A stretch of 64,000 bases of DNA from Actinobaculum massiliense (lineage in GTDB: Bacteria; Actinomycetota; Actinomycetes; Actinomycetales; Actinomycetaceae), in contig NZ_LN881717.1 of NCBI RefSeq assembly GCF_001457435.1, forward strand, positions 133,896 to 197,895. The letters are read 5' to 3'. Below are positions 1 through 64,000 of this stretch, one piece after another. How positions within the stretch are numbered: position 1 is the first letter of the stretch; each line of letters begins with the position of its first letter. The position numbers and the translations under genes are program-made. The notes under the pieces are model-generated. The model was not told the origin of the DNA and made no database searches. It saw only the letters and a list, made by a program, of their open reading frames with translations.

Positions 1-77
1 CGCGAGTTAGAGCCAGAAGGTTCAGCTCGCGGGATTCGCATTTAAGCCGGAGCGCCACCCATTCGGCACCTGTCGCT

Positions 78-116
78 AAAAATCCCCCGCCGGAGCGGTA
101 GCCGCCCCCCCGCTCC
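78..116 (-). terminator. possible terminator after the dual-ATPase ABC gene
   Basis: On the minus strand a 7-bp stem (arms 110-116 and 92-98) is followed, after a G-rich spacer, by a run of T (78-82). It lies about 25 bases past the stop of the ABC ATPase gene. The gap between stem and T run is long for a classical intrinsic terminator, so the call is weak. The first 45 bases of the window are open in plus frame 1 and end in TAA at 43-45; they could be the last 14 codons of a gene entering from the left, but nothing identifies it. Confidence 0.3.
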
Positions 117-141
117 CGCTTCGCGCGAGGGCGCATCGGTA

Positions 142-1683
142 CTACTCCGCGATCCAGGCCCGGCCCTCGGCCATGCGCAACACGCGATGGGCCATGCGGG
201 CGGTCACCAGCGGATCGTGGGAAATAAAGAGCATGGCCAAGCCGCGAGTTTCTTGCACCGCTTGTAAAATATCGAGCACGGTGGCTCGCATTCCCGGGTC
301 CAGTGCAGAAACGGCTTCGTCGGCCACAAGTACCGAGGGATGACCGGCGAGCGCACGGGCAATCGCCACGCGTTGGCGTTGGCCGCCGGAAAGGAAGATG
401 GGCCGCCGCCGAGCTGTGTCAGCCGGAAGCCCCACCTCAGCCAAGGCCGTGTCAATCTGCTCTTCTAGGCCGGTGGTGCGGTAAGTCCTTCCGTCAGAAA
501 GTGCATCGGCGAGGATCTGCCCCACTGTTCGCCGCGGGTCGAAACTCGAGAGAGCATCCTGCGGAATAAGCCCAATATGCCCGCGTAGCGCCTGGCGTTG
601 GCGTTCCTTTCCCGGCGTCCACGGCTTTCCTTCGAGCAGGACCTCCCCCGCGTTTGGCGCGCTGACCCCGAGCACCAGGCGTCCTAGTGTGGTTTTCCCG
701 GACCCGGACTGGCCCTCAATTCCAAGCGTTTGCCCGGCCCGCAGAGTAAAGCTGACGTCATCTACCGCGCGCACCAGGCTTCCGTCCGGGCGGGAAAAAC
801 TCTTTGAGAGATGTCGCGCCTCCAGAACAATCGGCACCTCGGGCTTCGTGGCGCGATCTTGGCTTTGACCAGTTTCACCCCGGCCAGCATCACCTCGCTC
901 GGTCGAAGCTCGATGCACTTGCCCTCGCCCCGCTCGCAGGAACTTAGCCACCTCGGTTTTCTCGACGGTGTCCACCTCCGCGTCGAGGCGCCCGTCCCTT
1001 AGCTCGCGCACCGAGTCGGCAATTCGATCAATCGCCCGCAGGTCATGCGAAATGAGGACGACGGCGGTGCCCGCATCGGCCAGGTCGCGAAGCAGATCCA
1101 AAATTTGGTCACGGGTGACCGGATCAAGTGAAGCGGTCGGTTCGTCAGCCACGATCACGCTCGGATCCCGCGCAATAGCTGTGGCAATGAGAACGCGTTG
1201 GCGCTGGCCACCGGAAAGCTCATCGGCGCGCCGATCAATAAACTGCTCCGGTTCTTCCAAGCCGGCCCGCTCCAGGAGCTCGAGTGCCTTTGCCCGCCGT
1301 CGGGCGCGCGGCTGAGCGCTACCAATCGCCTCTTCGAGTTCTCGGCCAACCGTGCGCAAGGGATCGAGCCCCACCAGAGCGTCCTGCAGCACCAGGCCTA
1401 CCCGACTCCCCCGCACTTTGCGCCAAGTGCGCTGCGTGGCCGATGCCAGGTTAACGGCGTCGCCGTCGTGCCTATAAACCAAGCTTTCGGCGCGCACGAC
1501 CGTGCCCGGCTGTGCGGAAACCAAACCCACCAGCGCGCGAGAGGTGACGGATTTGCCTGCGCCCGAGGCGCCGACGATGGCGAGGACGCGGCCGGGATAG
1601 GCGTCGAAAGAGACGTCGCGGAGAACGGTGCGGGCACCGAAGCTAACCTCCAGGCCTCGCACGCTTAGAGCAGGCGTGAGCAT
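142..1683 (-). CDS. fused dual ATPase subunit of a peptide/nickel-type ABC importer (DppD-DppF type)
   Basis: A cytoplasmic ATPase that powers uptake through the two permeases encoded just upstream. The 513-residue product holds two complete ABC domains. Domain 1 has Walker A GASGAGKS (about 38-45), LSGGQ (156-160), Walker B (177-182) and the switch His in ISHD (about 213). Domain 2 has Walker A GQSGSGKT (324-331), LSGGQ (431-435), Walker B (451-456) and ISHD (about 489). A charged linker (about 245-285) joins them. The ATG at 1683 overlaps the dppC-like stop by one base (TAATG), so I prefer it over the longer open frame reaching 1896. Known family: DppD and DppF are separate proteins in many bacteria and commonly fused in Actinobacteria. 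The substrate is not determined. Confidence 0.93.
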   Translation of the reverse strand: MLTPALSVRGLEVSFGARTVLRDVSFDAYPGRVLAIVGASGAGKSVTSRALVGLVSAQPGTVVRAESLVYRHDGDAVNLASATQRTWRKVRGSRVGLVLQDALVGLDPLRTVGRELEEAIGSAQPRARRRAKALELLERAGLEEPEQFIDRRADELSGGQRQRVLIATAIARDPSVIVADEPTASLDPVTRDQILDLLRDLADAGTAVVLISHDLRAIDRIADSVRELRDGRLDAEVDTVEKTEVAKFLRAGRGQVHRASTERGDAGRGETGQSQDRATKPEVPIVLEARHLSKSFSRPDGSLVRAVDDVSFTLRAGQTLGIEGQSGSGKTTLGRLVLGVSAPNAGEVLLEGKPWTPGKERQRQALRGHIGLIPQDALSSFDPRRTVGQILADALSDGRTYRTTGLEEQIDTALAEVGLPADTARRRPIFLSGGQRQRVAIARALAGHPSVLVADEAVSALDPGMRATVLDILQAVQETRGLAMLFISHDPLVTARMAHRVLRMAEGRAWIAE

Positions 1684-2522
1684 TAGGCAACTCCTCCTCG
1701 CGCGCGGGTGCGGCGTTGGATGCGCCGCCCAATAACGGTTGCGGCGATTGCAACCAAAACGATGGCTGTTCCGGGAAACACCGTGAGCCACCAGTTTCCG
1801 GTGATGAGGTAGGTGCGCCCGGCAGAAAGCATCGCGCCCCATTCCGGTGAGGGAGGCGCGGCGCCCAAGCCGAGGAACGCGAGGGCGGATGCCCACACAA
1901 TTGCTTGCCCCAAGCCGAGCGTCGCTAGCGCGAAAAGTGGTGCAAACGTATTAGGCAAAATGGTACGGAACAGCCGATGGGCGGCTGAGCGGCCCAATAT
2001 GAGGTCCGCCTCCACGTAGGGTGATTTTGCTACCGCCCGCATGGTGCCGCGCAAAACGCGAGCGTATCCGGGTGCGGTGGAGAGCCCGACGGCGATGGTG
2101 GCGGGAGTGACTCCCGGCCCGGTGAGTGCAATAACCAGGAGGGCAAGGAGGATTCCCGGGAAGGAAAAGCCCACTTCAATCAACCGCGAGCAGACCCAGT
2201 CCACCCAGCGCGGGCCGAGGGCGGCGATCCCTCCCAGCAGGCCGCCCAGGCCAAGGCCGATAGCGGTGGCAAGTAGGCCGATGGTGACGGAGTCACGCGT
2301 TCCCCACACAATGCGGGTGTAGATATCGCGGCCCGATTCGTCGGTACCGAGGAGGTGCGCGGTGCTCGGTGCCTGCATTCCAGCCGCGGGGTCGACGGCG
2401 TAGGGATCGCCGGGTGCTACCAGGCTCGGGGCGACAATAGCCAAAGTAAAAAAGATAAGCGTCAGCAAGGCAAGGATGAGCGGCAGGTCGCAGCGGCGCA
2501 GGAAGCGGAGAAATGTAGACAT
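1683..2522 (-). CDS. ABC transporter permease, DppC type
   Basis: One of two membrane subunits of the oligopeptide/nickel-type importer. The 279 residues start with a cytoplasmic N terminus rich in Arg, a first membrane helix at about 13-35, then a periplasmic-side loop with the family's GTDESGRDIYTRIV stretch (about 58-72), and further helices. The EAA-type loop that docks on the ATPase lies at about 170-195 (EADLILGRS...ILPNTFAP). Start ATG at 2522 overlaps the stop of the upstream permease by one base (TAATG), and its own stop overlaps the ATPase start in the same way, so translation of the three genes is probably coupled. Length is normal for the family. Confidence 0.92.
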   Translation of the reverse strand: MSTFLRFLRRCDLPLILALLTLIFFTLAIVAPSLVAPGDPYAVDPAAGMQAPSTAHLLGTDESGRDIYTRIVWGTRDSVTIGLLATAIGLGLGGLLGGIAALGPRWVDWVCSRLIEVGFSFPGILLALLVIALTGPGVTPATIAVGLSTAPGYARVLRGTMRAVAKSPYVEADLILGRSAAHRLFRTILPNTFAPLFALATLGLGQAIVWASALAFLGLGAAPPSPEWGAMLSAGRTYLITGNWWLTVFPGTAIVLVAIAATVIGRRIQRRTRARGGVA

Positions 2523-3526
2523 TAAATGAGCACCTCCCGCGCGCTGGAGGTCTGGGCGCGCGAGCCGCGCGGGTCAAGTAGGTATTCGCCGAGTTCGGTG
2601 AGGATGGTCATGACGATATAAACCACCGCCACCGCAATCAGCGTGCCGCACACCAGCGGCACATCGCGGTCAAGCACCGCCTGCAGGAGGGCGCGGCCCA
2701 GGCCTTGGCGGGCGAAAATCGTCTCGACTACCACCGCTCCGGAAATAAGGTTGCCAAACTGCCAGGCAGAAACGGAGACGGCGGGAAGCGCCGCGTGGCG
2801 CAAAATATGCTTGAAGAACAGCTGCGAGGTTGAGATGCCTCGGGCCCGCGCGGCAATAACGAAAGGCTGTTCGAGCGTATCGAGCATCCGCTCGCGAATG
2901 GTTTGCCCTAGGAAGCCCGCCGCTGGAATCGCCAGAGTAATAGCTGGTAGAACCAAGCCGGCCGGTCCCGGTTGCGAGACGGCCACGGGAAGGCCAAACC
3001 CTACAGCAAAAATGGCGATAAGTACGGTAGCGATCCAGAACTGCGGCAGGATCGAAGCCACCGCCTCAAAGCCGGAGGCGATTGCCCAGGCGCCGCGCCC
3101 GCCCACCACCGACCACCAGGCTAGAACAAGAGCTAGGAGCCAGCCGGCAAAGAAGCCCGCCAGCGCGAGCGTGAGGGTGGCGGGAAGTTGCTCGCCAATG
3201 ATTTGAGTAACCGGCGCGCGCAGGGAGTAGGAATCCCCCAAATTTCCGCTAGCCACCTGGGCGAGATAACGCAGGTACTGCTGCCAAAGCGGTAAATCAA
3301 AGCCGTACTGCTCGATGGCCGCGGCCACCGCTTCCTCCGAGGCATTAGAGCCTGGCCCTCCCAATACCGCCTGCAAAGGGTCGCCGGGAACCGCGCGCAC
3401 GGCAATGAAAGTGACGGTCACTACCGCCCAGATAACGAGAAGCGCGCCGCCGAGCCGGCCAGCGATTTTCCGTAGGACGCGGAGAATCGCTGGCCGGCGG
3501 GGTGCACTGGTTTTCTGTGCTGGCAT
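2522..3526 (-). CDS. ABC transporter permease, DppB type
   Basis: The second membrane subunit of the importer. Six membrane segments are apparent; the N-terminal helix at about 22-44 ends in the family motif AVPGDPL. The EAA loop, about 220-245, reads ARARGISTSQLFFKHILRHA. I choose the ATG at 3526 because AAGGA sits just upstream (minus strand). A GTG seven codons earlier (3547) is in frame and would give 341 rather than 334 residues. It lies 41 bases downstream of the binding-protein stop and overlaps the DppC-like start by one base. Confidence 0.92.
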   Translation of the reverse strand: MPAQKTSAPRRPAILRVLRKIAGRLGGALLVIWAVVTVTFIAVRAVPGDPLQAVLGGPGSNASEEAVAAAIEQYGFDLPLWQQYLRYLAQVASGNLGDSYSLRAPVTQIIGEQLPATLTLALAGFFAGWLLALVLAWWSVVGGRGAWAIASGFEAVASILPQFWIATVLIAIFAVGFGLPVAVSQPGPAGLVLPAITLAIPAAGFLGQTIRERMLDTLEQPFVIAARARGISTSQLFFKHILRHAALPAVSVSAWQFGNLISGAVVVETIFARQGLGRALLQAVLDRDVPLVCGTLIAVAVVYIVMTILTELGEYLLDPRGSRAQTSSAREVLI

Positions 3527-3567
3527 CTGTTCCTTAGCCTGATACACGCGGTTGCCCGATGCCCCGC

Positions 3568-5253
3568 CTATTTGGCGGCGATCTTCGCGTCGAGGAAGTT
3601 CGGCACGCCAAGCTGGGGTTGCAGACGTAGCCCCTCAACCTGGTTCGAGTAGGCAATCTGCACCATCTGGCCGTAAAGCGGAATAACCACGCCATTTTCC
3701 AGAATCATGTTTTGCGCCTGCTGGTAGAGCGGCCCACGAACGGAGGCTTCCGATTCGTGGGAGGCCTGCGTGAGAATCTCGTCAAGTTGCGGATCCTTCA
3801 CCCCGGTTTGGTTCGCGTGGTAGCCCGACGGCGCCGGCACATTGGCCGAGGAATGGTAAACGCGGCGGAGTACATCGGGCGAGGTGGTGGAATACGGAGC
3901 GATGATTGCGTCGAAATTCCAGGTGCCCGAGCGCTCGTACCAGCTCGCCAGATCGAGTTGTTCGATCTTGACGTCGAAGCCCACTTCCTTGGCCGTCTGC
4001 GCAATCTGCTCCACGAGGGAAACCTCGGCCGGGATCGATTGGTTGGTGGAGAGCGGGAAACGTACTTCCAGGCGCTGCCCGTTCTTCATACGGGTTCCGT
4101 CCGCATCGCGATCCGTCCAGCCGGCCTCATCAAGAAGCTGATTCGCCAGCTGCGGGTCGTATTCAAACAAGTCCGGGCGCGGCGTGCCGAAAGGCAGGGT
4201 GTCTGCAAGCAGTGAGTACGAGCGCTCGTACATACCGCTAAAGAGCGTTTCAATGGCCGGATTGAGGTTCATTGACTTGCTAAATGCCTCGCGCACGGCT
4301 TTATCTGCGAACACCGGACCGGTGGTGTTGAGCTCGATGCGGGTATTCAGCCCGAGGCGGGCGAACATTGCGGTACCAAAGTTCTCGGACTGCTTGTAGC
4401 GCGCCAGGGCATCGGGTTGCACGGAGTCAATGACGTCTACCTGGCCCGATTCAAGAGCTCCCAAACGGGTGGCGGATTCGGGGATAAAGCGCCATTCAAT
4501 GCGCTCCAAATAAGCCTTACCTTTATTCTCGGCATCGGCGGGAGCGGAATTGTAATTATCGTTGCGCACCAGGTTGATTTGCTGCTTGCGCTGCCAAGAC
4601 TCCACCTTAAAGGGGCCGGTGCCGAAAGGCTGCTCGCAGTTAGCTTCTTTTCCGCGCTCAATACCGGCTGGAGACATCATCGCCGTCCAGGGCTGGGCAA
4701 GCACTTCCATAAGTGCGCCGTCGGGCTCAGAAAGGTTGAAACGAACGGTGTATTCGTCAACGGCGTCGACGCTGGAAATCTTCTGCACCGAAAGGATGCC
4801 GGTGGATGAGGCGGTGTCCGGGTCCTTCAAATGGGCGATATTCGCCGCCACCGCTTCGGCGTTGAAGGGCGTGCCGTCGTGGAAGGTAACGCCTTCGCGC
4901 AGCTTCACCGTCCAGCTCATTTTGTCCGCAGCTTCGGTGCCCTCGGTGGCCAACCAAGGGATCAATTCGCCCTCGCTATTGCGCGACCACAGCGACTCCA
5001 TAACCTGGTTCCCCACCAGTGCCTGCGGGAAGTTTCCGCCCACATGCGGGTCCAGGCAGGTAGGCTCAGCATCCCCCGTGGCATAGACAAGCGTGCCGCG
5101 GCTTGCCGCCGAGGCCCCAGAGTCGGAAGTGGAAGTGCTGGCGCTATTGCTACAACCGGCGAGGGCTACAAAGGCGAGCGCGGATAGTGCGGCGACCGCT
5201 GATTGCGCGGACTTGCCGAATCGTGAAGAAAGGTTCACGGTTCCTTCTTTCAT
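3568..5253 (-). CDS. peptide/nickel-type substrate-binding lipoprotein (SBP family 5)
   Basis: Extracytoplasmic receptor that delivers substrate to the permeases downstream. The N terminus is a lipoprotein signal: basic n-region, hydrophobic stretch and lipobox LAGC, with the lipidated Cys about 34 residues from the ATG. The mature part has family-5 hallmarks: ETLDPH-like PTCLDPHV, FHDGTPFNAEAVAANI, GTGPF. ATG at 5253 and a GTG at 5238 are both in frame; GAAGG immediately precedes the GTG, so the true start may be five codons later. Length (about 561 residues) is usual. First gene of a four-gene operon. I cannot tell whether peptides, nickel or another solute is bound. Confidence 0.92.
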   Translation of the reverse strand: MKEGTVNLSSRFGKSAQSAVAALSALAFVALAGCSNSASTSTSDSGASAASRGTLVYATGDAEPTCLDPHVGGNFPQALVGNQVMESLWSRNSEGELIPWLATEGTEAADKMSWTVKLREGVTFHDGTPFNAEAVAANIAHLKDPDTASSTGILSVQKISSVDAVDEYTVRFNLSEPDGALMEVLAQPWTAMMSPAGIERGKEANCEQPFGTGPFKVESWQRKQQINLVRNDNYNSAPADAENKGKAYLERIEWRFIPESATRLGALESGQVDVIDSVQPDALARYKQSENFGTAMFARLGLNTRIELNTTGPVFADKAVREAFSKSMNLNPAIETLFSGMYERSYSLLADTLPFGTPRPDLFEYDPQLANQLLDEAGWTDRDADGTRMKNGQRLEVRFPLSTNQSIPAEVSLVEQIAQTAKEVGFDVKIEQLDLASWYERSGTWNFDAIIAPYSTTSPDVLRRVYHSSANVPAPSGYHANQTGVKDPQLDEILTQASHESEASVRGPLYQQAQNMILENGVVIPLYGQMVQIAYSNQVEGLRLQPQLGVPNFLDAKIAAK

Positions 5254-5432
5254 TCTCTTGTTTGAATGCAAAACCCATGTCTCGAAACCGGCGCTGGAAT
5301 GCGACGTGGTTCCACCCCCCCCCAAAGGCTAAACCCCGGCGCGAAGGTGGTACAAGTTTTAGCGATACATTCGACGAGCTGTATCCTGAAACCCGAAATG
5401 CTTTCGTTTTCAGCGGGGAGAAGTGGTTAGAT
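5254..5432. promoter_or_regulatory. divergent promoter region between the binding protein and the cytosine deaminase-like gene
   Basis: This 179-base gap must hold promoters for both directions. A run of nine C (nine G on the minus strand) at 5315-5323 lies about 62 bases upstream of the binding-protein ATG. On the plus strand TATCCT (5382-5387) could be a -10 box for the deaminase gene, but the matching -35 position (5359-5364) fits poorly. No operator palindrome stands out. Confidence 0.4.
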
Positions 5433-6695
5433 ATGGCAACGAAAAAATTCACGAACCTCAGCATCTATCGCCAGCCCGAGGCTAAAGAAATCTTGGTTGA
5501 AGATGGCGTGATCAAAGCTATTGGTTGCGGGCTTCCGCCGGCAGACCAAGAAATCGATCTGGATGGAAGGCTTGTTTCACCTCCCTACGTCGATTCCCAC
5601 CTTCACCTGGATTACGTGGGTACCGGACGCGACGACGCCGCGGCGGATAACCTCAGCGGAACCCTCTTCGAAGGGATTGAGCGCTGGTCGCACATCAAGA
5701 AAACGCAAACCGTTGAGGACGTCAAGCAGCGTGCCATTCGTGGAATCACCGAAGAGATGGCTCACGGCGTGCAGTATATTCGCACTCACGTCGACGTCAC
5801 CGATCCCCAGCTCACTGGGCTACGGGCAGTTTTGGAGCTACGCGAGGAGCTCGCTCAAAATGTGACGATTCAAATCGTCTCTTTCCCGCAGGAGGGCATG
5901 CACAATTATCCGCGCGGCGCGGAACTGGTTGAAGAAGGCCTGAAAATGGGTGCCGACGCGGTGGGAGGGATTCCCCATGCCGAATGGGCGCGCCAATACG
6001 GTGAAGAATCGATCCACCGCATTGTTGACCTAGCGGTCCGGTACGACAAACTCATTGACGTTCACTGCGATGAAACTGACGATCCCATGGCCCGCTTCGT
6101 GGAGTTACTCAATGCGCGGGTTCTTGGCGAAGGTATTGGTTCACGCACGACGGCGTCCCACACCACCTCCTTTGGATCCGTCGATAATGCCTACGCTTTC
6201 CGCATGATGGGATTGTTCCAAAAATCGGGAATGAATTTTACGTCCCAGGGAACGGAGAACGCCTATTTGCAGGGGCGCGCGGATTCCTATCCGAAGCGCC
6301 GCGGCTTGACGAGGGTGAAGGAATTCCTAGAAGCGGGAATTAACGTTTCCTTGGGTCAGGATTCCATCGTGGATCCCTGGTATCCGGCGGGCAATGGAAA
6401 CCTGATGAATGTTTTGGACAATACCCTGCATTTGGCGCAGCTCATGTCCTTCGAGCAAATGGAGCGGGCGCTCGACCTCATTACCTTCAATGGTGCGAAA
6501 ACCTTGTGTATAGAGGACATCTACGGAATCGAAGTTGGGAAGGCCGCAAACTTTATTGTTCTCGATGCCCCCGATCCCCTCGAAGCGATCCGTCAGCGCG
6601 CCGGCGTGCTGGCATCGGTGCGAAATGGTGAGTTCCTCTTCAAGAAACACACAACCTACGAGACCGAGCTCGATATTTTTCGGCCCACGCGTTAG
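5433..6695 (+). CDS. codA: cytosine deaminase-like amidohydrolase (CodA family)
   Basis: Predicted metal-dependent deaminase converting cytosine to uracil and ammonia, or acting on a related base. The 420-residue product has the amidohydrolase ligands in CodA order: HLH at 56-58, a strand with THVD (about 118-121), H211 and E214 in HCDE, H243 in SHTTSFG, and D310 in GQDS followed by the CodA-typical DPWYP and GNGN segment. The C-terminal half keeps the CodA pattern ITFNGAKTL. The ATG at 5433 is chosen because homology begins there; the open frame runs further left only by overlapping the divergent gene. It is followed after 14 bases by an ABC-class ATPase gene. Substrate could differ, since CodA relatives also act on isoguanine or other ring compounds. 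Confidence 0.85.
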   Translation: MATKKFTNLSIYRQPEAKEILVEDGVIKAIGCGLPPADQEIDLDGRLVSPPYVDSHLHLDYVGTGRDDAAADNLSGTLFEGIERWSHIKKTQTVEDVKQRAIRGITEEMAHGVQYIRTHVDVTDPQLTGLRAVLELREELAQNVTIQIVSFPQEGMHNYPRGAELVEEGLKMGADAVGGIPHAEWARQYGEESIHRIVDLAVRYDKLIDVHCDETDDPMARFVELLNARVLGEGIGSRTTASHTTSFGSVDNAYAFRMMGLFQKSGMNFTSQGTENAYLQGRADSYPKRRGLTRVKEFLEAGINVSLGQDSIVDPWYPAGNGNLMNVLDNTLHLAQLMSFEQMERALDLITFNGAKTLCIEDIYGIEVGKAANFIVLDAPDPLEAIRQRAGVLASVRNGEFLFKKHTTYETELDIFRPTR

Positions 6696-6709
6696 CTAAA
6701 CTCGGCCCT

Positions 6710-8416
6710 ATGCCAAGAAACTTCGCTGGACTGCTTCGATCACTTGACGGAAAACCCTATGGTGCCTACCGCGACGCGGTTGGAGCCCACGACGTTGGAG
6801 GCGGCCTGGCCGTTTCGCTCGATCGGGCTCAGCGCGATCCATTCACTCCCCCCTCCCCCGTGCGGATGAATATTCCCGCGGAGGTTGCCGAGCTCCCGGC
6901 AGATGCCCTCAATGATCAGCGCGGGCGCATCGCTGCCGCCGATTACCTCACCCGCGCTCTCGCCGATGCCCTAGCGGCGGAAGGCTTTGACCGGGCAAAT
7001 GGCACCGGCGGGTCGGGGCGGATTGAGATTGACCGTCCGGGTCAGGAAATTCTGGAGCGCTCCAGTGTGAAGCTCGACGCGGCGGGCAATGTTGAAATTC
7101 GCCTCTACGCCGGACTACCGGCCTCCGGGCGACGCATCCGAGGGCGAGCCGCCGCCGAGCTCCTGGCCGAAGACCTGCCCGATTTGGTGGAGTCGGTGCT
7201 CCGCGAGGAAAGCCGCGATCCGGCACCGCTCCGCGCCCATGTGGAGCTCTACCGCGATCAGGAATGGCTTCGCGATCAGCTTCCGGCCTCCGGTCTGGTC
7301 GCTTTCGTGGGTGACGGCGCCATCCTCCCCCGCCGGAGCGGAAACTCCGACCTGCCCCTCGAAGATTCCCCGATTGCATTCAAAAGTACCGAATCGCTCC
7401 GCCGAAGCTTCACCCTTCCCAGCGGGAAGACGGTGACGGGAATGGGAATTCCTACAGGCGTGACGCTCATTGTGGGCGGCGGCTACCACGGAAAATCGAC
7501 GCTACTGCGCGCTCTGGAGCGCAGCGTATATGCACATGTGGCCGGTGACGGGCGCGAATGGGTGATCACCCGCGAAGAGTCCGCCGCTATTCGAGCTGAG
7601 GACGGGCGGGCGGTCACCGGCGTCGACATTTCGCTGTTCATTAACAACCTTCCCTCCAAAGCGAACACCCGCAACTTCTCCACCCCGAACGCTTCGGGGT
7701 CCACCTCTCAAGCCGCTAATTTGCTCGAAGCGGTGGAAGCGGGTGCGCAGACGCTCCTTATTGATGAGGACACCTCAGCCACGAACTTTATGATTCGCGA
7801 CGAGCGCATGCGCGCCCTTATCCCGGATAATCGCGAACCAATCACCCCGTTCGTTGATCGGGTACGTTCACTGTTTACGCGCGACGGCGTCTCAACCGTT
7901 CTGGTGGCAGGCGGCTTGGGGGCTTTCTTCGAAAAGGCGGATCTGGTTATCGCCATGGACGCCTATCGGCCGCTCGACGTCACCGACCAAGCGCGCACCA
8001 TTGCGGGCGTTGAGGCACCGAGCGAATCCGGCTCCGCCCCCGCAAAAGCCAGCGAGCATGCTCGTTCCCTGGACGCGCGGTGCTTCCAACCTCGCGGCGG
8101 GCACAATACCAAGCCTCCGCGCGGGCGAGGCCTTTCTGCGATCCAGATTGGTAAAGACACCATCGATCTTTCCGCGCTCTCGCAAATCGTTGATTCCTCG
8201 CAAACTGAGGCTATCGCCCGGGCCATAACTCTCATTTCTCAGCGCCGCGAACCAGCTAGCGTGCGCAGCCTGATTGAGGAGGTAACCGCACTTATCGATA
8301 GCGAGGGAATTGACCGCCTCGCCGCTGGTAAAAAACATCCCGGCAACCTTGCCCGCCCTCGGGCACTAGATATTGCCGCGGCTCTCAACCGCTATCGCGG
8401 GCTACGCTTGGCCTAA
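6710..8416 (+). CDS. predicted ATPase of the ABC class (COG3044 / PF09818 family)
   Basis: A soluble 568-residue protein of a poorly characterised P-loop family. It has an atypical Walker A, GGGYHGKST (256-264), a signature-like Ser-rich segment (STPNASGSTSQA, about 325-336) and a Walker B, TLLIDED (348-354), followed by SATNFMIRD as in the family. The first 250 residues form the family-specific N domain beginning FAGLLRSLDGKPYGAY. There are no membrane segments, so it is not a usual transporter ATPase. The ATG at 6710 has no clear ribosome-binding site. It lies 14 bases after the deaminase gene, so both are probably cotranscribed. Biochemical role unknown; RNA- or nucleotide-related functions have been proposed for similar ABC-class ATPases, which is not shown by the sequence. 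Confidence 0.85.
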   Translation: MPRNFAGLLRSLDGKPYGAYRDAVGAHDVGGGLAVSLDRAQRDPFTPPSPVRMNIPAEVAELPADALNDQRGRIAAADYLTRALADALAAEGFDRANGTGGSGRIEIDRPGQEILERSSVKLDAAGNVEIRLYAGLPASGRRIRGRAAAELLAEDLPDLVESVLREESRDPAPLRAHVELYRDQEWLRDQLPASGLVAFVGDGAILPRRSGNSDLPLEDSPIAFKSTESLRRSFTLPSGKTVTGMGIPTGVTLIVGGGYHGKSTLLRALERSVYAHVAGDGREWVITREESAAIRAEDGRAVTGVDISLFINNLPSKANTRNFSTPNASGSTSQAANLLEAVEAGAQTLLIDEDTSATNFMIRDERMRALIPDNREPITPFVDRVRSLFTRDGVSTVLVAGGLGAFFEKADLVIAMDAYRPLDVTDQARTIAGVEAPSESGSAPAKASEHARSLDARCFQPRGGHNTKPPRGRGLSAIQIGKDTIDLSALSQIVDSSQTEAIARAITLISQRREPASVRSLIEEVTALIDSEGIDRLAAGKKHPGNLARPRALDIAAALNRYRGLRLA

Positions 8417-8588
8417 GAGCTAAGCGCCTCGAAGCTTTTGGGTGAAATAAGCCTTGCTTCACGCGAAGCGCTTCTAGGCATTCAAGCCGGGCGCCGATTG
8501 GGCGGAAGTTCTCATTTAATCGCCGTGGCGGCTGCCCCCGGTGCTCCAGCGGTAGAGTAGGGCCAGAGTTCAGCATGAGGAGGTCTTC

Positions 8589-11387
8589 GTGGAACCCCAG
8601 CTCCCACATAACGCCGCCGATGAGACGGCGGAAGATTTGGACGCCCCGCTTCGCGCGGCCGTTCGCAGACTATCTACTCTCCTAGGTAAAGAAATCGAGC
8701 AGCAACACGGCGAAGATGTGTTGCAGCTGGTTGAGGATGTGCGCGCGGCTTCTCGCGATCTTGACGCCGCCGACGCCGCCTCCGAAGTGCAGCGGCGTAT
8801 TAATTCGGTGCCTTTGGAAACAGCAATCGTTCTCACGCGGGCTTTTTCCCAGTATTTCTTGCTCGCGAATTCCGCCGAGCAGGTCTACCGCATTCGTTCC
8901 ATTCGCGGTGCCGAGGATCCGGAATCTTGGATTCCGCGCGCGATTCGGCGAATCGTTGAGCACGGCGGCGTCGACGAACTGCGTGAAACGGTCAAAAAAC
9001 TCGACGTTCGCCTCGTTTTCACCGCCCACCCCACCGAGGCGCAGCGGCGCGCGTTGCTGACGAAGCTGAAGCGCGTTTCGCAAATTGTGGGTGAAGCGAC
9101 GCCGGAGGGCACGGCTGCTCGGGCCCGGCAGGACCGCCAGCTGGCGACCCTGATTGAGAGCATTTGGCTGACGGACGATTTGCGGCGTTTCCAGCCCACG
9201 CCAATTGACGAGGCCCGCAACGTTATGTGGTACTTGCGGAGCCTGTACCTCAACACCCTCCCGGAACTGCTCACGATTCTGCGCGACGAGCTAGCCAAGT
9301 ACGGCGTCGAGCTTCCGGAAAATGCGCAACCCATCCGCTTTGGTTCGTGGATTGGTGGCGACCGCGACGGTAACCCCTACGTCACCCCGCAAGTGACCCG
9401 TGAGGTTCTCACCCTGCAGGCGGCGACGGCGATCGACATCGCCATTGAGTTCATTAACCGCGCGATGCAGCTGCTCTCGGTTTCCTCCAGCCTCACCGGT
9501 GCAGATCCCGAGCTTCAGGCTTCTCTTGCGCGTGACTATCGCAATGAGACTCTCATCGATCCGGCAGAGCGGGCTCTCTACGAGGAAGAGCCCTACCGCA
9601 TCAAGCTGGGGATTATGCGCGAGAAGCTGCGACGCACAAAGCGGCGGATCACCCAGCGGAGCCCCCATGTGGATGGCGACGATTACCAGTCCGCCGAGGA
9701 AGTACACGCTGATTTCCAGGTGATTCGCGATGCTCTGCGCCGCCACGGAGGCGATCGGATTGCGGATTCCGAGTTGCTTTTGGCTCAGCAGGTTACCTCT
9801 GGAATGGGGCTTTCTCTCGCCGTTCTCGACGTGCGCGAGCACTCCGAGAAGCATCACGATTTGTTGGGTGAGCTTTTCGACCGCTTCGGGGCTACCCTCG
9901 GTGAGCGGCGCTACTGTGAGCTCAATCGAGAGGAGCGCACTCGGCTGATTGCCGAGGAGTTGGCATCCTCGCGTCCCCTCGTCCCGGCAACGATTGGTCA
10001 GGAAGATAGCCCAGTTTCGGCCGCTTCCCGCCAAACCTTCGATGTTTTCCGGGTGATCAAGGAATCCCACGGGATCTACGGTAAGCAGTGTATCCAAAGC
10101 TATATCGTCTCCATGACCCACGGCGCCGATGATATTCTCGCCGTGGCGCTTCTGGCCCGCGAGGCTGGCCTGATCGGCCTAGAAGGCGAACACAAGCACG
10201 CCGATATTGGCTTTGTGCCACTTCTTGAGGAAGTACCCGAGCTACAGTCCGCCGGAAAGATCCTTACTCAACTCTTCGAGAATCCTTCCTACCGCGAGAT
10301 CGTCCGCATGCGTGGCGATGTGCAGGAGGTTATGCTCGGGTACTCCGACTCGAACAAGGAAGCTGGCGTGATTACCTCGCAGTGGGAGATCCACCGGGCT
10401 CAGCGCCAGTTGCGCGACGTTGCCGCGAAGTACGGCGTGAAGCTCCGCCTATTCCACGGACGCGGTGGTTCGGTGGGGCGCGGCGGCGGCCCAACGTATG
10501 AGGCAATTATGGGCGAGCCAGCCGGGGTGCTTGATGGTTCCATCAAGTTCACCGAGCAGGGCGAAGTCATTTCCGATAAATACACCTTGCCGGAGCTAGC
10601 GCTAGAGAATCTCTCGCTGTCTCTGGCCGCGGTTTTGGAAGGGTCTTCGCTACACAAGCAGTCCCGCCACTCCCCTGAGAGCCAGGAACAGAACACGCGG
10701 ATTATGCAGTTCCTTTCCGATCGCGCCTACGATCGCTACCGGGTACTGGCGCAGGATCCGGATTTGCCCAGCTACTTCGTGCAGTCGACGCCGGTTGAGC
10801 AGTTGGGCGATATGAAAATTGGTTCGCGTCCGTCTAAGCGCACCACCTCGGAAAAGGGCTTGGATGGCCTGCGCGCTATCCCCTGGGTGTTTGGCTGGAC
10901 GCAGGCACGCCAGATTGTGCCCGGCTGGTTCGGAGCGGGATCGGGAATCAAGGCCGCGCGCGAAGCCGGCTACGGAGACGCTCTGAAGTCCATGCAGGAG
11001 AACTGGCTGTTCTTCTCTGCCACGGTTTCCAATATTGAGATGACGCTCAAAAAGACCGATATGGAAATTGCGGCATATTACATAGAATCGCTGGCCGATC
11101 CCTCCCTGCGGCGGATCTTTGCCCAGATCAAGGAAGAATATGAGCTGACGGTGGAGCAGATCGAGTGGTTGGTTGCGGAGAATGCCCTCCTCGATCGCCA
11201 ACCCACCCTGCAGCGCACGCTTGATGTGCGCGATCGGTACCTCAAGCCGATTCACTATATGCAGGTCGCCATGCTCAAGCGCGTGCGGGCGAATGCCGAG
11301 CCCAACTCGGAAGAAATCCAGTACTACACACGGGCCTTGCTCACCACGATTAACGGTATTGCGGCCGGAATGCGTAATACGGGATAA
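8589..11387 (+). CDS. ppc: phosphoenolpyruvate carboxylase
   Basis: Cytoplasmic anaplerotic enzyme: PEP plus bicarbonate gives oxaloacetate and phosphate. The 932-residue length is normal. Signature regions are all present: TAHPTE with catalytic His147 (145-150), GSWIGGDRDGNP (252-263), the second active-site block VMLGYSDSNKEAG, the glycine-rich FHGRGGSVGRGGGP loop, FTEQGEVISDKY, and the conserved C-terminal RNTG. The GTG start is supported by GAGGAGG at 8577-8583, five bases upstream. It stands alone with its own terminator at 11404-11448. Confidence 0.98.
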   Translation: MEPQLPHNAADETAEDLDAPLRAAVRRLSTLLGKEIEQQHGEDVLQLVEDVRAASRDLDAADAASEVQRRINSVPLETAIVLTRAFSQYFLLANSAEQVYRIRSIRGAEDPESWIPRAIRRIVEHGGVDELRETVKKLDVRLVFTAHPTEAQRRALLTKLKRVSQIVGEATPEGTAARARQDRQLATLIESIWLTDDLRRFQPTPIDEARNVMWYLRSLYLNTLPELLTILRDELAKYGVELPENAQPIRFGSWIGGDRDGNPYVTPQVTREVLTLQAATAIDIAIEFINRAMQLLSVSSSLTGADPELQASLARDYRNETLIDPAERALYEEEPYRIKLGIMREKLRRTKRRITQRSPHVDGDDYQSAEEVHADFQVIRDALRRHGGDRIADSELLLAQQVTSGMGLSLAVLDVREHSEKHHDLLGELFDRFGATLGERRYCELNREERTRLIAEELASSRPLVPATIGQEDSPVSAASRQTFDVFRVIKESHGIYGKQCIQSYIVSMTHGADDILAVALLAREAGLIGLEGEHKHADIGFVPLLEEVPELQSAGKILTQLFENPSYREIVRMRGDVQEVMLGYSDSNKEAGVITSQWEIHRAQRQLRDVAAKYGVKLRLFHGRGGSVGRGGGPTYEAIMGEPAGVLDGSIKFTEQGEVISDKYTLPELALENLSLSLAAVLEGSSLHKQSRHSPESQEQNTRIMQFLSDRAYDRYRVLAQDPDLPSYFVQSTPVEQLGDMKIGSRPSKRTTSEKGLDGLRAIPWVFGWTQARQIVPGWFGAGSGIKAAREAGYGDALKSMQENWLFFSATVSNIEMTLKKTDMEIAAYYIESLADPSLRRIFAQIKEEYELTVEQIEWLVAENALLDRQPTLQRTLDVRDRYLKPIHYMQVAMLKRVRANAEPNSEEIQYYTRALLTTINGIAAGMRNTG

Positions 11388-11403
11388 CAACTTATGGTAA
11401 AAC

Positions 11404-11448
11404 GCGGGTAGCGAGAGGCGAAAAGCCGCTCGCTACCCGCATTACTTT
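11404..11448 (+). terminator. ppc terminator
   Basis: A perfect 12-bp stem (11404-11415 with 11429-11440) and a loop that can itself pair (GGC with GCC), followed by a weak T-containing tail. It begins 17 bases after the ppc stop. Confidence 0.8.
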
Positions 11449-11799
11449 AAGTTACGTTCATCACAGGGTGAATAGCTGGTAAACGCCAATCAAACCCGAC
11501 TATAAAAATATAGCTAATCTTAGAGCCGTAAATTTCGCTAAATATAGCCGTTTTTACGAATCATTCTCGCGTATAACTTTGGCGTTAAGATAGCGAAACT
11601 TATCAACGTCTATGCATGGGATAAGTAATGCGGCTAAGGGCTTGCAGGGGCCGCTCTAACGAGTAAACTTTCCTGGTCCGTATTTGTGGACGACCTGTTC
11701 GAAACACTGGGAAAACCCGGGAAACATATTGAGAGACTAGTTCTATCGTCGCAGGTCGTATGGCATATTTTTATAGAATAACTAGCTAGGAGAGAGAGC
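11449..11799. promoter_or_regulatory. AT-rich leader of the TetR gene with an interrupted inverted repeat
   Basis: The 350-base gap is clearly richer in A+T than its surroundings and has no open frame I trust. Near the gene, arms 11737-11746 (CTAGTTCTAT) and 11773-11785 (ATAGAATAACTAG) are inverted, with a three-base bulge. The right arm overlaps a good -10-like TATAGAAT at 11772-11779. This is a candidate autoregulatory operator plus promoter for the TetR gene. The spacing between arms (26 bases) is long for one TetR dimer, so it could be two half sites. Confidence 0.4.
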
Positions 11800-12426
11800 G
11801 TGAAAGATTCAAGACCGAAAAAAGTAGGCCGTAAGCAGCGGTTCAATGCGGATGACGTCGTCAAGGCGGCGCTGGAGATCGGCGTTCATACATTTACTAT
11901 GAACGACATTGCCAGTGAGATTGGCGTTGCGGCACCCGCAGTGTACCGCATTTTCTCCGGCCGTCAGGAAGTCGTCGAAGTTGCTATTCAGCGTGCCTTA
12001 AAGGAGTTTGATCCGGTTGAGGGCGGGCTGAACTACCAGGCGACTCTTAATGTATTCCATGAGCGCCTCAATAAGCTTCTTGATAAGTATGAGGGCCTCG
12101 CCTACGAGCTGGTGGGCGATCCCCGCCTGGCTCTGTGGGGTGCGCCGGCGTTTGAGGCGGCTATCTCTAATGTTATGGCTGATGGCTTTGACCAGGACAC
12201 CGCGGCTTTTCTCGTGGCGTGCGTAGCCGGCCAGACCTGCCAGCTCCACATCACCTACACCGATGGACCGGAGAGCGTGGATGAGGATGCCTCTGCTCGT
12301 TTCGAGCGAGACACTCCCCTGACGGCTCATTTCGTGGAGGGCCTGCTGGAGCGTCGAGATGACTACAAGACGCCCCGCTTCCTTACCGTGCTGTTGGAGT
12401 GGGCAGCGAACTACCGGCAGGGCTAA
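11800..12426 (+). CDS. TetR/AcrR-family transcriptional regulator
   Basis: A 208-residue DNA-binding repressor candidate. The N-terminal 60 residues hold the TetR helix-turn-helix: FNADDVVKAALEIG, then TMNDIASEIGVAAPAVYRIF. The rest is a helical ligand-binding domain with no recognisable specificity. GTG start at 11800 is supported by TAGGAGAGA (11787-11795). It faces the uronate operon tail to tail across a shared terminator, so it is not evidently a regulator of that operon. The AT-rich leader with an inverted repeat suggests autoregulation. Target unknown. Confidence 0.85.
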   Translation: MKDSRPKKVGRKQRFNADDVVKAALEIGVHTFTMNDIASEIGVAAPAVYRIFSGRQEVVEVAIQRALKEFDPVEGGLNYQATLNVFHERLNKLLDKYEGLAYELVGDPRLALWGAPAFEAAISNVMADGFDQDTAAFLVACVAGQTCQLHITYTDGPESVDEDASARFERDTPLTAHFVEGLLERRDDYKTPRFLTVLLEWAANYRQG

Positions 12427-12452
12427 ATCCTCGTTTCTTTCGTTTACATATA

Positions 12453-12494
12453 AAAATCCGGCCGCTCCAAGAACTCTTGGAACGGCCGGATTTT
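12453..12494. terminator. bidirectional terminator between tetR and kdgK
   Basis: A near-perfect 20-bp stem (12453-12472 with 12475-12494, one mismatch) has A4 on one side and T4 on the other. It therefore reads as an intrinsic terminator for both converging genes. Confidence 0.9.
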
Positions 12495-12534
12495 AGGTTT
12501 ATGCCAGGCAGTAGCTACCTGGCGCTACCTCGCC

Positions 12535-13641
12535 TTAGCGCTTGACGCGAGCCGAGCCACCAGCCGCGAGGTTTTCGATCTCTTCAACTGAAGCCATCGT
12601 GGTGTCACCCGGGGTCGTCATGGCCAGAGCGCCGTGAGCGGCGCCGTAGTTGACGGCCTTCTCAATGTCTCCGGTTTCCATGATGCCGTAGATGAGGCCG
12701 GAAGCGAAGGAATCGCCACCGCCCACGCGGTCAAAGATCTCCAGGCCGTCACGCTGACGCGCCTGTACGAAGCCCTGCCCCTTCATCCACGCGACCGCTC
12801 CCCAATCGTTGATGGAGGCGGTACGCACCTGGCGCATTGTGGTGCCGATGGCCTGGAAGTTCGGGAAGGTTTCCGTGGCTTTTTCGATCATCTTGCGGAA
12901 GGATTCGACCTGCAGATTATCCAGGTTCTCGTTTGCACCTTCGACCTCGAGACCGAGCGAGGCGGTGAAGTCCTCCTCATTGCCGATCATTACGTCAACG
13001 TACTGCGCGAGGTCCTTGTTGACTTCCTGCGCATGCTCCTTGCCACCGTGGCTCTTCCAGAGCGAAGAACGGAAGTTGAGATCGTAAGAAACAATCGTCC
13101 CGTATTCCTTCGCCTTGGACATTACGGCCTTGGCGGTTTCGGAGGTCTGCTCCGAAAGCGCGGTGTAAATACCGCCGGTGTGTAGCCAGCGAACGCCGAG
13201 TTCCCCGAAGAGGTAATCGAGGTCGATATCTTCCGGCTTCATCTGTGAAATCGCCGTATGGGCACGATCCGAGCAACCAACCGCACCGCGCACGCCGAAA
13301 CCGCGCTCGGTGAAGTTCAGGCCATTACGTGCCGACTGGCCAATACCGTCGTCGTCCACCCAGTGAATGAACTGGGTATCCAAGCCGCCCTGCAGGATGA
13401 GGTCTTCGAGCAGAAGACCCACTTCGTTGCGAACCAGCGCCGTAAGAATGGCACCGCGCTTGCGGAAGGCCCGGCGGAAACCGCGCGCCACGTTGTATTC
13501 GCCGCCGCCTTCGGAGGCCGCAAAGGAACGGGCGGTACGGATGCGATAATCGCCCGGATCCAAACGCAACATGACTTCACCGAGGGAAACAATGTCATAG
13601 GTTGTTTCTTCGGCGGACTTAATCTTCAAACCTTCGCTCAC
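12535..13641 (-). CDS. kdgK: 2-keto-3-deoxygluconate kinase (PfkB family)
   Basis: Phosphorylates 2-keto-3-deoxygluconate (KDG) to KDPG with ATP. The 368-residue protein has the PfkB fold: N-terminal GEVMLRLDP, a glycine-rich EGGGEYNVA segment, and the catalytic RVGGGDSFASG near residue 310, whose Asp is the base. The GTG start (13641) overlaps the eda stop in GTGA and has AAGGAGG about seven bases upstream. It is last in the gntP-uxuB-uxuA-eda-kdgK operon. PfkB members can phosphorylate other sugars; the neighbours make KDG by far the likeliest substrate. Confidence 0.92.
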   Translation of the reverse strand: MSEGLKIKSAEETTYDIVSLGEVMLRLDPGDYRIRTARSFAASEGGGEYNVARGFRRAFRKRGAILTALVRNEVGLLLEDLILQGGLDTQFIHWVDDDGIGQSARNGLNFTERGFGVRGAVGCSDRAHTAISQMKPEDIDLDYLFGELGVRWLHTGGIYTALSEQTSETAKAVMSKAKEYGTIVSYDLNFRSSLWKSHGGKEHAQEVNKDLAQYVDVMIGNEEDFTASLGLEVEGANENLDNLQVESFRKMIEKATETFPNFQAIGTTMRQVRTASINDWGAVAWMKGQGFVQARQRDGLEIFDRVGGGDSFASGLIYGIMETGDIEKAVNYGAAHGALAMTTPGDTTMASVEEIENLAAGGSARVKR

Positions 13642-14288
13642 TTGCGAACCTCCTTGACCTTATCCGTCGCCTCCTGTGAAAGGCGCGTGATTTCCTCGAA
13701 CTTGTGTTCCTTTATGAGATCGCGCTTAATGATCCACGAACCCGAGACCGAGGCAATAGCCGGATTGGAAATCCAATCGGTCAGGTTTTCGGCGTTCACG
13801 CCGCCCGAAGGTACGAACAGAAGATCAGGGAACGGCCCGCGCAGGGCCTTTACCATCTTCAGGCCGCCCGCTTCCCCACCGGGGAAGAACTTGACTGCCT
13901 TGGCGCCGTACTCGAGAGCCATCATGATCTCGGTGGCGGTCTGTAGGCCGGGCAGGTACGGAATGTTCCGCTCAATTGCCACGTCTGCTACGCCCGCGCT
14001 CCAACCCGGGGAAACGAAGAACTTCGCACCCAGATCGGCCGCTTCTTCAGCCCATTCGCGATTAATAATCGTTCCGGCTCCGACCGTCATGCCTTCGACC
14101 TTGGACATCTCCTTGATCGCCTGGCGTCCAGCCGGGGTACGGAAGGTAACTTCCGCACACTTAACCCCGCCGGCCACGAGCGCTTCGCCCGCCGCTACGG
14201 CATCCTCGGCATTGTCGATAACAACTACCGGGACAATCGGGTTTTCCTCGAGGAACGGTAAGGCGTTAGGTAGTTCCTTCTTAGCCAT
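13638..14288 (-). CDS. eda: KDPG aldolase (2-keto-3-deoxy-6-phosphogluconate aldolase)
   Basis: Cleaves KDPG into pyruvate and glyceraldehyde-3-phosphate through a Schiff base. In the 216-residue sequence, E46 in EVTFRT and K133 in AVKFFPGG match the catalytic Glu and Lys of the E. coli enzyme; GAGT (70-73) lies between. The ATG at 14288 overlaps the uxuA stop by one base, and the TGA overlaps the kdgK start by four. The order kinase-after-aldolase within one operon indicates balanced translation of the two last steps. Confidence 0.96.
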   Translation of the reverse strand: MAKKELPNALPFLEENPIVPVVVIDNAEDAVAAGEALVAGGVKCAEVTFRTPAGRQAIKEMSKVEGMTVGAGTIINREWAEEAADLGAKFFVSPGWSAGVADVAIERNIPYLPGLQTATEIMMALEYGAKAVKFFPGGEAGGLKMVKALRGPFPDLLFVPSGGVNAENLTDWISNPAIASVSGSWIIKRDLIKEHKFEEITRLSQEATDKVKEVRK

Positions 14289-15403
14289 TAGTTCTTCGCC
14301 TGCTCCTTTTGCTTCTTCGTTGCATCCCAGAGACCAAGGAGGTACTGGGTGCCGAGTGCACGGTCATAGAGCGGGTAGCCAGGTCGGCCTTCCTCGCCCC
14401 AGATCATGCGGCCGTGATCCGGACGTACGTAAACCTCGAAGGGCTTACCCGCGTCCGCGGCTTCCTTCTCGACGTCGTAAATCGCCTCAACAGCTTCCTC
14501 CATCGGAAGATCGCCGGTGCGGGAAAGGTGCGGGGCTTCCTTGAAGGTGCGCTCCGAGAAGTGCTTGACGTTTCGCAGGTGCGAAGCCACCAGCCGGCCG
14601 CGCCTGCCAACGTGACGCAGAATCTCGTCCACCTTGTTGTGAACGCTCGAGCCCAGCGAGCCAATGCACACGCACAGGCCGTGAGCCGGCGAATCGTAAA
14701 GATCGAGGATGCGATCAATATCCTCAAGGCTCTTGTAAACGCGCGGGATGCCGAACAGGTCCCAAGCCGGATCGTCCGGGTGGCAGGCCATGCGGATGCC
14801 TACCCTCTCGCAGGTCGGAATGACGCCCTCGAGGAAGTACTTCCAGTTCTCCAGCAGCTTCTCGGCCGTCATACCCTGGTAAAGCTTCATCACTTCATCC
14901 AGGCGAGCCAAGCGCTCCGGCTCCCATCCGGGGAGGGTAAGCCCGCCGGACTCTTCCGCCGTCTTATTGACGATGTCCTGCGGGGTCATGCCCTGAATCG
15001 CGTCCTCATCGTAGAACAGCGAGTTCGAGCCGTCTTCCTCATCGACGTGCGCCAGATCGGTGCGAAGCCAGTCGAATACGGGCATGAAGTTGTAAACGAT
15101 TACCTTCACGCCAAATTCGGCCAGGTTCTCAATCGTCGTCCGGTAGTTAGCGATGTACTCGTCGCGGGTATCAAGCCCCAGCTTGATGTCCTCGTGGACG
15201 TTGACTGATTCAATGACTTCGCACTCGAGGCCGGCATTGTGAACGCCGTCGACTAGTTCCTTGATCTCGTCCTTTTCCCAGTTCTCTCCGGCTTCCTTAT
15301 AGGAAAGGGTTCCCATAATGCCCGAAACGCCAGGAATCTGCTTGATGTACTGGAGGGGAATCGGGTCATGCCCTTCGCCGTACCAGCGGAATGTCATCTT
15401 CAT
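14288..15403 (-). CDS. uxuA: mannonate dehydratase
   Basis: Dehydrates D-mannonate to 2-keto-3-deoxygluconate. The 371-residue product begins [20 protein letters not shown], the typical UxuA opening, and keeps the metal-site elements of the TIM-barrel family: [14 protein letters not shown] (about 205), [15 protein letters not shown] and [13 protein letters not shown]. Start ATG 15403 overlaps the uxuB stop by one base. Length is slightly shorter than the E. coli enzyme, as in Gram-positive forms. Confidence 0.96.
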
Positions 15404-17007
15404 TACTTGTTGATCTCCTCATGAATCGTCGAACGAACGGCGCCGGGGCCGGCGACCATGCGAGTGAATAGGGATTCCACCTTTTCCGCAAGCGGAGTGG
15501 TGTATAGGTCAATGCCAAAGATATTGGCATTGGAGAGGATGGGCTGAAGCTTTGCGTGCGCGTCGACCGGCTCGCCAAGATTCACATCCTTGAGCTGCTC
15601 CTGAAGTTCGTCCAGGAGCGGGTCGGTGGACGGCGTGAACGGTTCGCCGTCGTCGGCGATTCCGAGCAGGTACCGGCACCACGCGGCAAAGACGAGCGGG
15701 ATCGCCACTAGCGAGTCCATATCCATACCGCGACGTTCGTATTCGTTGAGCGTTACGCCGTAACGAATCGGGATCTTCTGGGACGTGTCCATCGCGATAC
15801 GCGCGGGATCGTCCGGCAGGGCCTGGTTCGGGAAGCGAACCTCGAGAACCTCCTTGAGAAACTCCTGCGGGGAAACCACGCCCGGGTCGGTTACCACCGG
15901 CATGGCCTCGTTATAGCCGAGCACGTGCACCAGGCGGGAAAGATCCTCATCGCGCATCTCCGAGTCGATGGTCGGGAAGCGGAGCAAGCATCCGGTAACC
16001 GCCAACGCGGTGTGGAGCGGGTTGAGGCAGGTCGTCACCTTCATCCGCTCGAACTGGTCGCAGGTCTCGCGATCGGTAATAATCACGCCGTACTTCTCCA
16101 GCGGCGGGCGCTCCCCCGCGAACTTGTCCTCAATGAGCAGGTACTCCGCCGGCTCGGTGTTCACGAAGCCCGCCATCGGCGTGCGGCCGATAACCTCCAA
16201 CTCCATATCCTCAAAGCCGAGCTCAGCGAGCTGCTCCGCCACGACTTCCGAGGGGCGCGGGGTGATCTTGTCGATGACCGTGATCGGGTAGCTCACCTTG
16301 GATTCATCCTTGAGCCACTCGACGAACTCCGGCGCCACCGCGCCGCGCTCTACCCAACCCTCGGCAACGGTGAGGATTCCCTTCTTCATAACGTCGCCGT
16401 TGTGGGAGAAGTTATCCGCGGATACCAGAGTGATCGGAGCCCCGCCGGCGTTGTAGCGAGCCAAAAGCAGGCCTGCCAGCTCAGCCATGGTGTGCAGGTG
16501 GTTAGCCTCCGGGTCCTTTTCAATTTCCTCGACGACGTCGTCGCGTAGCTCACCCTTCGAATCCGTCACCACGTAGCCCTTTTCGGTAATGGTCAAGGTA
16601 ACGAAGGACATCTGCGGCTGCACAAAGACTTCCCTCAGCCGCTGGAAATCTTCCTCCAGCTCCGAGGCGAGAGACTCGGAAATTCCTGCGATGACCCGAT
16701 AATCGGTCTTCTCATTGGAAAGGACGACTTCCAGAGTCAGATTGTCGAAATCCTGCAACGAGCGCTTGAGGGTTTCCGGCCCGCGCGGTTGCACCGCGGT
16801 AATCGGCCAGAACTCACCGTCCGCCAACAGATCATCCGCAATTCGATTCTGGAAAACGCGGAAGATGTTACCGGCACCGATATGCACCCAGCGCGGATCC
16901 TTCTTCCCCTTCTCCTGTATCTGCGCTATGTCAAATTCGGGTACGCGCACCCCGGCCTTTTCGAATTCATCCGCGTGCTCGCGGAGGGACTCAATCGTTA
17001 GCTTCAT
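15403..17007 (-). CDS. uxuB: D-fructuronate reductase (mannitol dehydrogenase family)
   Basis: NADH-dependent reduction of D-fructuronate to D-mannonate. The long-chain polyol dehydrogenase pattern is clear: [11 protein letters not shown] near residue 40 for nucleotide binding, [14 protein letters not shown] in the middle, DKITPRP, and the C-terminal NPLHTALAV region. ATG 17007 is preferred: AAAGGTGAT precedes it, and the more upstream in-frame GTG (17019) lies inside that ribosome-binding site. 534 residues. The neighbouring mannonate dehydratase supports fructuronate rather than mannitol or tagaturonate as substrate; altronate oxidoreductase is the main alternative. Confidence 0.9.
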
Positions 17008-17102
17008 ATCCGTTATCACCTTTGATTCGTGTATGTTTTCTGTTTTTCAACGAGGAACCTGCCCCGTTTCATTGCGGTCAGCTTCGCTGGCGCGAACCTC
17101 AC

Positions 17103-18449
17103 CTAAATGAATATCGAGCAGACCATGACGAACGCCAAGCCCATAACGGAGCCGCTCGCAAGCAAGCCGCCCCAGGTCTTGAGCGTGTCCTTGATCGACA
17201 GGTCGAAGTACTCCTTGAACAGCCAGAACGAGGCGTCGTTAATGTGAGTCAAGAAGTTAGCTCCCGAGGCGGTGGCGAGGGTCAGAAGCGCCGGATTGAC
17301 GCCCGCGATCATCGCTCCCGTCGCAGGATCTGTGACTGCTCCCACAATAATACCCGCTGCCGTCATCGCCGCCACGACTCCTTGGCCCGTAGCGAGACGA
17401 ATAATAACAGCGATGAGCCATGCCATAATGTAGGGAGAGATTGTTCCGGCGCTCATCATCTTGCCGATGTAGTCACCGATTCCCGAGTCCAGAACAATCT
17501 GTTTGAAGGCGCCACCTGCGCCGATGATCATCACCACGCCGGCGATGGACTGCACCGCAGAGGAGAAGCAGTTCATATTCCAGTCCATATTGTGGCCTTG
17601 GCGAGTGCCGAAAAGCAGGAAGGCGAGCACAAGCGCAATTGCCATGGCGACCTGCGAAGAGCCAAAGAAATTCAGCCACTGGCCGAGCATCGACTCCTTA
17701 TCAATGAAGATATTGCAGATCGTCACGCTGATCATAATGATCGCCGGCGAGAGCGGCACCAGCAGGGAGACTGCGAACGACGGCGGATTATCAATCACCA
17801 CGTCCTCGTCCTTCTGCATGAACTTCGGAACCGGGCGATCGGCATTCGCGAACTTTCCAATCAGACGCGGGTAGAGGAAGCCGCCCACCGCGAGCATGCA
17901 GATCGCCATGGGGATTCCAATAATGTAGACGGTGCCGTAATCGGCGTTGTAAGCGTCAATAAGCGCCACCGGGCCGGGTTGCGGCGGGAAGATTGAGTGT
18001 GAAATCGTTGCCGCTGCCACGCCGGTAATAGCCAAGGAGAGCCAAGAAATCTTTGCCTCACGGGCAATTGAAATCACCAGCGGCGCCAGCATCAAGAAGG
18101 CAACCTCGTAGAACATGGCAATTCCGAAAATCATGCCGATAATTGCCACCGCAACGCGAATGTACTTGACGCCGAACTTCTTAATGAGGGTGCTGGCAAG
18201 CACGTTGGAAGCTCCAGAATCCACCATTAGCTTGCCAATAGCGGCGCCGAAGACGACGATAATCGCGAGCGATCCGAGGGTAGAGCCAAAGCCCTTCGAA
18301 ATGGATTCGAGCGTGTGCCCCGGAGTCATTCCGTTGCACAGGCCCACCACAGCACCCGCCAAAAGCAGGGCGAGCATCGAGTTCCATTTGAACTTGATAT
18401 TGAGGACAAGCATGATGGCAATGCCCACACAGAGCCAGAGAATAGACAT
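17103..18449 (-). CDS. gntP: gluconate/fructuronate-type permease (GntP family)
   Basis: Membrane importer of a sugar acid by proton symport. The 448-residue protein has about 12 hydrophobic segments and GntP hallmarks: [14 protein letters not shown] near residue 70, [12 protein letters not shown] near 155, and [15 protein letters not shown] near 365. It is first in the uronate operon, 95 bases upstream of uxuB. E. coli GntP carries fructuronate. The window has no uronate isomerase (UxaC) gene, so direct fructuronate or gluconate uptake is a reasonable inference. The ATG at 18449 has AAGGGA four bases upstream. Confidence 0.9.
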
Positions 18450-18509
18450 ATGATCCCTTCATATTCGCCACGCGGGCGGTTTTTCTATTGTCGAGCATCG
18501 AAACGGCCA

Positions 18510-18527
18510 CCTGGCAGCGGTGCCAGG
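18510..18527. repeat. 7-bp inverted repeat in the gntP leader
   Basis: Arms 18510-18516 and 18521-18527 (CCTGGCA/TGCCAGG) flank four bases. It lies about 60 bases before the gntP ATG. It could be a leader hairpin or an operator. A second pair of arms, GGGTGGA at 18541-18547 and TCCACCC at 18570-18576, lies just beyond. Confidence 0.5.
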
Positions 18528-18576
18528 GAATAATCGACGCGGGTGGAAGCGTGGGCCCGTGGGTCGGAATCCACCC

Positions 18577-18595
18577 CGTTTCGATATATGAAACG
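18577..18595. promoter_or_regulatory. candidate IclR-family operator in the gntP-iclR gap
   Basis: A perfect inverted repeat CGTTTC-N7-GAAACG with an AT-rich centre (GATATAT). IclR/KdgR-type operators commonly have GTTTC/GAAAC arms of this form. It lies in the 326-base gap between the divergent uronate operon and the iclR gene, about 128 bases from gntP and 180 bases from iclR, so it could control both. A lone half site GTTTCAT occurs at 17066-17072 in the uxuB-gntP gap. No clear -10/-35 pair was identified in the region. Confidence 0.6.
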
Positions 18596-18775
18596 ACCGT
18601 TTGTGCAGTAGAAACTAGTCTACCCTTTTTCTCCTGGCGTACCACCCTTTAAGCGAAAGTTTATGGGGCTGCCAATCAGCTCCGACCCGAATTTGCCCAT
18701 AATTCTTTTTCTCAACGTAGACTCTCGTGCTTACAGGCTAAAATAACCTGGCAATACCGCTTCGATGGAGGGCGC

Positions 18776-19576
18776 ATGGGTAGTTCCGAAAAACGAAAGA
18801 ATAAAAAACTGTCCACGGTGGACCGTGCCCTCTCCGTTATTGAATACCTCGCCGAATGCGGGCCTACCGGCGCTCCCCTGGGAGAAATAGCCGCTGCCGT
18901 TGAATCAAATAAGGCCACCACTCATCACACTCTGGGAGCGTTAAAAACCCGCACCTGGGTTGAGCAAGATTCACAAACCGGTAATTATTTTTTGGGTGAC
19001 GGCGTCGCTCCCCTCGTGAGGTACACTACTCGCACGGAAATGCTCAAAGAAACCCTCCATCCGGCGCTCGTGGCAATTTCCTTGCGCTTTAACGAGCTTG
19101 TTCACGCCGGAGTCCTCGCGGGTGACCACGTGCGCTATATCGACAAAGTGGAGCCGGACCGGGCCATTCGGGTTGTCTCGTTTGTGGGCCGCGAGGTTCC
19201 CGCCCCCATAACGGCATTGGGCAGGGCCCTACTTGGCGGTGCTGGCCTCTCCGAGGACCAAATCAATTGGTATCTCGAGCGCGTGCCGGAATCCGGCCCG
19301 GCGCTCCGCGAATCGTTCGTAGAAAACCTCGAGCGAGTGCGCGCCGAGGGATGGTCCTATGAGCAGGAAGAGAACGAAGCAGGTATCGCCTGCGTTGGCG
19401 TTCCGCTCTACCTTCCCGACGGACGCACCGCCGCGGTTTCCGTTTCCGCCCCCGCCGAACGCCTCCCCTTTGAGCGGGCCCGTGAGGTGGCACAGGGAAT
19501 GGCCGAGGAGCTATCAGCGCTCCCCGGCTCTTCCGGTATCACGGTGTCCCCCGCGCTGAGCGGCACTGGAGACTAA
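18776..19576 (+). CDS. IclR-family transcriptional regulator
   Basis: A 266-residue regulator with an N-terminal winged helix-turn-helix (about residues 12-75, STVDRALSVIEYLAE then the recognition region ESNKATTHHTLGAL) and a C-terminal IclR effector domain (about 80-250, including AGIACVGVPLY). GGAGGG lies six bases before the ATG. It diverges from the gntP-uxuBA-eda-kdgK operon, and KdgR/UxuR-like control of uronate genes by IclR regulators is common, so I infer that it senses a pathway intermediate such as KDG. Confidence 0.88.
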   Translation: MGSSEKRKNKKLSTVDRALSVIEYLAECGPTGAPLGEIAAAVESNKATTHHTLGALKTRTWVEQDSQTGNYFLGDGVAPLVRYTTRTEMLKETLHPALVAISLRFNELVHAGVLAGDHVRYIDKVEPDRAIRVVSFVGREVPAPITALGRALLGGAGLSEDQINWYLERVPESGPALRESFVENLERVRAEGWSYEQEENEAGIACVGVPLYLPDGRTAAVSVSAPAERLPFERAREVAQGMAEELSALPGSSGITVSPALSGTGD

Positions 19577-19623
19577 GCGCAGCCTAGCAACGCTCAGCGC
19601 TAGCGCACCTGGACGCGGGACTT

Positions 19624-21066
19624 TTAGGACTTCTTCCCGCGCCGCTCGCGCACTCGCACCGAGATCTCAATCGGCGAGCCTTCGAATCCGAACTCTTCGC
19701 GGAGCCGATTTTCCAGGAACCGGCGGTAACCGTGCTCCAAGAATCCGGAGGCGAACAGTACGAAGCGCGGCGGGCGGTTGGAAACCTGCGTACCGAATAG
19801 AATTCGCGGTTGCTTGCCGCCGCGCACAGGATGCGGATGAGCGGCAACGGTTTCACCCAGGAAAGCATTGAGCTTTCCGGTGGTGATGCGCTGATCCCAG
19901 GAATCAAGCGCGGTTTCCATAGCGCGAGTCAGCCGGTTGGTATGCCAGCCAGTTTTGGCGGAAAGATTCACCCGCTGTGCCCATTGCATCTGCACCAGTT
20001 CTACGTCTAGCTCATCCTCCAACTGCAGGCGGCGCTCCTCATCCACCTCGTCCCACTTATTGCAAACAATCACCAGGGCGCGGCCTGCATCGATCACCTG
20101 CTGCATCACCCGAATATCCTGTTCGCTCAGCGGCTCGGTGGCATCAATAAGCACCAGCCCCAGCTCGGCGTTTTCAATCGCTCCGCGGGTGCGCAAGGAG
20201 GAATAGTAATCAGCGCCGGTGGTTTGGTGAACGCGGCGGCGAATTCCCGCGGTGTCGACAAAAACCCACGGCTTTCCGTCAAGTTCAATCACTTCGTCAA
20301 CCGGATCGCGGGTGGTTCCGGCCAAATTGTCCACCACCACGCGGTTCTCCCCCGCCAGCTGATTGAGTAGCGAGGATTTACCCACGTTTGGTCGCCCGAC
20401 CAGGGCGATTCGGCGCGGTCCTCCCTGCGGGCGCGCGCTAGCAACCGCGGACTTTTCGGGAAGAGCCTTCACGATCACATCCAGGAGCTCACCCGATCCG
20501 CGCCCGTGTAGCGCGGAAACCGGGTGCGGTTCACCCAATCCAAGGCTCCACAAATAGGCGGCGTCGGCTTCCTGAGCCTCCGAGTCCACCTTATTGGCAG
20601 CCACAATCACGGGAACATTCGCGCGTCGCACGATTTTGACGAGGGCCTCGTCCGTATTCGTCACTCCGACCGTCGCGTCCAGGACCAGCAAAATCGCATC
20701 CGCACTATGCATGGCGATTTCGGCCTGATTGGCTACCGACTCATCAATACCGCGAGCATTGTTCTCCCACCCGCCGGTATCGACCACGGTGAAGCGCTTA
20801 TCGTTCCATTCCGCCTCGTAGTAGACGCGGTCGCGAGTGACCCCGGGTTCGTCCTGCACTACGGCAACCCGCCGACCCACAATGCGATTAATAATCGAGG
20901 ACTTGCCAACATTAGGCCGGCCAATAATGGCGAGGACGGGAAACCCGGCCTCGCGTGCCGCTTCCTTCCCTTCCAGAACTTCCAGGTCCTCCGCGGATAG
21001 TTCGTAGGCATCAAGCCCCGCGCGCATCACGCGCTCTTCGAGGTTCGCCTCTTCGTTGTTCGTCAT
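19624..21066 (-). CDS. der: ribosome biogenesis GTPase Der (EngA)
   Basis: Essential double-GTPase for 50S subunit assembly. The 480-residue protein has two G domains, each with GRPNVGKSS (first at 49-57, second near 225), DTGG or DTAG, and NKVD or NKWD, plus the C-terminal KH-like domain ending in a basic tail. A roughly 40-residue acidic N-terminal extension is typical of Actinobacteria. ATG 21066 overlaps the cmk TGA in ATGA. It is the last gene of the xerD-to-der run. Confidence 0.97.
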
Positions 21067-21755
21067 GATTCTCCTCGCTTGGCCGGACGCCGCTCGGCCG
21101 GAATGAGCTCGATAATTGCTTGCACCACTTCTTCAATCGTTAGGTTTGTGGTATCAATTGTGGTCACTCCCGCGGCGGCCTCGGTGAAGTCCACCACGGT
21201 CGAATCCTTCGCATCACGGCCAATTACCTCACCGCGGGTGAGTGCTAAGGCCTGGGCATCGGTGCCTCCCCGTACCTCGGCCGCGCGGCGCGCCACCCGT
21301 TGCTCGGCGGAGGCGGTGAGCAGAACGCGCACATCCGCATCGGGCGCAACCACGGTAGTGATATCGCGGCCCTCCGCGACAATCCCGTCTTCGGCGTCGT
21401 GAATAATAGCGCGCTGACGGCTCACCAGAATCTCCCGCACCGCCAGGTTCGTCGAAACTGTGGAGACGCTTCGGGCGATTTCCGGGGTGCGGATCGCCTT
21501 CGTAATATCGTCGCCGTCCATAAAAATCGTCTGGTGGAACGGATCGAGGGGCATGGACAAATCCATAGCCCGTACCGCCCCGGCCACGGCCTGCCGGTCC
21601 GTGGTATCAATTTGCGCGCGCGTTACCCACCAGGCGGCGGCGCGGTACATGGCACCGGTATCCAGGTACGCAATCCCCAACCGGTGCGCTAGCTCCTTGG
21701 ATACGGTGGATTTGCCCGCCCCGCTCGGGCCGTCAATCGCAATGACGACGCTCAT
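21063..21755 (-). CDS. cmk: cytidylate kinase
   Basis: Phosphorylates CMP and dCMP with ATP. P-loop GPSGAGKS at 9-16, LDTGAMYRA (about 31-39) and the GRDITTVV segment (about 128) define the family. 230 residues, the usual bacterial size. Its ends overlap tyrA and der by four bases each, so the three are translationally coupled; cmk next to der is the common actinobacterial order. Confidence 0.97.
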
Positions 21756-22855
21756 TTCTCGCTCCCCTCTACAATGACCTGCCAGCCGCGCTCCCCCAAA
21801 CCGGCCGCCAGGCCTTCCGCGCTCGCCGGAAGAACCGAGAGCTCCGCCCGGCCCACGGGCTGGTTGAGTGAGTGTTCCATTTGCAGATCTTCAATATTCA
21901 CGCCGATCTCGCCAATATCTCCAAAAAGACGGCCGAGCTGACCGGGCTGATCGGGAACCAAAACAATAACGTGCCCGTAGCGGCGCGGCGCTCCGCCGTG
22001 CTTGCCGGGAATTCGATTGACGCCCTCGTTTCCGGCCGCGACGGTGCGCGCCACGGCAAGGGCGCCATCACCGGCAACCGGGTTATCGCCGGTGGAATGC
22101 AGGGCGCGGGACAGCGCGACTGCCTGCTCACCCACCTCTCGCAGAATTGGCGCAATCTGCGGGGCGTTACCGGCCACAATTGAGGCCCACAGCGAAGCAT
22201 CCGAGCGGGCGATGCGGGTGACATCGCGCAAGCCCTGGCCCGCCAGCGCCAAATCAGACTCCTCGGCGCCGCGCAGTGCTCCGGCCATCAGGGAAGAGAC
22301 GAGCTGGGGCAAATGCGAAACCAGGGCCACCGCCCGGTCATGTTGTCCGGCTTCCATAATGTAGGGAATAGCCCCGACGTCGAGCGCCAGTTCGCGCGTC
22401 AAGGCGATATGCTCCGGGGCGGCAGCGCCTTCGCGGGCGCAAATCACCCACGGCCGACCCTCGAATAAATCAGAATCGGCCGCGATTGCCCCGCTACGCT
22501 CCCTGCCCGCCATCGGATGGCATCCCAGATAGCGTTCCGCGCCAGGGTGAGCGGCCACCTCGCGGCCAATCACCTCTTTGACTGAGGCAACGTCAATAAC
22601 TAGAGCGTCCGGGAAGCGCTCCAGCGCTCGGCACACCACCTCCGCGGTGACGTCAGGAGGAACCGCAACCACCACCAGTTCGGGCTGCGGCGAAGCGTCA
22701 CTCGCCAGATCGCCGGCGCCCAAATCGCGCGCCAGGGCCGCGGCAATCGGAGACGCATCTTCCACATCCACTTGCGCCCCCAAATGGAGCAAGCGCATGC
22801 CGAGGGAGGCCCCGAGCAAGCCGGAGCCGATAATGCGAACCCTGCGCGGCAACAT
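21752..22855 (-). CDS. tyrA: prephenate dehydrogenase with ACT domain
   Basis: Tyrosine biosynthesis: oxidative decarboxylation of prephenate to 4-hydroxyphenylpyruvate. The 367 residues comprise a Rossmann nucleotide-binding start (IIGSGLLGASLGMRL, about 8-22), the catalytic region GCHPMAGRERSG (about 110-121) and HLPQLVSS (about 180), then a C-terminal ACT domain (about 290-365, VIVLVPDQPGQLGRLF), which in relatives mediates feedback control. It starts 39 bases after rluB and overlaps cmk by four bases. Confidence 0.93.
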   Translation of the reverse strand: MLPRRVRIIGSGLLGASLGMRLLHLGAQVDVEDASPIAAALARDLGAGDLASDASPQPELVVVAVPPDVTAEVVCRALERFPDALVIDVASVKEVIGREVAAHPGAERYLGCHPMAGRERSGAIAADSDLFEGRPWVICAREGAAAPEHIALTRELALDVGAIPYIMEAGQHDRAVALVSHLPQLVSSLMAGALRGAEESDLALAGQGLRDVTRIARSDASLWASIVAGNAPQIAPILREVGEQAVALSRALHSTGDNPVAGDGALAVARTVAAGNEGVNRIPGKHGGAPRRYGHVIVLVPDQPGQLGRLFGDIGEIGVNIEDLQMEHSLNQPVGRAELSVLPASAEGLAAGLGERGWQVIVEGSEK

Positions 22856-22894
22856 TTTGATCCTCGCTACTGTTGGAAGGTTACAGATTAACGG

Positions 22895-23617
22895 TTACAG
22901 GTTGACCATATGCATGAGCGTGGACAGCTCACTGCCACCAATAATGCGGTACTGGCCCGGCTTGAGGCGCCCGGCCTTAATATTCGCAAACTGAATACGC
23001 ACCAGCTCCAGCACCGGGTGGCCTACCTCGCCCATCATGCGGCGCACCAGGCGATTGCGCCCCTCATGCAAGGTGAGCTCCACAATCGAATTGCGCGGCT
23101 GGGACTCACGCAACACGAACTTATCCACCTTCGCCGGACCGTCTTTCAGGGTAATCCCCTTTTCCAGGACTTTCCCCAGTCCGCGAGTGACCTGGCCATC
23201 GACCCGCGCCACGTAGGTCTTTTGAATCTCGTAGGAGGGATGGGTGAGGCGGTGGGTGAGCTCGCCGTTATTGGAGAGCAGAATCAGCCCCTCGGTATCT
23301 TCGTCGAGGCGGCCCACGTGGTACAGGCGCTCCGGGCGATCTTCCACGTACTGCGCCAAAGAGGGCCGGCCCATCTCATCTTCCATGGTGGAGACAACCC
23401 CCGGCGGCTTGTACAGAGCAATCGTGATGTCGTCCTGCTTGGTGGCAATCGGCATCCCATCGACGTGAATAACGTCGGTTTCCGGATCCACCTTCGTTCC
23501 CAGAGTGCGAACAATATTACCGTTAACGCTCACGCGTCCCTGCTCGATGAGGACCTCGCTGTGGCGCCGTGAGGCGACCCCCGCGTTCGCCATCACTTTC
23601 TGCAAACGTTCTTTCAT
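22895..23617 (-). CDS. rluB: 23S rRNA pseudouridine synthase (RluB/RsuA family)
   Basis: Isomerises uridine to pseudouridine in rRNA. An N-terminal S4 RNA-binding domain (1-60, RLQKVMANAGVASRRHSE) is followed by the catalytic domain with GRLDEDTEGL (102-111; Asp105 is the nucleophile). 240 residues. The ATG overlaps the scpB stop by four bases. RluB in the scp cluster is conserved in Gram-positives; RsuA or RluE specificity cannot be excluded by eye. Confidence 0.93.
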   Translation of the reverse strand: MKERLQKVMANAGVASRRHSEVLIEQGRVSVNGNIVRTLGTKVDPETDVIHVDGMPIATKQDDITIALYKPPGVVSTMEDEMGRPSLAQYVEDRPERLYHVGRLDEDTEGLILLSNNGELTHRLTHPSYEIQKTYVARVDGQVTRGLGKVLEKGITLKDGPAKVDKFVLRESQPRNSIVELTLHEGRNRLVRRMMGEVGHPVLELVRIQFANIKAGRLKPGQYRIIGGSELSTLMHMVNL

Positions 23618-24165
23618 CGAATTTCCTTCTCTACTTCTTCCAGCTCGGTATTATCCGGCAAATAGGGCGCTAGCGGCGGAAGTTCCTCCAGGGAGTTCAT
23701 TCCCATTTCCTCCAGGAAATAGTCGGTTGTTCCCCAGAGCGTCGCTCCCGTTGTCTCCGTTTGACCGCGCGGTTCAATGAGTCCGCGGGTCGCTAAAGTT
23801 CGTACGACGCCGTCTACCGAAACGCCTCGCACCGCCGCCACCTGGGCACGAGAGATGGGCTGCTGATAGGCAATCACGGCGAGGGTTTCCAGCGCGGCGG
23901 TGGATAGTTTACCCGAATGTGCTCGGGTGACGTGGGCGGAGATCACATCGGCGTACATGGGATTGGTGTACATACGCCAACCGCCCGCCACTTCGCGCAC
24001 AGTTATACCGCGCCCGCCGCTCGCCTCGTAGTCATCATGCAGGGCGCGCACTTCCCTATCGGCCTCAGCCTCGGTCAGTCCGGTGGCGGTAGCGAGTTCG
24101 CCAATCGTTACCGGCTGGGCGGAAATAAAAAGAATTGCTTCAATGGCTCCCCGATTATTATCCAT
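23614..24165 (-). CDS. scpB: segregation and condensation protein B
   Basis: Winged-helix subunit of the SMC-ScpAB condensin. The 183-residue product starts MDNNRGAIEAILFISAQPVT and has the ScpB motif TLAVIAYQQPISRAQV (about 95-110) followed by VDGVVRTLATRGLI and TTDYFLE. It lies 23 bases downstream of scpA. Confidence 0.95.
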   Translation of the reverse strand: MDNNRGAIEAILFISAQPVTIGELATATGLTEAEADREVRALHDDYEASGGRGITVREVAGGWRMYTNPMYADVISAHVTRAHSGKLSTAALETLAVIAYQQPISRAQVAAVRGVSVDGVVRTLATRGLIEPRGQTETTGATLWGTTDYFLEEMGMNSLEELPPLAPYLPDNTELEEVEKEIR

Positions 24166-24188
24166 CGCGCTTTAAACCTTGCCTCTTA

Positions 24189-25013
24189 TCATTCCTGGTC
24201 TTTCCCCGCCTCAGTATCCGGAGCGGTAGCGGCGGCGTCGTCGAACTCCCCCGAAAGTGGACTCCCGGTATCTTCCTCCAGGGTGGCACGGATAACCAGC
24301 GCCTCCAGCGGGGCTGACTGGTAGACCGCGACGGCGCGACGGCGAATAAGCTCGAGCACCGCCAAAAAACGTGACACCACGGTAGGTGAGTTCGGAGCAT
24401 CCTCGCACAGCTCGGCGAAGGTCGACTCCCCCACATGCGCGAGGCGACGCTCCAAAAAATTCACCTGGGAGGCAACCGCAACTACCGGATCGTGCAGGTG
24501 GGTGATTTCGACCACCGGCTCTTCGGGCTGGCGCAAAAGCGCTTGCACGGCGAGCATGGCGAGTTCCTGGACGGTGAGGGTGAGCTTGGCGGGCGGGACG
24601 CTGCTCGCGTAGGGCTCCTCCAGCGGAACATCGCGGCCCACCGCCTTGCCGGAGTTCTCCAGGCGAACCGCGAAATCCGCCGCAACATCCTTATAAGCCC
24701 GGTACTGCAGCAGCTTCGCGAAAAGCAGATCGCGTTGCTCAATCAGCTCCCAGTCTTCTTCCTCGCTTTCCTCGCGCGGAAGGAGACGGGCAATTTTCAG
24801 GTCCAGCAAGGTGGCCGCCACTACCAAAAACTCCGAAGCGGCCGATAAATCAAATTCGTCTTGCTGGCGAATGAAAGCGATGAACTCGTCGGTGACCTGC
24901 CCCAGCGCCACTTCGGTGAGGTCGAGGTTTCGCTTGGAAACGAGGTCTAAAAGTACCGAAAAGGGGCCCGAAAATACATCCAGGCTTACCTTGAACTCCG
25001 GATTATCCGTCAC
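24189..25013 (-). CDS. scpA: segregation and condensation protein A
   Basis: Kleisin subunit that bridges the SMC heads in chromosome condensation. The N-terminal signature FKVSLDVFSGPFSVLLDLV (7-25) and the helical segment SEFLVVAATLLDLKIARLLP (about 60-79) are clear; the C-terminal winged helix is at about 195-250. GTG start at 25013, preceded by GAGGCGGG. 274 residues with an acidic, low-complexity tail. Confidence 0.95.
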   Translation of the reverse strand: MTDNPEFKVSLDVFSGPFSVLLDLVSKRNLDLTEVALGQVTDEFIAFIRQQDEFDLSAASEFLVVAATLLDLKIARLLPREESEEEDWELIEQRDLLFAKLLQYRAYKDVAADFAVRLENSGKAVGRDVPLEEPYASSVPPAKLTLTVQELAMLAVQALLRQPEEPVVEITHLHDPVVAVASQVNFLERRLAHVGESTFAELCEDAPNSPTVVSRFLAVLELIRRRAVAVYQSAPLEALVIRATLEEDTGSPLSGEFDDAAATAPDTEAGKDQE

Positions 25014-25028
25014 TGCCCGCCTCGCGCT

Positions 25029-25880
25029 CTAGGCGCATTGGCCGCGCGCGATCACCTCGCGCGCCAGCTTGCGATAGGCCACCGCTCCCGGATGGCTGGG
25101 GGCGTAATCGGTAATTGGCTGGGCGGCGATAGTGGCATCCGGGAATTTCACCGTGCGGGCAATGTAGGTGTTGTAGACGCTCTTGCCAAAGCCCTCGCGT
25201 ACCGAGCGCATCACGTCACGCGAGTGAAGCGTGCGCTTGTCCACCATGGTGAGGAGGACGCCGTCAATTTGCAGGCGGGGATTGAGGCGATCTTGCACGC
25301 GCTCAATTTGCTGCACCAGCAGGGCCACCCCGCGCATGGCGAAGTACTCCGCCTCCAGCGGGATAATGACGCCGTGAGCGGCCGTCAGCGCATTGACCGT
25401 GAGCAGGCCGAGCGAAGGCTGGCAATCAATAATAATGAGGTCGTATTCGTCAAGAACCGGCCGGAGCACGCGGGTCAGGGCCTGCTCGCGCGCCACTTCG
25501 TTAATGAGCACAATTTCGGCGGCAGAAAGGTCAATATTTGCCGGTACCACATCAAGGTTCGGCACGTCCGTGTGCTGAATGATTTGGCTGATATCCGGCT
25601 TATTGGCGATGAGCTCATCGTAGATAGTGCGTTCCAGAGCGCGGGCATTAATACCCAGGCCGGCGGAAGCCGCTCCCTGCGGATCAAAATCCACAACCAG
25701 CACGCGCCTGCCGTAGCCGGCTAGGGCCGCGGCAAGGTTAATCGTGGTGGTGGTTTTACCCACCCCGCCCTTCTGGTTAGACATGGCAATAATCCGAGCC
25801 GGTCCGTGTGATTCCAACGGTTCGGGCTCCGGGAAATCCACGGAATCAGGCTGGTCGAATAGCGCATCTTGTTCGGTCAC
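25029..25880 (-). CDS. ParA/Soj-type ATPase
   Basis: A 283-residue P-loop ATPase of the MinD/ParA group. The deviant Walker A KGGVGKT lies at 37-43 after IAMSNQ; DFDPQG (about 64-69) and IIDCQPSLG (about 147-155) follow. It sits between xerD and scpA without a parB partner, which is the standard actinobacterial arrangement, so it is probably not the main chromosome ParA. Its precise role in segregation is unknown. GTG start at 25880; the purine-rich stretch before it is unusually close. Confidence 0.9.
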   Translation of the reverse strand: MTEQDALFDQPDSVDFPEPEPLESHGPARIIAMSNQKGGVGKTTTTINLAAALAGYGRRVLVVDFDPQGAASAGLGINARALERTIYDELIANKPDISQIIQHTDVPNLDVVPANIDLSAAEIVLINEVAREQALTRVLRPVLDEYDLIIIDCQPSLGLLTVNALTAAHGVIIPLEAEYFAMRGVALLVQQIERVQDRLNPRLQIDGVLLTMVDKRTLHSRDVMRSVREGFGKSVYNTYIARTVKFPDATIAAQPITDYAPSHPGAVAYRKLAREVIARGQCA

Positions 25881-25917
25881 CCCTCTAGGTTACCGAACCT
25901 TTGCGTTGAGGGTGCAG

Positions 25918-26835
25918 CTAGCGCGCCCGCGGGTGGGAACTAGCGTAAACTTCGCGCAAATGCTCCCGGGATACCGCGGTGTAAATCTGCGTGGTGGTGA
26001 CCGAAGAATGGCCGAGCATTTCCTGCACCGCCCGCACATCCGCTCCGCCTTCCAGCAAATGCGTGGCGAAGGTGTGGCGTAGCGAATGCGGGGAAATATG
26101 ATCGCGTAAGCCCGCTCTTTTCGCCGCGTTCTGAATAATTCCCCACGCGCTTTGCCGCGTGAGCGGGTTGCCGCGCTTATTCAAAAACAGCGCTGCCGTG
26201 CCTGTCCCTTTCGCCGCCATTTCGGGGCGGGCGCGTACCCGATAGGCCTCGACGGCCTCCAGGGCGAAAGATCCGAGCGGCACAACGCGTTCCTTGCGTC
26301 CCTTTCCAAACAGACGGACGGTTTTTGTTTCGACGTCGACGTCGTCGCCAGTGAGTGCAACCGCCTCAGAGATCCGGGCGCCCGTACCGTACAGCAACTC
26401 GAGGAGGGCGCGGTCACGCAAGGCCACCGCGTCACCCTTCGCTCCCGCCGCTTCAATCAGGGCGGTAACTTCCGCAACGCTCAAGGCGGTGGGTAGCCGG
26501 CGCGGCAGTTTTGGCGGGCGCACATCCGCGGCGGGATTTTCCGGCGTCATCCCCTCCTCAAAAGCGAACTTATGGAAGGCGCGCACCGCGGTAACCGCCC
26601 GGGCCGCCGAGGATCTTGCGTACTCACGCAAAGCTTCCGGAAAAGACGCAACATCCTCACGGGAAACCTCTCGCAAATTCGTTACCCCGCGCTGGGCCAG
26701 GTGATCCAGATACTTTTGCAGATCACGCCGATAGGCACCCACCGTATTACGCGAAAGCGCGCGCTCCACGCTGAGGTGGGCAATATATTCGCGCACCGAA
26801 CGCTCCAGCGGAACCGACTGAAAATTCTCTGCCAT
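25918..26835 (-). CDS. xerD: tyrosine site-specific recombinase XerD
   Basis: Resolves chromosome dimers at dif together with XerC. The SAM-like N domain covers about 8-90 and the catalytic domain about 110-300. Catalytic residues are all seen: R154 (GARISE), K178 (GKGRKE), H250 and R253 (HSLRH), H276 (GHSSV) and Tyr285 (IYTAVS). 305 residues is typical. It is the first gene of the scp cluster, so it is likely a housekeeping Xer and not a phage or integron integrase. Confidence 0.95.
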   Translation of the reverse strand: MAENFQSVPLERSVREYIAHLSVERALSRNTVGAYRRDLQKYLDHLAQRGVTNLREVSREDVASFPEALREYARSSAARAVTAVRAFHKFAFEEGMTPENPAADVRPPKLPRRLPTALSVAEVTALIEAAGAKGDAVALRDRALLELLYGTGARISEAVALTGDDVDVETKTVRLFGKGRKERVVPLGSFALEAVEAYRVRARPEMAAKGTGTAALFLNKRGNPLTRQSAWGIIQNAAKRAGLRDHISPHSLRHTFATHLLEGGADVRAVQEMLGHSSVTTTQIYTAVSREHLREVYASSHPRAR

Positions 26836-26971
26836 CCCGGCTAGTTTACGATCTTGCGGCTACGCTCCCAAGCGAAATACCCATGAGCGCCGCGCCCGAT
26901 ACACGTAGACTGGACCTCATAGTGCGGAGTTTTTCGTTTTATCCAAACAATCATCAATGAGGAGATTTTGA

Positions 26972-29050
26972 ATGGCTAACTTTGAGTGGTCCGATGCCGA
27001 TCAGCGCGCGGTCGATTCGAGCCGCGCACTTGCGGCGGACGCCGTCCAGAAAGTTGGAAATGGCCATCCCGGCACCGCGATGTCGCTAGCCCCCGCCGCC
27101 TACGTGCTTTATCAGCGGATCATGGATTTTGATCCCGCGGATACCGAGTGGATCGGGCGGGATCGTTTTATTCTTTCCGCCGGCCACAGCTCGCTCACCC
27201 AGTACCTGCAGTTGTTCTTGGCGGGAATCGATATTGAGCTTGAGGACCTCAAGCAACTTCGTACCTTCGGTTCGAAGACTCCCGGACATCCCGAGTACGG
27301 CCGCACCAAGGGCGTAGAGATGAGCACCGGCCCGCTTGGCCAGGGCGTTGCCACCGCCGTCGGCTTCGCGATGGCTTCCCGGCGCGCGCACGGGCTTTAC
27401 GATCCCACCGCGCCAGCGGGCGAATCGATTTTCGACCATTTCGTGTACGTGATCGCCGGGGACGGCGATATGCAGGAAGGCGTTTCGGGCGAGGCAGCCT
27501 CGCTGGCTGGCACCCAGGAACTGGGCAACCTCATCGTTATTTACGATGACAACCGCATTTCCATTGAGGATGACACTTCGATTGCTTTCGGCGAGGATGT
27601 TCTGGCTCGCTACGAGGCCTACGGCTGGCACACCCAGCACGTGAACTGGATTGGCGAAGATGGCTACAAGGAAGATCCCGAGGCGCTCTACAACGCGCTT
27701 CTGGAGGCGAAGAAGGTGACGGACAAGCCGTCCATTATTAAGCTCTCCACCATTATTGCCTGGCCGGCACCCACCAAGCAGGGCACCGGCGCCTCGCACG
27801 GATCGGCTCTCGGCGAGGAAGAAATCCGCGCCACCAAGGAAATCCTCGGGCTGGACCCGAATCTGGATTTCCAGATCGACGACGCCGTTCTTGCCCACGC
27901 CCGCGAAAATGCCGCGGCGCGCGGCAAGGCCGCACACGAGGCCTGGAACGCGAAGTTCACCGCTTGGCAGAAGGCGAACCCGGAGGGCGCCGAGCTTCTG
28001 GAGCGGGTGCGAGCACATCAGCTTCCCGCCGGCTGGGAAGAAAAGCTTCCCCGCTGGGAGGTCGGCTCGAAGGGTATCGCCACCCGCGCCGCCTCCGGAG
28101 AGGTGCTCAACTCACTAAAGGACGTGCTTCCCGAGCTGTGGGGCGGCTCTGCCGATTTGGCGGGGTCGAATAACACCACCATGAAGGGCGAGCCCTCGTT
28201 CCTACCCGAGCGTCGCGGCTCGAAGATGTTCCCGGGTAACCCGTATGGACGCACCCTGCACTTCGGTATTCGGGAATTCGCCATGGGCGCGATCCTCAAC
28301 GGCATTCAGCTCGACGGGCTCACCCGCCCCTACGGCGGCACTTTCTTCGTGTTCTCCGACTACATGCGCCCGGCGGTGCGCCTGGCCGCAATTCAGGGTG
28401 TTCCCACGATTTTCGTGTGGACACACGATTCGGTGGGCGTTGGCGAGGACGGCCCCACCCATCAGCCCATCGAGCACCTGTGGGCCATGCGCGCGATTCC
28501 GCACACGGCAATCGTTCGCCCCGCGGACGCCAACGAGACCGCGGCCGCCTGGCGCGCCGCCCTCGAGTTGCACGACGGCGGACCGATCGGCCTGGTGCTG
28601 ACCCGCCAGGGCTTGCCGATTTTGGAAGGCACGGATAGCGAGGGTGTGAAGCGGGGCGGCTACGTGCTGGCCGAATCTCCCACCGGCTCGGTAGACGTGC
28701 AGCTTCTGGCCACTGGCTCCGAAGTTTCGGTGGCCGTTGAGGCACAAAAGCAACTGGCTGAAAAGGGCGTTGGCGCACGGGTTATCTCCCTCCCCTGCCT
28801 CGAATGGTTCAACCAGCAGCCGCTGGAGTACCGCGACTCCGTGATCCTTCCCGAGGTAGGGGCTCGCGTTTCGGTGGAAGCCGGATCGGTACTGGGATGG
28901 AAGAACTACGTGGGCGATGCCGGCCGAAGTGTTGGAATTGACGAATTCGGTGAATCGGCTTCCGGTGGCGAGGTGATGGAGCACTTCCATATCAACGCGC
29001 AAACCGTTGCCGAGAAGGCTCTCGAGAGCATCGAGGCCGCGCGCGGCTAA
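26972..29050 (+). CDS. tkt: transketolase
   Basis: Thiamine-diphosphate enzyme of the pentose phosphate pathway. Motifs: GNGHPGTAMS near residue 30, GPLGQG near 120, GDGDMQEGVSGEA for ThDP-Mg binding near 160, and HDSVGVGEDGPTHQPIEHL near 485. 692 residues. GAGGAG lies about eight bases upstream of the ATG. It is followed by a terminator and then zwf-opcA; the tal gene usual in this cluster is absent from the window. Confidence 0.98.
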   Translation: MANFEWSDADQRAVDSSRALAADAVQKVGNGHPGTAMSLAPAAYVLYQRIMDFDPADTEWIGRDRFILSAGHSSLTQYLQLFLAGIDIELEDLKQLRTFGSKTPGHPEYGRTKGVEMSTGPLGQGVATAVGFAMASRRAHGLYDPTAPAGESIFDHFVYVIAGDGDMQEGVSGEAASLAGTQELGNLIVIYDDNRISIEDDTSIAFGEDVLARYEAYGWHTQHVNWIGEDGYKEDPEALYNALLEAKKVTDKPSIIKLSTIIAWPAPTKQGTGASHGSALGEEEIRATKEILGLDPNLDFQIDDAVLAHARENAAARGKAAHEAWNAKFTAWQKANPEGAELLERVRAHQLPAGWEEKLPRWEVGSKGIATRAASGEVLNSLKDVLPELWGGSADLAGSNNTTMKGEPSFLPERRGSKMFPGNPYGRTLHFGIREFAMGAILNGIQLDGLTRPYGGTFFVFSDYMRPAVRLAAIQGVPTIFVWTHDSVGVGEDGPTHQPIEHLWAMRAIPHTAIVRPADANETAAAWRAALELHDGGPIGLVLTRQGLPILEGTDSEGVKRGGYVLAESPTGSVDVQLLATGSEVSVAVEAQKQLAEKGVGARVISLPCLEWFNQQPLEYRDSVILPEVGARVSVEAGSVLGWKNYVGDAGRSVGIDEFGESASGGEVMEHFHINAQTVAEKALESIEAARG

Positions 29051-29103
29051 GGCGGCAACTCGCGCCCGCTTCCGAGTAAGATAGGCGCGGACGAAACCAC
29101 AGA

Positions 29104-29145
29104 CCGAGACCCGAGCGGATTTCGCCCGGGTCTCGGCTACTTTTA
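29104..29145 (+). terminator. terminator between tkt and zwf
   Basis: A 14-bp stem with one mismatch (29104-29117 with 29123-29136), a five-base loop, and a CTACTTTTA tail. It ends just before the zwf ribosome-binding site AAGGA (29145-29149). It may therefore terminate tkt or attenuate readthrough into zwf. Confidence 0.8.
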
Positions 29146-29152
29146 AGGAACT

Positions 29153-30661
29153 ATGACGACTAACCCATTGCGTGCACTTACGGACCGGCGTTTGCAGAGA
29201 ATCGCCGGCCCCTGCGGCATTGTGCTTTTCGGTATCACCGGCGACCTCGCCAAGCGCAAGATCCTGCCGGCACTTTACGACCTCACCAACCGCGGCCTAC
29301 TCCCGCCGTCGTTCTCCATTGTGGGCGTGGCACGGCGAGATATTGACGTGCGGAGCGCGGTTGAACAATCCGTGCGCGAGGGCGCAAAAACACCGGTTTC
29401 GGACACCGCACTCAAGCAGCTCCTGGATGGAGTTTCGCTAATTGTTGGCGGCTACGACGATCCGGAAATGTATCGCGCACTGGCGCAGCATTTGCGTGGG
29501 CTTGATGAAACGCGGGGTACCGGCGGAAACTTCGCCTTCTACCTGTCGATTCCCCCGCGTCTATTCCCGGTGGTTACCGAGGGGCTGGCGGGCGCCGACC
29601 TGAACCGGGGCGAGAACGGGAGCTGGCGGCGCGTGGTGATTGAAAAGCCCTTCGGGCGCGATCTCGCCTCCGCACGCGAACTCGACGAAACAGTGCGGGC
29701 CGTGTTCCCCGAAAGCTCGGTGTTCCGCATTGACCACTACCTCGGCAAAGAAACCGTGCAGAATATTATGGCGTTGCGCTTTGCCAACGAGCTGTACGAG
29801 CCGATTTGGAACTCCGCGCACGTCGACCACGTGCAAATCACCATGGCGGAGGACATAGGTATTGGTTCGCGCGCCGGATATTACGACGGTATTGGAGCCA
29901 CCCGTGACGTCATTCAAAACCACCTGCTCCAGCTCCTCGCACTCACCGCTATGGAAGAGCCGGTGGCCTTCACCGCCGATGCCGTGCGCGCCGAAAAGGA
30001 AAAGGTGCTCAAGGCAACCCACCTCTTTGGCCCGGCAGAGACGAATTCGGTGCGCGCGCAGTACGCCGGCGGCTGGCAGGGCGGAGAGCGGGTCAAGGCG
30101 TACCGCGAAGAAGACGGCATACCTGCCGATTCGATTACCGACACTTACGGCGCGATGGCGCTGGGTGTGGAAACGCGACGCTGGGCCGGGGTGCCGTTCT
30201 ATCTGCGCACCGGAAAGCGGCTGGGCCGGAGGGTTTCCGAAATCGCGATCGTTTTTAAGCGCCCGCCGTTCTTGCCGTTTGATGATATTTCTGGACTCGG
30301 GCAAAATACCCTGGTGATCCGGGTGCAACCCAACGAAGGCACCACGTTTAAGTTCGGCTCGAAGGTGCCGGGGTCAGAAATGCGCCTGCGCGACGTCACC
30401 ATGGATTTTGCCTATGGCCACGCTTTTACCGAATACACCCCCGAAGCCTACGAGCGGCTCATTTTGGATGTTCTCCTTGGCGAACCGCCGCTATTCCCCC
30501 AGTGGCGCGAGGTAGAAGAATCCTGGCGCATTATCGATCAGGTCGAAAACTATTGGGAAAGCGCCCCGGAGACTCTTGAGACCTATCACCCGGGCACCTG
30601 GGGGCCGGCGGGTGCCGATGCAATGCTCGCTGCAAATGGCCACGTGTGGCGGCGCCCCTAG
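29153..30661 (+). CDS. zwf: glucose-6-phosphate 1-dehydrogenase
   Basis: Oxidises glucose-6-phosphate to 6-phosphogluconolactone with NADP. The dinucleotide motif GITGDLAKRK is at 27-36, EKPFG at 164-168, and the active-site RIDHYLGKE at 192-200. 502 residues is normal. AAGGA lies three bases before the ATG. opcA, its actinobacterial assembly/activator partner, begins 20 bases downstream. No lactonase gene follows. Confidence 0.98.
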   Translation: MTTNPLRALTDRRLQRIAGPCGIVLFGITGDLAKRKILPALYDLTNRGLLPPSFSIVGVARRDIDVRSAVEQSVREGAKTPVSDTALKQLLDGVSLIVGGYDDPEMYRALAQHLRGLDETRGTGGNFAFYLSIPPRLFPVVTEGLAGADLNRGENGSWRRVVIEKPFGRDLASARELDETVRAVFPESSVFRIDHYLGKETVQNIMALRFANELYEPIWNSAHVDHVQITMAEDIGIGSRAGYYDGIGATRDVIQNHLLQLLALTAMEEPVAFTADAVRAEKEKVLKATHLFGPAETNSVRAQYAGGWQGGERVKAYREEDGIPADSITDTYGAMALGVETRRWAGVPFYLRTGKRLGRRVSEIAIVFKRPPFLPFDDISGLGQNTLVIRVQPNEGTTFKFGSKVPGSEMRLRDVTMDFAYGHAFTEYTPEAYERLILDVLLGEPPLFPQWREVEESWRIIDQVENYWESAPETLETYHPGTWGPAGADAMLAANGHVWRRP

Positions 30662-30681
30662 CGAAAACTTCTGGGAGAAAA

Positions 30682-31644
30682 ATGATTACTCATATGACGA
30701 ATACTACGGCGGCTAAGGTCGGCTCTCGCCTTGACGAGCTACGCGGCACCGCCGGATCCGGTGCTCTTGGCCGGGTTTTGACGCTGATTATTTTGGCGGA
30801 AACCGAGGGCGGCGTTCGCGACGCGCTCTCAGCCGCGGCCGGGGCCTCCCGCGCGCATCCGGCGCGGATTATTGTGCTCCTGAGAGCCGGCGGAAAACCG
30901 GAAGCCGCGGAGAGCGGTGAAGATCGGGCGTCCTCGCGGCTTGACGCGGAGATTCGTACCGGATCGGAAGCGGGGGCTTCGGAAATTGTTATTTTGCGGA
31001 CCGTGGGAGACGCCGGCACCAATGCCGAAACGCTCGTTACGCCGCTCCTCCTTCCGGACGCGCCGATTGTTTCCTGGTGGATACAAAAAGCTCCGGATAA
31101 TCCCGCCGCAACCGAGATTGGAAAAATGGCGCAGCGCCGGATTACAACCAGCCGTACCGCCGATGATCCGCTCCGAATGCTGAGCAACCTCCGCGAGGCC
31201 TACCAACCCGGAGATACCGACCTGGCGTGGGCAGGAATCACTCTCTGGCGCAACCATATCGCCGCCATGGTCGACGAATTCGCGCACCAGGCGGATACCG
31301 AGGAACTGATTACCGGCGGCGTGGTAGACGGAAATCCAAATAATGCCTCGACGTACCTCATGGTGGCGTGGTTGCGGCTCCTTAGTGGGGCAGACATTAC
31401 GCTGACGCCGGGGCGCGGAAGCGCAATTAATTCAGTGACGCTTAGCTTGCGCGGACCGGGCGAGATTAGCCTGCGCCGCTCACCCGGATCAGATTTCGCA
31501 GTGATGCACCGCCCGGGCCGTCACGACCAGGAAGTTTCGCTTCCCCGCCGAAGCATCGAAGCGATGTTAATTGAGGATCTGCGCGATCTTAATCCCGACC
31601 CCGCGTATGCGGCGGTACTTCAGAGCGCCTACTTCAACAACTGA
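30682..31644 (+). CDS. opcA: OpcA, glucose-6-phosphate dehydrogenase assembly protein
   Basis: A 320-residue partner of Zwf found in Actinobacteria and cyanobacteria. Recognisable segments: the internal PDAPIVSWWIQKAP and ISRTADDP-like TSRTADDPLRML, plus a C-terminal half with TPGRGSAINSV. I choose the ATG at 30682, with GGGAG just upstream, over a start 12 codons earlier that would overlap zwf. Known for the family: OpcA is needed for Zwf activity. The sequence alone does not show the mechanism. Confidence 0.92.
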   Translation: MITHMTNTTAAKVGSRLDELRGTAGSGALGRVLTLIILAETEGGVRDALSAAAGASRAHPARIIVLLRAGGKPEAAESGEDRASSRLDAEIRTGSEAGASEIVILRTVGDAGTNAETLVTPLLLPDAPIVSWWIQKAPDNPAATEIGKMAQRRITTSRTADDPLRMLSNLREAYQPGDTDLAWAGITLWRNHIAAMVDEFAHQADTEELITGGVVDGNPNNASTYLMVAWLRLLSGADITLTPGRGSAINSVTLSLRGPGEISLRRSPGSDFAVMHRPGRHDQEVSLPRRSIEAMLIEDLRDLNPDPAYAAVLQSAYFNN

Positions 31645-31673
31645 TCGAAAACATTTTTTCAATATGCTTTTCC

Positions 31674-31701
31674 TTGATTCGTGTACTGCGGAGAGTAGAA
31701 T
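31674..31701 (+). promoter_or_regulatory. candidate sigma-70-type promoter of the bacteriocin cassette
   Basis: TTGATT (31674-31679) and TAGAAT (31696-31701), separated by 16 bases, sit in the AT-rich gap after opcA. The start of transcription would be near 31708, about 50 bases before the bacteriocin ATG. This suggests that the cassette has its own promoter. Confidence 0.55.
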
Positions 31702-31756
31702 CATCCTCATAACGCAATTAACTGAATAGTCATAACGATTCGGCAGGGCAATTAAT

Positions 31757-32071
31757 ATGTCAAAAATAAGCCGGGTAACGGCAAAAATACTATCGGGAGT
31801 TGGTGCTCTGATTCTCGTAGCCGCTCCCGTAGCCATGGCGTCAGTGCAGTATCCCGCTGAGGGTGGTATATGGGAGTACGGTAAAAGGGGCTTCGGCAAA
31901 GCTTATTCTTACTATACCGTCAATAGAACACATGGGTCATCAATCGCAAATGCCAATGACACTAAATTGCTATTTCGCTCCACTAACACCGTGGCCGGTA
32001 AGAAGTCAATAGCGGAATATCAAGGCCGTACGCCCTGGCAGAATTTTCATTACCATTACAGGGTCTCGTAG
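31757..32071 (+). CDS. lactococcin 972-like bacteriocin precursor
   Basis: A 104-residue secreted peptide. It has a Sec signal (basic start, hydrophobic core about 10-25) with AMA at 26-28, so cleavage is predicted after A28, leaving a 76-residue mature part. That part opens with EGGIWEYG, then repeated aromatic and small residues, THGSS, and an aromatic C-terminal FHYHYRVS. Known family: lactococcin 972 is a cysteine-free, Sec-exported bacteriocin that begins EGTW and is rich in Gly, Ser, His and Tyr; it blocks septum formation through lipid II. This peptide also has no Cys. The two genes that follow are the usual partners of the family. AGGG lies nine bases before the ATG. Activity is inferred, not shown. 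Confidence 0.85.
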   Translation: MSKISRVTAKILSGVGALILVAAPVAMASVQYPAEGGIWEYGKRGFGKAYSYYTVNRTHGSSIANANDTKLLFRSTNTVAGKKSIAEYQGRTPWQNFHYHYRVS

Positions 32072-32090
32072 CCGTTAGTTTCAAGCTCCT

Positions 32091-34022
32091 ATGAGAAACC
32101 TACTACGCGTTTTAGGGGTTGCTACGGCCATAATTGGTTGTCTTTTCGCGGGCGTTTCGGTCGTCCACGAACAGGAGGATTTTCCTCCGGGAACCAATTT
32201 TAACTTTGGGCTGATTACTGAAGGTGCTCAGCTCGAAAAAACAACCATCGTTTCACACATCTCTGAACTCGCCGTCAGACTAGGTACGCCAATTTTTAAG
32301 AACGCACCCAGCTTTATAGACGGTGATGCCAACGTGGACGTCATTTACTTTCCGGCATCGGGGATCCAACTCCAAGGTAGGGTGCCCTGGTTGTCGGCCG
32401 TTGACGGCCAGTACGTGGCTCCGGAGGATATCGGTACTCGAACGCTAACGGGTAGTTACGCGATTCAGTCCGCTGGCGGGCAGGAACGAATAATCCGGGA
32501 CTGGGCTGAGGAAACCGGACTCGAACTCACCGGTTTCGATCGTCTGAGTCCGGTACACACCTCATCCCAACTTGTTCGGAGCGGAATAGGATATGCGCTC
32601 GGCACGCTCATCCTCCTCGCGCTTTCGTCTTGTCTGTTTATATTCGCGCGTCGACGCACCGCGCGAAAGGTATTACTAACCTCAGGCGTTGCTCGGTGGC
32701 GTATTCACTACCATGACGTATGGGAAGTCTGGCGAACCTTTTCGTTTGCCGCGCTCTTTACCTACGCACTCATTGTGTTAGCTTGCCTGGTATGGGGCTG
32801 GACTAGGACCGATCCCTTTGTTTGGCGCAGTTTTACCCAGTTGCTCGCATTACTTGCGATTTGCCTGGTAGTGACGGTAGCGGCGTCGCGGCTCGCTCTA
32901 CCCCGGATTCGCGATGCTGGTATTCGCACCACGGTACCCGATCGGCGCCTCAATCTGGGAGCTGGAGTAGCGCGCGCCTTGGGACTCGTCTTGATCGTAT
33001 TCATGTTGCCACTCAGCATCTACAGTGCGACTCTCGCGCACGCCAACGAGGAGCAACTACAGCAATGGACGCGGGCGCAGGATGCGGTGCGCCTTCAGAT
33101 CTCCGCATCAATTGATTCCAGCGCGGCGCAAGAAGCGTATATATCGGCAGCGAGTGAGTTTCTTTCGACTAGCGCACAGGAAAATTTACCGGCATTTTCG
33201 GCGGTAATTGATCAACTCATGGATATTCCTGTGCCCGACGGGTACGACCACATCATCCTGGCGGACCGTAACTACATAAACCTCATGGGAATTACGGTAT
33301 CTGACCTCGCTCTGGTGAATGTCGATTCATCCACCCGCGATGCCCTTTCCACACTCGCTACTAACGGTGCGGGAATCTCCGCTCATTACTATTCTTGGAA
33401 CAACGAAGATGCTTTTCCCGCTATCGGTCCATCCCTTTTGGATGCGAGCAACACCGTAAAAACCAGTAATCCACTCATCGTAGTTCTGGAGAATCCCTAT
33501 CAAGAACTAGATCAGCTCGGAGCGCTTGGATCTTTTCTTGTCAACGGGCAGGTTATCTTTAGCAACCCGGATAAAGTACTAGAGCTTGCTACGAAAAGCG
33601 GCTTCTCTTCATTTATTCTCGGAGTAGATAACGTGACGGACGCTTTTGCCGCAGAGGCGCAGTTTCAACGGATACTTAAGATTTCAGGAGTCCTCGCTAC
33701 TTTCATCGCGGCGGCAACCGTGGGGTTAATGCTTTTCGTTGCGGCCTTAAACTGGGGAAACAGTAACCCGGAGCAAATTTTTGCGCTATATACTGCCGGG
33801 TCTCCGCGGCATCACATAGTGCGGACGCGCATCCGGAAAGAATTTGCGTTGGCGGTGATAGCGTGCGCAATTGGCGCTACCCTCGCCGTAATGCAGTTGG
33901 ATAATCTTCTCTACGCGGGGACGATCGTAGCCCTCGTTTTGCTCGTATACATGGGCGGTACCTATTGGACTCACCTTCACGTTGTCCGAGCTATCTCACT
34001 AAAAACTATTCACCGCACCTGA
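32091..34022 (+). CDS. bacteriocin-associated large integral membrane protein
   Basis: A 643-residue membrane protein that starts 19 bases after the bacteriocin gene. Hydrophobic segments lie near residues 5-25, 168-188, 217-238, 248-266, 290-312, 553-575, 598-618 and 622-640. A large extracytoplasmic region falls between the first two, and a second (about 315-545) between the fifth and sixth. This shape, with a short ABC ATPase next, matches the bacteriocin-associated membrane protein of lactococcin-972-type operons. Expected role: producer immunity and/or export through an ABC complex, which is inference. No Shine-Dalgarno is evident, so translation may be coupled. Base composition is more A+T-rich than in neighbouring genes. 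Confidence 0.8.
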   Translation: MRNLLRVLGVATAIIGCLFAGVSVVHEQEDFPPGTNFNFGLITEGAQLEKTTIVSHISELAVRLGTPIFKNAPSFIDGDANVDVIYFPASGIQLQGRVPWLSAVDGQYVAPEDIGTRTLTGSYAIQSAGGQERIIRDWAEETGLELTGFDRLSPVHTSSQLVRSGIGYALGTLILLALSSCLFIFARRRTARKVLLTSGVARWRIHYHDVWEVWRTFSFAALFTYALIVLACLVWGWTRTDPFVWRSFTQLLALLAICLVVTVAASRLALPRIRDAGIRTTVPDRRLNLGAGVARALGLVLIVFMLPLSIYSATLAHANEEQLQQWTRAQDAVRLQISASIDSSAAQEAYISAASEFLSTSAQENLPAFSAVIDQLMDIPVPDGYDHIILADRNYINLMGITVSDLALVNVDSSTRDALSTLATNGAGISAHYYSWNNEDAFPAIGPSLLDASNTVKTSNPLIVVLENPYQELDQLGALGSFLVNGQVIFSNPDKVLELATKSGFSSFILGVDNVTDAFAAEAQFQRILKISGVLATFIAAATVGLMLFVAALNWGNSNPEQIFALYTAGSPRHHIVRTRIRKEFALAVIACAIGATLAVMQLDNLLYAGTIVALVLLVYMGGTYWTHLHVVRAISLKTIHRT

Positions 34023-34036
34023 AGTTGTAGGAAACT

Positions 34037-34672
34037 ATGTCTATTATCACACGCGATTTACGTATGGAGATCACGGGCCGAACCATTTTTAGCGATGTCA
34101 ACGTGTCTGTTTCCTCAGGCCAAATTACCGCTCTCGTGGGTCCTTCTGGGAGCGGCAAAACTACGTTGCTGAATATCTTAGGGTTGCTTCTGCGCCCGAC
34201 GGCTGGATTAGTGGAGATCGACGGCGAAGACGCCACCGGATGGAAAGAAAACAAAATTCAGCGATTTTGGCGAGAGAAAGCTGCCTTTATCTACCAAGAC
34301 GCGGGGATCATCCCCGGCCGTACAGTCGCTTATAACGTAAATCTTCGTGGCCCGAACATTTTCGGGCGCTTTCCGAACCCAGATCATGACACCCTACGCG
34401 CGCTCGAGGCAGTAGGAATGCAGAGCCGTATACAGGAAGACGTTACGGTGCTTTCAGGCGGCGAAAAGCAACGTGTTGGCATTGCGCGGGCGCTTTATCG
34501 CCAAGCGCGGTACATCTACGCAGATGAGCCAACCGCATCGCTAGATGCGGCCAATCGCGCCCAGGTCATTTCATTGCTCGAAGAAGCGGCACGAGCTGGA
34601 AGCGCCGTTATCGTGGCTACCCACGACGAGCACCTTATGGAACACTGCCAACTACTCGTGCATGTCGGCTAA
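34037..34672 (+). CDS. ABC transporter ATP-binding protein of the bacteriocin cassette
   Basis: A 211-residue single ABC domain of the MacB/LolD-like group used by lactococcin-972-type systems. Walker A GPSGSGKT (35-42), Q-loop YQD (86-88), LSGGE (139-143), Walker B YIYADE (159-164) and switch His196 (THDE) are all intact, so it should hydrolyse ATP. It is expected to pair with the preceding membrane protein. TAGGA is upstream of the ATG. The gene ends 27 bases from the convergent secG stop, with no convincing terminator between. Confidence 0.9.
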   Translation: MSIITRDLRMEITGRTIFSDVNVSVSSGQITALVGPSGSGKTTLLNILGLLLRPTAGLVEIDGEDATGWKENKIQRFWREKAAFIYQDAGIIPGRTVAYNVNLRGPNIFGRFPNPDHDTLRALEAVGMQSRIQEDVTVLSGGEKQRVGIARALYRQARYIYADEPTASLDAANRAQVISLLEEAARAGSAVIVATHDEHLMEHCQLLVHVG

Positions 34673-34699
34673 ATTTTAGGGCAAGCGAGTTACGTGATT

Positions 34700-34942
34700 T
34701 TAGCCGAACTTGACGATCAAGCCGATAAGAACCACGGAGATGAGCCAGACGATGCCCAGCCCCACGGTAATACGGTTAAGATTCCGTTCGGCCACGCCCG
34801 ATGAACGCATCGAGGTGGAGATTCCTCCACCGAACATTTCGGAAATTCCGCCGCCCTTACCCTTGTGGAGCAGAATCGAGAGCGTCAAAAGAATGCTCGT
34901 CAGAAGCAGAAGTGCCTCGCAAACGTAAAGCAGAACGGTCAC
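34700..34942 (-). CDS. secG: protein translocase subunit SecG
   Basis: Small subunit of the SecYEG channel. The 80-residue product has two membrane helices (about 3-24 and 57-78) and the conserved loop HKGKGGGISEMFGG (26-39). The GTG start has AAGGA about eight bases upstream. It follows tpiA after a hairpin, the standard actinobacterial order. Confidence 0.95.
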   Translation of the reverse strand: MTVLLYVCEALLLLTSILLTLSILLHKGKGGGISEMFGGGISTSMRSSGVAERNLNRITVGLGIVWLISVVLIGLIVKFG

Positions 34943-35041
34943 GCCGTGGTTCCTTTCAATATGTTCCTGCGGCCATACATAGCGTCAGGTCGGAGCCATG
35001 ATGATGCACGCGCAGAAAAGCGACGTTATTTAGTTTAGCCG

Positions 35042-35078
35042 AAGAGCGCGGATAGGTAAGAAACCCATCCGCGCTCTT
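35042..35078 (-). terminator. hairpin between tpiA and secG
   Basis: A perfect 12-bp stem (35042-35053 with 35067-35078), whose loop can extend pairing (GGT/ACC). It lies just after the tpiA stop on the minus strand. There is no T run, so it may be a partial terminator or an RNA-stabilising structure that sets secG level. Confidence 0.6.
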
Positions 35079-35091
35079 GGTCACTGTTGAC

Positions 35092-35871
35092 TTAGGCCGC
35101 CTGGTACGTGACAATCTTGGCGAAATCTTCAGCCTTGAGGCTGGCTCCGCCGACCAGTGCGCCGTCGACGTCAGGCTGGGACATAATGTCCGCCACGTTC
35201 GCCGGCTTCACGGATCCACCGTACTGAATGCGAACCGCTTCGGCAGTAGCATCGTCGAAAAGCTCGCCGATGCGCTGGCGAATAGCTCCGCACACCTCCT
35301 GGGCGTCTTCCGGGGTTGCTACCTCGCCAGTGCCGATGGCCCAGATGGGCTCATAGGCGATAACCGACTTCGCAACCTCTTCGGCGGAAAGCCCGGCGAG
35401 CATTGCGTCGATCTGGCCGACCACGTACTCCACCTGCTTGCCTTCCCTGCGCACCTCGAGCGCTTCGCCGCAGCACATGATCGGGGTGAGGCCGGCATCA
35501 AGCGCCTTCTTGGCCTTCTCCCCCACCAACTCGTTGGATTCGCCGTGGTATTCACGCCGCTCCGAGTGGCCCACTACGACGTACCTGCAACCAAGCTTGG
35601 TCAGCATTGTCGTCGAAATGTCACCCGTGTACGCACCCTCGTCGTGGGTTGAAACGTCCTGAGCGCCGTACTTGATCTTCAGCCCGTCAGACTCGCACAG
35701 GGTCTGGATCGAACGAAGATCGGTGAACGGAGGCAGAACAACAACCTCTACCTTCGAGAAGTCATGCTTGACGTCCTCGAGCGTCCAAGCGAGTTTCTGA
35801 ACCAGGTGGGTAGCCTCGAGATGATCGAGGTTCATCTTCCAGTTACCCGCCATAATCGGGGTACGTGCCAT
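35092..35871 (-). CDS. tpiA: triosephosphate isomerase
   Basis: Interconverts dihydroxyacetone phosphate and glyceraldehyde-3-phosphate. Active-site residues are seen: N10 and K12 (GNWKMN), H102 (VVGHSERR) and E174 ([11 protein letters not shown]), plus the phosphate-binding YGGSVKPAN. 259 residues. The ATG is two bases from the pgk stop. Confidence 0.98.
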
Positions 35872-35873
35872 TA

Positions 35874-37067
35874 CTAATCCTCCAGAACTGCGATACCGGG
35901 GAGAGTCTTGCCCTCGAGGAACTCGAGGGAAGCGCCGCCACCGGTCGAAATGTGGTTGAACTTGGACTCATCGAAGCCGAGCGTGCGCACGGCCGCCGCG
36001 GAGTCACCGCCACCAACGATCGTGAAACCCTCGGCATCCTGCATGGCTTGAGCCACGGCCTTGGTTCCCTCAGCGAAGTCCTCAATCTCGAAGACGCCCA
36101 TCGGGCCGTTCCAGACGATGGTCTTGGAGCTGGCGATCACCTCGGCGAAGTCTTCACCGGTTTCCGGCCCGATGTCCAGGCCCGCTTCGGTCGCGGGAAT
36201 ATCGTTCGCGGAAACAATCGAGGAGGAAATGCCGGCTTCCGGCTTCTCCGCCACCACGACATCCACCGGGAGGTGAAGCTCAACGCCCTTGGCCGAGGCC
36301 TCTTCAATATACTTACGAGCGGTCTCGATCTGGTCATCTTCAACCAACGAGTTACCGATTTCCAGGCCCTTGGCGCGCAGGAAGGTGAAGGCCATTCCGC
36401 CGCCAATGAGGAGCTTGTCAGCCTTCTCGAGCAGGTTCTCGATCACGCCGATCTTGTCGGAAACCTTCGAACCGCCGAGCACCACGGTGTAGGGGCGCTC
36501 CGGATTCTCGGTGGCCTTGGAGAGGGAGTCGATTTCCTTAAAGACGAGCTCGCCGGCTGCCGAAGGCAGAAGCGTTGCGACGTCGTAATCGGAAGCCTGC
36601 GCGCGGTGAACCACGCCGAAGCCATCGGAAACGAAGACGTCCGCCAGCGAAGCGTATTCCTTGGCGAGCTCCTGGCGCTCTTCCTCCACCTTGGAGGTTT
36701 CGCGAGCGTCGAAACGAACGTTTTCCAGGAGAACGACGTCGCCGTTGTTCATAGCCTCGACCTTGGCATGGGCATCCTCACCCACGGTGTCGCCGGCGAG
36801 CACAACATCCTTGCCCAGTAGCTCACCAAGGCGCTTGGCCACGGGAGCTAGCGAGTAATCCGGGTTGACCTTGCCCTTCGGACGGCCGAGATGGGCCATC
36901 ACGATCACCTTGGCGTCGGCGTCAAGCAGGCGCTTGAGGGTCGGGAGAGCGGCGCGAATACGGCCGTCGTCAGTGATGTTCTTATCGCCGTCGAGCGGGA
37001 CGTTAAAGTCCGAGCGAACCAAAACCTTCTTGCCGGCGAGATCGCCGAGCGAATCAATAGTCCTCAA
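35874..37067 (-). CDS. pgk: phosphoglycerate kinase
   Basis: Converts 1,3-bisphosphoglycerate and ADP to 3-phosphoglycerate and ATP. Hallmarks: [11 protein letters not shown] (about 15-25), MAHLGRPKG (about 57-65), and the nucleotide-site GGGDSAAAV near residue 350. 397 residues. The start is a TTG at 37067 preceded by TTAGGAC; no ATG gives a complete N terminus. It follows gap across a strong hairpin. Confidence 0.98.
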
Positions 37068-37108
37068 TTTTCGTCCTAACTAAGCGTTACTTCTTTTTCT
37101 TCTAAGCA

Positions 37109-37149
37109 AAGGTGCCCGTGCGCACGAATCTCGCACGCACGGGCACCTT
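37109..37149 (-). terminator. hairpin between gap and pgk
   Basis: A perfect 14-bp stem (37109-37122 with 37136-37149) with a 13-base loop, located about 35 bases after the gap stop. No T run follows on the minus strand. It probably lowers readthrough from gap into pgk or protects the gap mRNA end. Confidence 0.7.
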
Positions 37150-37183
37150 CTCACTTCATGAAACTGTTACCTGAGGTCAGTCT

Positions 37184-38197
<1,014 letters not shown>

Positions 38198-38425
38198 TTA
38201 TTTTCCTCCTCACGCGCTTCCGCGCGTATCGTCGATTCCCGCCCGATTAGCGGGGGTTCGGCCGGGATTATCTCCCGTATCCGCAATCAATTTTACCGGT
38301 TTTAGAAGGCCAGGCTTGGGCCTTCGCCCGACGCGAGTGCGACCTTTCGCACAACGGCCCTCAAAAAGCCGCGATTCCGCGCCCTTAGTCCCGTTATGCC
38401 GGGGGCGAATCGAAACCGGATACGG

Positions 38426-39406
38426 CTATAAATCTTCTCCCTGGGCCACATCTTCCGTAGTTGGTATGCCCAATTCAACGGCCTTTTTATCGGCCAACGC
38501 GTTGAGGCGCCGTAACCGGCCCGCCACCGCATCTTTCGTGGCCGGGGGGTCTAGGCGCTCCCCCAACATGGCCAAGGAATCACTCGGATATTCCACTCGC
38601 GCCATACCCGCTTGGCGGAGATTCTCCGGCACCTCGTTTCCGAGGATCTCGAAGGCGCGCTCCACCCGGAGCACTGCCACCACCGCAGCGTTGGCGCTAC
38701 GGCGCATATTGGCGTCGTCGAAATTGGCCAGGCGATTAACCGTGCCTTGCACTTCGCGTTCAACACGTAGCTCTTCCCAGCGCAACACCGCATCGTGGGC
38801 GCCCATGCGCGTGAGCATATCGGAGATACCCTCCCCGCCCCGGATGTCTACTCGCTGAGCTCCGCGCGCTTCACGCACCCGGTAGGTAATATCCAGGCGG
38901 CGCGCCAGGCCGCCAAGCGCATAAGCGGCCTCCAGACGCGGGCACACCACTTCCAATGAGGCGTTTCTTCCCGGTTCCATTAGCGAACCTCGGGCTAGAA
39001 AGGCTCCGCGCCAGGCAGCCGCAGCATCAGCCTTTGAACCTCCCACAATAAATGTTGCCATTCCCGCCACGGGCCGCCCGCGCGAATCGAGCAAACCGAG
39101 TTTGTGGGAAAGCCGCTCGCGCGGATCAGCGATCATAATTCGGTAGTGGGTGCCCTGCTTCATTTGCGATGACACCTGCGTTACCTCGGGCTCCGCCCCC
39201 AAAAGCTGCTCCGCCAGGGCGCACAGCCGACGCGCCGTTGGCTCGTGGCTGAGCTCGCATAAAATACCGAGCTGTCCATGCTGGGCCACAAATCCCCCGC
39301 CAAAGCGGAAGAGCGCGGACAGTTCCGCGATAGCGGCGGAGCGGGACGCCGGGTTCACTTTGGCAAGTTCATCTTTAACCGGCAAACTCAGAGCGGGCAA
39401 TTCCAA
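38426..39406 (-). CDS. whiA: WhiA-family regulator
   Basis: DNA-binding protein conserved across Gram-positives: a degenerate LAGLIDADG N-terminal domain (about 25-200, FRFGGGF and AFLARGSL) and a C-terminal helix-turn-helix (about 215-310, NFDDANMRRS and LAMLGERL). It controls sporulation and division in Streptomyces and division in Bacillus; here a growth/division role is inferred. 326 residues. The TTG start at 39406 has AGGAGA nearby. The 228-base gap to gap (38198-38425) holds the gap promoter region, but I cannot place its boxes reliably. Confidence 0.95.
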   Translation of the reverse strand: MELPALSLPVKDELAKVNPASRSAAIAELSALFRFGGGFVAQHGQLGILCELSHEPTARRLCALAEQLLGAEPEVTQVSSQMKQGTHYRIMIADPRERLSHKLGLLDSRGRPVAGMATFIVGGSKADAAAAWRGAFLARGSLMEPGRNASLEVVCPRLEAAYALGGLARRLDITYRVREARGAQRVDIRGGEGISDMLTRMGAHDAVLRWEELRVEREVQGTVNRLANFDDANMRRSANAAVVAVLRVERAFEILGNEVPENLRQAGMARVEYPSDSLAMLGERLDPPATKDAVAGRLRRLNALADKKAVELGIPTTEDVAQGEDL

Positions 39407-39420
39407 CCTTCACTTTCTCC

Positions 39421-39450
39421 TGTGCTCACGCGATATGGCGCGTGAGCACA
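39421..39450 (-). terminator. terminator-like hairpin between yvcK and whiA
   Basis: A perfect 12-bp stem (39421-39432 with 39439-39450) and six-base loop. It follows the yvcK stop by 30 bases. There is no T run, so strength is uncertain; whiA has its own ribosome-binding site after it. Confidence 0.55.
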
Positions 39451-39480
39451 GTGCGTACTCTCGGCACTTACACGCCGTGC

Positions 39481-40440
39481 TTACTCAACGTCTCCGACGG
39501 TTCCTTCGAAAGCATCGCGATAGGCTGCGGCCAGCCGCAAAGCGTCATGCAGCGCGTGATTCTCGGTCATTCTAACCTGGCGGAGCATGAGGGCAGCTCC
39601 CAGCTCATTGGCAATAGAGTCCATCCCGTCCAGGTCATCAATGGAACCCGGATCGGCAATAATCACGTCCAGGCTTACGTCCGGTGCGTGCTCGTGGAAA
39701 GAGCGAACATGGTCTGCCGGGCTCATCCCCTTGGTTTCCCACTCCGTGCCAAGATTCAGCGCCATAACTTTACGTGCCTTGGTTTGCACCAGAGCCTCGT
39801 GCAACTGCGGAACCATAAGATGCGGGATCACCGAGGTATACCAGGAGCCCGGGCCAAAAACTACCCATTCGGCATCGCGAATGGCCTCCACCGCCTCGGG
39901 TTGAGCAGGAGGATTTTCCGGAATGAGCTCCACGTGCTTGACGCGGCCACGCGCGGTAGCCACCGCCACCTGCCCTCGGTACTTCCGCAGGGTGCCATCT
40001 TCTTCCACATCCGCTTCAATTTCCAGCGGAATTGGGGACATTGGCACTACCCGGCCCTTAATTCGTAGCAAATCGCCCACCCAATCCAGGCCGGCGACCA
40101 CGTCTCCCAATTGCTCCCACATAGTGACAATGAGGAGATTACCCAGCGCGTGCCCATTCATTGGCCCGTCGCTGGTAAAACGATGTTGCAGCACATCACG
40201 CCAGGTTTGGCCCCACTCCCCGTCATCGCACAGCGCGGAGAGGGCCATGCGCAAGTCACCGGGCGGAATGGTATTGAATTCCTGCCGCAGGCGGCCCGAA
40301 CTACCGCCGTCGTCGGCAACGGTGACGATCGCGGTGATGTTCTGAGTTATGAGGCGTAGCGCGGAGAGGGTTGCGAAAAGCCCGTGACCGCCGCCCAGAG
40401 CCGCGACGTGCGGCCCACGGCTTCCGCGATGAAGACTCAT
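39481..40440 (-). CDS. yvcK: gluconeogenesis factor YvcK (CofD-like, UDP-sugar binding)
   Basis: Regulatory protein that binds UDP-GlcNAc in Bacillus and Listeria and affects central carbon metabolism and envelope synthesis. Glycine-rich ALGGGHGLFATLSALR (about 14-29), VTVADDGGSSGRLR (about 39-52), the GNLLI region and FGPGSWYTSVIPHL (about 195-208) define the family. 319 residues. The start overlaps the rapZ stop by one base (TAATG). Confidence 0.95.
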   Translation of the reverse strand: MSLHRGSRGPHVAALGGGHGLFATLSALRLITQNITAIVTVADDGGSSGRLRQEFNTIPPGDLRMALSALCDDGEWGQTWRDVLQHRFTSDGPMNGHALGNLLIVTMWEQLGDVVAGLDWVGDLLRIKGRVVPMSPIPLEIEADVEEDGTLRKYRGQVAVATARGRVKHVELIPENPPAQPEAVEAIRDAEWVVFGPGSWYTSVIPHLMVPQLHEALVQTKARKVMALNLGTEWETKGMSPADHVRSFHEHAPDVSLDVIIADPGSIDDLDGMDSIANELGAALMLRQVRMTENHALHDALRLAAAYRDAFEGTVGDVE

Positions 40441-41375
40441 TATTCTCGCCCCAAATCTCTATGTATTGTGCGCACCGACTGCCCCGCCTGGCGCAGACGC
40501 TCGGAAATAGCTTCCGCAATCGCCACCGATCGGTGTTTACCCCCGGTGCACCCAATTGCGATGGTGGTGAAAGGCTTGAGCTCACGCGAATACCCGCTGA
40601 GAATACTCGCCATAAGTTCCGAGTATTTATTCACGAATTCCCGCGCTCCCTCCTGCTCCAACACGAAGTCGGAGACCGGCTTATCGTGGCCGGTGAGGTG
40701 GCGTAGCTCGGAGACCCAGTAGGGATTGGGAAGGAAGCGAACATCTGCCACATTGTCGGCATCCAGCGGCAGGCCGTATTTAAAACCGAAGGACATGACG
40801 GTAACGCGGACGTCATCCTGGGTACCATCGCCCACCAGGCGCCGGACTTTTCGCGCCAAGTCATGCACCGAAAGGCCGGTGGTTTCAATAACCGAATCGG
40901 CGCGATTACGCAGATCTGCCAGTAGCTGGCGCTCCTTGCTAATGCCATCCATAAGGCGTCCGTGTGGTTCGAGGGGATGTGGACGACGCACGGTCTCGAA
41001 TCGCTGCACGAGCTCATCATCAGAGGCATCGAGGAAAATAATGCGATAGTCAATACCCGCCTGGCGGACCGTATCTAGCTGGCCCACGAGTTCCTTGAAG
41101 AACTCCCGGGAACGCACGTCGACGACGACGGCGAGGCGCTGCACTCCGCCGTCGGGCGACATTAACCCAACCATGGGTTTGAGCAGGCGCGGGGGAAGAT
41201 TGTCCACCACGTACCACCCGAGATCCTCGAGCGTATTGGCCGCCCGAGTTCGACCCGCGCCAGACATACCGGTTACCACAATGATTTCCGGAACTTTCGC
41301 CGGGGGTAATTGGGCCTCTATATCCGCCTGCGGCACGACCTTGGGGATCCGCGAGGTGTCGTTGATATCGCTCAT
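40440..41375 (-). CDS. rapZ: RapZ/YvcJ-family nucleotide-binding protein
   Basis: P-loop protein that in E. coli directs RNase E to the GlmZ RNA and in Gram-positives has a less clear role. Walker A GMSGAGRT (36-43), DNLPPRLL (about 58-65) and the C-terminal IGCTGGKHRSV near residue 285 are diagnostic. ATG 41375 gives 311 residues; the longer open frame reaching 41528 would overlap uvrC and has no homology-like content. uvrC ends 31 bases upstream. Confidence 0.95.
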   Translation of the reverse strand: MSDINDTSRIPKVVPQADIEAQLPPAKVPEIIVVTGMSGAGRTRAANTLEDLGWYVVDNLPPRLLKPMVGLMSPDGGVQRLAVVVDVRSREFFKELVGQLDTVRQAGIDYRIIFLDASDDELVQRFETVRRPHPLEPHGRLMDGISKERQLLADLRNRADSVIETTGLSVHDLARKVRRLVGDGTQDDVRVTVMSFGFKYGLPLDADNVADVRFLPNPYWVSELRHLTGHDKPVSDFVLEQEGAREFVNKYSELMASILSGYSRELKPFTTIAIGCTGGKHRSVAIAEAISERLRQAGQSVRTIHRDLGRE

Positions 41376-41406
41376 AGATTCATCATGCCACACGGGTCCG
41401 ACGCCG

Positions 41407-43497
41407 TTAGCGCTCCGCGGGAGCCGCGCCCGCGCCAGTCTCCTGCGCGGCCAGCGCCGGGTCCGCGCTAGAGCCGCGCTCGGCTGGCGCCAAAAAGCTG
41501 AAAATCTCTTGCGCGAGTTTCGGCCCAATGCCGGGGACCTCCTGTAGCTCCTCGAGGCTAGCGGCGCGGATCCGCCTCACAGAACCCATCTGCTTGAGCA
41601 GGATCTTTTGTTTAGCCGGCCCCAGTCCGGGGATTTTGTCGAGCACCGAGCGGGTCATCGCCTGGCCGCGCTTCTTGCGGTGGAAAGTAATAGCGAAGCG
41701 GTGGGACTCATCGCGCACCTGCTGTAGCAAACGCAGAGCGGCGGAGCTTCGCGGGAAAATAACCGGGTACTCCTCCCCCGGCACCCACACTTCTTCGAGG
41801 CGCTTCGCCAGTCCAATCACCTGCACATTAGCGCCCGATTCGTCGACCACGCGCTGGGCGGCATTGACCTGCGGCAGGCCGCCATCCACCACCAGCAAAT
41901 CTGGCCGATAAGCAAACTTTTGCGGCGCCGCGGAGCCGGTCAGGTCTTCATCCACCGCCCGCGCGGCCGCGATCTGCGCGTCTTCCTCGCCTCCGGCATC
42001 GTTTCCGTGCGCGCCTTCTCCCAGGCGGCGCAAGCGGCGGCTCAGCACCTCGTCCATCGCCGCGGTATCGTCCGGAACCCCGTGTCCATCCGGCCCGCGC
42101 ACAATAAAGTGGCGGTAATCGGAGGTTTTCTTCAGTCCATCTTCGAAAACCACCATGGAGCCAACCTGCTGGTTGCCCTGGGTATGCGAAATGTCGTAGC
42201 CCTCAATGCGGAGCGGGGCGCGCTCCAGATCCAAACCTTCGCGCAGTTCCTCCAGCGCCTGCGAGCGCACGGTAATATCCGCCGCTCGCGCCAACTTATT
42301 GCGGTCAAAGGCCTGTTTGGCGTTGGCGTGCACGGTAGCGGCAAGCTGGGCTTTCGGGCCCCGCTGCGGTTTCTTCAGATGTACTGGCCCGCCCCGGCGC
42401 TCAGCTAGCCAGCGCTCAATACCGGCTCGATCTGAGGGGAACACCGGCACCCAGATTTCGGAGGGAATGGCTCCGGCCGGAACGTGCGCACGGTCGTCTA
42501 CCGCGTGCGGCGCCTCCACCCGGCGATCACCGAAGGTCCCCACGCCCCGGTAGGCGTCATATTCAGCGTCGCCGTATACCTGCAAAAGTAGCTGGTTAAT
42601 AACGTCGGAAGGATTGGTGCCGTCGGTTTCGGTAACCCATCCTCGCTGACCGCGAATGCGCCCGCCACGGATATAAAAGACCTGCACCGAAGCGTCGATT
42701 TCGTCGGCTTCCAAGCCAATAACGTCCGCATTGAGATTGCCGTCAAAAACCACCACATTGCGTTCGGTCGCGGTTTTCAGGGCACTGATTTCATCGCGCA
42801 GGCGCGCCGCCCGTTCAAATTCCAACTCGGCGGAGGCCTGCTTCATTTCTGCGGTTTTTTGCCGCACTAGCGCACTTCCATCCGAGTCCATAAAGCGGAT
42901 GAATTCTTCGGCCGCAGCGCGGTTTTCTTTTTTCGTCACGAGATTTGCGCAGGCGCCGTTGCACAAACCGATATGGGTATTAAAACAGGGCTTGCCGGTG
43001 CGTTGCCCGCGCCGAAAATCGGCATCCGTGCAGGAGCGCATCCCGAAAATCGGTAGCAAGGAATCGAGGGTTTTACGAATCGCCCAGACCTTCGTATACG
43101 GCCCGAAGTACACATTGCCTTTGCGATGCTTTTCGCGGGTGATATATGCGCGCGGATATTCTTCGCGCATGGAAACCGCGAGGTAGGGATAAGACTTATT
43201 ATCCCGAAACATCACGTTAAAAGGCGGCTCGAGCTGCTTAATCCAGGTGTATTCAAGCGTCAGCGCCTCGACTTCGGAGCCGACCACCACCCACACCACG
43301 CGGTTCGCGGTGAACACCATTTTCCGGATGCGCGGAATCAGCGTTTCCGGTGGCTGGAAATAGTTCTGTAGCCGGTTTCGCAGGTTCTTCGCCTTCCCCA
43401 CGTAGAGCACTCGCCCCTCCGGGTCGAGGAATCTATACACCCCCGGGTCGGTGGGGATATCCGACGTTTTGGGCCGGTAACTTTGCGGATCAGCCAC
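41407..43497 (-). CDS. uvrC: excinuclease ABC subunit C
   Basis: Dual-incision nuclease of nucleotide excision repair. The N-terminal GIY-YIG domain begins GVYRFLDPEGRVLYVGKAKN (about 19-38); a UVR motif (about 205-240, interacts with UvrB) and the RNase H-like domain (IEGYDISHTQG, LLVVDGGLPQ) follow; two helix-hairpin-helix motifs lie near 625-670 (IPGLGPAKQ, VPGIGPKLAQ). 696 residues. The GTG start has AAGGAG four bases upstream. Confidence 0.98.
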   Translation of the reverse strand: MADPQSYRPKTSDIPTDPGVYRFLDPEGRVLYVGKAKNLRNRLQNYFQPPETLIPRIRKMVFTANRVVWVVVGSEVEALTLEYTWIKQLEPPFNVMFRDNKSYPYLAVSMREEYPRAYITREKHRKGNVYFGPYTKVWAIRKTLDSLLPIFGMRSCTDADFRRGQRTGKPCFNTHIGLCNGACANLVTKKENRAAAEEFIRFMDSDGSALVRQKTAEMKQASAELEFERAARLRDEISALKTATERNVVVFDGNLNADVIGLEADEIDASVQVFYIRGGRIRGQRGWVTETDGTNPSDVINQLLLQVYGDAEYDAYRGVGTFGDRRVEAPHAVDDRAHVPAGAIPSEIWVPVFPSDRAGIERWLAERRGGPVHLKKPQRGPKAQLAATVHANAKQAFDRNKLARAADITVRSQALEELREGLDLERAPLRIEGYDISHTQGNQQVGSMVVFEDGLKKTSDYRHFIVRGPDGHGVPDDTAAMDEVLSRRLRRLGEGAHGNDAGGEEDAQIAAARAVDEDLTGSAAPQKFAYRPDLLVVDGGLPQVNAAQRVVDESGANVQVIGLAKRLEEVWVPGEEYPVIFPRSSAALRLLQQVRDESHRFAITFHRKKRGQAMTRSVLDKIPGLGPAKQKILLKQMGSVRRIRAASLEELQEVPGIGPKLAQEIFSFLAPAERGSSADPALAAQETGAGAAPAER

Positions 43498-43554
43498 GCG
43501 TCTCCTTCCTCACTTTTCCGTTGTGCGCGTTATTGCGGGGCGCCCCGCCGGCGC

Positions 43555-43590
43555 GATGCACGACGCCGTTGCGCGACACCGTCGTGCATC
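43555..43590 (-). terminator. terminator-like hairpin after uvrA
   Basis: A perfect 11-bp stem (43555-43565 with 43580-43590) just after the uvrA stop, followed on the minus strand by a second short GC stem. No T run. It separates uvrA from uvrC. Confidence 0.6.
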
Positions 43591-43596
43591 ACGAGC

Positions 43597-46440
43597 CTAA
43601 GAATCTGAACGCAAAATGGGCGCTAAATATTGCCCGGTATACGATTCCTTCACCTTAGCCACGTCCTCCGGCGTGCCCTCGGCAACGATGGTACCGCCTC
43701 CGGCACCGCCCTCCGGCCCGAGGTCAATCACCCAATCCGCGCTCTTAATGACGTCGAGGTTGTGCTCAATCACGATCACGGTATTGCCCTGATCCACCAG
43801 GCCTTCCAGCACCAGGAGCAGTTTGCGAATATCTTCGAAATGCAGTCCGGTGGTCGGTTCGTCAAGGATATACACGCTTTTACCGCGATTGCGTCGATGC
43901 AGTTCCGAGGCGAGCTTCACACGTTGGGCTTCCCCGCCCGAAAGCGTGGTAGCGCTTTGCCCCAGGCGCACGTAACCCAGCCCCACGCGCTCCAAAGTTG
44001 CCAGGTAGCGGGTGATCTTCTGGATCGGATCGAAGAACTCCAGCGCCTCGCTAATCGTCATATCGAGGACCTGCGAAACATTTTTACCCTTGTAGTGAAC
44101 CTCGAGGGTTTCGCGGTTATAGCGAGCTCCGTGGCAGACCTCGCAGGGCACATACACATCGGGCAGGAAGTTCATCTCAATCTTGATTGTGCCGTCGCCC
44201 TTGCAGGCTTCGCAACGCCCGCCCTTGACGTTGAAGGAGAAGCGCCCCGCGGTGTATCCGCGCACTTTGGCTTCCTGGGTCTGGGCAAAAAGCTCACGCA
44301 CCTTATCCCACACCCCGGTATAGGTAGCGGGATTGGAGCGCGGGCTGCGGCCAATTGGCGACTGATCCACGTGCACCACTTTTTCCAGCTCCTCCGCGCC
44401 GGTTACCGAGCTGTGCCGGCCCACCACGGTATGCGCGCGATTGAGCTGGTTCGCTAGCGACTGGTAGAGAATCTGATTGACCAAGGTGGACTTTCCGGAG
44501 CCGGAAACCCCGGTCACCGCGGTAAGAACGCCAATAGGGAACTTAGCCTCAATGTTCTTGAGGTTGTTCTCCCGCGCACCCTTAACGACGATCTGGTTTT
44601 TCTTGAGCACCTTGCGGCGCTTTTCCGGCACCGCAATGGCGCGCCGGCCGGCCAGGTAATCGCCGGTTACGGAGTTCTTTGCCTCCAGCAACCCGGCCAC
44701 CGGACCGGAATAAACGATCTCTCCGCCCTTTTCTCCGGCACCCGGCCCTACATCCACCACCCAGTCCGCGGCGCGGATTGTATCTTCGTCGTGTTCTACC
44801 ACCAGCAGCGTATTGCCGAGGTCCCGCAGCTTTTTAAGCGTTGCCAGCAGGCGATCGTTATCCTTCTGATGCAGACCAATTGACGGCTCGTCGAGCACGT
44901 AAAGCACGCCCACCAGCCCGGAACCAATTTGCGTGGCGAGCCGGATGCGTTGCGCCTCGCCGCCCGAGAGCGTAGAGGCCCCGCGCGCCAAGGTGAGATA
45001 CGAAAGCCCCACATCCACCAGGAATCCCAGCCGCAACTGAACCTCGCGTAACACCTGCGCGGCGATCTGGGCCTGGAAGGAATCAAGCTCCACGTGGTCG
45101 AGGTAGTTCTTGGCATCGTCAATTGCCAGCGAGCAGAGCTCGTGAATATTTAGCTCGCCAATGCGCACTGCCAGCACTTCCGGCTTGAGGCGCGCGCCAT
45201 GGCAAACCGAGCAGGCCACCTCCCGCATATATCCCTCGTAACGGTTACGGGTCCAATCCGATTCGGTTTCATCGTGCTTACGCATCACGTAGCGGCGCAC
45301 GCCTTCAAAGCCGGTGGAGTATTCGCGCATGCGACCCCAGCGATTGCGGTAGCGCACCTGGACCTTGAAGTTCGCCCCGTCGAGGAGCGCGTTGCGCGCC
45401 TTTTTGAGCAAATCCTTCCAGGGCGTATCGACGTCGAAGCCGAGGTCCTCACCCAGCGCCTCCATTTGCCGGGTGAAGAAATCCTGGTGGCTGGTCCACG
45501 GCGCAATGGCGCCCTCGCGGAGGGTTTTTTCCGTATCCGGCACCACGAGGTCTTCCGCCACCTGGAGTTTCGAGCCGATGCCGTCGCATTCGGGGCAGGC
45601 TCCGTAGGGCGCGTTGAACGAAAACGTCCGCGGCTCGATTTCCTCCAGTGCCAGTTCGTGGCCGTTCGGGCAGGAGCGCTTTTCGGAAAAACGGCGGGTT
45701 TTGTGCGGGTCGCTATCCTCCAGGTCCACGAACACCACCAGAAGGATTCCCTTCGCGAGGCCGAGTGCCTGCTCTACCGAGTCCGTGAGGCGGGTGCGAA
45801 TTCCTTCGCGCACCACCAGGCGATCGACGACGACGTCGACGTCGTGGCGCAGTTTTTTATCCAGCTTGGGGGGATTATCAAGGCGAATATCCTCCGAATC
45901 AACCCGCGCGCGGGTATAGCCGGCCTGGGCGAGCTCGGCGAAAACATCCGAGTATTCTCCCTTGCGCCCGCGCACTACCGGCGCCAGCACCATAAAACGG
46001 GTGCCTTCCTCGTACTCGAGCAGGGTATCGACGATTTGCTCGGCGCTCTGCGCTTGGATCCGCGCTCCGCACTCCGGGCAATGTTGCACCCCAGCGCGGG
46101 CAAAGAGCAAGCGCAAATAATCGTAAACCTCGGTGACCGTGCCGACGGTGGAGCGCGGATTACGATTAGTGGATTTTTGGTCGATCGCGACGGCTGGCGA
46201 AAGGCCCTCGATCATATCGACGTCTGGCTTATCCATCTGGCCCAAGAACATACGGGCGTATGAGCTCAGAGATTCCACGTAGCGGCGCTGGCCCTCGGCA
46301 AAAATCGTATCGAAAGCGAGCGATGATTTGCCCGACCCGGAAAGACCGGTGAATACAACCATCTTGTCTCGAGGAATATCGAGAGAGATATTTTTTAGGT
46401 TATTTTCGCGGGCGCCTCGCACCTGGATAATGTCACTCAC
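43597..46440 (-). CDS. uvrA: excinuclease ABC subunit A
   Basis: DNA-damage sensor ATPase of excision repair. The 947-residue product has two ABC modules: the first Walker A GLSGSGKS (32-39) and the second GVSGSGKS (near 640), each with LSGGEAQR, and zinc-binding CxxC pairs ([30 protein letters not shown]). GTG start at 46440; no strong ribosome-binding site. A LexA-type box lies 18-35 bases upstream, so SOS induction is expected. Confidence 0.99.
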
Positions 46441-46457
46441 TCGGGCAAGTTTACTGT

Positions 46458-46475
46458 TTTGAACAGGTGTTCGAA
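46458..46475. promoter_or_regulatory. LexA (SOS) box upstream of uvrA
   Basis: TTGAAC-AGGT-GTTCGAA is a palindrome matching the actinobacterial LexA pattern (TCGAAC, four bases, GTTCGA) with one deviation in the left arm. It lies in the 94-base gap between uvrA and the divergent transporter gene, close to the uvrA start. Confidence 0.82.
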
Positions 46476-46534
46476 AGGACTTTCGCCGCCAGCTAGCGCG
46501 CGGCGGGACTATCGCTGGTAGTGTTCCCTGCGTT

Positions 46535-47497
46535 ATGAGGAATAAAATTTCATGGCGCCCGGACCCGCTGGTGACGGGAATTTTTCTGGCGCTGGTTGCA
46601 GGGCTACTAATTCACGCCCCGGAGGCTCCCCGCCGGGTTCTCGAGGTCGGCGCGGATTTGGCCGTCGCCACGGTCTTCTTTGTTTACGGAATGCGCCTGC
46701 GCACCACCGATGTGCTTCGCGGGCTACGCAATGTGAAGCTACAGGGCTTGGTTTTAGCCGCTACCTACATCGTATTCCCGGTAGTTGGCTTCGCACTCGG
46801 AAAGATCACCGCGTCGCTCCTGGGGAGCGATTTTGCGCTCGGTTTCCTTTATCTCTCGCTATTGCCGTCCACGATTCAATCCTCCGTCACCATGGTGTCC
46901 ATCGCGCGCGGAAACGTGGCCGCCGCGGTCACTTCCGCCACGATTTCCAACACGCTCGGAATGTTCCTCACCCCACTATTGGTTTTGGGATTCCTGCACG
47001 TCGAAGGCGCCTCGGGGGGCGGCTTTACCTCGGTGCTTCTCAAGCTCCTGCTTCCTTTTATTCTCGGCCAGTGTCTGCAGCCCTGGGTGGGAAACTGGTG
47101 GCGCGCTCATCCTCGCCTGGTGCGAACCGTGGACAACACCTCGATTATCCTCATCGTCTTTTCCTCAGTTCTCAACGCCACCGCCGAAGGCGCCTGGGCC
47201 GCCGTCACCCTCGGCACAATTTTTGCGTTGCTTGGGCTGTGCGCGATGATGCTCGCGGCGATGTTGGGTATCACCTGGTGGGTGGCCGGACTCGCCGGCT
47301 TGAATCGCGAGGACCGCATCGTGGTGCTGATGTGTGGCTCAAAAAAGTCTTTGGCCACCGGTCTCCCGATGGCCAAAGCGCTCTTTCCTCCCGCAACCGT
47401 GGCACCGCTTTCGGTGCCAATCGTGGTTTTCCACCAGTTGCAGATTTTCGTTTGCGCGATTATCGCCCGCCGGCTCGCACAGAGTGGAGAAGCTTAG
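46535..47497 (+). CDS. SBF/BASS-like sodium-dependent transporter (YfeH type)
   Basis: A 320-residue membrane protein with about ten hydrophobic segments. The sequence FFVYGMRL (about 48-55), [19 protein letters not shown] (about 109-127) and [19 protein letters not shown] (about 268-286) belong to the SBF-like group of bile-acid:sodium symporter relatives. Substrate unknown. The ATG at 46535 has no ribosome-binding site; a possible -10 (TAGTGT, 46519-46524) would give a leaderless mRNA. Its stop overlaps the convergent terC-like stop (47494-47497). Confidence 0.87.
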
Positions 47498-48519
47498 GCC
47501 TCGCCAGCTGCGGCGTCGTCGTTACCAACCCGCCGCGCCCGCAGAAGCGAGGCGACCACGGTGACCAAAAGCACCGCGAGAATGACAATCAGCGAGGTGG
47601 CCGGGCCCACCGCGGGGATCGCGGTGAGCAGGCCGTAGGCGTGGAAGGCTTCCACAAAGAGCTTGAGGCCAATGAAGCCGAGGATTACCGCTAGGCCGTA
47701 ATGCAGATACGCGAGCCGCTCCAGCAAGCCGTCGATCAGGAAGAAGATCTGCCGCAGGCCCATAAGCGAGAAGGCATTGGCCGCGAAAATAATGTAGGGC
47801 TCCTTGGTAATTCCGAAGGAGGCGGGGATTGAATCCAGGGCGAACATGAAGTCCGCGGCGCCAATGGCCACAATGCACAGGAAGTACGGCGTCATATGGC
47901 GCTTGCCGTCGATTTTTACGAAGGAGTGATCGCGGTGATAGGTGTCGGCGACGGGGAACAGCTTGCGGGCGAAACGCACCACGCCGTTCTCCTTGTATTC
48001 CTTTTCTTCGCCGGTTTCCACGCCCTCGCGGATTTGGCCGATGGCCGTGTAAATGAGGAACGCACCGAAGAGGAAGAAGACCCACGCGAAACGCGAGACG
48101 ATTGCCGCGCCGAGAAGAATGAAGGTCAGGCGCAGGACCATCGCGATAATAATTCCCCAGAACAGTACCTTTTGCTGCAGGATTCTGGGCACCGCGAAGG
48201 AAGACATAATAATAATGAAGACGAAAATATTGTCGATGGAAAGCGACTCTTCGAGGGCGTAAGTAGAGAAGTATTCAAGACCGAATAGCCCGCCGTGCTG
48301 CCACCACAGGTAGCTGCCGAAAATGAGCGACATCGTGACGTAGAAGAAGAACCAGAAGGCGGCTTCCTTCATGGTCGGTTCGTGCGGGGTGCGAATATGG
48401 CTAATGAGGTCAAATGCCAGCAACCCCAGCACCACGACGCTGAGCACAATCCACTCCCAGGGGTGAACAGACATTTGTGCAGCTTGCGCCGAAGTCAAGG
48501 TTAGGACAGACGAATTCAC
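47494..48519 (-). CDS. TerC/Alx-family membrane protein, probable Mn2+ exporter
   Basis: A 341-residue polytopic protein with about nine membrane helices. TerC signatures: ALEESLSIDNIFVF (about 88-101) and the second acidic site ADFMFALDSIPASFGIT (about 223-239); the paired Asp/Asn residues are thought to form the metal path. The GTG start has GGAGG seven bases upstream. An Mn2+ riboswitch in the leader supports manganese efflux over tellurite resistance, which named the family. Confidence 0.9.
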   Translation of the reverse strand: MNSSVLTLTSAQAAQMSVHPWEWIVLSVVVLGLLAFDLISHIRTPHEPTMKEAAFWFFFYVTMSLIFGSYLWWQHGGLFGLEYFSTYALEESLSIDNIFVFIIIMSSFAVPRILQQKVLFWGIIIAMVLRLTFILLGAAIVSRFAWVFFLFGAFLIYTAIGQIREGVETGEEKEYKENGVVRFARKLFPVADTYHRDHSFVKIDGKRHMTPYFLCIVAIGAADFMFALDSIPASFGITKEPYIIFAANAFSLMGLRQIFFLIDGLLERLAYLHYGLAVILGFIGLKLFVEAFHAYGLLTAIPAVGPATSLIVILAVLLVTVVASLLRARRVGNDDAAAGEA

Positions 48520-48526
48520 AATGATT

Positions 48527-48554
48527 CCTCCGGTAGAGCGTTAGAAACCGGAGG
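48527..48554 (-). promoter_or_regulatory. SD-sequestering hairpin of the terC leader
   Basis: Arms 48527-48534 and 48547-48554 are perfectly complementary (8 bp). The first contains the GGAGG ribosome-binding site of the TerC-like gene; the second contains the CCTCC that also closes the aptamer helix. The two pairings exclude each other. Confidence 0.7.
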
Positions 48555-48650
48555 TCTCTTTCCACCCGCAGAATCGCTTGGCGCTACGGGCCTCGGTCCG
48601 GGCGTGTGCCGTGGTGACGAACCGATGTTCGGTGGAAATACTCCCCTCCC
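48548..48650 (-). ncRNA. yybP-ykoY (manganese) riboswitch
   Basis: On the minus strand the leader contains the family's conserved AGGGGAGTA (48639-48647), an internal CGTCAC (near 48614-48619), and a closing AGACCTCC (48550-48557). GGAG pairs with CTCC and TTTCCACC with GGTGGAAA to form the basal helix. Known for the class: Mn2+ binds between the two internal loops and turns on exporter genes. It sits directly before the TerC-like gene, a common target. Confidence 0.85.
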
Positions 48651-48725
48651 GGCGCTCAAATATACCCGAAAGTCCTAGCTACCGGGCGTGGGTCACCGCT
48701 TTTATTCGGTCACTTTTTGTGGCGC

Positions 48726-50804
48726 CTAACGCTGGGCTTGCTCGGCGTGCCACAGCTCGGACTTGAGATCCTTAATTTCGTCGCGGTAGCGCCCGGCCAG
48801 TTCGAACTGCAGTTGCTCGGCGGCGGCGTGCATTTGCATGGTGAGCTCGTCAATCATCTTGCGCAGTTCGCCGGCACCCTCGGCGCGGGCAATTTCCCGT
48901 TCGGAGGCGCGCCGCTTGGCGTATTCGGGTTCGCTGCGGTAGCCGCCCTCCAGGAGCGCCTGCGTGTCCACGTCCTCGCGGGCCAGCATATCCGTCACGT
49001 CCGCGATCTTCTTGCGGAGCGGTTGCGGGTCGATACCGTTTTCCTTGTTGTAGGCAATTTGCTTTTCCCGACGGCGATTCGTTTCATCAATTGCTTCACG
49101 CATATTCGGGGTAATGGAGTCGGCGTACATGTGCACCTCGCCGGATACGTTTCGGGCGGCGCGGCCAATTGTCTGAATGAGCGCCGTCGTCGAACGAAGG
49201 AAGCCCTGCTTATCGGCGTCGAGAATCGCCACTAGGGAGACCTCCGGTAAGTCGAGCCCCTCGCGCAAGAGGTTGATACCCACCAGCACATCGAACTTGC
49301 CCATGCGTAATTCGCGAAGCAGCTCCACGCGGCGCAAGGTATCCACATCGGAATGCAGATACTCCACCCGCACATCGCGTTCGGCCAGGTAATCGGTGAG
49401 ATCCTCGGCCATTTTCTTGGTCAGAGTGGTTACCAGCACCCGCTCGTCGCGATCGGCGCGCACGCGAATTTCCTCCAGCAGATCATCGATTTGCCCCTCG
49501 GTTGGCTTGACCCGAATCAGCGGATCGACCAGGCCGGTGGGGCGAATAATCTGCTCCACGAAACCGTCTGAGCGCTCCAGCTCGTACTTACCCGGGGTGG
49601 CGGAAAGATACACGGTTTGGCCGATTCTCTCCTGGAATTCCTCCCACTTCAGCGGGCGATTATCCATTGCGGAGGGCAGGCGGAAACCGTATTCGACCAG
49701 GGTGCGCTTGCGGGACATATCGCCCTCGTACATGGCGCCAATTTGCGGGACCGTCACGTGCGACTCGTCAATGATGAGGAGGAAATCGTCCGGGAAATAA
49801 TCGAGAAGCGTATTTGGCGGGGTGCCCGGCCCGCGCCCATCAATATGGCGCGAATAGTTTTCAATGCCGGAGCAGGTGCCGATATTGCGCATCATTTCAA
49901 CGTCGTAGGAGGTGCGCATTTCCAGGCGCTGCGCCTCCAAAAGCTTGTTCTGCGAGCGGAGCTCCTCCAGGCGCTCCGCCAGCTCCGCCTCGATTGATTT
50001 AATGGCGCGTTCCATGCGCTCCGGGCCAGCCACGTAGTGCGAGGCAGGGAAAATATGCGCGGTGTCGGTGTGGCCGATAACGTTTCCGGTGAGCGGGTGG
50101 AGCGTGGAGATCGAATCGACCTCGTCGCCGAAAAACTCAATGCGAATCGCCAGCTCTTCGTACACCGGAATGATCTCCACCGTGTCCCCGCGCACGCGGA
50201 AGGTGCCCCGCGAAAAATCAATGTCGTTGCGGGCATATTGCATCCCGACGAACACTCGTAGCAGTTCGTCGCGGTCAATGCGGTCCCCCACCCGCAACTG
50301 CACCATGCGATCCACGTATTCTTGCGGGGTACCGAGTCCGTAAATACAAGAAACGGAGGCAACGACGACGGTATCGCGCCGGGTGAGCAGGGAATTGGTG
50401 GCTGAATGGCGCAACCGCTCCACCTCATCGTTAATGGAGGAATCTTTTTCTATAAAAGTATCGGTTTGTGGCACGTAGGCTTCGGGCTGGTAGTAGTCGT
50501 AATACGAAACGAAATATTCGACGGCGTTATTTGGTAGCAGTTCGCGGAATTCGGCCGCCATTTGGGCGGCCAAGGTCTTATTCGGCTCCATGATGAGGGT
50601 GGGCCGTTGCACCTGTTCGACTAGCCAGGCGGTGGTGGCGGATTTACCGGTGCCGGTGGCGCCCAGGAGCACCACGTCTTTTTCCCCGTTATTGATGCGC
50701 TCCGCGAGTTCCTTGATCGCCTGCGGCTGGTCGCCCGAGGGCGTGTATTCCGAAATGACTTCAAAAGGTTTTTCCGCGCGATCAATCTGAGCATCAAGAG
50801 CCAT
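48726..50804 (-). CDS. uvrB: excinuclease ABC subunit B
   Basis: Helicase-like damage-verification subunit. GATGTGKS (48-55), the beta-hairpin region [12 protein letters not shown] (about 95-106), DESH-box LLIIDESH, the helicase motif QTIGRAARN and a C-terminal UVR motif (about 645-680) are present. ATG 50804 fits the conserved N terminus ([20 protein letters not shown]); an in-frame ATG lies three codons earlier. 692 residues. No LexA box is visible upstream, unlike uvrA. Confidence 0.98.
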
Positions 50805-50923
50805 GTGCCCCATCGTAGCCGAGTGCGCTTCGCGCGGCCGCGTAACGCCTGGCGCATCTCTGGCCGGTTTGCACTCGGCGCGCGCTCCGCCGTCGTGCAA
50901 ACGCGGAGAAAGGCGCCCCGCAG

Positions 50924-50957
50924 AAAGGCGAGCACGGGCTACCCCGCACTCGCCTTT
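50924..50957 (-). terminator. terminator after the mutarotase gene
   Basis: A 9-bp stem (50924-50932 with 50949-50957) with inner GGG/CCC pairing, ending in TTT on the minus strand. It lies 35 bases past the mutarotase stop. The remainder of the 187-base gap up to uvrB (50805-50923) contains a loose TTGCAC/GTGCAA repeat and nothing else I can call. Confidence 0.7.
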
Positions 50958-50991
50958 CTCTCTGCTTTTTCGGCTTGCAAAGTCGGCGCTA

Positions 50992-51858
50992 CTACGCCTT
51001 CTTCACTTTCGCCTGCAACGTCAGCTTGGCCTCCTCACCAGGCCTAATGATCGGCGCGAAATCACGCACGCGGGTGGCCTCCACGCACACGAACTTCTTC
51101 CAATCGTCGTTCTCGAAGTCCGCGTTCGATTCGGAGCCGGAAGTGCCGGGATTCCAAACCACTGCCTGCGCCGACTCGGGCGAGCTGACGAGGATGTCGC
51201 GCCCGCCGCCGTTATCGTGAATCGTGATCGTGCCGGGGAAGGTGTAGAAGCGATCGACCGTCTGGCCCTCAAGCTTCTCCATCGGCCCTTCAATCTCCGC
51301 ATTGTCGGCGAGGCGATCGACGCCGCCATCCTCAATGCCTCCGACCTCGAGCTGCTCAGCGTTCGCCGCCCAGTAGGCATGCAACGCGAGCTCGGGCGTA
51401 ACGTCCTCATCGGAAACATTCTTTGCCGTGAGCTCGAAAGTGAAGGTTTCGCCGAAGTAAATATGCGCCGCCAGTTCGAGCGCTGCGCCGTCGGTGCCAA
51501 ACTCCGCTTCACCCTTGAGGGAGAGGTCGACCTCAACCGCGCCACCATCCTGCGAAACCGCGTCGAGGTTCCACTCGCGGGTGCGGGCCCAGCCATGCAG
51601 GCCCTCATCCGACGGACCGAACCAAGGCGCAACCACCGGGATGCCGCCGCGAATCGGCGTGCCCAGCTCGAAATTCGACGCCGCAGAGGTGAAGAGCACC
51701 GGTTCCTCCCCCACTGGCGCCCAGTCAGTGACGTGCGCACCCATGAGGTAAACCAAACCCGTGGCGTAGTCCGTCTGGATTTCAATTGCCTTCAGACCGT
51801 TCTTTTCAACCGCGCGTGCACCCGTGCCCGGCGTGCCTTTCCAAGGAAGTTCAGCCAT
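50992..51858 (-). CDS. D-hexose-6-phosphate mutarotase (aldose 1-epimerase family, YeaD type)
   Basis: Interconverts anomers of hexose 6-phosphates. The 288-residue beta-sandwich protein shows the family pattern: [19 protein letters not shown] (about 41-59), [12 protein letters not shown] (about 70-81), HGWAR (about 88-92), LHAYW (about 159-163, catalytic His), and WNPG near the C terminus. AGGAGA is six bases upstream of the ATG. It is a single gene between the HNH remnant and uvrB. Confidence 0.9.
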
Positions 51859-51959
51859 TCATCTCTCCTTTGACTCAAATAAATATGGCGTACGGCACTA
51901 TCCTACCCGTGCCTGGCGCGCCAACGAGTCCGCCCGCCCTATAGCGAAACTCTCGTTTC

Positions 51960-53204
51960 TTGGAGGTGCGGCGGGCGGCGGCTTTCATCGGCGCGGTTCG
52001 AGACGGCGGAGGTTACGAGGCATACGAAGGCGTACGTGAGAGAAATCGCCTCACTACGGTGATCATGGTCAAAGTACCGATGGCTACCCTCGAATGCTAT
52101 GCGAGGATTTCGGCCGAGCAAGCGGGCGGCGCGCAATCTGGCGGAACGCAGGTAGGCAACCTGAAAGGGAATAGTTTCGTCAAGCGGCAAATGTGCTCCC
52201 TGGAAGCCGGTTACCGCAAAGTGGAAGATGCAGGTGGCGGTGCATCCGAGCTGGTCGTGCCTTGCGGGGATTCGCACCCGCTCGCCATGTCACCGCAATG
52301 CTCCTATTGTGTGCAAGCTGCCGCGAACGCAAGTCGCCGGCGCGACGCCGAAGCAAAGCGTGCCCAAGAGCTGGATGCCAAGTACATCTGCGCGGAACTC
52401 TGTGATGCTGGCACTCCGAATGCGGGCGAGGCCGGCGGCACTGTTGGTTTCAATGCGACGGAGGGCTCCGAGTGCCGCATCACTGGTTAAAGCCTCGGCT
52501 GGCATGGTCAGTGCACGACGTCCGGTTTCACCCCAGAACAACAGCGAGCTGCTCGGCTCGTTGCTTCCGTACGTGATGCAACGCGCGGGAACGCGAGCAA
52601 ACCTCAGGTAGGCACGGACGCACACGACGGAACCGGCGGAAATACCGGCGGCCCGGCGGCACGCGACGGAACCGGCGGAGATCTCGTGGGCGCCGCGGCA
52701 CGGGCCGGGACGTGTGAAACCTCGCCTCCAAGCGCGGAATTGGGCGCGCCTGTAGCCACGATTCCTGAAGACCCACCTCCCGAAGCGTATGCGGGAGGTG
52801 AACCTGCAGTCCTTGGGGATGGCATTGCCCTGTTGCCGTCCGAGCTAGCGACGCTCCTTTGCAATTCCGCGATTATCCGAACGGTTTTCTCCGGGCCCAG
52901 CACTGTCCTCGACACCGGAAGAGCGACCCGGCTGTACTCTGAGTCGCAAAAACACGCCGTGATCGCCCGCGACGGAGGCTGCGCTTTTCCAGGTTGCACA
53001 GATACCTATCAAACCTGCGATGTCCATCACGCCCAAGAATGGAGTGAAGGAGGCAGAAGCGATCTAAACAATGCCGTGTGCCTTTGCTGGCGCCACCACC
53101 GCTACGTTCATATGGAGCGCGTCCGAATTCACGTACATGAGAACGGCCTGCTCTTCGTAAATGACGCGCTCGGCGTAATCGGCACGCACCGTTGGAAAAG
53201 CTAG
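51960..53204 (+). pseudogene. decayed DUF222/HNH endonuclease gene
   Basis: The 3' part is clear: in the frame ending at 53204, GPSTVLDTGRATR is followed by a Cys-containing HNH site (CAFPGCTDT, CDVHHAQEW, NNAVCLCWRHH), the standard C terminus of actinobacterial DUF222-HNH proteins. Upstream the same frame is broken by TAA at 52488-52490, and only a short stretch near 52064-52090 (VIMVKVPMATL) resembles the VTVPLATL segment of DUF222. The rest of the roughly 300-residue DUF222 domain is not recognisable in any frame. The open part from a GTG at 52686 would give 172 residues, possibly a stand-alone HNH protein, but decay is more likely. Such genes are often mobile and repeated in these genomes. 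Confidence 0.6.
52625..52679 (+). repeat. 39-bp tandem repeat inside the HNH remnant
   Basis: A 16-base exact unit (CGACGGAACCGGCGGA) occurs at 52625-52640 and 52664-52679, period 39. In the HNH frame this gives two imperfect 13-residue units starting DGTGGN and DGTGGD, each ending near AAR, a Gly/Ala-rich linker before the HNH domain. Confidence 0.85.
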
Positions 53205-53254
53205 AGCGGCTAGAGCGAGCGCAAGTGGCCAGCGCTGCCGCGGTGAGCACCGCA

Positions 53255-53308
53255 CTCGCTAGGCACGGCTAGCGGGATGAGCGCGGCTCTCGCTAGGCAC
53301 GGCTAGCG
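53255..53308. repeat. 20-bp direct repeat between the HNH remnant and coaE
   Basis: CTCGCTAGGCACGGCTAGCG occurs exactly at 53255-53274 and 53289-53308 (period 34). Each copy is itself a CGCTAG/CTAGCG hairpin, so the pair looks like a duplicated terminator stem. Confidence 0.9.
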
Positions 53309-53314
53309 AGAGCC
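53285..53314. terminator. terminator-like hairpin after coaE
   Basis: A perfect 12-bp stem (53285-53296 with 53303-53314) and six-base loop, immediately past the coaE stop at 53317. No T run is seen. It could act on both coaE and the converging HNH remnant. Confidence 0.6.
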
Positions 53315-53316
53315 GG

Positions 53317-54036
53317 CTAAAGCCACGCGTCTGCCACAGCCGCGGTGAGCTGCTCGAGATCCGCTTTCGCGCCGGCGTTATCGAGCCAGATATGCGCGAG
53401 CTCGCGTCGTGCGGCGTCGGTGGTTTGAGCTTGGATGCGCGCTGTGGCGTCTGCGCGGCTAATACCCCGGCGCTCGAGGCGATCGAGCCGCGCTTCGAGC
53501 GGGGCGGAGACAATCAACACGGCGTCGACGTGTCGGTCGGCGCGGGTTTCGATGAGGAGTGGAACGTCGTAAACCGCAAGCTGGCCAGGGTGGGCGCTTG
53601 CGAGAATCGCTTCTGCGCGCTCCCAGATAGCTGGGTGCATGATGGCGTCGAGGTCTGCTTTGGCCGCCGAATCGCTAAAAACAATTCTCGCTAGAGCGGC
53701 GCGATCAAGCGTGGCGGCATCTGGCGCGGCGGGCGCATCTAGCGCGGCGCCAGCCGGCGCAGGGCTCGGGGTAAGCACGCTCGGACCAAAGCGCTTCGCG
53801 ATAGCGCCGAGAAGCGGCGAGCCCGGAGCCTGCAGATCACGCGCTATTTGGTCCGCATCCGCCACGACGGCGCCGCGGCGGGCGAGAACGGCGGTCACGG
53901 TCGATTTGCCAGAGCCGATTCCGCCCGAAACTGCCAGCCGTAGCGTAGCGCCAGCCTTGCTCGCGGCGCTGGCGGCACGCGCGAAGGGCCGGAGCAAAAC
54001 CGCGCTGGCTCCCCCAACCTGGATTTTTTCATGCAT
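53317..54036 (-). CDS. coaE: dephospho-CoA kinase
   Basis: Last step of coenzyme A synthesis: phosphorylates the 3'-hydroxyl of dephospho-CoA. P-loop GGIGSGKST is at 38-46, followed by DADQIARDL (about 60-68) and HPAIWERAE with YDVPLLIET downstream. Two oddities: about 30 Ala-rich residues precede the usual N terminus, and an Ala/Pro-rich insert occupies about 89-108. No good ribosome-binding site precedes the ATG at 54036, so the true start may be internal. 239 residues as called. Confidence 0.92.
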   Translation of the reverse strand: MHEKIQVGGASAVLLRPFARAASAASKAGATLRLAVSGGIGSGKSTVTAVLARRGAVVADADQIARDLQAPGSPLLGAIAKRFGPSVLTPSPAPAGAALDAPAAPDAATLDRAALARIVFSDSAAKADLDAIMHPAIWERAEAILASAHPGQLAVYDVPLLIETRADRHVDAVLIVSAPLEARLDRLERRGISRADATARIQAQTTDAARRELAHIWLDNAGAKADLEQLTAAVADAWL

Positions 54037-54056
54037 GGGACAAGATTACCCGGCAT

Positions 54057-54094
54057 ACAAAACCGCCGCCGCGGGCGGACCAGCGGCGGCGGTT
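54057..54094 (-). terminator. rpsA terminator
   Basis: A perfect 12-bp GC-rich stem (54061-54072 with 54083-54094), ten-base loop, followed on the minus strand by TTTTG. It begins 13 bases past the rpsA stop. Confidence 0.88.
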
Positions 54095-54106
54095 AAAGCG
54101 AAATGC

Positions 54107-55600
54107 TTAGTTGTTTGTCAGCTTCTCGCGGAGAGCGGCAAGCGCTTCGTCAGCGTCCGAGTCGAGCGCGGTCGGCGCTTCGGTAGCGGAGCTATAGGAA
54201 GCCGGCGCCTCATCTTCGGCGGCCGAGTGCGGGGCCTGAGCGCCACGCGAAGCGGCGAGTTCGGCCTCGCGCTCCTGCGCCTTGGCGGCCTGAGCCTTGT
54301 GGGCTTCCCAACGAGCCTGCGCCTGGGCGTAGTCGTTCTCCCAAGCCTCGCGCTGCTCCTCGTAGCCCTCGAGCCACTCGTTCGATTCCGGATCGAAGCC
54401 TTCGGGGTACTTGTAGTTGCCCTCTTCGTCGTAATCCGCGGCCATGCCGTAGAGCGACGGATCGAAGTCCTCGGAGTTCGGGTCCACGCCCTCGTTCGCC
54501 TGCTTGAGTGAGAGGGAGATACGACGACGATCGAGATCGATATCGATGACCTTCACGAAAATGTCTTCGCCAACCTTGACGACCTCATCCGGGGTGTCAA
54601 CGTGGTGCGAGGCAAGCTCAGAAATGTGAACGAGGCCCTCGATGCCATCCTCAACGCGGACGAACGCACCGAACGGAACGATCTTGGTGACCTTGCCCGG
54701 CACAACCTGGCCAATGGCGTGGGTGCGAGCGAAGGACTGCCACGGATCTTCCTGGGTGGCCTTGAGCGAGAGCGAAACACGCTCGCGGTCCAGGTCCACA
54801 TCCAGCACCTCGACGTTGACCTTCTGGCCAACCGTAACAACCTCGGATGGGTGGTCGATGTGCTTCCAGGAAAGCTCGGACACGTGAACGAGGCCGTCCA
54901 CGCCGCCCAGGTCCACGAACGCACCGAAGTTGACGATCGAGGAAACAACACCCTCGCGGATCTGGCCCTTGTGCAGGCCGGCGAGGAAGTCCGCGCGCAC
55001 CTGCGACTGGGTCTCTTCCAGCCAAGCGCGGCGGGAAAGAACAACGTTGTTGCGGTTCTTGTCGAGTTCGATAACCTTCGCCTCAAGCTCGCGGCCGACA
55101 TACGGCTGCAGATCGCGCACGCGGCGCATCTCGACGAGCGAAGCGGGCAAGAATCCACGCAGACCAATATCGAGGATGAGGCCACCCTTGACGACCTCGA
55201 TTACGGAGCCGGTGACGACGCCGTCCTCTTCCTTGATCTTCTCGATCTGCTTCCAGGCGCGCTCGTACTGTGCACGCTTCTTGGAAAGCAGGAGGCGCCC
55301 TTCCTTATCTTCCTTCTGAAGAACGAGGGCTTCGATGGTGTCGCCGACCTCGACGACGTCATCAGGATCGACGTCGTGCTTAATCGAGAGTTCCTTGGAG
55401 GGAATGACACCCTCGGTCTTGTAGCCAATGTCAAGAAGAACTTCATCGTGGTCGACCTTGACGATAGTTCCTTCGACGATGTCGCCGTCATTGAAGTACT
55501 TGATCGTCTTGTCTACTGCGGCGAGCAGGGCTTCCTCATCGCCGATATCGTTGACGGCAATTTCGGAAAGAGTCGAGGACTCGGGGGTGTTTGTTGTCAT
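54107..55600 (-). CDS. rpsA: 30S ribosomal protein S1
   Basis: mRNA-binding protein of the small subunit. The 497-residue product has four S1 OB-fold domains (about 37-110, 125-190, 208-280 and 293-368), the third and fourth marked by NFGAFVDLGGVDGLVHVSEL and PFGAFVRVEDGIEGLVHISEL, and an acidic, Ala/Glu-rich tail of about 115 residues. Four domains is usual in Actinobacteria (six in E. coli). ATG 55600 starts where the family begins. Located between polA and coaE as in most relatives. Confidence 0.97.
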   Translation of the reverse strand: MTTNTPESSTLSEIAVNDIGDEEALLAAVDKTIKYFNDGDIVEGTIVKVDHDEVLLDIGYKTEGVIPSKELSIKHDVDPDDVVEVGDTIEALVLQKEDKEGRLLLSKKRAQYERAWKQIEKIKEEDGVVTGSVIEVVKGGLILDIGLRGFLPASLVEMRRVRDLQPYVGRELEAKVIELDKNRNNVVLSRRAWLEETQSQVRADFLAGLHKGQIREGVVSSIVNFGAFVDLGGVDGLVHVSELSWKHIDHPSEVVTVGQKVNVEVLDVDLDRERVSLSLKATQEDPWQSFARTHAIGQVVPGKVTKIVPFGAFVRVEDGIEGLVHISELASHHVDTPDEVVKVGEDIFVKVIDIDLDRRRISLSLKQANEGVDPNSEDFDPSLYGMAADYDEEGNYKYPEGFDPESNEWLEGYEEQREAWENDYAQAQARWEAHKAQAAKAQEREAELAASRGAQAPHSAAEDEAPASYSSATEAPTALDSDADEALAALREKLTNN

Positions 55601-55724
55601 GTGAATAGAAAACTTCCGGATGGTTAATAGTTGTATCAAGCGCCCACCTAGGCTGGACGCAGTGCGGCCGGCGGCCACACCAGCTAGTAATCATACGGGT
55701 TTTTTATTTGCGACGCCAGTGGTA

Positions 55725-58460
55725 TTAATGAGCCGCCAATCGCCAGTTCACCCCGTAGCCGACGCCGACCGAAAGCGGCACCTGCAGATGGTAGGCGCCA
55801 CCCATCTCGCGGCGCACGATTTCTTCTGCCGCTTCCCGCTCCCCCGGCGCAATTTCCAGCACCAGTTCGTCGTGAACCTGCAGTAGCACGCGGCTTCCCA
55901 GCTTTGCCTCGCGGAGAGCACGGTCGACGGCGACCATCGCGATTTTGATGATATCGGCCGCACTGCCTTGGATTGGCGCGTTGAGGGCCATGCGCTCCGC
56001 ACTCTCGCGCAGTTGTCGGTTCGTGGAGAGGAGCTCAGGCAAATAACGCCGCCGCCCGAGAATCGTCTCCGTATAGCCGTCCCGCCGGGCCCGCTCCACC
56101 AGCGAATCCAGGTAGTGGCGCACCTTCCCAAAACGCGCGAAGTACGATTCCATAAGCGCTTTGGCTTCATCGGGCCCAATCCGCAACTGCTTGGCCAAGC
56201 CGTAAGCCGAAAGCCCGTAAGCCAAGCCGTAGCTCATCGCCTTAATTCGAGAACGCTGCTGGCTCGTGACAACGCTTTCCGGAATCCCGAACACCAGGGA
56301 TGCTACGTAGCTGTGCAGATCCTCGCCCTCGTTGAACGCCTCGATAAGCGCTTCGTCGCCCGAAAGCGAGGCCATGATTCGCATTTCAATTTGCGAATAG
56401 TCCGCGGTGAGCAGGCCTTCGTAGCCCTCGCCGGCTACAAAAGCCGCCCGAATTTGCAGGCCCTCCTCAGTACGAGCGTGAATATTCTGCAGATTCGGGT
56501 CGGTGGACGACAGCCGCCCGGTTGCCGCCACCGCCTGCTGATAAGTCGTGCGTACGCGCCCATCAGCCTGTACCGAACGCTGCAGCCCCTCAACCGACTG
56601 GCGCAGCTTAATCGCGTCACGATGCTCGAGTAGCGCGCCGAGGAACTGCTGACCGGCAAGTGCCGCGGCATCTTCCCGCGTCGCAATCTTTGCCGCCAAC
56701 TCCGAAAGCGCCTCCGCATTGGTGGTGTAGCCGCCCGAGCTAGTTTTGCGGGTTTTCGGCAGATTAAGGTCCTCAAACAACACGCCCTGCAACTGCTTCG
56801 GGCTAGAGAGGTTCACTTCCCGGCCAATTGCGTCGTAGGCCGAGCGCGCCGCCGCCTCCACGCGAGTGTCGAAGGCACTTCGAAGCTCTTCGAGGTAATC
56901 AGCGTCGACGGCGATGCCCGCGCTTTCCATCCGCTCCAAAGTTTGCGATACCGCTAGCTCTAGCACCAAAAGCGCGCCGTCTTCCCCGCGTTGGGCAAGC
57001 TGCGCCGAGAGGGCCTTGCCGAGTGGAACCAGCACAGCCGCGCGCGAAGCCAGCGCGTTTGCCTGCTCGTTACCGTCAACATCGAGTCCCGGAATTGTTC
57101 CCTCCGGCGCGGCTCCAGCCAGGTCTAACGCCAAATGTCGCATCACGAGGTCTTCCAGCGCGTAGGTGCGCTGGTCGGGGTAAAGCAGATATGCCGAAAG
57201 AAGGGTGTCCTGAGCCACACCCGCCAGCTCGTATCCGGAGCCGTGCAGGGCATGCCATATCTCTTTTGCCCCGTGCACCGCTTTTTGAGCCTCGGCGTCG
57301 GATGCCCAGGCGGCGAAGGCGCGCGACTCTTCTTCGTCTAAATCAGCCAGCGATATGACCACCGCATCTTCACCCGCTGCCACGGCAATGGAATCTGCCT
57401 CACCGTAGCCGGGCTTGGTCGCGCCGGTGACCCACAGACCGAACCTCTCGGCATCCGTGTGGCCCTCCAGCCACTGCGCCAGGCCGGATGTTGCCACGGC
57501 GAGGCGCGAAAGTGAGAACTCCGGGGCCGCTTCGCCGCTTGCGCCCACGCTGGCTTCCGGGGCGCCATTTCCTTCGCCGCGCACGCTGAATTCTTCGAGC
57601 ACGCGGGTGCGCAGACGAGAGAACTCCAGGGCGTCGAAAAGCTCGTGAAGGCCCTCCCTGTCTACGCCGCGCGGTAGGAACTCGCTGAGATCCTCGCCAA
57701 TCGGCAGGTCGCGCACCAGCCGATTGAGCTGGCGATTTAGCCGCACTTGCGCAAGGTTATCGCGGAGAGCTTGCCCAACTTTGCCCTTAATTTCCTCGGC
57801 GTGATCGAGGATCCCCGCCAAATCGCCGTATTTCGCAATCCACTTTTGGGCGGTTTTGGCACCCACTCCCGGCACCCCGGGGATATTATCGGCGCCCTCG
57901 CCTACCAGCGCCGCCATATCCGAATAGCGCTCGGGCGGCACGCCGGTTTTTTCCTCCACGCCCGCCGGATCGAGCACCTGCATAGCCGATCGCGGCATGG
58001 GATAAAGAACCGTGGTTTGTTCGCTGACCAGCTGGAAGGCGTCCTTGTCTCCCGAGGCAATATAGTTATGCATGCCGGCGTCTTCGCCGCGCTGGGAAAG
58101 CGTGGCCACAATATCGTCGGCTTCGTAATCCTCATACGTCAGCCAGGCAATGCCCAGGACGTCCAGCACCTTCTTGATGACGTCGATCTGACCTTTGAAT
58201 TCCTCCGGCGTCGGTTTGCGCCCGCCCTTATAGTCGGCGTATTCGCGGGTGCGGAAAGTACCGCCCGGCAGGTCAAAGGCCACCGCAATATGCGTCGGCT
58301 GATGATCGGAGCAGACCTTGAGCAACGTCGACACAAAGCCGTAAACGGCGTTCGTGTACTGCCCGCCGCGGGTCAGAAAATTCTCGGCTCTCAGCGCGTA
58401 GAACGCGCGAAATGCCATAGAGTTGCCATCGATCAGAAGGAAGCGTTGAGAATTAGTCAC
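55725..58460 (-). CDS. polA: DNA polymerase I
   Basis: Repair and Okazaki-fragment polymerase. The 5'-3' exonuclease domain (1-290) has LLIDGNSMAFRAFYAL and GDKDAFQLV; the middle domain (about 320-510) corresponds to the 3'-5' exonuclease but lacks the DxE catalytic motif; the polymerase domain has motif A (ADYSQIEMRI), motif B (RSRIKAMSYGLAYG) and motif C (VHDELVLE). 911 residues. GTG start at 58460 with AGGAG unusually close. Family knowledge: many Gram-positive PolA proteins lack proofreading. Confidence 0.98.
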   Translation of the reverse strand: MTNSQRFLLIDGNSMAFRAFYALRAENFLTRGGQYTNAVYGFVSTLLKVCSDHQPTHIAVAFDLPGGTFRTREYADYKGGRKPTPEEFKGQIDVIKKVLDVLGIAWLTYEDYEADDIVATLSQRGEDAGMHNYIASGDKDAFQLVSEQTTVLYPMPRSAMQVLDPAGVEEKTGVPPERYSDMAALVGEGADNIPGVPGVGAKTAQKWIAKYGDLAGILDHAEEIKGKVGQALRDNLAQVRLNRQLNRLVRDLPIGEDLSEFLPRGVDREGLHELFDALEFSRLRTRVLEEFSVRGEGNGAPEASVGASGEAAPEFSLSRLAVATSGLAQWLEGHTDAERFGLWVTGATKPGYGEADSIAVAAGEDAVVISLADLDEEESRAFAAWASDAEAQKAVHGAKEIWHALHGSGYELAGVAQDTLLSAYLLYPDQRTYALEDLVMRHLALDLAGAAPEGTIPGLDVDGNEQANALASRAAVLVPLGKALSAQLAQRGEDGALLVLELAVSQTLERMESAGIAVDADYLEELRSAFDTRVEAAARSAYDAIGREVNLSSPKQLQGVLFEDLNLPKTRKTSSGGYTTNAEALSELAAKIATREDAAALAGQQFLGALLEHRDAIKLRQSVEGLQRSVQADGRVRTTYQQAVAATGRLSSTDPNLQNIHARTEEGLQIRAAFVAGEGYEGLLTADYSQIEMRIMASLSGDEALIEAFNEGEDLHSYVASLVFGIPESVVTSQQRSRIKAMSYGLAYGLSAYGLAKQLRIGPDEAKALMESYFARFGKVRHYLDSLVERARRDGYTETILGRRRYLPELLSTNRQLRESAERMALNAPIQGSAADIIKIAMVAVDRALREAKLGSRVLLQVHDELVLEIAPGEREAAEEIVRREMGGAYHLQVPLSVGVGYGVNWRLAAH

Positions 58461-58509
58461 GCTCCTAGCCTACGCGACGGTCGCAACGCGCCACCTATGC
58501 GAGCGAGGG

Positions 58510-59112
58510 CTATTTCCCCACCTGTTCAATAACCGCGTCTGCCACTTCACGCATGGTTAGGCGCCGATCCATTGACGTCTTCTGGATCCAGCGGAAAGCC
58601 TCAGGCTCCGTCAGGCCCATATGCGATTCCAGCAGACCCTTGGCACGGTCAACACGCTTACGGGTTTCGAACTGCTCGGCCAGCGAAGAAACTTCGCTTT
58701 CCAGCGCCAGCATCTCCTCATTGCGCGATACGGCAATCTCCACCGCCGGAATCAGATCGGCCGGAGTAAAGGGCTTGACCACGTACGCCATCGCACCGGC
58801 ATCGCGCGCGCGTTCCACCAGATCACGCTGGGAAAATGCGGTAAGCATCACAACCGCCACGCGGCGCTTTTCCATGATTTCGGTGGCCGCGGTAATGCCG
58901 TCTTTGCCCGGCATCTTCACGTCCATAACAATGAGATCGGGCTCAAGTTCATCAGCGAGCTGCACGGCGTCATCGCCGTTGTCCGCCTCACCGACGACGT
59001 CGTACCCGGCGTCCTCAAGCGTTTCAACAATATCGAGGCGAATCAGCGATTCGTCCTCAACGACCAGAACACGTGCTCCAGCTTCGCTCGAGCTCTCGGC
59101 TTCGTGCGCCAT
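58510..59112 (-). CDS. pdtaR: ANTAR-domain response regulator (PdtaR type)
   Basis: Two-component regulator that acts on RNA. The receiver domain (about 13-125) has the acidic pair E19/D20, phospho-acceptor D64, T91 and K113. The C-terminal ANTAR domain (about 140-195) contains the RNA-binding helices with RAKGLLESHMGLTEPEAFRWIQKTSM-like spacing. AAGGAG precedes the ATG. In mycobacteria the homologue (Rv1626) is partnered by a sensor kinase located elsewhere; none is in this window. Confidence 0.95.
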   Translation of the reverse strand: MAHEAESSSEAGARVLVVEDESLIRLDIVETLEDAGYDVVGEADNGDDAVQLADELEPDLIVMDVKMPGKDGITAATEIMEKRRVAVVMLTAFSQRDLVERARDAGAMAYVVKPFTPADLIPAVEIAVSRNEEMLALESEVSSLAEQFETRKRVDRAKGLLESHMGLTEPEAFRWIQKTSMDRRLTMREVADAVIEQVGK

Positions 59113-59202
59113 TTTCTCTCCTTAAGCTTTAAGAACTGCGGCAACACACCGGCTACCTCTCACGCATGATTTAAGCTTAGACGATACGGCGCGGGGCCAC
59201 GG

Positions 59203-59284
59203 TGCTTCGGGAGGGACTCGAACCCTCATGCCTTTCGGCGCTGCATTTTGAGTGCAGTGTGTCTGCCAATTCCACCACCGAAGC
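59203..59284 (-). tRNA. tRNA-Leu (anticodon CAA)
   Basis: On the minus strand the acceptor arms GCTTCGG/CCGAAGC, the D-arm, an anticodon loop CTCAAAA between CTGCA and TGCAG, a long variable arm, and GGTTCGAGTCC in the T-arm are all present. The long variable arm and CAA anticodon identify leucine. CCA is not encoded. Confidence 0.95.
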
Positions 59285-59288
59285 GAAC

Positions 59289-59307
59289 CCGGCCGAATTA
59301 CGGCCGG
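59289..59307 (-). terminator. hairpin between pyk and tRNA-Leu
   Basis: A perfect 7-bp stem (59289-59295 with 59301-59307, CCGGCCG/CGGCCGG) and five-base loop. It lies about 50 bases after the pyk stop and directly before the tRNA. It may terminate pyk or shape tRNA processing. Confidence 0.5.
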
Positions 59308-59356
59308 TGACGCTATAGCGTACCATTGGGCACGCTAAGCGCCAAAGTGATCGCGC

Positions 59357-60781
59357 TTACGCGCCGGTTGCCTCACCAAGCTTGTGAACACGCAGGGTGT
59401 TGGTGGAGCCAGCCACGCCCGCGGGCATGCCGGCCACAATCACCACGCGGTCACCCTGCTGAGCCAGACCGAGCTCCTGCAGGCGATCTTCCACCTGCTG
59501 AACCATGCCGTCAGTGGAGTAAACCGTGTCCACAATGTAGGTTTCGGCGCCCCACAGCAGAGCCATCTGGTTGCGCACCTTTTCCGAAGGCGTAAAGCAG
59601 ATGACGGGAACGCGCGAGCGGTTGCGGGTGACGCGGCGTGCGGTATGCGAGGTCTCGGTGAAGACCACGACCGCCCGCACACCCAGGGCCTCGCCGATAT
59701 CCAGCGCGGCGCGGGTCATCACGCCATTGCGGGTGCGATGAAGCGAGGAAAGCTCCGGAATCTGATCCAGCCCGTTCTCCTCGGTGTAGGAAATAATCGA
59801 GGCCATGGTGCGCACGCACTCAATCGGATACAGACCAACCGAAGTCTCGCCAGAAAGCATCACGGCGTCGGCGCCGTCGAGCACCGCGTTAGCGCAGTCA
59901 GAGGCTTCCGCACGGGTGGGGCGCGGGTTCTGAATCATGGACTCAAGCACCTGGGTGGCGAGGATAACCGGCTTGGCGCGCTTGCGGGCAAGCGAAATCG
60001 CCATCTTCTGCACCACCGGCACCTGCTCGAGCGGGAGCTCCACGCCCAGATCGCCACGGGCAACCATAATGCCGTCGAAGGCCTGCACAATGGCGTCGAG
60101 GTTCTCAACCGCCTGCGGCTTTTCGATCTTGGCGATAACCGGGAGGAAGATGCCTTCCTCTTCCATAATCTCGTGGACGCGATCGATGTCCTTGGCGTCA
60201 CGCACGAAGGAGAGCGCGATCAGGTCCGCGCCGTAGCGCAGGCCCCATCGCAGGTCCGCCTCGTCCTTTTCGGTCATGGCTGGAATCGAAACCGCCACGC
60301 CCGGGAGGTTAATGCCCTTGTGATCGGAAACCGGACCCGGAACCACAACCTCGGTCACCACGTCGGTGCCGTCCTTGACTTCCTTGACTCGAATCGCGAC
60401 CTTGCCGTCATCGATGAGGAGGATATCGCCGGGGTGGCAGTCGCCCGCCAGGCCCTTAAAAGTCGTACCACAGATTTCCTTGGTACCCGGCACATCACGG
60501 GTGGTGATAGTGAAAATATCGCCAACGTTCAGCTGAACGGGACCTTCTTCGAAGGTTTCAAGTCGAATCTTCGGGCCCTGCAGGTCCACGAGCACCGCAA
60601 TCGGGTGATCAAGCTGCTTGGCCGCCGCACGCACGCGATCAATCCGCGCCTCGTGCTCCTTGTAAACGCCGTGAGAGGCGTTGATGCGGGCAACATTCAT
60701 ACCCGCCTTGGCTAGTTCTAGAATTTGCTCCGCCGAATCAGTGGCGGGGCCGAGAGTACACACAATTTTCGCTCTACGCAT
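59357..60781 (-). CDS. pyk: pyruvate kinase
   Basis: Final glycolytic step, PEP and ADP to pyruvate and ATP. KIVCTLGPAT (5-14), MNVARINASHG (28-38), DLQGPKIR (66-73), IAKIEKPQAVEN and MVARGDLGVELP are all present. 474 residues. It is the last gene of the hisF-hisI-lgt-pyk row, 73 bases after lgt. Confidence 0.98.
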   Translation of the reverse strand: MRRAKIVCTLGPATDSAEQILELAKAGMNVARINASHGVYKEHEARIDRVRAAAKQLDHPIAVLVDLQGPKIRLETFEEGPVQLNVGDIFTITTRDVPGTKEICGTTFKGLAGDCHPGDILLIDDGKVAIRVKEVKDGTDVVTEVVVPGPVSDHKGINLPGVAVSIPAMTEKDEADLRWGLRYGADLIALSFVRDAKDIDRVHEIMEEEGIFLPVIAKIEKPQAVENLDAIVQAFDGIMVARGDLGVELPLEQVPVVQKMAISLARKRAKPVILATQVLESMIQNPRPTRAEASDCANAVLDGADAVMLSGETSVGLYPIECVRTMASIISYTEENGLDQIPELSSLHRTRNGVMTRAALDIGEALGVRAVVVFTETSHTARRVTRNRSRVPVICFTPSEKVRNQMALLWGAETYIVDTVYSTDGMVQQVEDRLQELGLAQQGDRVVIVAGMPAGVAGSTNTLRVHKLGEATGA

Positions 60782-60854
60782 GCTTTTATCCTATCGAAGC
60801 TGTGGCGCTGGGCCGTGCAACATACGTCCTGTGTGACGATTGTTGCAAGCCCGT

Positions 60855-61826
60855 TTACAGGTTACTTTCATTTACGGTATCGGCGCTATTCGCGCTGAGC
60901 GTGGCGAGGCTTTCCGCGCCACCTTCGGGGTTTTGTTCTTCTTCGTCATTTTCGACGGCGTCGCCGCTCTCCGCCGTCGAGGCATCCACGGCACCGGGTA
61001 GTGAAATGGAATTCACTTCTGGGTCTTTTTGATAGCGCTGCCGCAAGGCCACCAGGAGCGTGGCCCCCAGCGCAAAGGTGAGCATGGCCGTCCACACGTT
61101 CAGGCGCAGGCCCAAAATGGTATTGGCCGGATCGATACGGAGCATTTCAATCCAGAAGCGCCCGGCGGTGTAAACCATAATGTAGGCGGCGAAGCACTGA
61201 CCCGCGACCAGATTGAAGCGGCGCTCGAGCCACAGCAGAAGCACAGCACCAGCCAGGCACCACAGCGCCTCATAGGCAAAGGTGGGATGGAAGGTGGTGC
61301 CGGGAGCGTAGCCCGCGGGCATATGTGCGGCATCAATTTCTAGACCCCAGGGCAAATCCGTGGGGCCACCAAAAAGCTCCTGGTTGAACCAGTTACCGAA
61401 TCGCCCAATTGCCTGCGCTACCAAAAGCGCGGGAGCCAGCGCGTCCCCTACCGGCAGAAGCCGTACGCCTTCGCGGCGGGTCCCGATCCAGGCACCGACC
61501 GCCCCGAGGGCAATGGCACCCCAGATCCCCAGGCCGCCCGCGCGTAGGTTGAACGCCTCCCAGGGGTTGCGTCCGGGCCCGAAATACAGCTGGTAATCGG
61601 TTATGACGTGGTAGAGACGCCCGCCGATAATTCCGAAAATAACCGCCCAGAAGGCGATGACGGTGAAGGAATCCGAAGATCCGCCCTTGGCTCGGTAACG
61701 CCGGTCAGCAATGAGCCAGGCGGCAAGAATGCCGGTAACGATGCAGATCGCGTACCACTTAATATCGAACGCTCCGATGCTAATCAGCGAGTTATCGCTT
61801 GGCGACGGAATAGATAGCGGGTTCAT
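60855..61826 (-). CDS. lgt: prolipoprotein diacylglyceryl transferase
   Basis: Membrane enzyme that attaches diacylglycerol to the lipobox Cys of lipoproteins, such as the binding protein at 3568-5253. About seven membrane helices; the signature GRFGNWFNQELFGGPTDLPW lies near 141-160 and HPTFAYEALW near 181-190. A 50-residue acidic, Ser-rich cytoplasmic tail ends the 323-residue protein, common in Actinobacteria. Confidence 0.97.
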   Translation of the reverse strand: MNPLSIPSPSDNSLISIGAFDIKWYAICIVTGILAAWLIADRRYRAKGGSSDSFTVIAFWAVIFGIIGGRLYHVITDYQLYFGPGRNPWEAFNLRAGGLGIWGAIALGAVGAWIGTRREGVRLLPVGDALAPALLVAQAIGRFGNWFNQELFGGPTDLPWGLEIDAAHMPAGYAPGTTFHPTFAYEALWCLAGAVLLLWLERRFNLVAGQCFAAYIMVYTAGRFWIEMLRIDPANTILGLRLNVWTAMLTFALGATLLVALRQRYQKDPEVNSISLPGAVDASTAESGDAVENDEEEQNPEGGAESLATLSANSADTVNESNL

Positions 61827-61861
61827 GGCCCTCCCGGTTAGCTTTTCTCAACCCTGCAAAC

Positions 61862-62239
61862 TTAGCACCGATGAGCGAGCCGCAACTCCTCGCCCGCCTC
61901 GAAACACGACCTGGTGCCGGTGTGGCAGGCGGGCCCCACCTGTTCAACTTCCATCAAAAGCGCATCGGCGTCGCAGTCAAAACGCACCCGGCGCGGAATC
62001 TGGATATGACCGGAAGTATCGCCTTTGCGCCAGTATTCCTGCCTAGATCGCGACCAAAACCAAACGCGGCCGCTGCTCAGGGTGCGGGCAAGTGCCAGCG
62101 CGTCCATATAGCCCAGCATAAGAACCTTGCGGGAGGAGGCGTCTTGGATAATCGCCGGTATAAGCCCGCGCGCATCGAACTTCAGGCGCTCTTCCAGTTG
62201 CTGCGCGAGTTCCGTTTCGCTTGTGGTTTCAGGCTCCAT
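61862..62239 (-). CDS. hisI: phosphoribosyl-AMP cyclohydrolase
   Basis: Third step of histidine synthesis. The 125-residue product has [12 protein letters not shown], the active-site [10 protein letters not shown] segment, DCDADALL and the zinc-site CHTGTRSCF. The ATG lies inside the end of hisF (11-base overlap), so translation is coupled. It lacks the HisE domain, as in Actinobacteria. Confidence 0.96.
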
Positions 62240-62993
62240 GAACCTCGTAGCCTTCCTGCGCGAGGAACCGCTTCACTTCGGCGATACTGAAGGTGCCAAA
62301 ATGGAAAACTGAGGCCGCCAGCACCGCATTCGCACCGGCCGCCAGCGCCTGGCTGAAATGCTCAAGCTTCCCGGCTCCACCGGAGGCGATAATTGGTATA
62401 TCCACCGCCTCGCGCACCGCGCTAATCAGCGCTGTATCGAAGCCGTCGGTGGTTCCGTCCGCGTCCATGGAGGTGAGCAGGATTTCCCCCGCCCCGCGCT
62501 CGGTGACCTCCTTCGCCCAGGCGACCGCGTCGATCCCGGTCCGCTTTTTCCCGCCGTGGGTGGTGATCTCCCACCGCATCTGCGCGCCCTGTGAGCGCCG
62601 CGCGTCAATGCTCACCACCAGCACCTGGTTGCCAAATTCCGCGGTGATCTCGCTAATAAGCTCGGGCCGGGCAACAGCTGCCGAGTTCACGCCCACCTTA
62701 TCAGCACCGGCAGCCAGCAACCTGCGCGCGTCCTCCACGCTGCGCACTCCCCCGCCCACGGTAAGCGGTACAAACACTTCATCGGCGGTAGCAGCGACGA
62801 CGTCGTACATGGTGCCGCGATCCTCATTGGTTGCTGAGATATCGAGGAAAGCGATTTCATCGGCGCCTTCATCACTGTATTTGCGCGCTAGCTCCACCGG
62901 ATCGCCGGCGTCGCGCTGCTCCTCGAAATTCACGCCCTTGACCACTCGGCCACCAGCCACATCCAGGCACGGAATGATTCGTATCGCTACCAT
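62229..62993 (-). CDS. hisF: imidazole glycerol phosphate synthase subunit HisF
   Basis: Cyclase subunit that makes imidazole glycerol phosphate and AICAR with HisH. Catalytic D11 (IPCLDV) and D130 (SIDAR) are present in a 254-residue TIM barrel; [10 protein letters not shown] and [10 protein letters not shown] bind phosphate. AAGGAGG lies six bases before the ATG. No other his genes are within the window besides hisI. Confidence 0.98.
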
Positions 62994-63055
62994 GGTTAGC
63001 CTCCTTCGCCACCTTTACCGAGACGTGCGCCCAGACTACCCGCTAAGCTCAACGG

Positions 63056-63661
63056 GTGACTTTTGATTCCAGCGAGGCCATCGCTCGCCGCTGGGCCAAC
63101 GGCAGCGGGACGCGTATTTATGCCATTGACGGACGCTCGGGGGCCGGCAAGTCAACCCTCGCCCGCAAGATTCGCGAGCAGATAAAAGCGGCGAATCCTT
63201 CTGTTCGAGTGATTCTGATCGAGGTCGAGAACCATATCCCGGGCTGGAGCGGCCTGGTGGACGGCGTTCAAAACATCGCGGATGACATTCTGGAGCCGTT
63301 TCTAGCGAACGGCTACTTTAGCGCTCGCGGCTGGAACTGGTACACCTCGCGGTGGAATCCTCCCCGCCGTCATCCCGCCCGCGGCCGCGCCGAAATCCTG
63401 CTACTCGTTGGGTGCGGATCCACCTCGTTGGCTTGCGCGCCCTACCTGCGCGAAAGCGTGTGGATCGAAGCTCCGAAAGCTGTGCGCCGGGCCCGGGTGA
63501 CCGCGCGCGAAGGCGATCCGGGCGAATGGTGGGAGCTGTGGGCTCGCCAGGAAGAAGCACTCCTAGCCCAGCATCATTCGCCCGCCCAGGCGGATTTTGT
63601 ACTTCCTAGCGCAGAGCTAGCTACTGCCCAAGACGCCGAGCACATCCACAATCGCAACTAG
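63056..63661 (+). CDS. uridine kinase-like P-loop protein
   Basis: A 201-residue ATP-binding protein with Walker A GRSGAGKST (26-34), similar to uridine kinases and the conserved actinobacterial ATP-binding proteins of that group. A second conserved segment is YLRESVWIEAP (about 129-139), followed by RRARVTAREG. GTG start at 63056. Phosphate acceptor unknown. The last 45 bases overlap, tail to tail, the FKBP-type gene. Confidence 0.75.
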   Translation: MTFDSSEAIARRWANGSGTRIYAIDGRSGAGKSTLARKIREQIKAANPSVRVILIEVENHIPGWSGLVDGVQNIADDILEPFLANGYFSARGWNWYTSRWNPPRRHPARGRAEILLLVGCGSTSLACAPYLRESVWIEAPKAVRRARVTAREGDPGEWWELWARQEEALLAQHHSPAQADFVLPSAELATAQDAEHIHNRN

Positions 63662-64000
63662 ATCATGATCCCCGTTGGCTTTGGCTGCGGGAATCAAAAT
63701 CGCTAACCGGCTCCCCACTTTTTGGTCGCGGATCGAGGTGCGTAAACCCTCCATTAACTCGCTCATCGCTACCCCGCGTGGCCCGCCGTCCATCCAGGTG
63801 GATTCGTAGATCTGGCCTTCCGTGTTGGCGAGTACATACTGCAGGGCAACGGCGTCGTCGCCCCCTACTTGGATTCCTTCACCGGCTACCAGCGGTACCA
63901 CCCGCAACTCAGAAATCGGGCCGCCGCCCTGGGTCAACACCGGGCCGGCACCCTCGCCTTCACCAATTCCCGGCATGCCGTTGCCCGGTTCGGGAACGGG
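63617..64000 (-). CDS. FKBP-type peptidyl-prolyl cis-trans isomerase (3' part)
   Basis: C-terminal 127 residues of a longer protein; the frame stays open to the window edge, so the N terminus is missing. The FKBP pattern is clear: GEGIQVGGDDAVALQYVL, IYESTW, MSELMEGLRTSI, KVGSRLAILIP and a closing VAIVDVLGV. A Gly/Pro-rich linker precedes it. Actinobacterial relatives are secreted lipoproteins with two FKBP repeats, which cannot be checked here. Active-site residues are only partly conserved. Confidence 0.85.
   Translation of the reverse strand, partial: PVPEPGNGMPGIGEGEGAGPVLTQGGGPISELRVVPLVAGEGIQVGGDDAVALQYVLANTEGQIYESTWMDGGPRGVAMSELMEGLRTSIRDQKVGSRLAILIPAAKANGDHDLVAIVDVLGVLGSS

Follow-up and report, generated by a model that had tools for sequence, protein, structure and literature searches.

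The question raised by this locus is what three intact genes of the plus strand, flanked by the convergent housekeeping genes opcA and secG, contribute to Actinobaculum massiliense, and whether they form a bacteriocin system of the lactococcin 972 type, as the original prediction held. In the 64,000-nucleotide stretch of DNA analysed as a whole, hereafter the window, the first gene (31757–32071) encodes a peptide precursor of 104 residues, the second (32091–34022) a polytopic membrane protein of 643 residues and the third (34037–34672) an ABC ATPase of 211 residues, the partner of the membrane protein. Gaps of 19 bases (between the peptide and membrane genes) and 14 bases (between the membrane and ATPase genes) separate them, and the co-directional reading frames lie exactly where they had been placed. 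They are preceded, on the same strand, by an A+T-rich leader region of 112 bases (31645–31756) that fills the interval from opcA to the peptide gene, where a promoter is expected. The candidate promoter singled out there (31674–31701) turned out to be at chance level, three such sites being found between 30600 and 35200 against 3.3 expected. An inverted pair present at the junction of the ATPase gene and secG was rejected as a terminator, its folding energy being ordinary (z -0.29). The claim that the cassette is richer in A+T than its flanks was borne out, with a G+C content of 52.5% versus a mean of 59.6% (standard deviation 2.3%) over segments of 2916 bases taken in 100-base steps; the segment of lowest G+C (51.7%) begins at 31601. 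No regulator gene is found within the cassette, no tRNA lies close to it (the sole tRNA of the window is a tRNA-Leu at 59201), and the repeats flanking it amount to nothing beyond short two-copy matches.

The profile search proposed for the peptide came out in favor of the bacteriocin assignment, since PF09683 matches the precursor above its cut-off (24.4 versus 22 bits, E 4.5e-5), and in a control it gave matches in none of 14 well-known genomes. The cut-off of TIGR01653 is narrowly missed (29.4 bits versus 32.1, E 7.3e-7); the related peptides of loci L071, L086 and L092 also fall under it (23.6, 24.2 and 18.3), and that of the prototype plasmid pBL1 scores 108.6. The N-terminus is hydrophobic and ends in A-M-A ahead of S29. 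With a signal peptide of residues 1–28 and cleavage before S29, both judged by eye, the predicted mature peptide (29–104) comprises 76 residues, has a mass of 8683.5 Da and contains no cysteine. Its AF2 model is all-beta (mean pLDDT 81.8, block means of 90–98 over residues 31–104) and has the beta-sandwich fold of Lcn972. This is illustrated by its likeness to 9hkj, formosin D (Z 12.6, 79 residues, 2.1 Å), and to 2lgn, Lcn972 (Z 8.4, 65 residues, 2.4 Å), with the next structural match at Z 6.5, such likeness being by itself no demonstration of function. Formosin D, entered as "Lactococcin 972 family bacteriocin", comes closest among solved structures (Foldseek E 6.3e-6 at 33% identity) and shares a YPxEGGxWxYG stretch with the peptide, whereas its N-terminal stretch WVNPG.. 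is missing here; no paper on it was found in the literature, among the matches listed. Besides, related peptides carry a paired-cysteine pattern that the A. massiliense peptide lacks, which suggests from sequence comparison a disulfide in the relatives that would be absent here.

The three-gene order, put forward as that of lactococcin 972-type systems, agrees in both order and size with the prototype operon of pBL1 (Lactococcus lactis, NC_004955), whose products of 91, 648 and 207 residues correspond to 104, 643 and 211 here. Small gaps, a lactococcin 972-type peptide and a two-part ABC system are common to both, whereas the pBL1 operon is carried on a plasmid and the present cassette is chromosomal, at opcA/secG. 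Identity to the prototype amounts to 33% over 55 residues for the peptide (E 4e-4), 24% over 144 residues for the membrane protein (E 0.003) and 32% over 208 residues for the ATPase. The low similarity of the peptide would also suit a secreted protein of another role (signal, envelope-stress trigger or host interaction) that does not inhibit growth, and the work on the homologue Sil of Streptococcus iniae describes inhibition of B. subtilis growth without an effect on viability, as well as immunomodulation (PMC4004548). Such a role is nevertheless highly improbable, because competition better explains the sporadic accessory distribution, the empty site of the congeneric genome and the association with a Bce-like ABC pair. 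The ATPase is in keeping with the family: Walker A, the LSGGE signature, Walker B and the H-loop are intact, and its best NCBIfam match is TIGR03608 (L_ocin_972_ABC) at 178.6 bits, under the curated cut-off of 254.85 that the prototype ATPase does not reach either (253.4 bits).

The membrane protein behaved otherwise than anticipated, as on its own it gave no match to TIGR01654/DUF1430 at E up to 1 in Pfam and NCBIfam scans, and the TIGR01654 model, searched in its own genome, gave matches only elsewhere (13.9 bits). The same family model yields at most 20.1 bits for nine membrane proteins of relatives in the family and at most 36.0 for three from other loci, against a cut-off of 189.35, and 706.3 bits for the pBL1 prototype. 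A profile built on 24 proteins of the membrane family does match the pBL1 protein (prob 98.4, E 8e-15, 590 columns). Hence, the protein is a distant relative of the prototype rather than a member by cut-off. It consists of two FtsX-like halves (about 1–279 and 283–643), each with a large non-membrane domain. The closest folds to its predicted model (pLDDT 84.0) are those of YbbP (Z 17.9 and 16.2, the former over 432 aligned residues at 6.7 Å) and BceB (Z 15.8 and 15.0, the former over 342 at 5.9 Å), and its second half has structural matches to LolE and FtsX. The model thus combines an FtsX-like permease fold with extracytoplasmic domains, as in type VII (FtsX/MacB/BceAB-like) transporters. 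Its likeness to YbbAP, BceAB, LolCDE, MacB and FtsEX lies in the predicted fold only, each half matching single FtsX-like permeases, and the Pfam and NCBIfam scans of the protein name none of these systems. Both halves stand in one chain, like YbbP and BceB, whereas LolCE is made of two chains.

The origin of the cassette was approached through its distribution. PF09683 is present in 4 of 59 genomes, this one counted, and in at least 21 of the 213 genomes of the family, a lower bound since that search missed this genome itself; the membrane gene occurs in 14 of the 213, this genome counted. In the one genome of the same genus that was searched, opcA directly adjoins secG with no cassette. The genes are therefore not fixed in all relatives, a distribution that had been named as the mark of a housekeeping role. 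Such a role was ruled out, as the genes are sporadic and missing at the same junction in three cassette-free genomes, G001, G017 and G004, with opcA–secG spacings of 231, 194 and 109 bases. In genome G009, a 249-residue reading frame between opcA and secG is presumably pgl, judging from the usual gene order. Replacement of this 6-phosphogluconolactonase gene by the cassette is not required, given the short intervals in the three cassette-free genomes; a PF01182 gene is located elsewhere in the A. massiliense genome.

The trio itself recurs across Actinobacteria and Firmicutes. Searching with only the peptide brought up 26 loci, two of which (L071 and L092) stem from genomes that fed the search profile. 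A co-directional membrane gene follows downstream in 24 of them and a co-directional ABC gene as well in 23; the two exceptions are L091, whose membrane gene runs in the other direction, and L093, with none, the locus ending about 100 bases past the peptide. In Ancrocorticia populi (L071), of the same family, the same trio encodes a likewise cysteine-free peptide (51–54% identical) but a permease just 24% identical, and it occupies a different site, the cassette being on contig 5 and opcA on contig 3. At E 1e-3, a collection of 72,556 plasmid records gave no match to either the peptide or the membrane protein, and 50,697 phage records, searched with the membrane protein, gave none either. These searches exclude close relatives only, since pBL1 is in the plasmid collection yet was missed. 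Taken together, the recurrence of the trio, its sporadic presence in the family, its absence in the same genus and the lowest-G+C stretch point to an acquired cassette. Some copies are damaged: that of genome G129 has an internal stop in the peptide frame and its permease in two frames, and the ATPase of locus L053 is split. Along with the lack of an above-chance promoter here, this would be compatible with a decaying or silent cassette retained only as resistance to the peptides of neighbours, which is very unlikely given that all three frames are intact and the ATPase motifs present. With the PF09683 match, the sporadic presence and the pBL1-like trio all supporting the original reading, the locus is very probably a bacteriocin cassette of the lactococcin 972 type, gained by horizontal transfer. 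As such, it represents a distant yet ordinary branch of a bacteriocin family that is already known.

From this identification we infer secretion, killing, target and self-protection; the narrow spectrum and septal action originally proposed would be inherited by analogy with the prototype. The peptide would be exported through the Sec pathway and processed by signal peptidase. The resulting beta-sandwich protein, free of cysteine and about 8.7 kDa in mass, most likely would block the cell-wall synthesis of competitors by binding a lipid II-type precursor, as does Lcn972, for which lipid II binding is described (PMC9964109). The membrane protein and the ATPase would form an FtsX/BceB-like (type VII) ABC complex that acts mechanically on the external side of the membrane, and would protect the producer by releasing the target from bound peptide. 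This is in line with the lactococcal report, which designates orf2-orf3 as immunity genes that putatively encode an ABC transporter (PMC4055356), and with the target protection by BceAB described for other lipid II-cycle peptides (PMC7038271).

Within the same bacteriocin cassette, the ABC pair could instead serve to export or mature the peptide, as implied by "putative bacteriocin export ABC transporter", the name that NCBIfam gives to the family of the ATPase. The pneumococcal authors state in 2024 that what the B and C products do has been verified in no lactococcin 972 locus (PMC11796350). Such a role in export or maturation is unlikely for several reasons. The peptide has a Sec-type N-terminus, and a signal peptide makes a dedicated exporter unnecessary. 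The permease model resembles YbbP and BceB, whose site of action is given as the membrane or its external side in the papers on YbbAP (PMC12646458) and BceAB (PMC7038271). Moreover, some permease loci seem to do without a peptide: none was recognised in three of the seven examined (L053, L056 and L060), by locus search or by eye over 900 bases upstream, as in pneumococcal scbBC, a permease/ATPase pair without peptide (PMC11796350). In two of these three loci the permease or ATPase is split. Peptide-free loci may also contain a peptide too divergent for recognition. Self-protection thus stays the most likely function of the pair, with the qualification that streptococcin B still inhibited pneumococcus strains expressing scbBC (PMC11796350), so that the ABC pair is not always sufficient for immunity.

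Lactococcin 972-type loci are already well known, and this cassette is one more. What is added is a clear cassette in the little-studied Actinomycetaceae, its site being empty in a genome of the same genus, the paired-cysteine pattern of the relatives and the BceB/YbbP-like architecture of the permease. We tentatively suggest, while leaning to doubt, that the locus belongs to a widespread, poorly described lactococcin 972 branch with one conserved ancestral disulfide, lost pairwise several times, here too, and a divergent single-chain BceB/YbbP-like permease that strips the bacteriocin off lipid II. The resemblance of the permease to machines releasing cell-wall precursors from bound antibiotics gives a testable idea of how the ABC pair works. 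If true, a lipid II-stripping permease would provide a mechanism for the putative immunity system of the whole class.

The window holds a real, intact and acquired lactococcin 972-type cassette that is distant from the prototype. Its three intact, plus-strand open reading frames encode a lactococcin 972-type peptide of 104 residues (31757-32071), a membrane protein of 643 residues (32091-34022) and an ABC ATPase of 211 residues (34037-34672), and the original prediction of three co-directional genes with 14-19 base gaps was borne out, the gaps being 19 and 14 bases. Central-metabolism genes occupy both sides, with tkt, zwf and opcA (ending at 31644) upstream and the convergent secG (34700-34942, minus strand), tpiA, pgk and gap downstream; zwf and opcA were named by Pfam, and the other five are presumed identities, judged from their sequences. 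The cassette has a G+C content of 52.5% against a mean of 59.6% (sd 2.3%) for equal-length segments taken every 100 bases, the lowest of which begins at 31601, in agreement with the predicted A+T excess over the flanks. Likewise, G+C at third codon positions ranges over 0.49-0.56 within the three genes, compared with 0.65-0.79 for the seven neighbours. The promoter candidate proposed for the cassette was not supported, promoter-like sites of this kind occurring at chance level.

Two features of the flanks were also recorded. At 29050-29153, zwf comes immediately after tkt with no transaldolase gene between them, and no pgl follows opcA, the usual actinobacterial order being tkt-tal-zwf-opcA-pgl. 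Where the ATPase gene and convergent secG meet, their ends at 34656-34716 make up an inverted pair, GGCTAAA/TTTAGCC, which might act as their shared terminator; its folding energy was not above that of shuffled sequences, and in the same-genus genome this junction instead bears a hairpin accompanied by a T run.

The empty site was compared base by base at three of 30 opcA loci. Convergent opcA and secG lie 231 bases apart in the only same-genus genome searched, and 194 and 109 bases apart in genomes G017 and G004, respectively. The cassette of Ancrocorticia populi lies on a contig other than that of opcA, so that at least this cassette and the one in the window occupy distinct locations. The window's copy, the only one in its genome, showed no mark of a mobile element.

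The peptide matched PF09683 with 24.4 bits, above the cut-off of 22, as the original prediction had anticipated, and reached 29.4 bits with TIGR01653, slightly under the cut-off of 32.1. An AlphaFold2 model built from a 19-sequence alignment (mean pLDDT 81.8; block means of 90-98 from residue 31 onward and below 50 across most of the signal region) predicted an all-beta fold. Of the solved structures, formosin D matched this model best (9hkj; Z 12.6, 79 residues, 2.1 A; Foldseek E 6.3e-6), ahead of lactococcin 972 (2lgn; Z 8.4, 65 residues, 2.4 A; Foldseek E 0.039); the structure ranked next had a Z of 6.5. The sequence profile recovered formosin D with E 3.3e-24; for 2lgn its E value was no better than 2.9. 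Compared directly with the peptide of pBL1, the Lactococcus lactis plasmid carrying the prototype operon, the window peptide was 33% identical across 55 residues (E 4e-4), and the profile comparison gave a probability of 52.9 (E 1.4e-4, 40 columns). The case for family membership is therefore a joint one, drawn from Pfam, fold and gene context. Mediterrocin demonstrates that bacteriocin activity is possible in a family member 18% identical to the Lcn972 core (PMC12345188).

The best-scoring model for the ATPase was TIGR03608 (lactococcin 972 ABC; 178.6 bits), whose cut-off of 254.85 lies above even the score of the pBL1 prototype (253.4). The membrane protein matched neither TIGR01654, the family named in the original prediction, nor DUF1430 at E up to 1. 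Among nine relatives from the Actinomycetaceae, DUF1430 was found in one (15.5 bits) and TIGR01654 in three (11.9-20.1 bits); at three other loci, TIGR01654 was found in two (17.8 and 36.0 bits) and not in the third. Residues ~340-400 matched DUF6619 (PF20324) weakly (12.8 bits), the relatives reaching 27.4 bits at L059, barely above the cut-off of 27, with 24.0 and 15.7 bits for two more. An alignment of 590 columns joined a profile of 24 such membrane proteins to that of pBL1 (probability 98.4, E 8e-15); by sequence, the same 24-protein profile found no solved structure, the best hit being a baseplate protein at E 0.86. The predicted structure (pLDDT 84.0) was nearest to the permeases YbbP (Z 17.9, 16.2) and BceB (Z 15.8, 15.0), with an rmsd of 4.7-6.7 A that compares overall arrangement rather than detail. 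Single FtsX-like permeases matched one half of the model, HrtB and FtsX at ~1-279, LolE and FtsX at 283-643. Hydropathy places membrane segments near 3-27, 164-188, 213-238, 242-273, 286-318, 528-556, 583-607 and 598-625, a topology that can be taken as a one-plus-three arrangement occurring twice. This FtsX-like class assignment is not new, since PMC6588880 already links DUF1430 to FtsX via a Pfam clan. Among the literature matches listed for lactococcin 972 together with FtsX, BceAB, type VII ABC and MacB, none mentioned lactococcin 972.

PF09683 was present in 4 of 59 genomes, own genome counted, and in at least 21 of 213 family genomes, a lower bound as that search missed the own genome; the membrane protein was found in 14 of the 213, own genome counted. 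A membrane-gene match adjoined, on the same strand and within 1500 bases, 19 of the 23 PF09683 places in the family (two in two frames; L098, L101, L103 and L106 had none), some loci matching by construction because they are included in the profile. When species genomes were scanned with peptide alignment A2, 43 candidate stretches yielded 26 confirmed loci, distributed over Actinobacteria and Firmicutes. With a profile of 11 family membrane proteins, to which two of the 26 genomes had contributed, the membrane gene was found at 25 of these loci, 24 times downstream on the same strand (with 1.8 kb intervening at L078), and 23 loci had an ABC gene in the same direction; both genes are on the opposite strand at L091, and L087 and L093 end at contig edges. 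One family genome, G129, has three peptide loci (L054, L057, L058) and four membrane-gene matches, two being pieces of one gene.

Alignment A4 comprises 19 peptides: 16 carry a cysteine just before the conserved HGS and another at the C-terminus, three have neither (window, L071, L083) and none has only one. Eight of the 26 loci lie outside A4: six have both, L091 has the terminal cysteine and one elsewhere, and L093 is truncated. Thirteen further family frames matching the A4 profile comprise nine with both (two identical, one from a gene with an internal stop) and four with neither. The tally of 39 peptides, which leaves out L109-L115, L004, a second peptide-like frame in L086 and the L064 peptide, is thus 31 both, seven neither and one shifted; the rows are related and yield no strict probability. 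The simple reading of these sequences would be that a disulfide is gained or lost as a unit. The L064 peptide (1364-1687), whose short contig also carries an adjoining piece of a permease, departs from the pattern, its six cysteines being unusually placed. The residue at the first site of formosin D is V, and the part of the pBL1 peptide aligned by the profile is free of cysteine. A second tight family group (L062, L063, L065, L066, L069; GGxWYYGTNYATGNASS), 25-28% identical to the window peptide, lacks both sites in all five peptides, with no cysteines in the mature part, and has an adjoining membrane gene in L062, L063, L065 and L066. In the literature excerpts on this family and disulfides, no paper on the paired pattern was recognised.

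Lcn972 is a lipid II-binding peptide that stops septum formation (PMC9964109, PMC4055356). By analogy, the window peptide would be secreted by Sec and would then bind a wall precursor in neighbouring cells. Seven permease loci initially without a whole peptide match were inspected. No peptide was found at L053, L056 and L060 by locus search or by eye in 900 bases upstream, L060 alone of these having whole permease and ATPase frames; at L054 the peptide frame is interrupted by a stop codon. L061 and L067, with incomplete or shifted permease frames, and L068, at a contig edge, are uninformative. L053 (G029 contig 19) and L054, from two genomes of one genus, lie by eye downstream of the same gene; the former has a split ATPase, the latter a split permease, and both appear to be in the course of decay. 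The action proposed for BceAB is the release of lipid II-cycle intermediates from peptides (PMC7038271). The permease loci without a recognised peptide and the predicted BceB/YbbP-like fold together favour self-protection as the probable role of the ABC pair.
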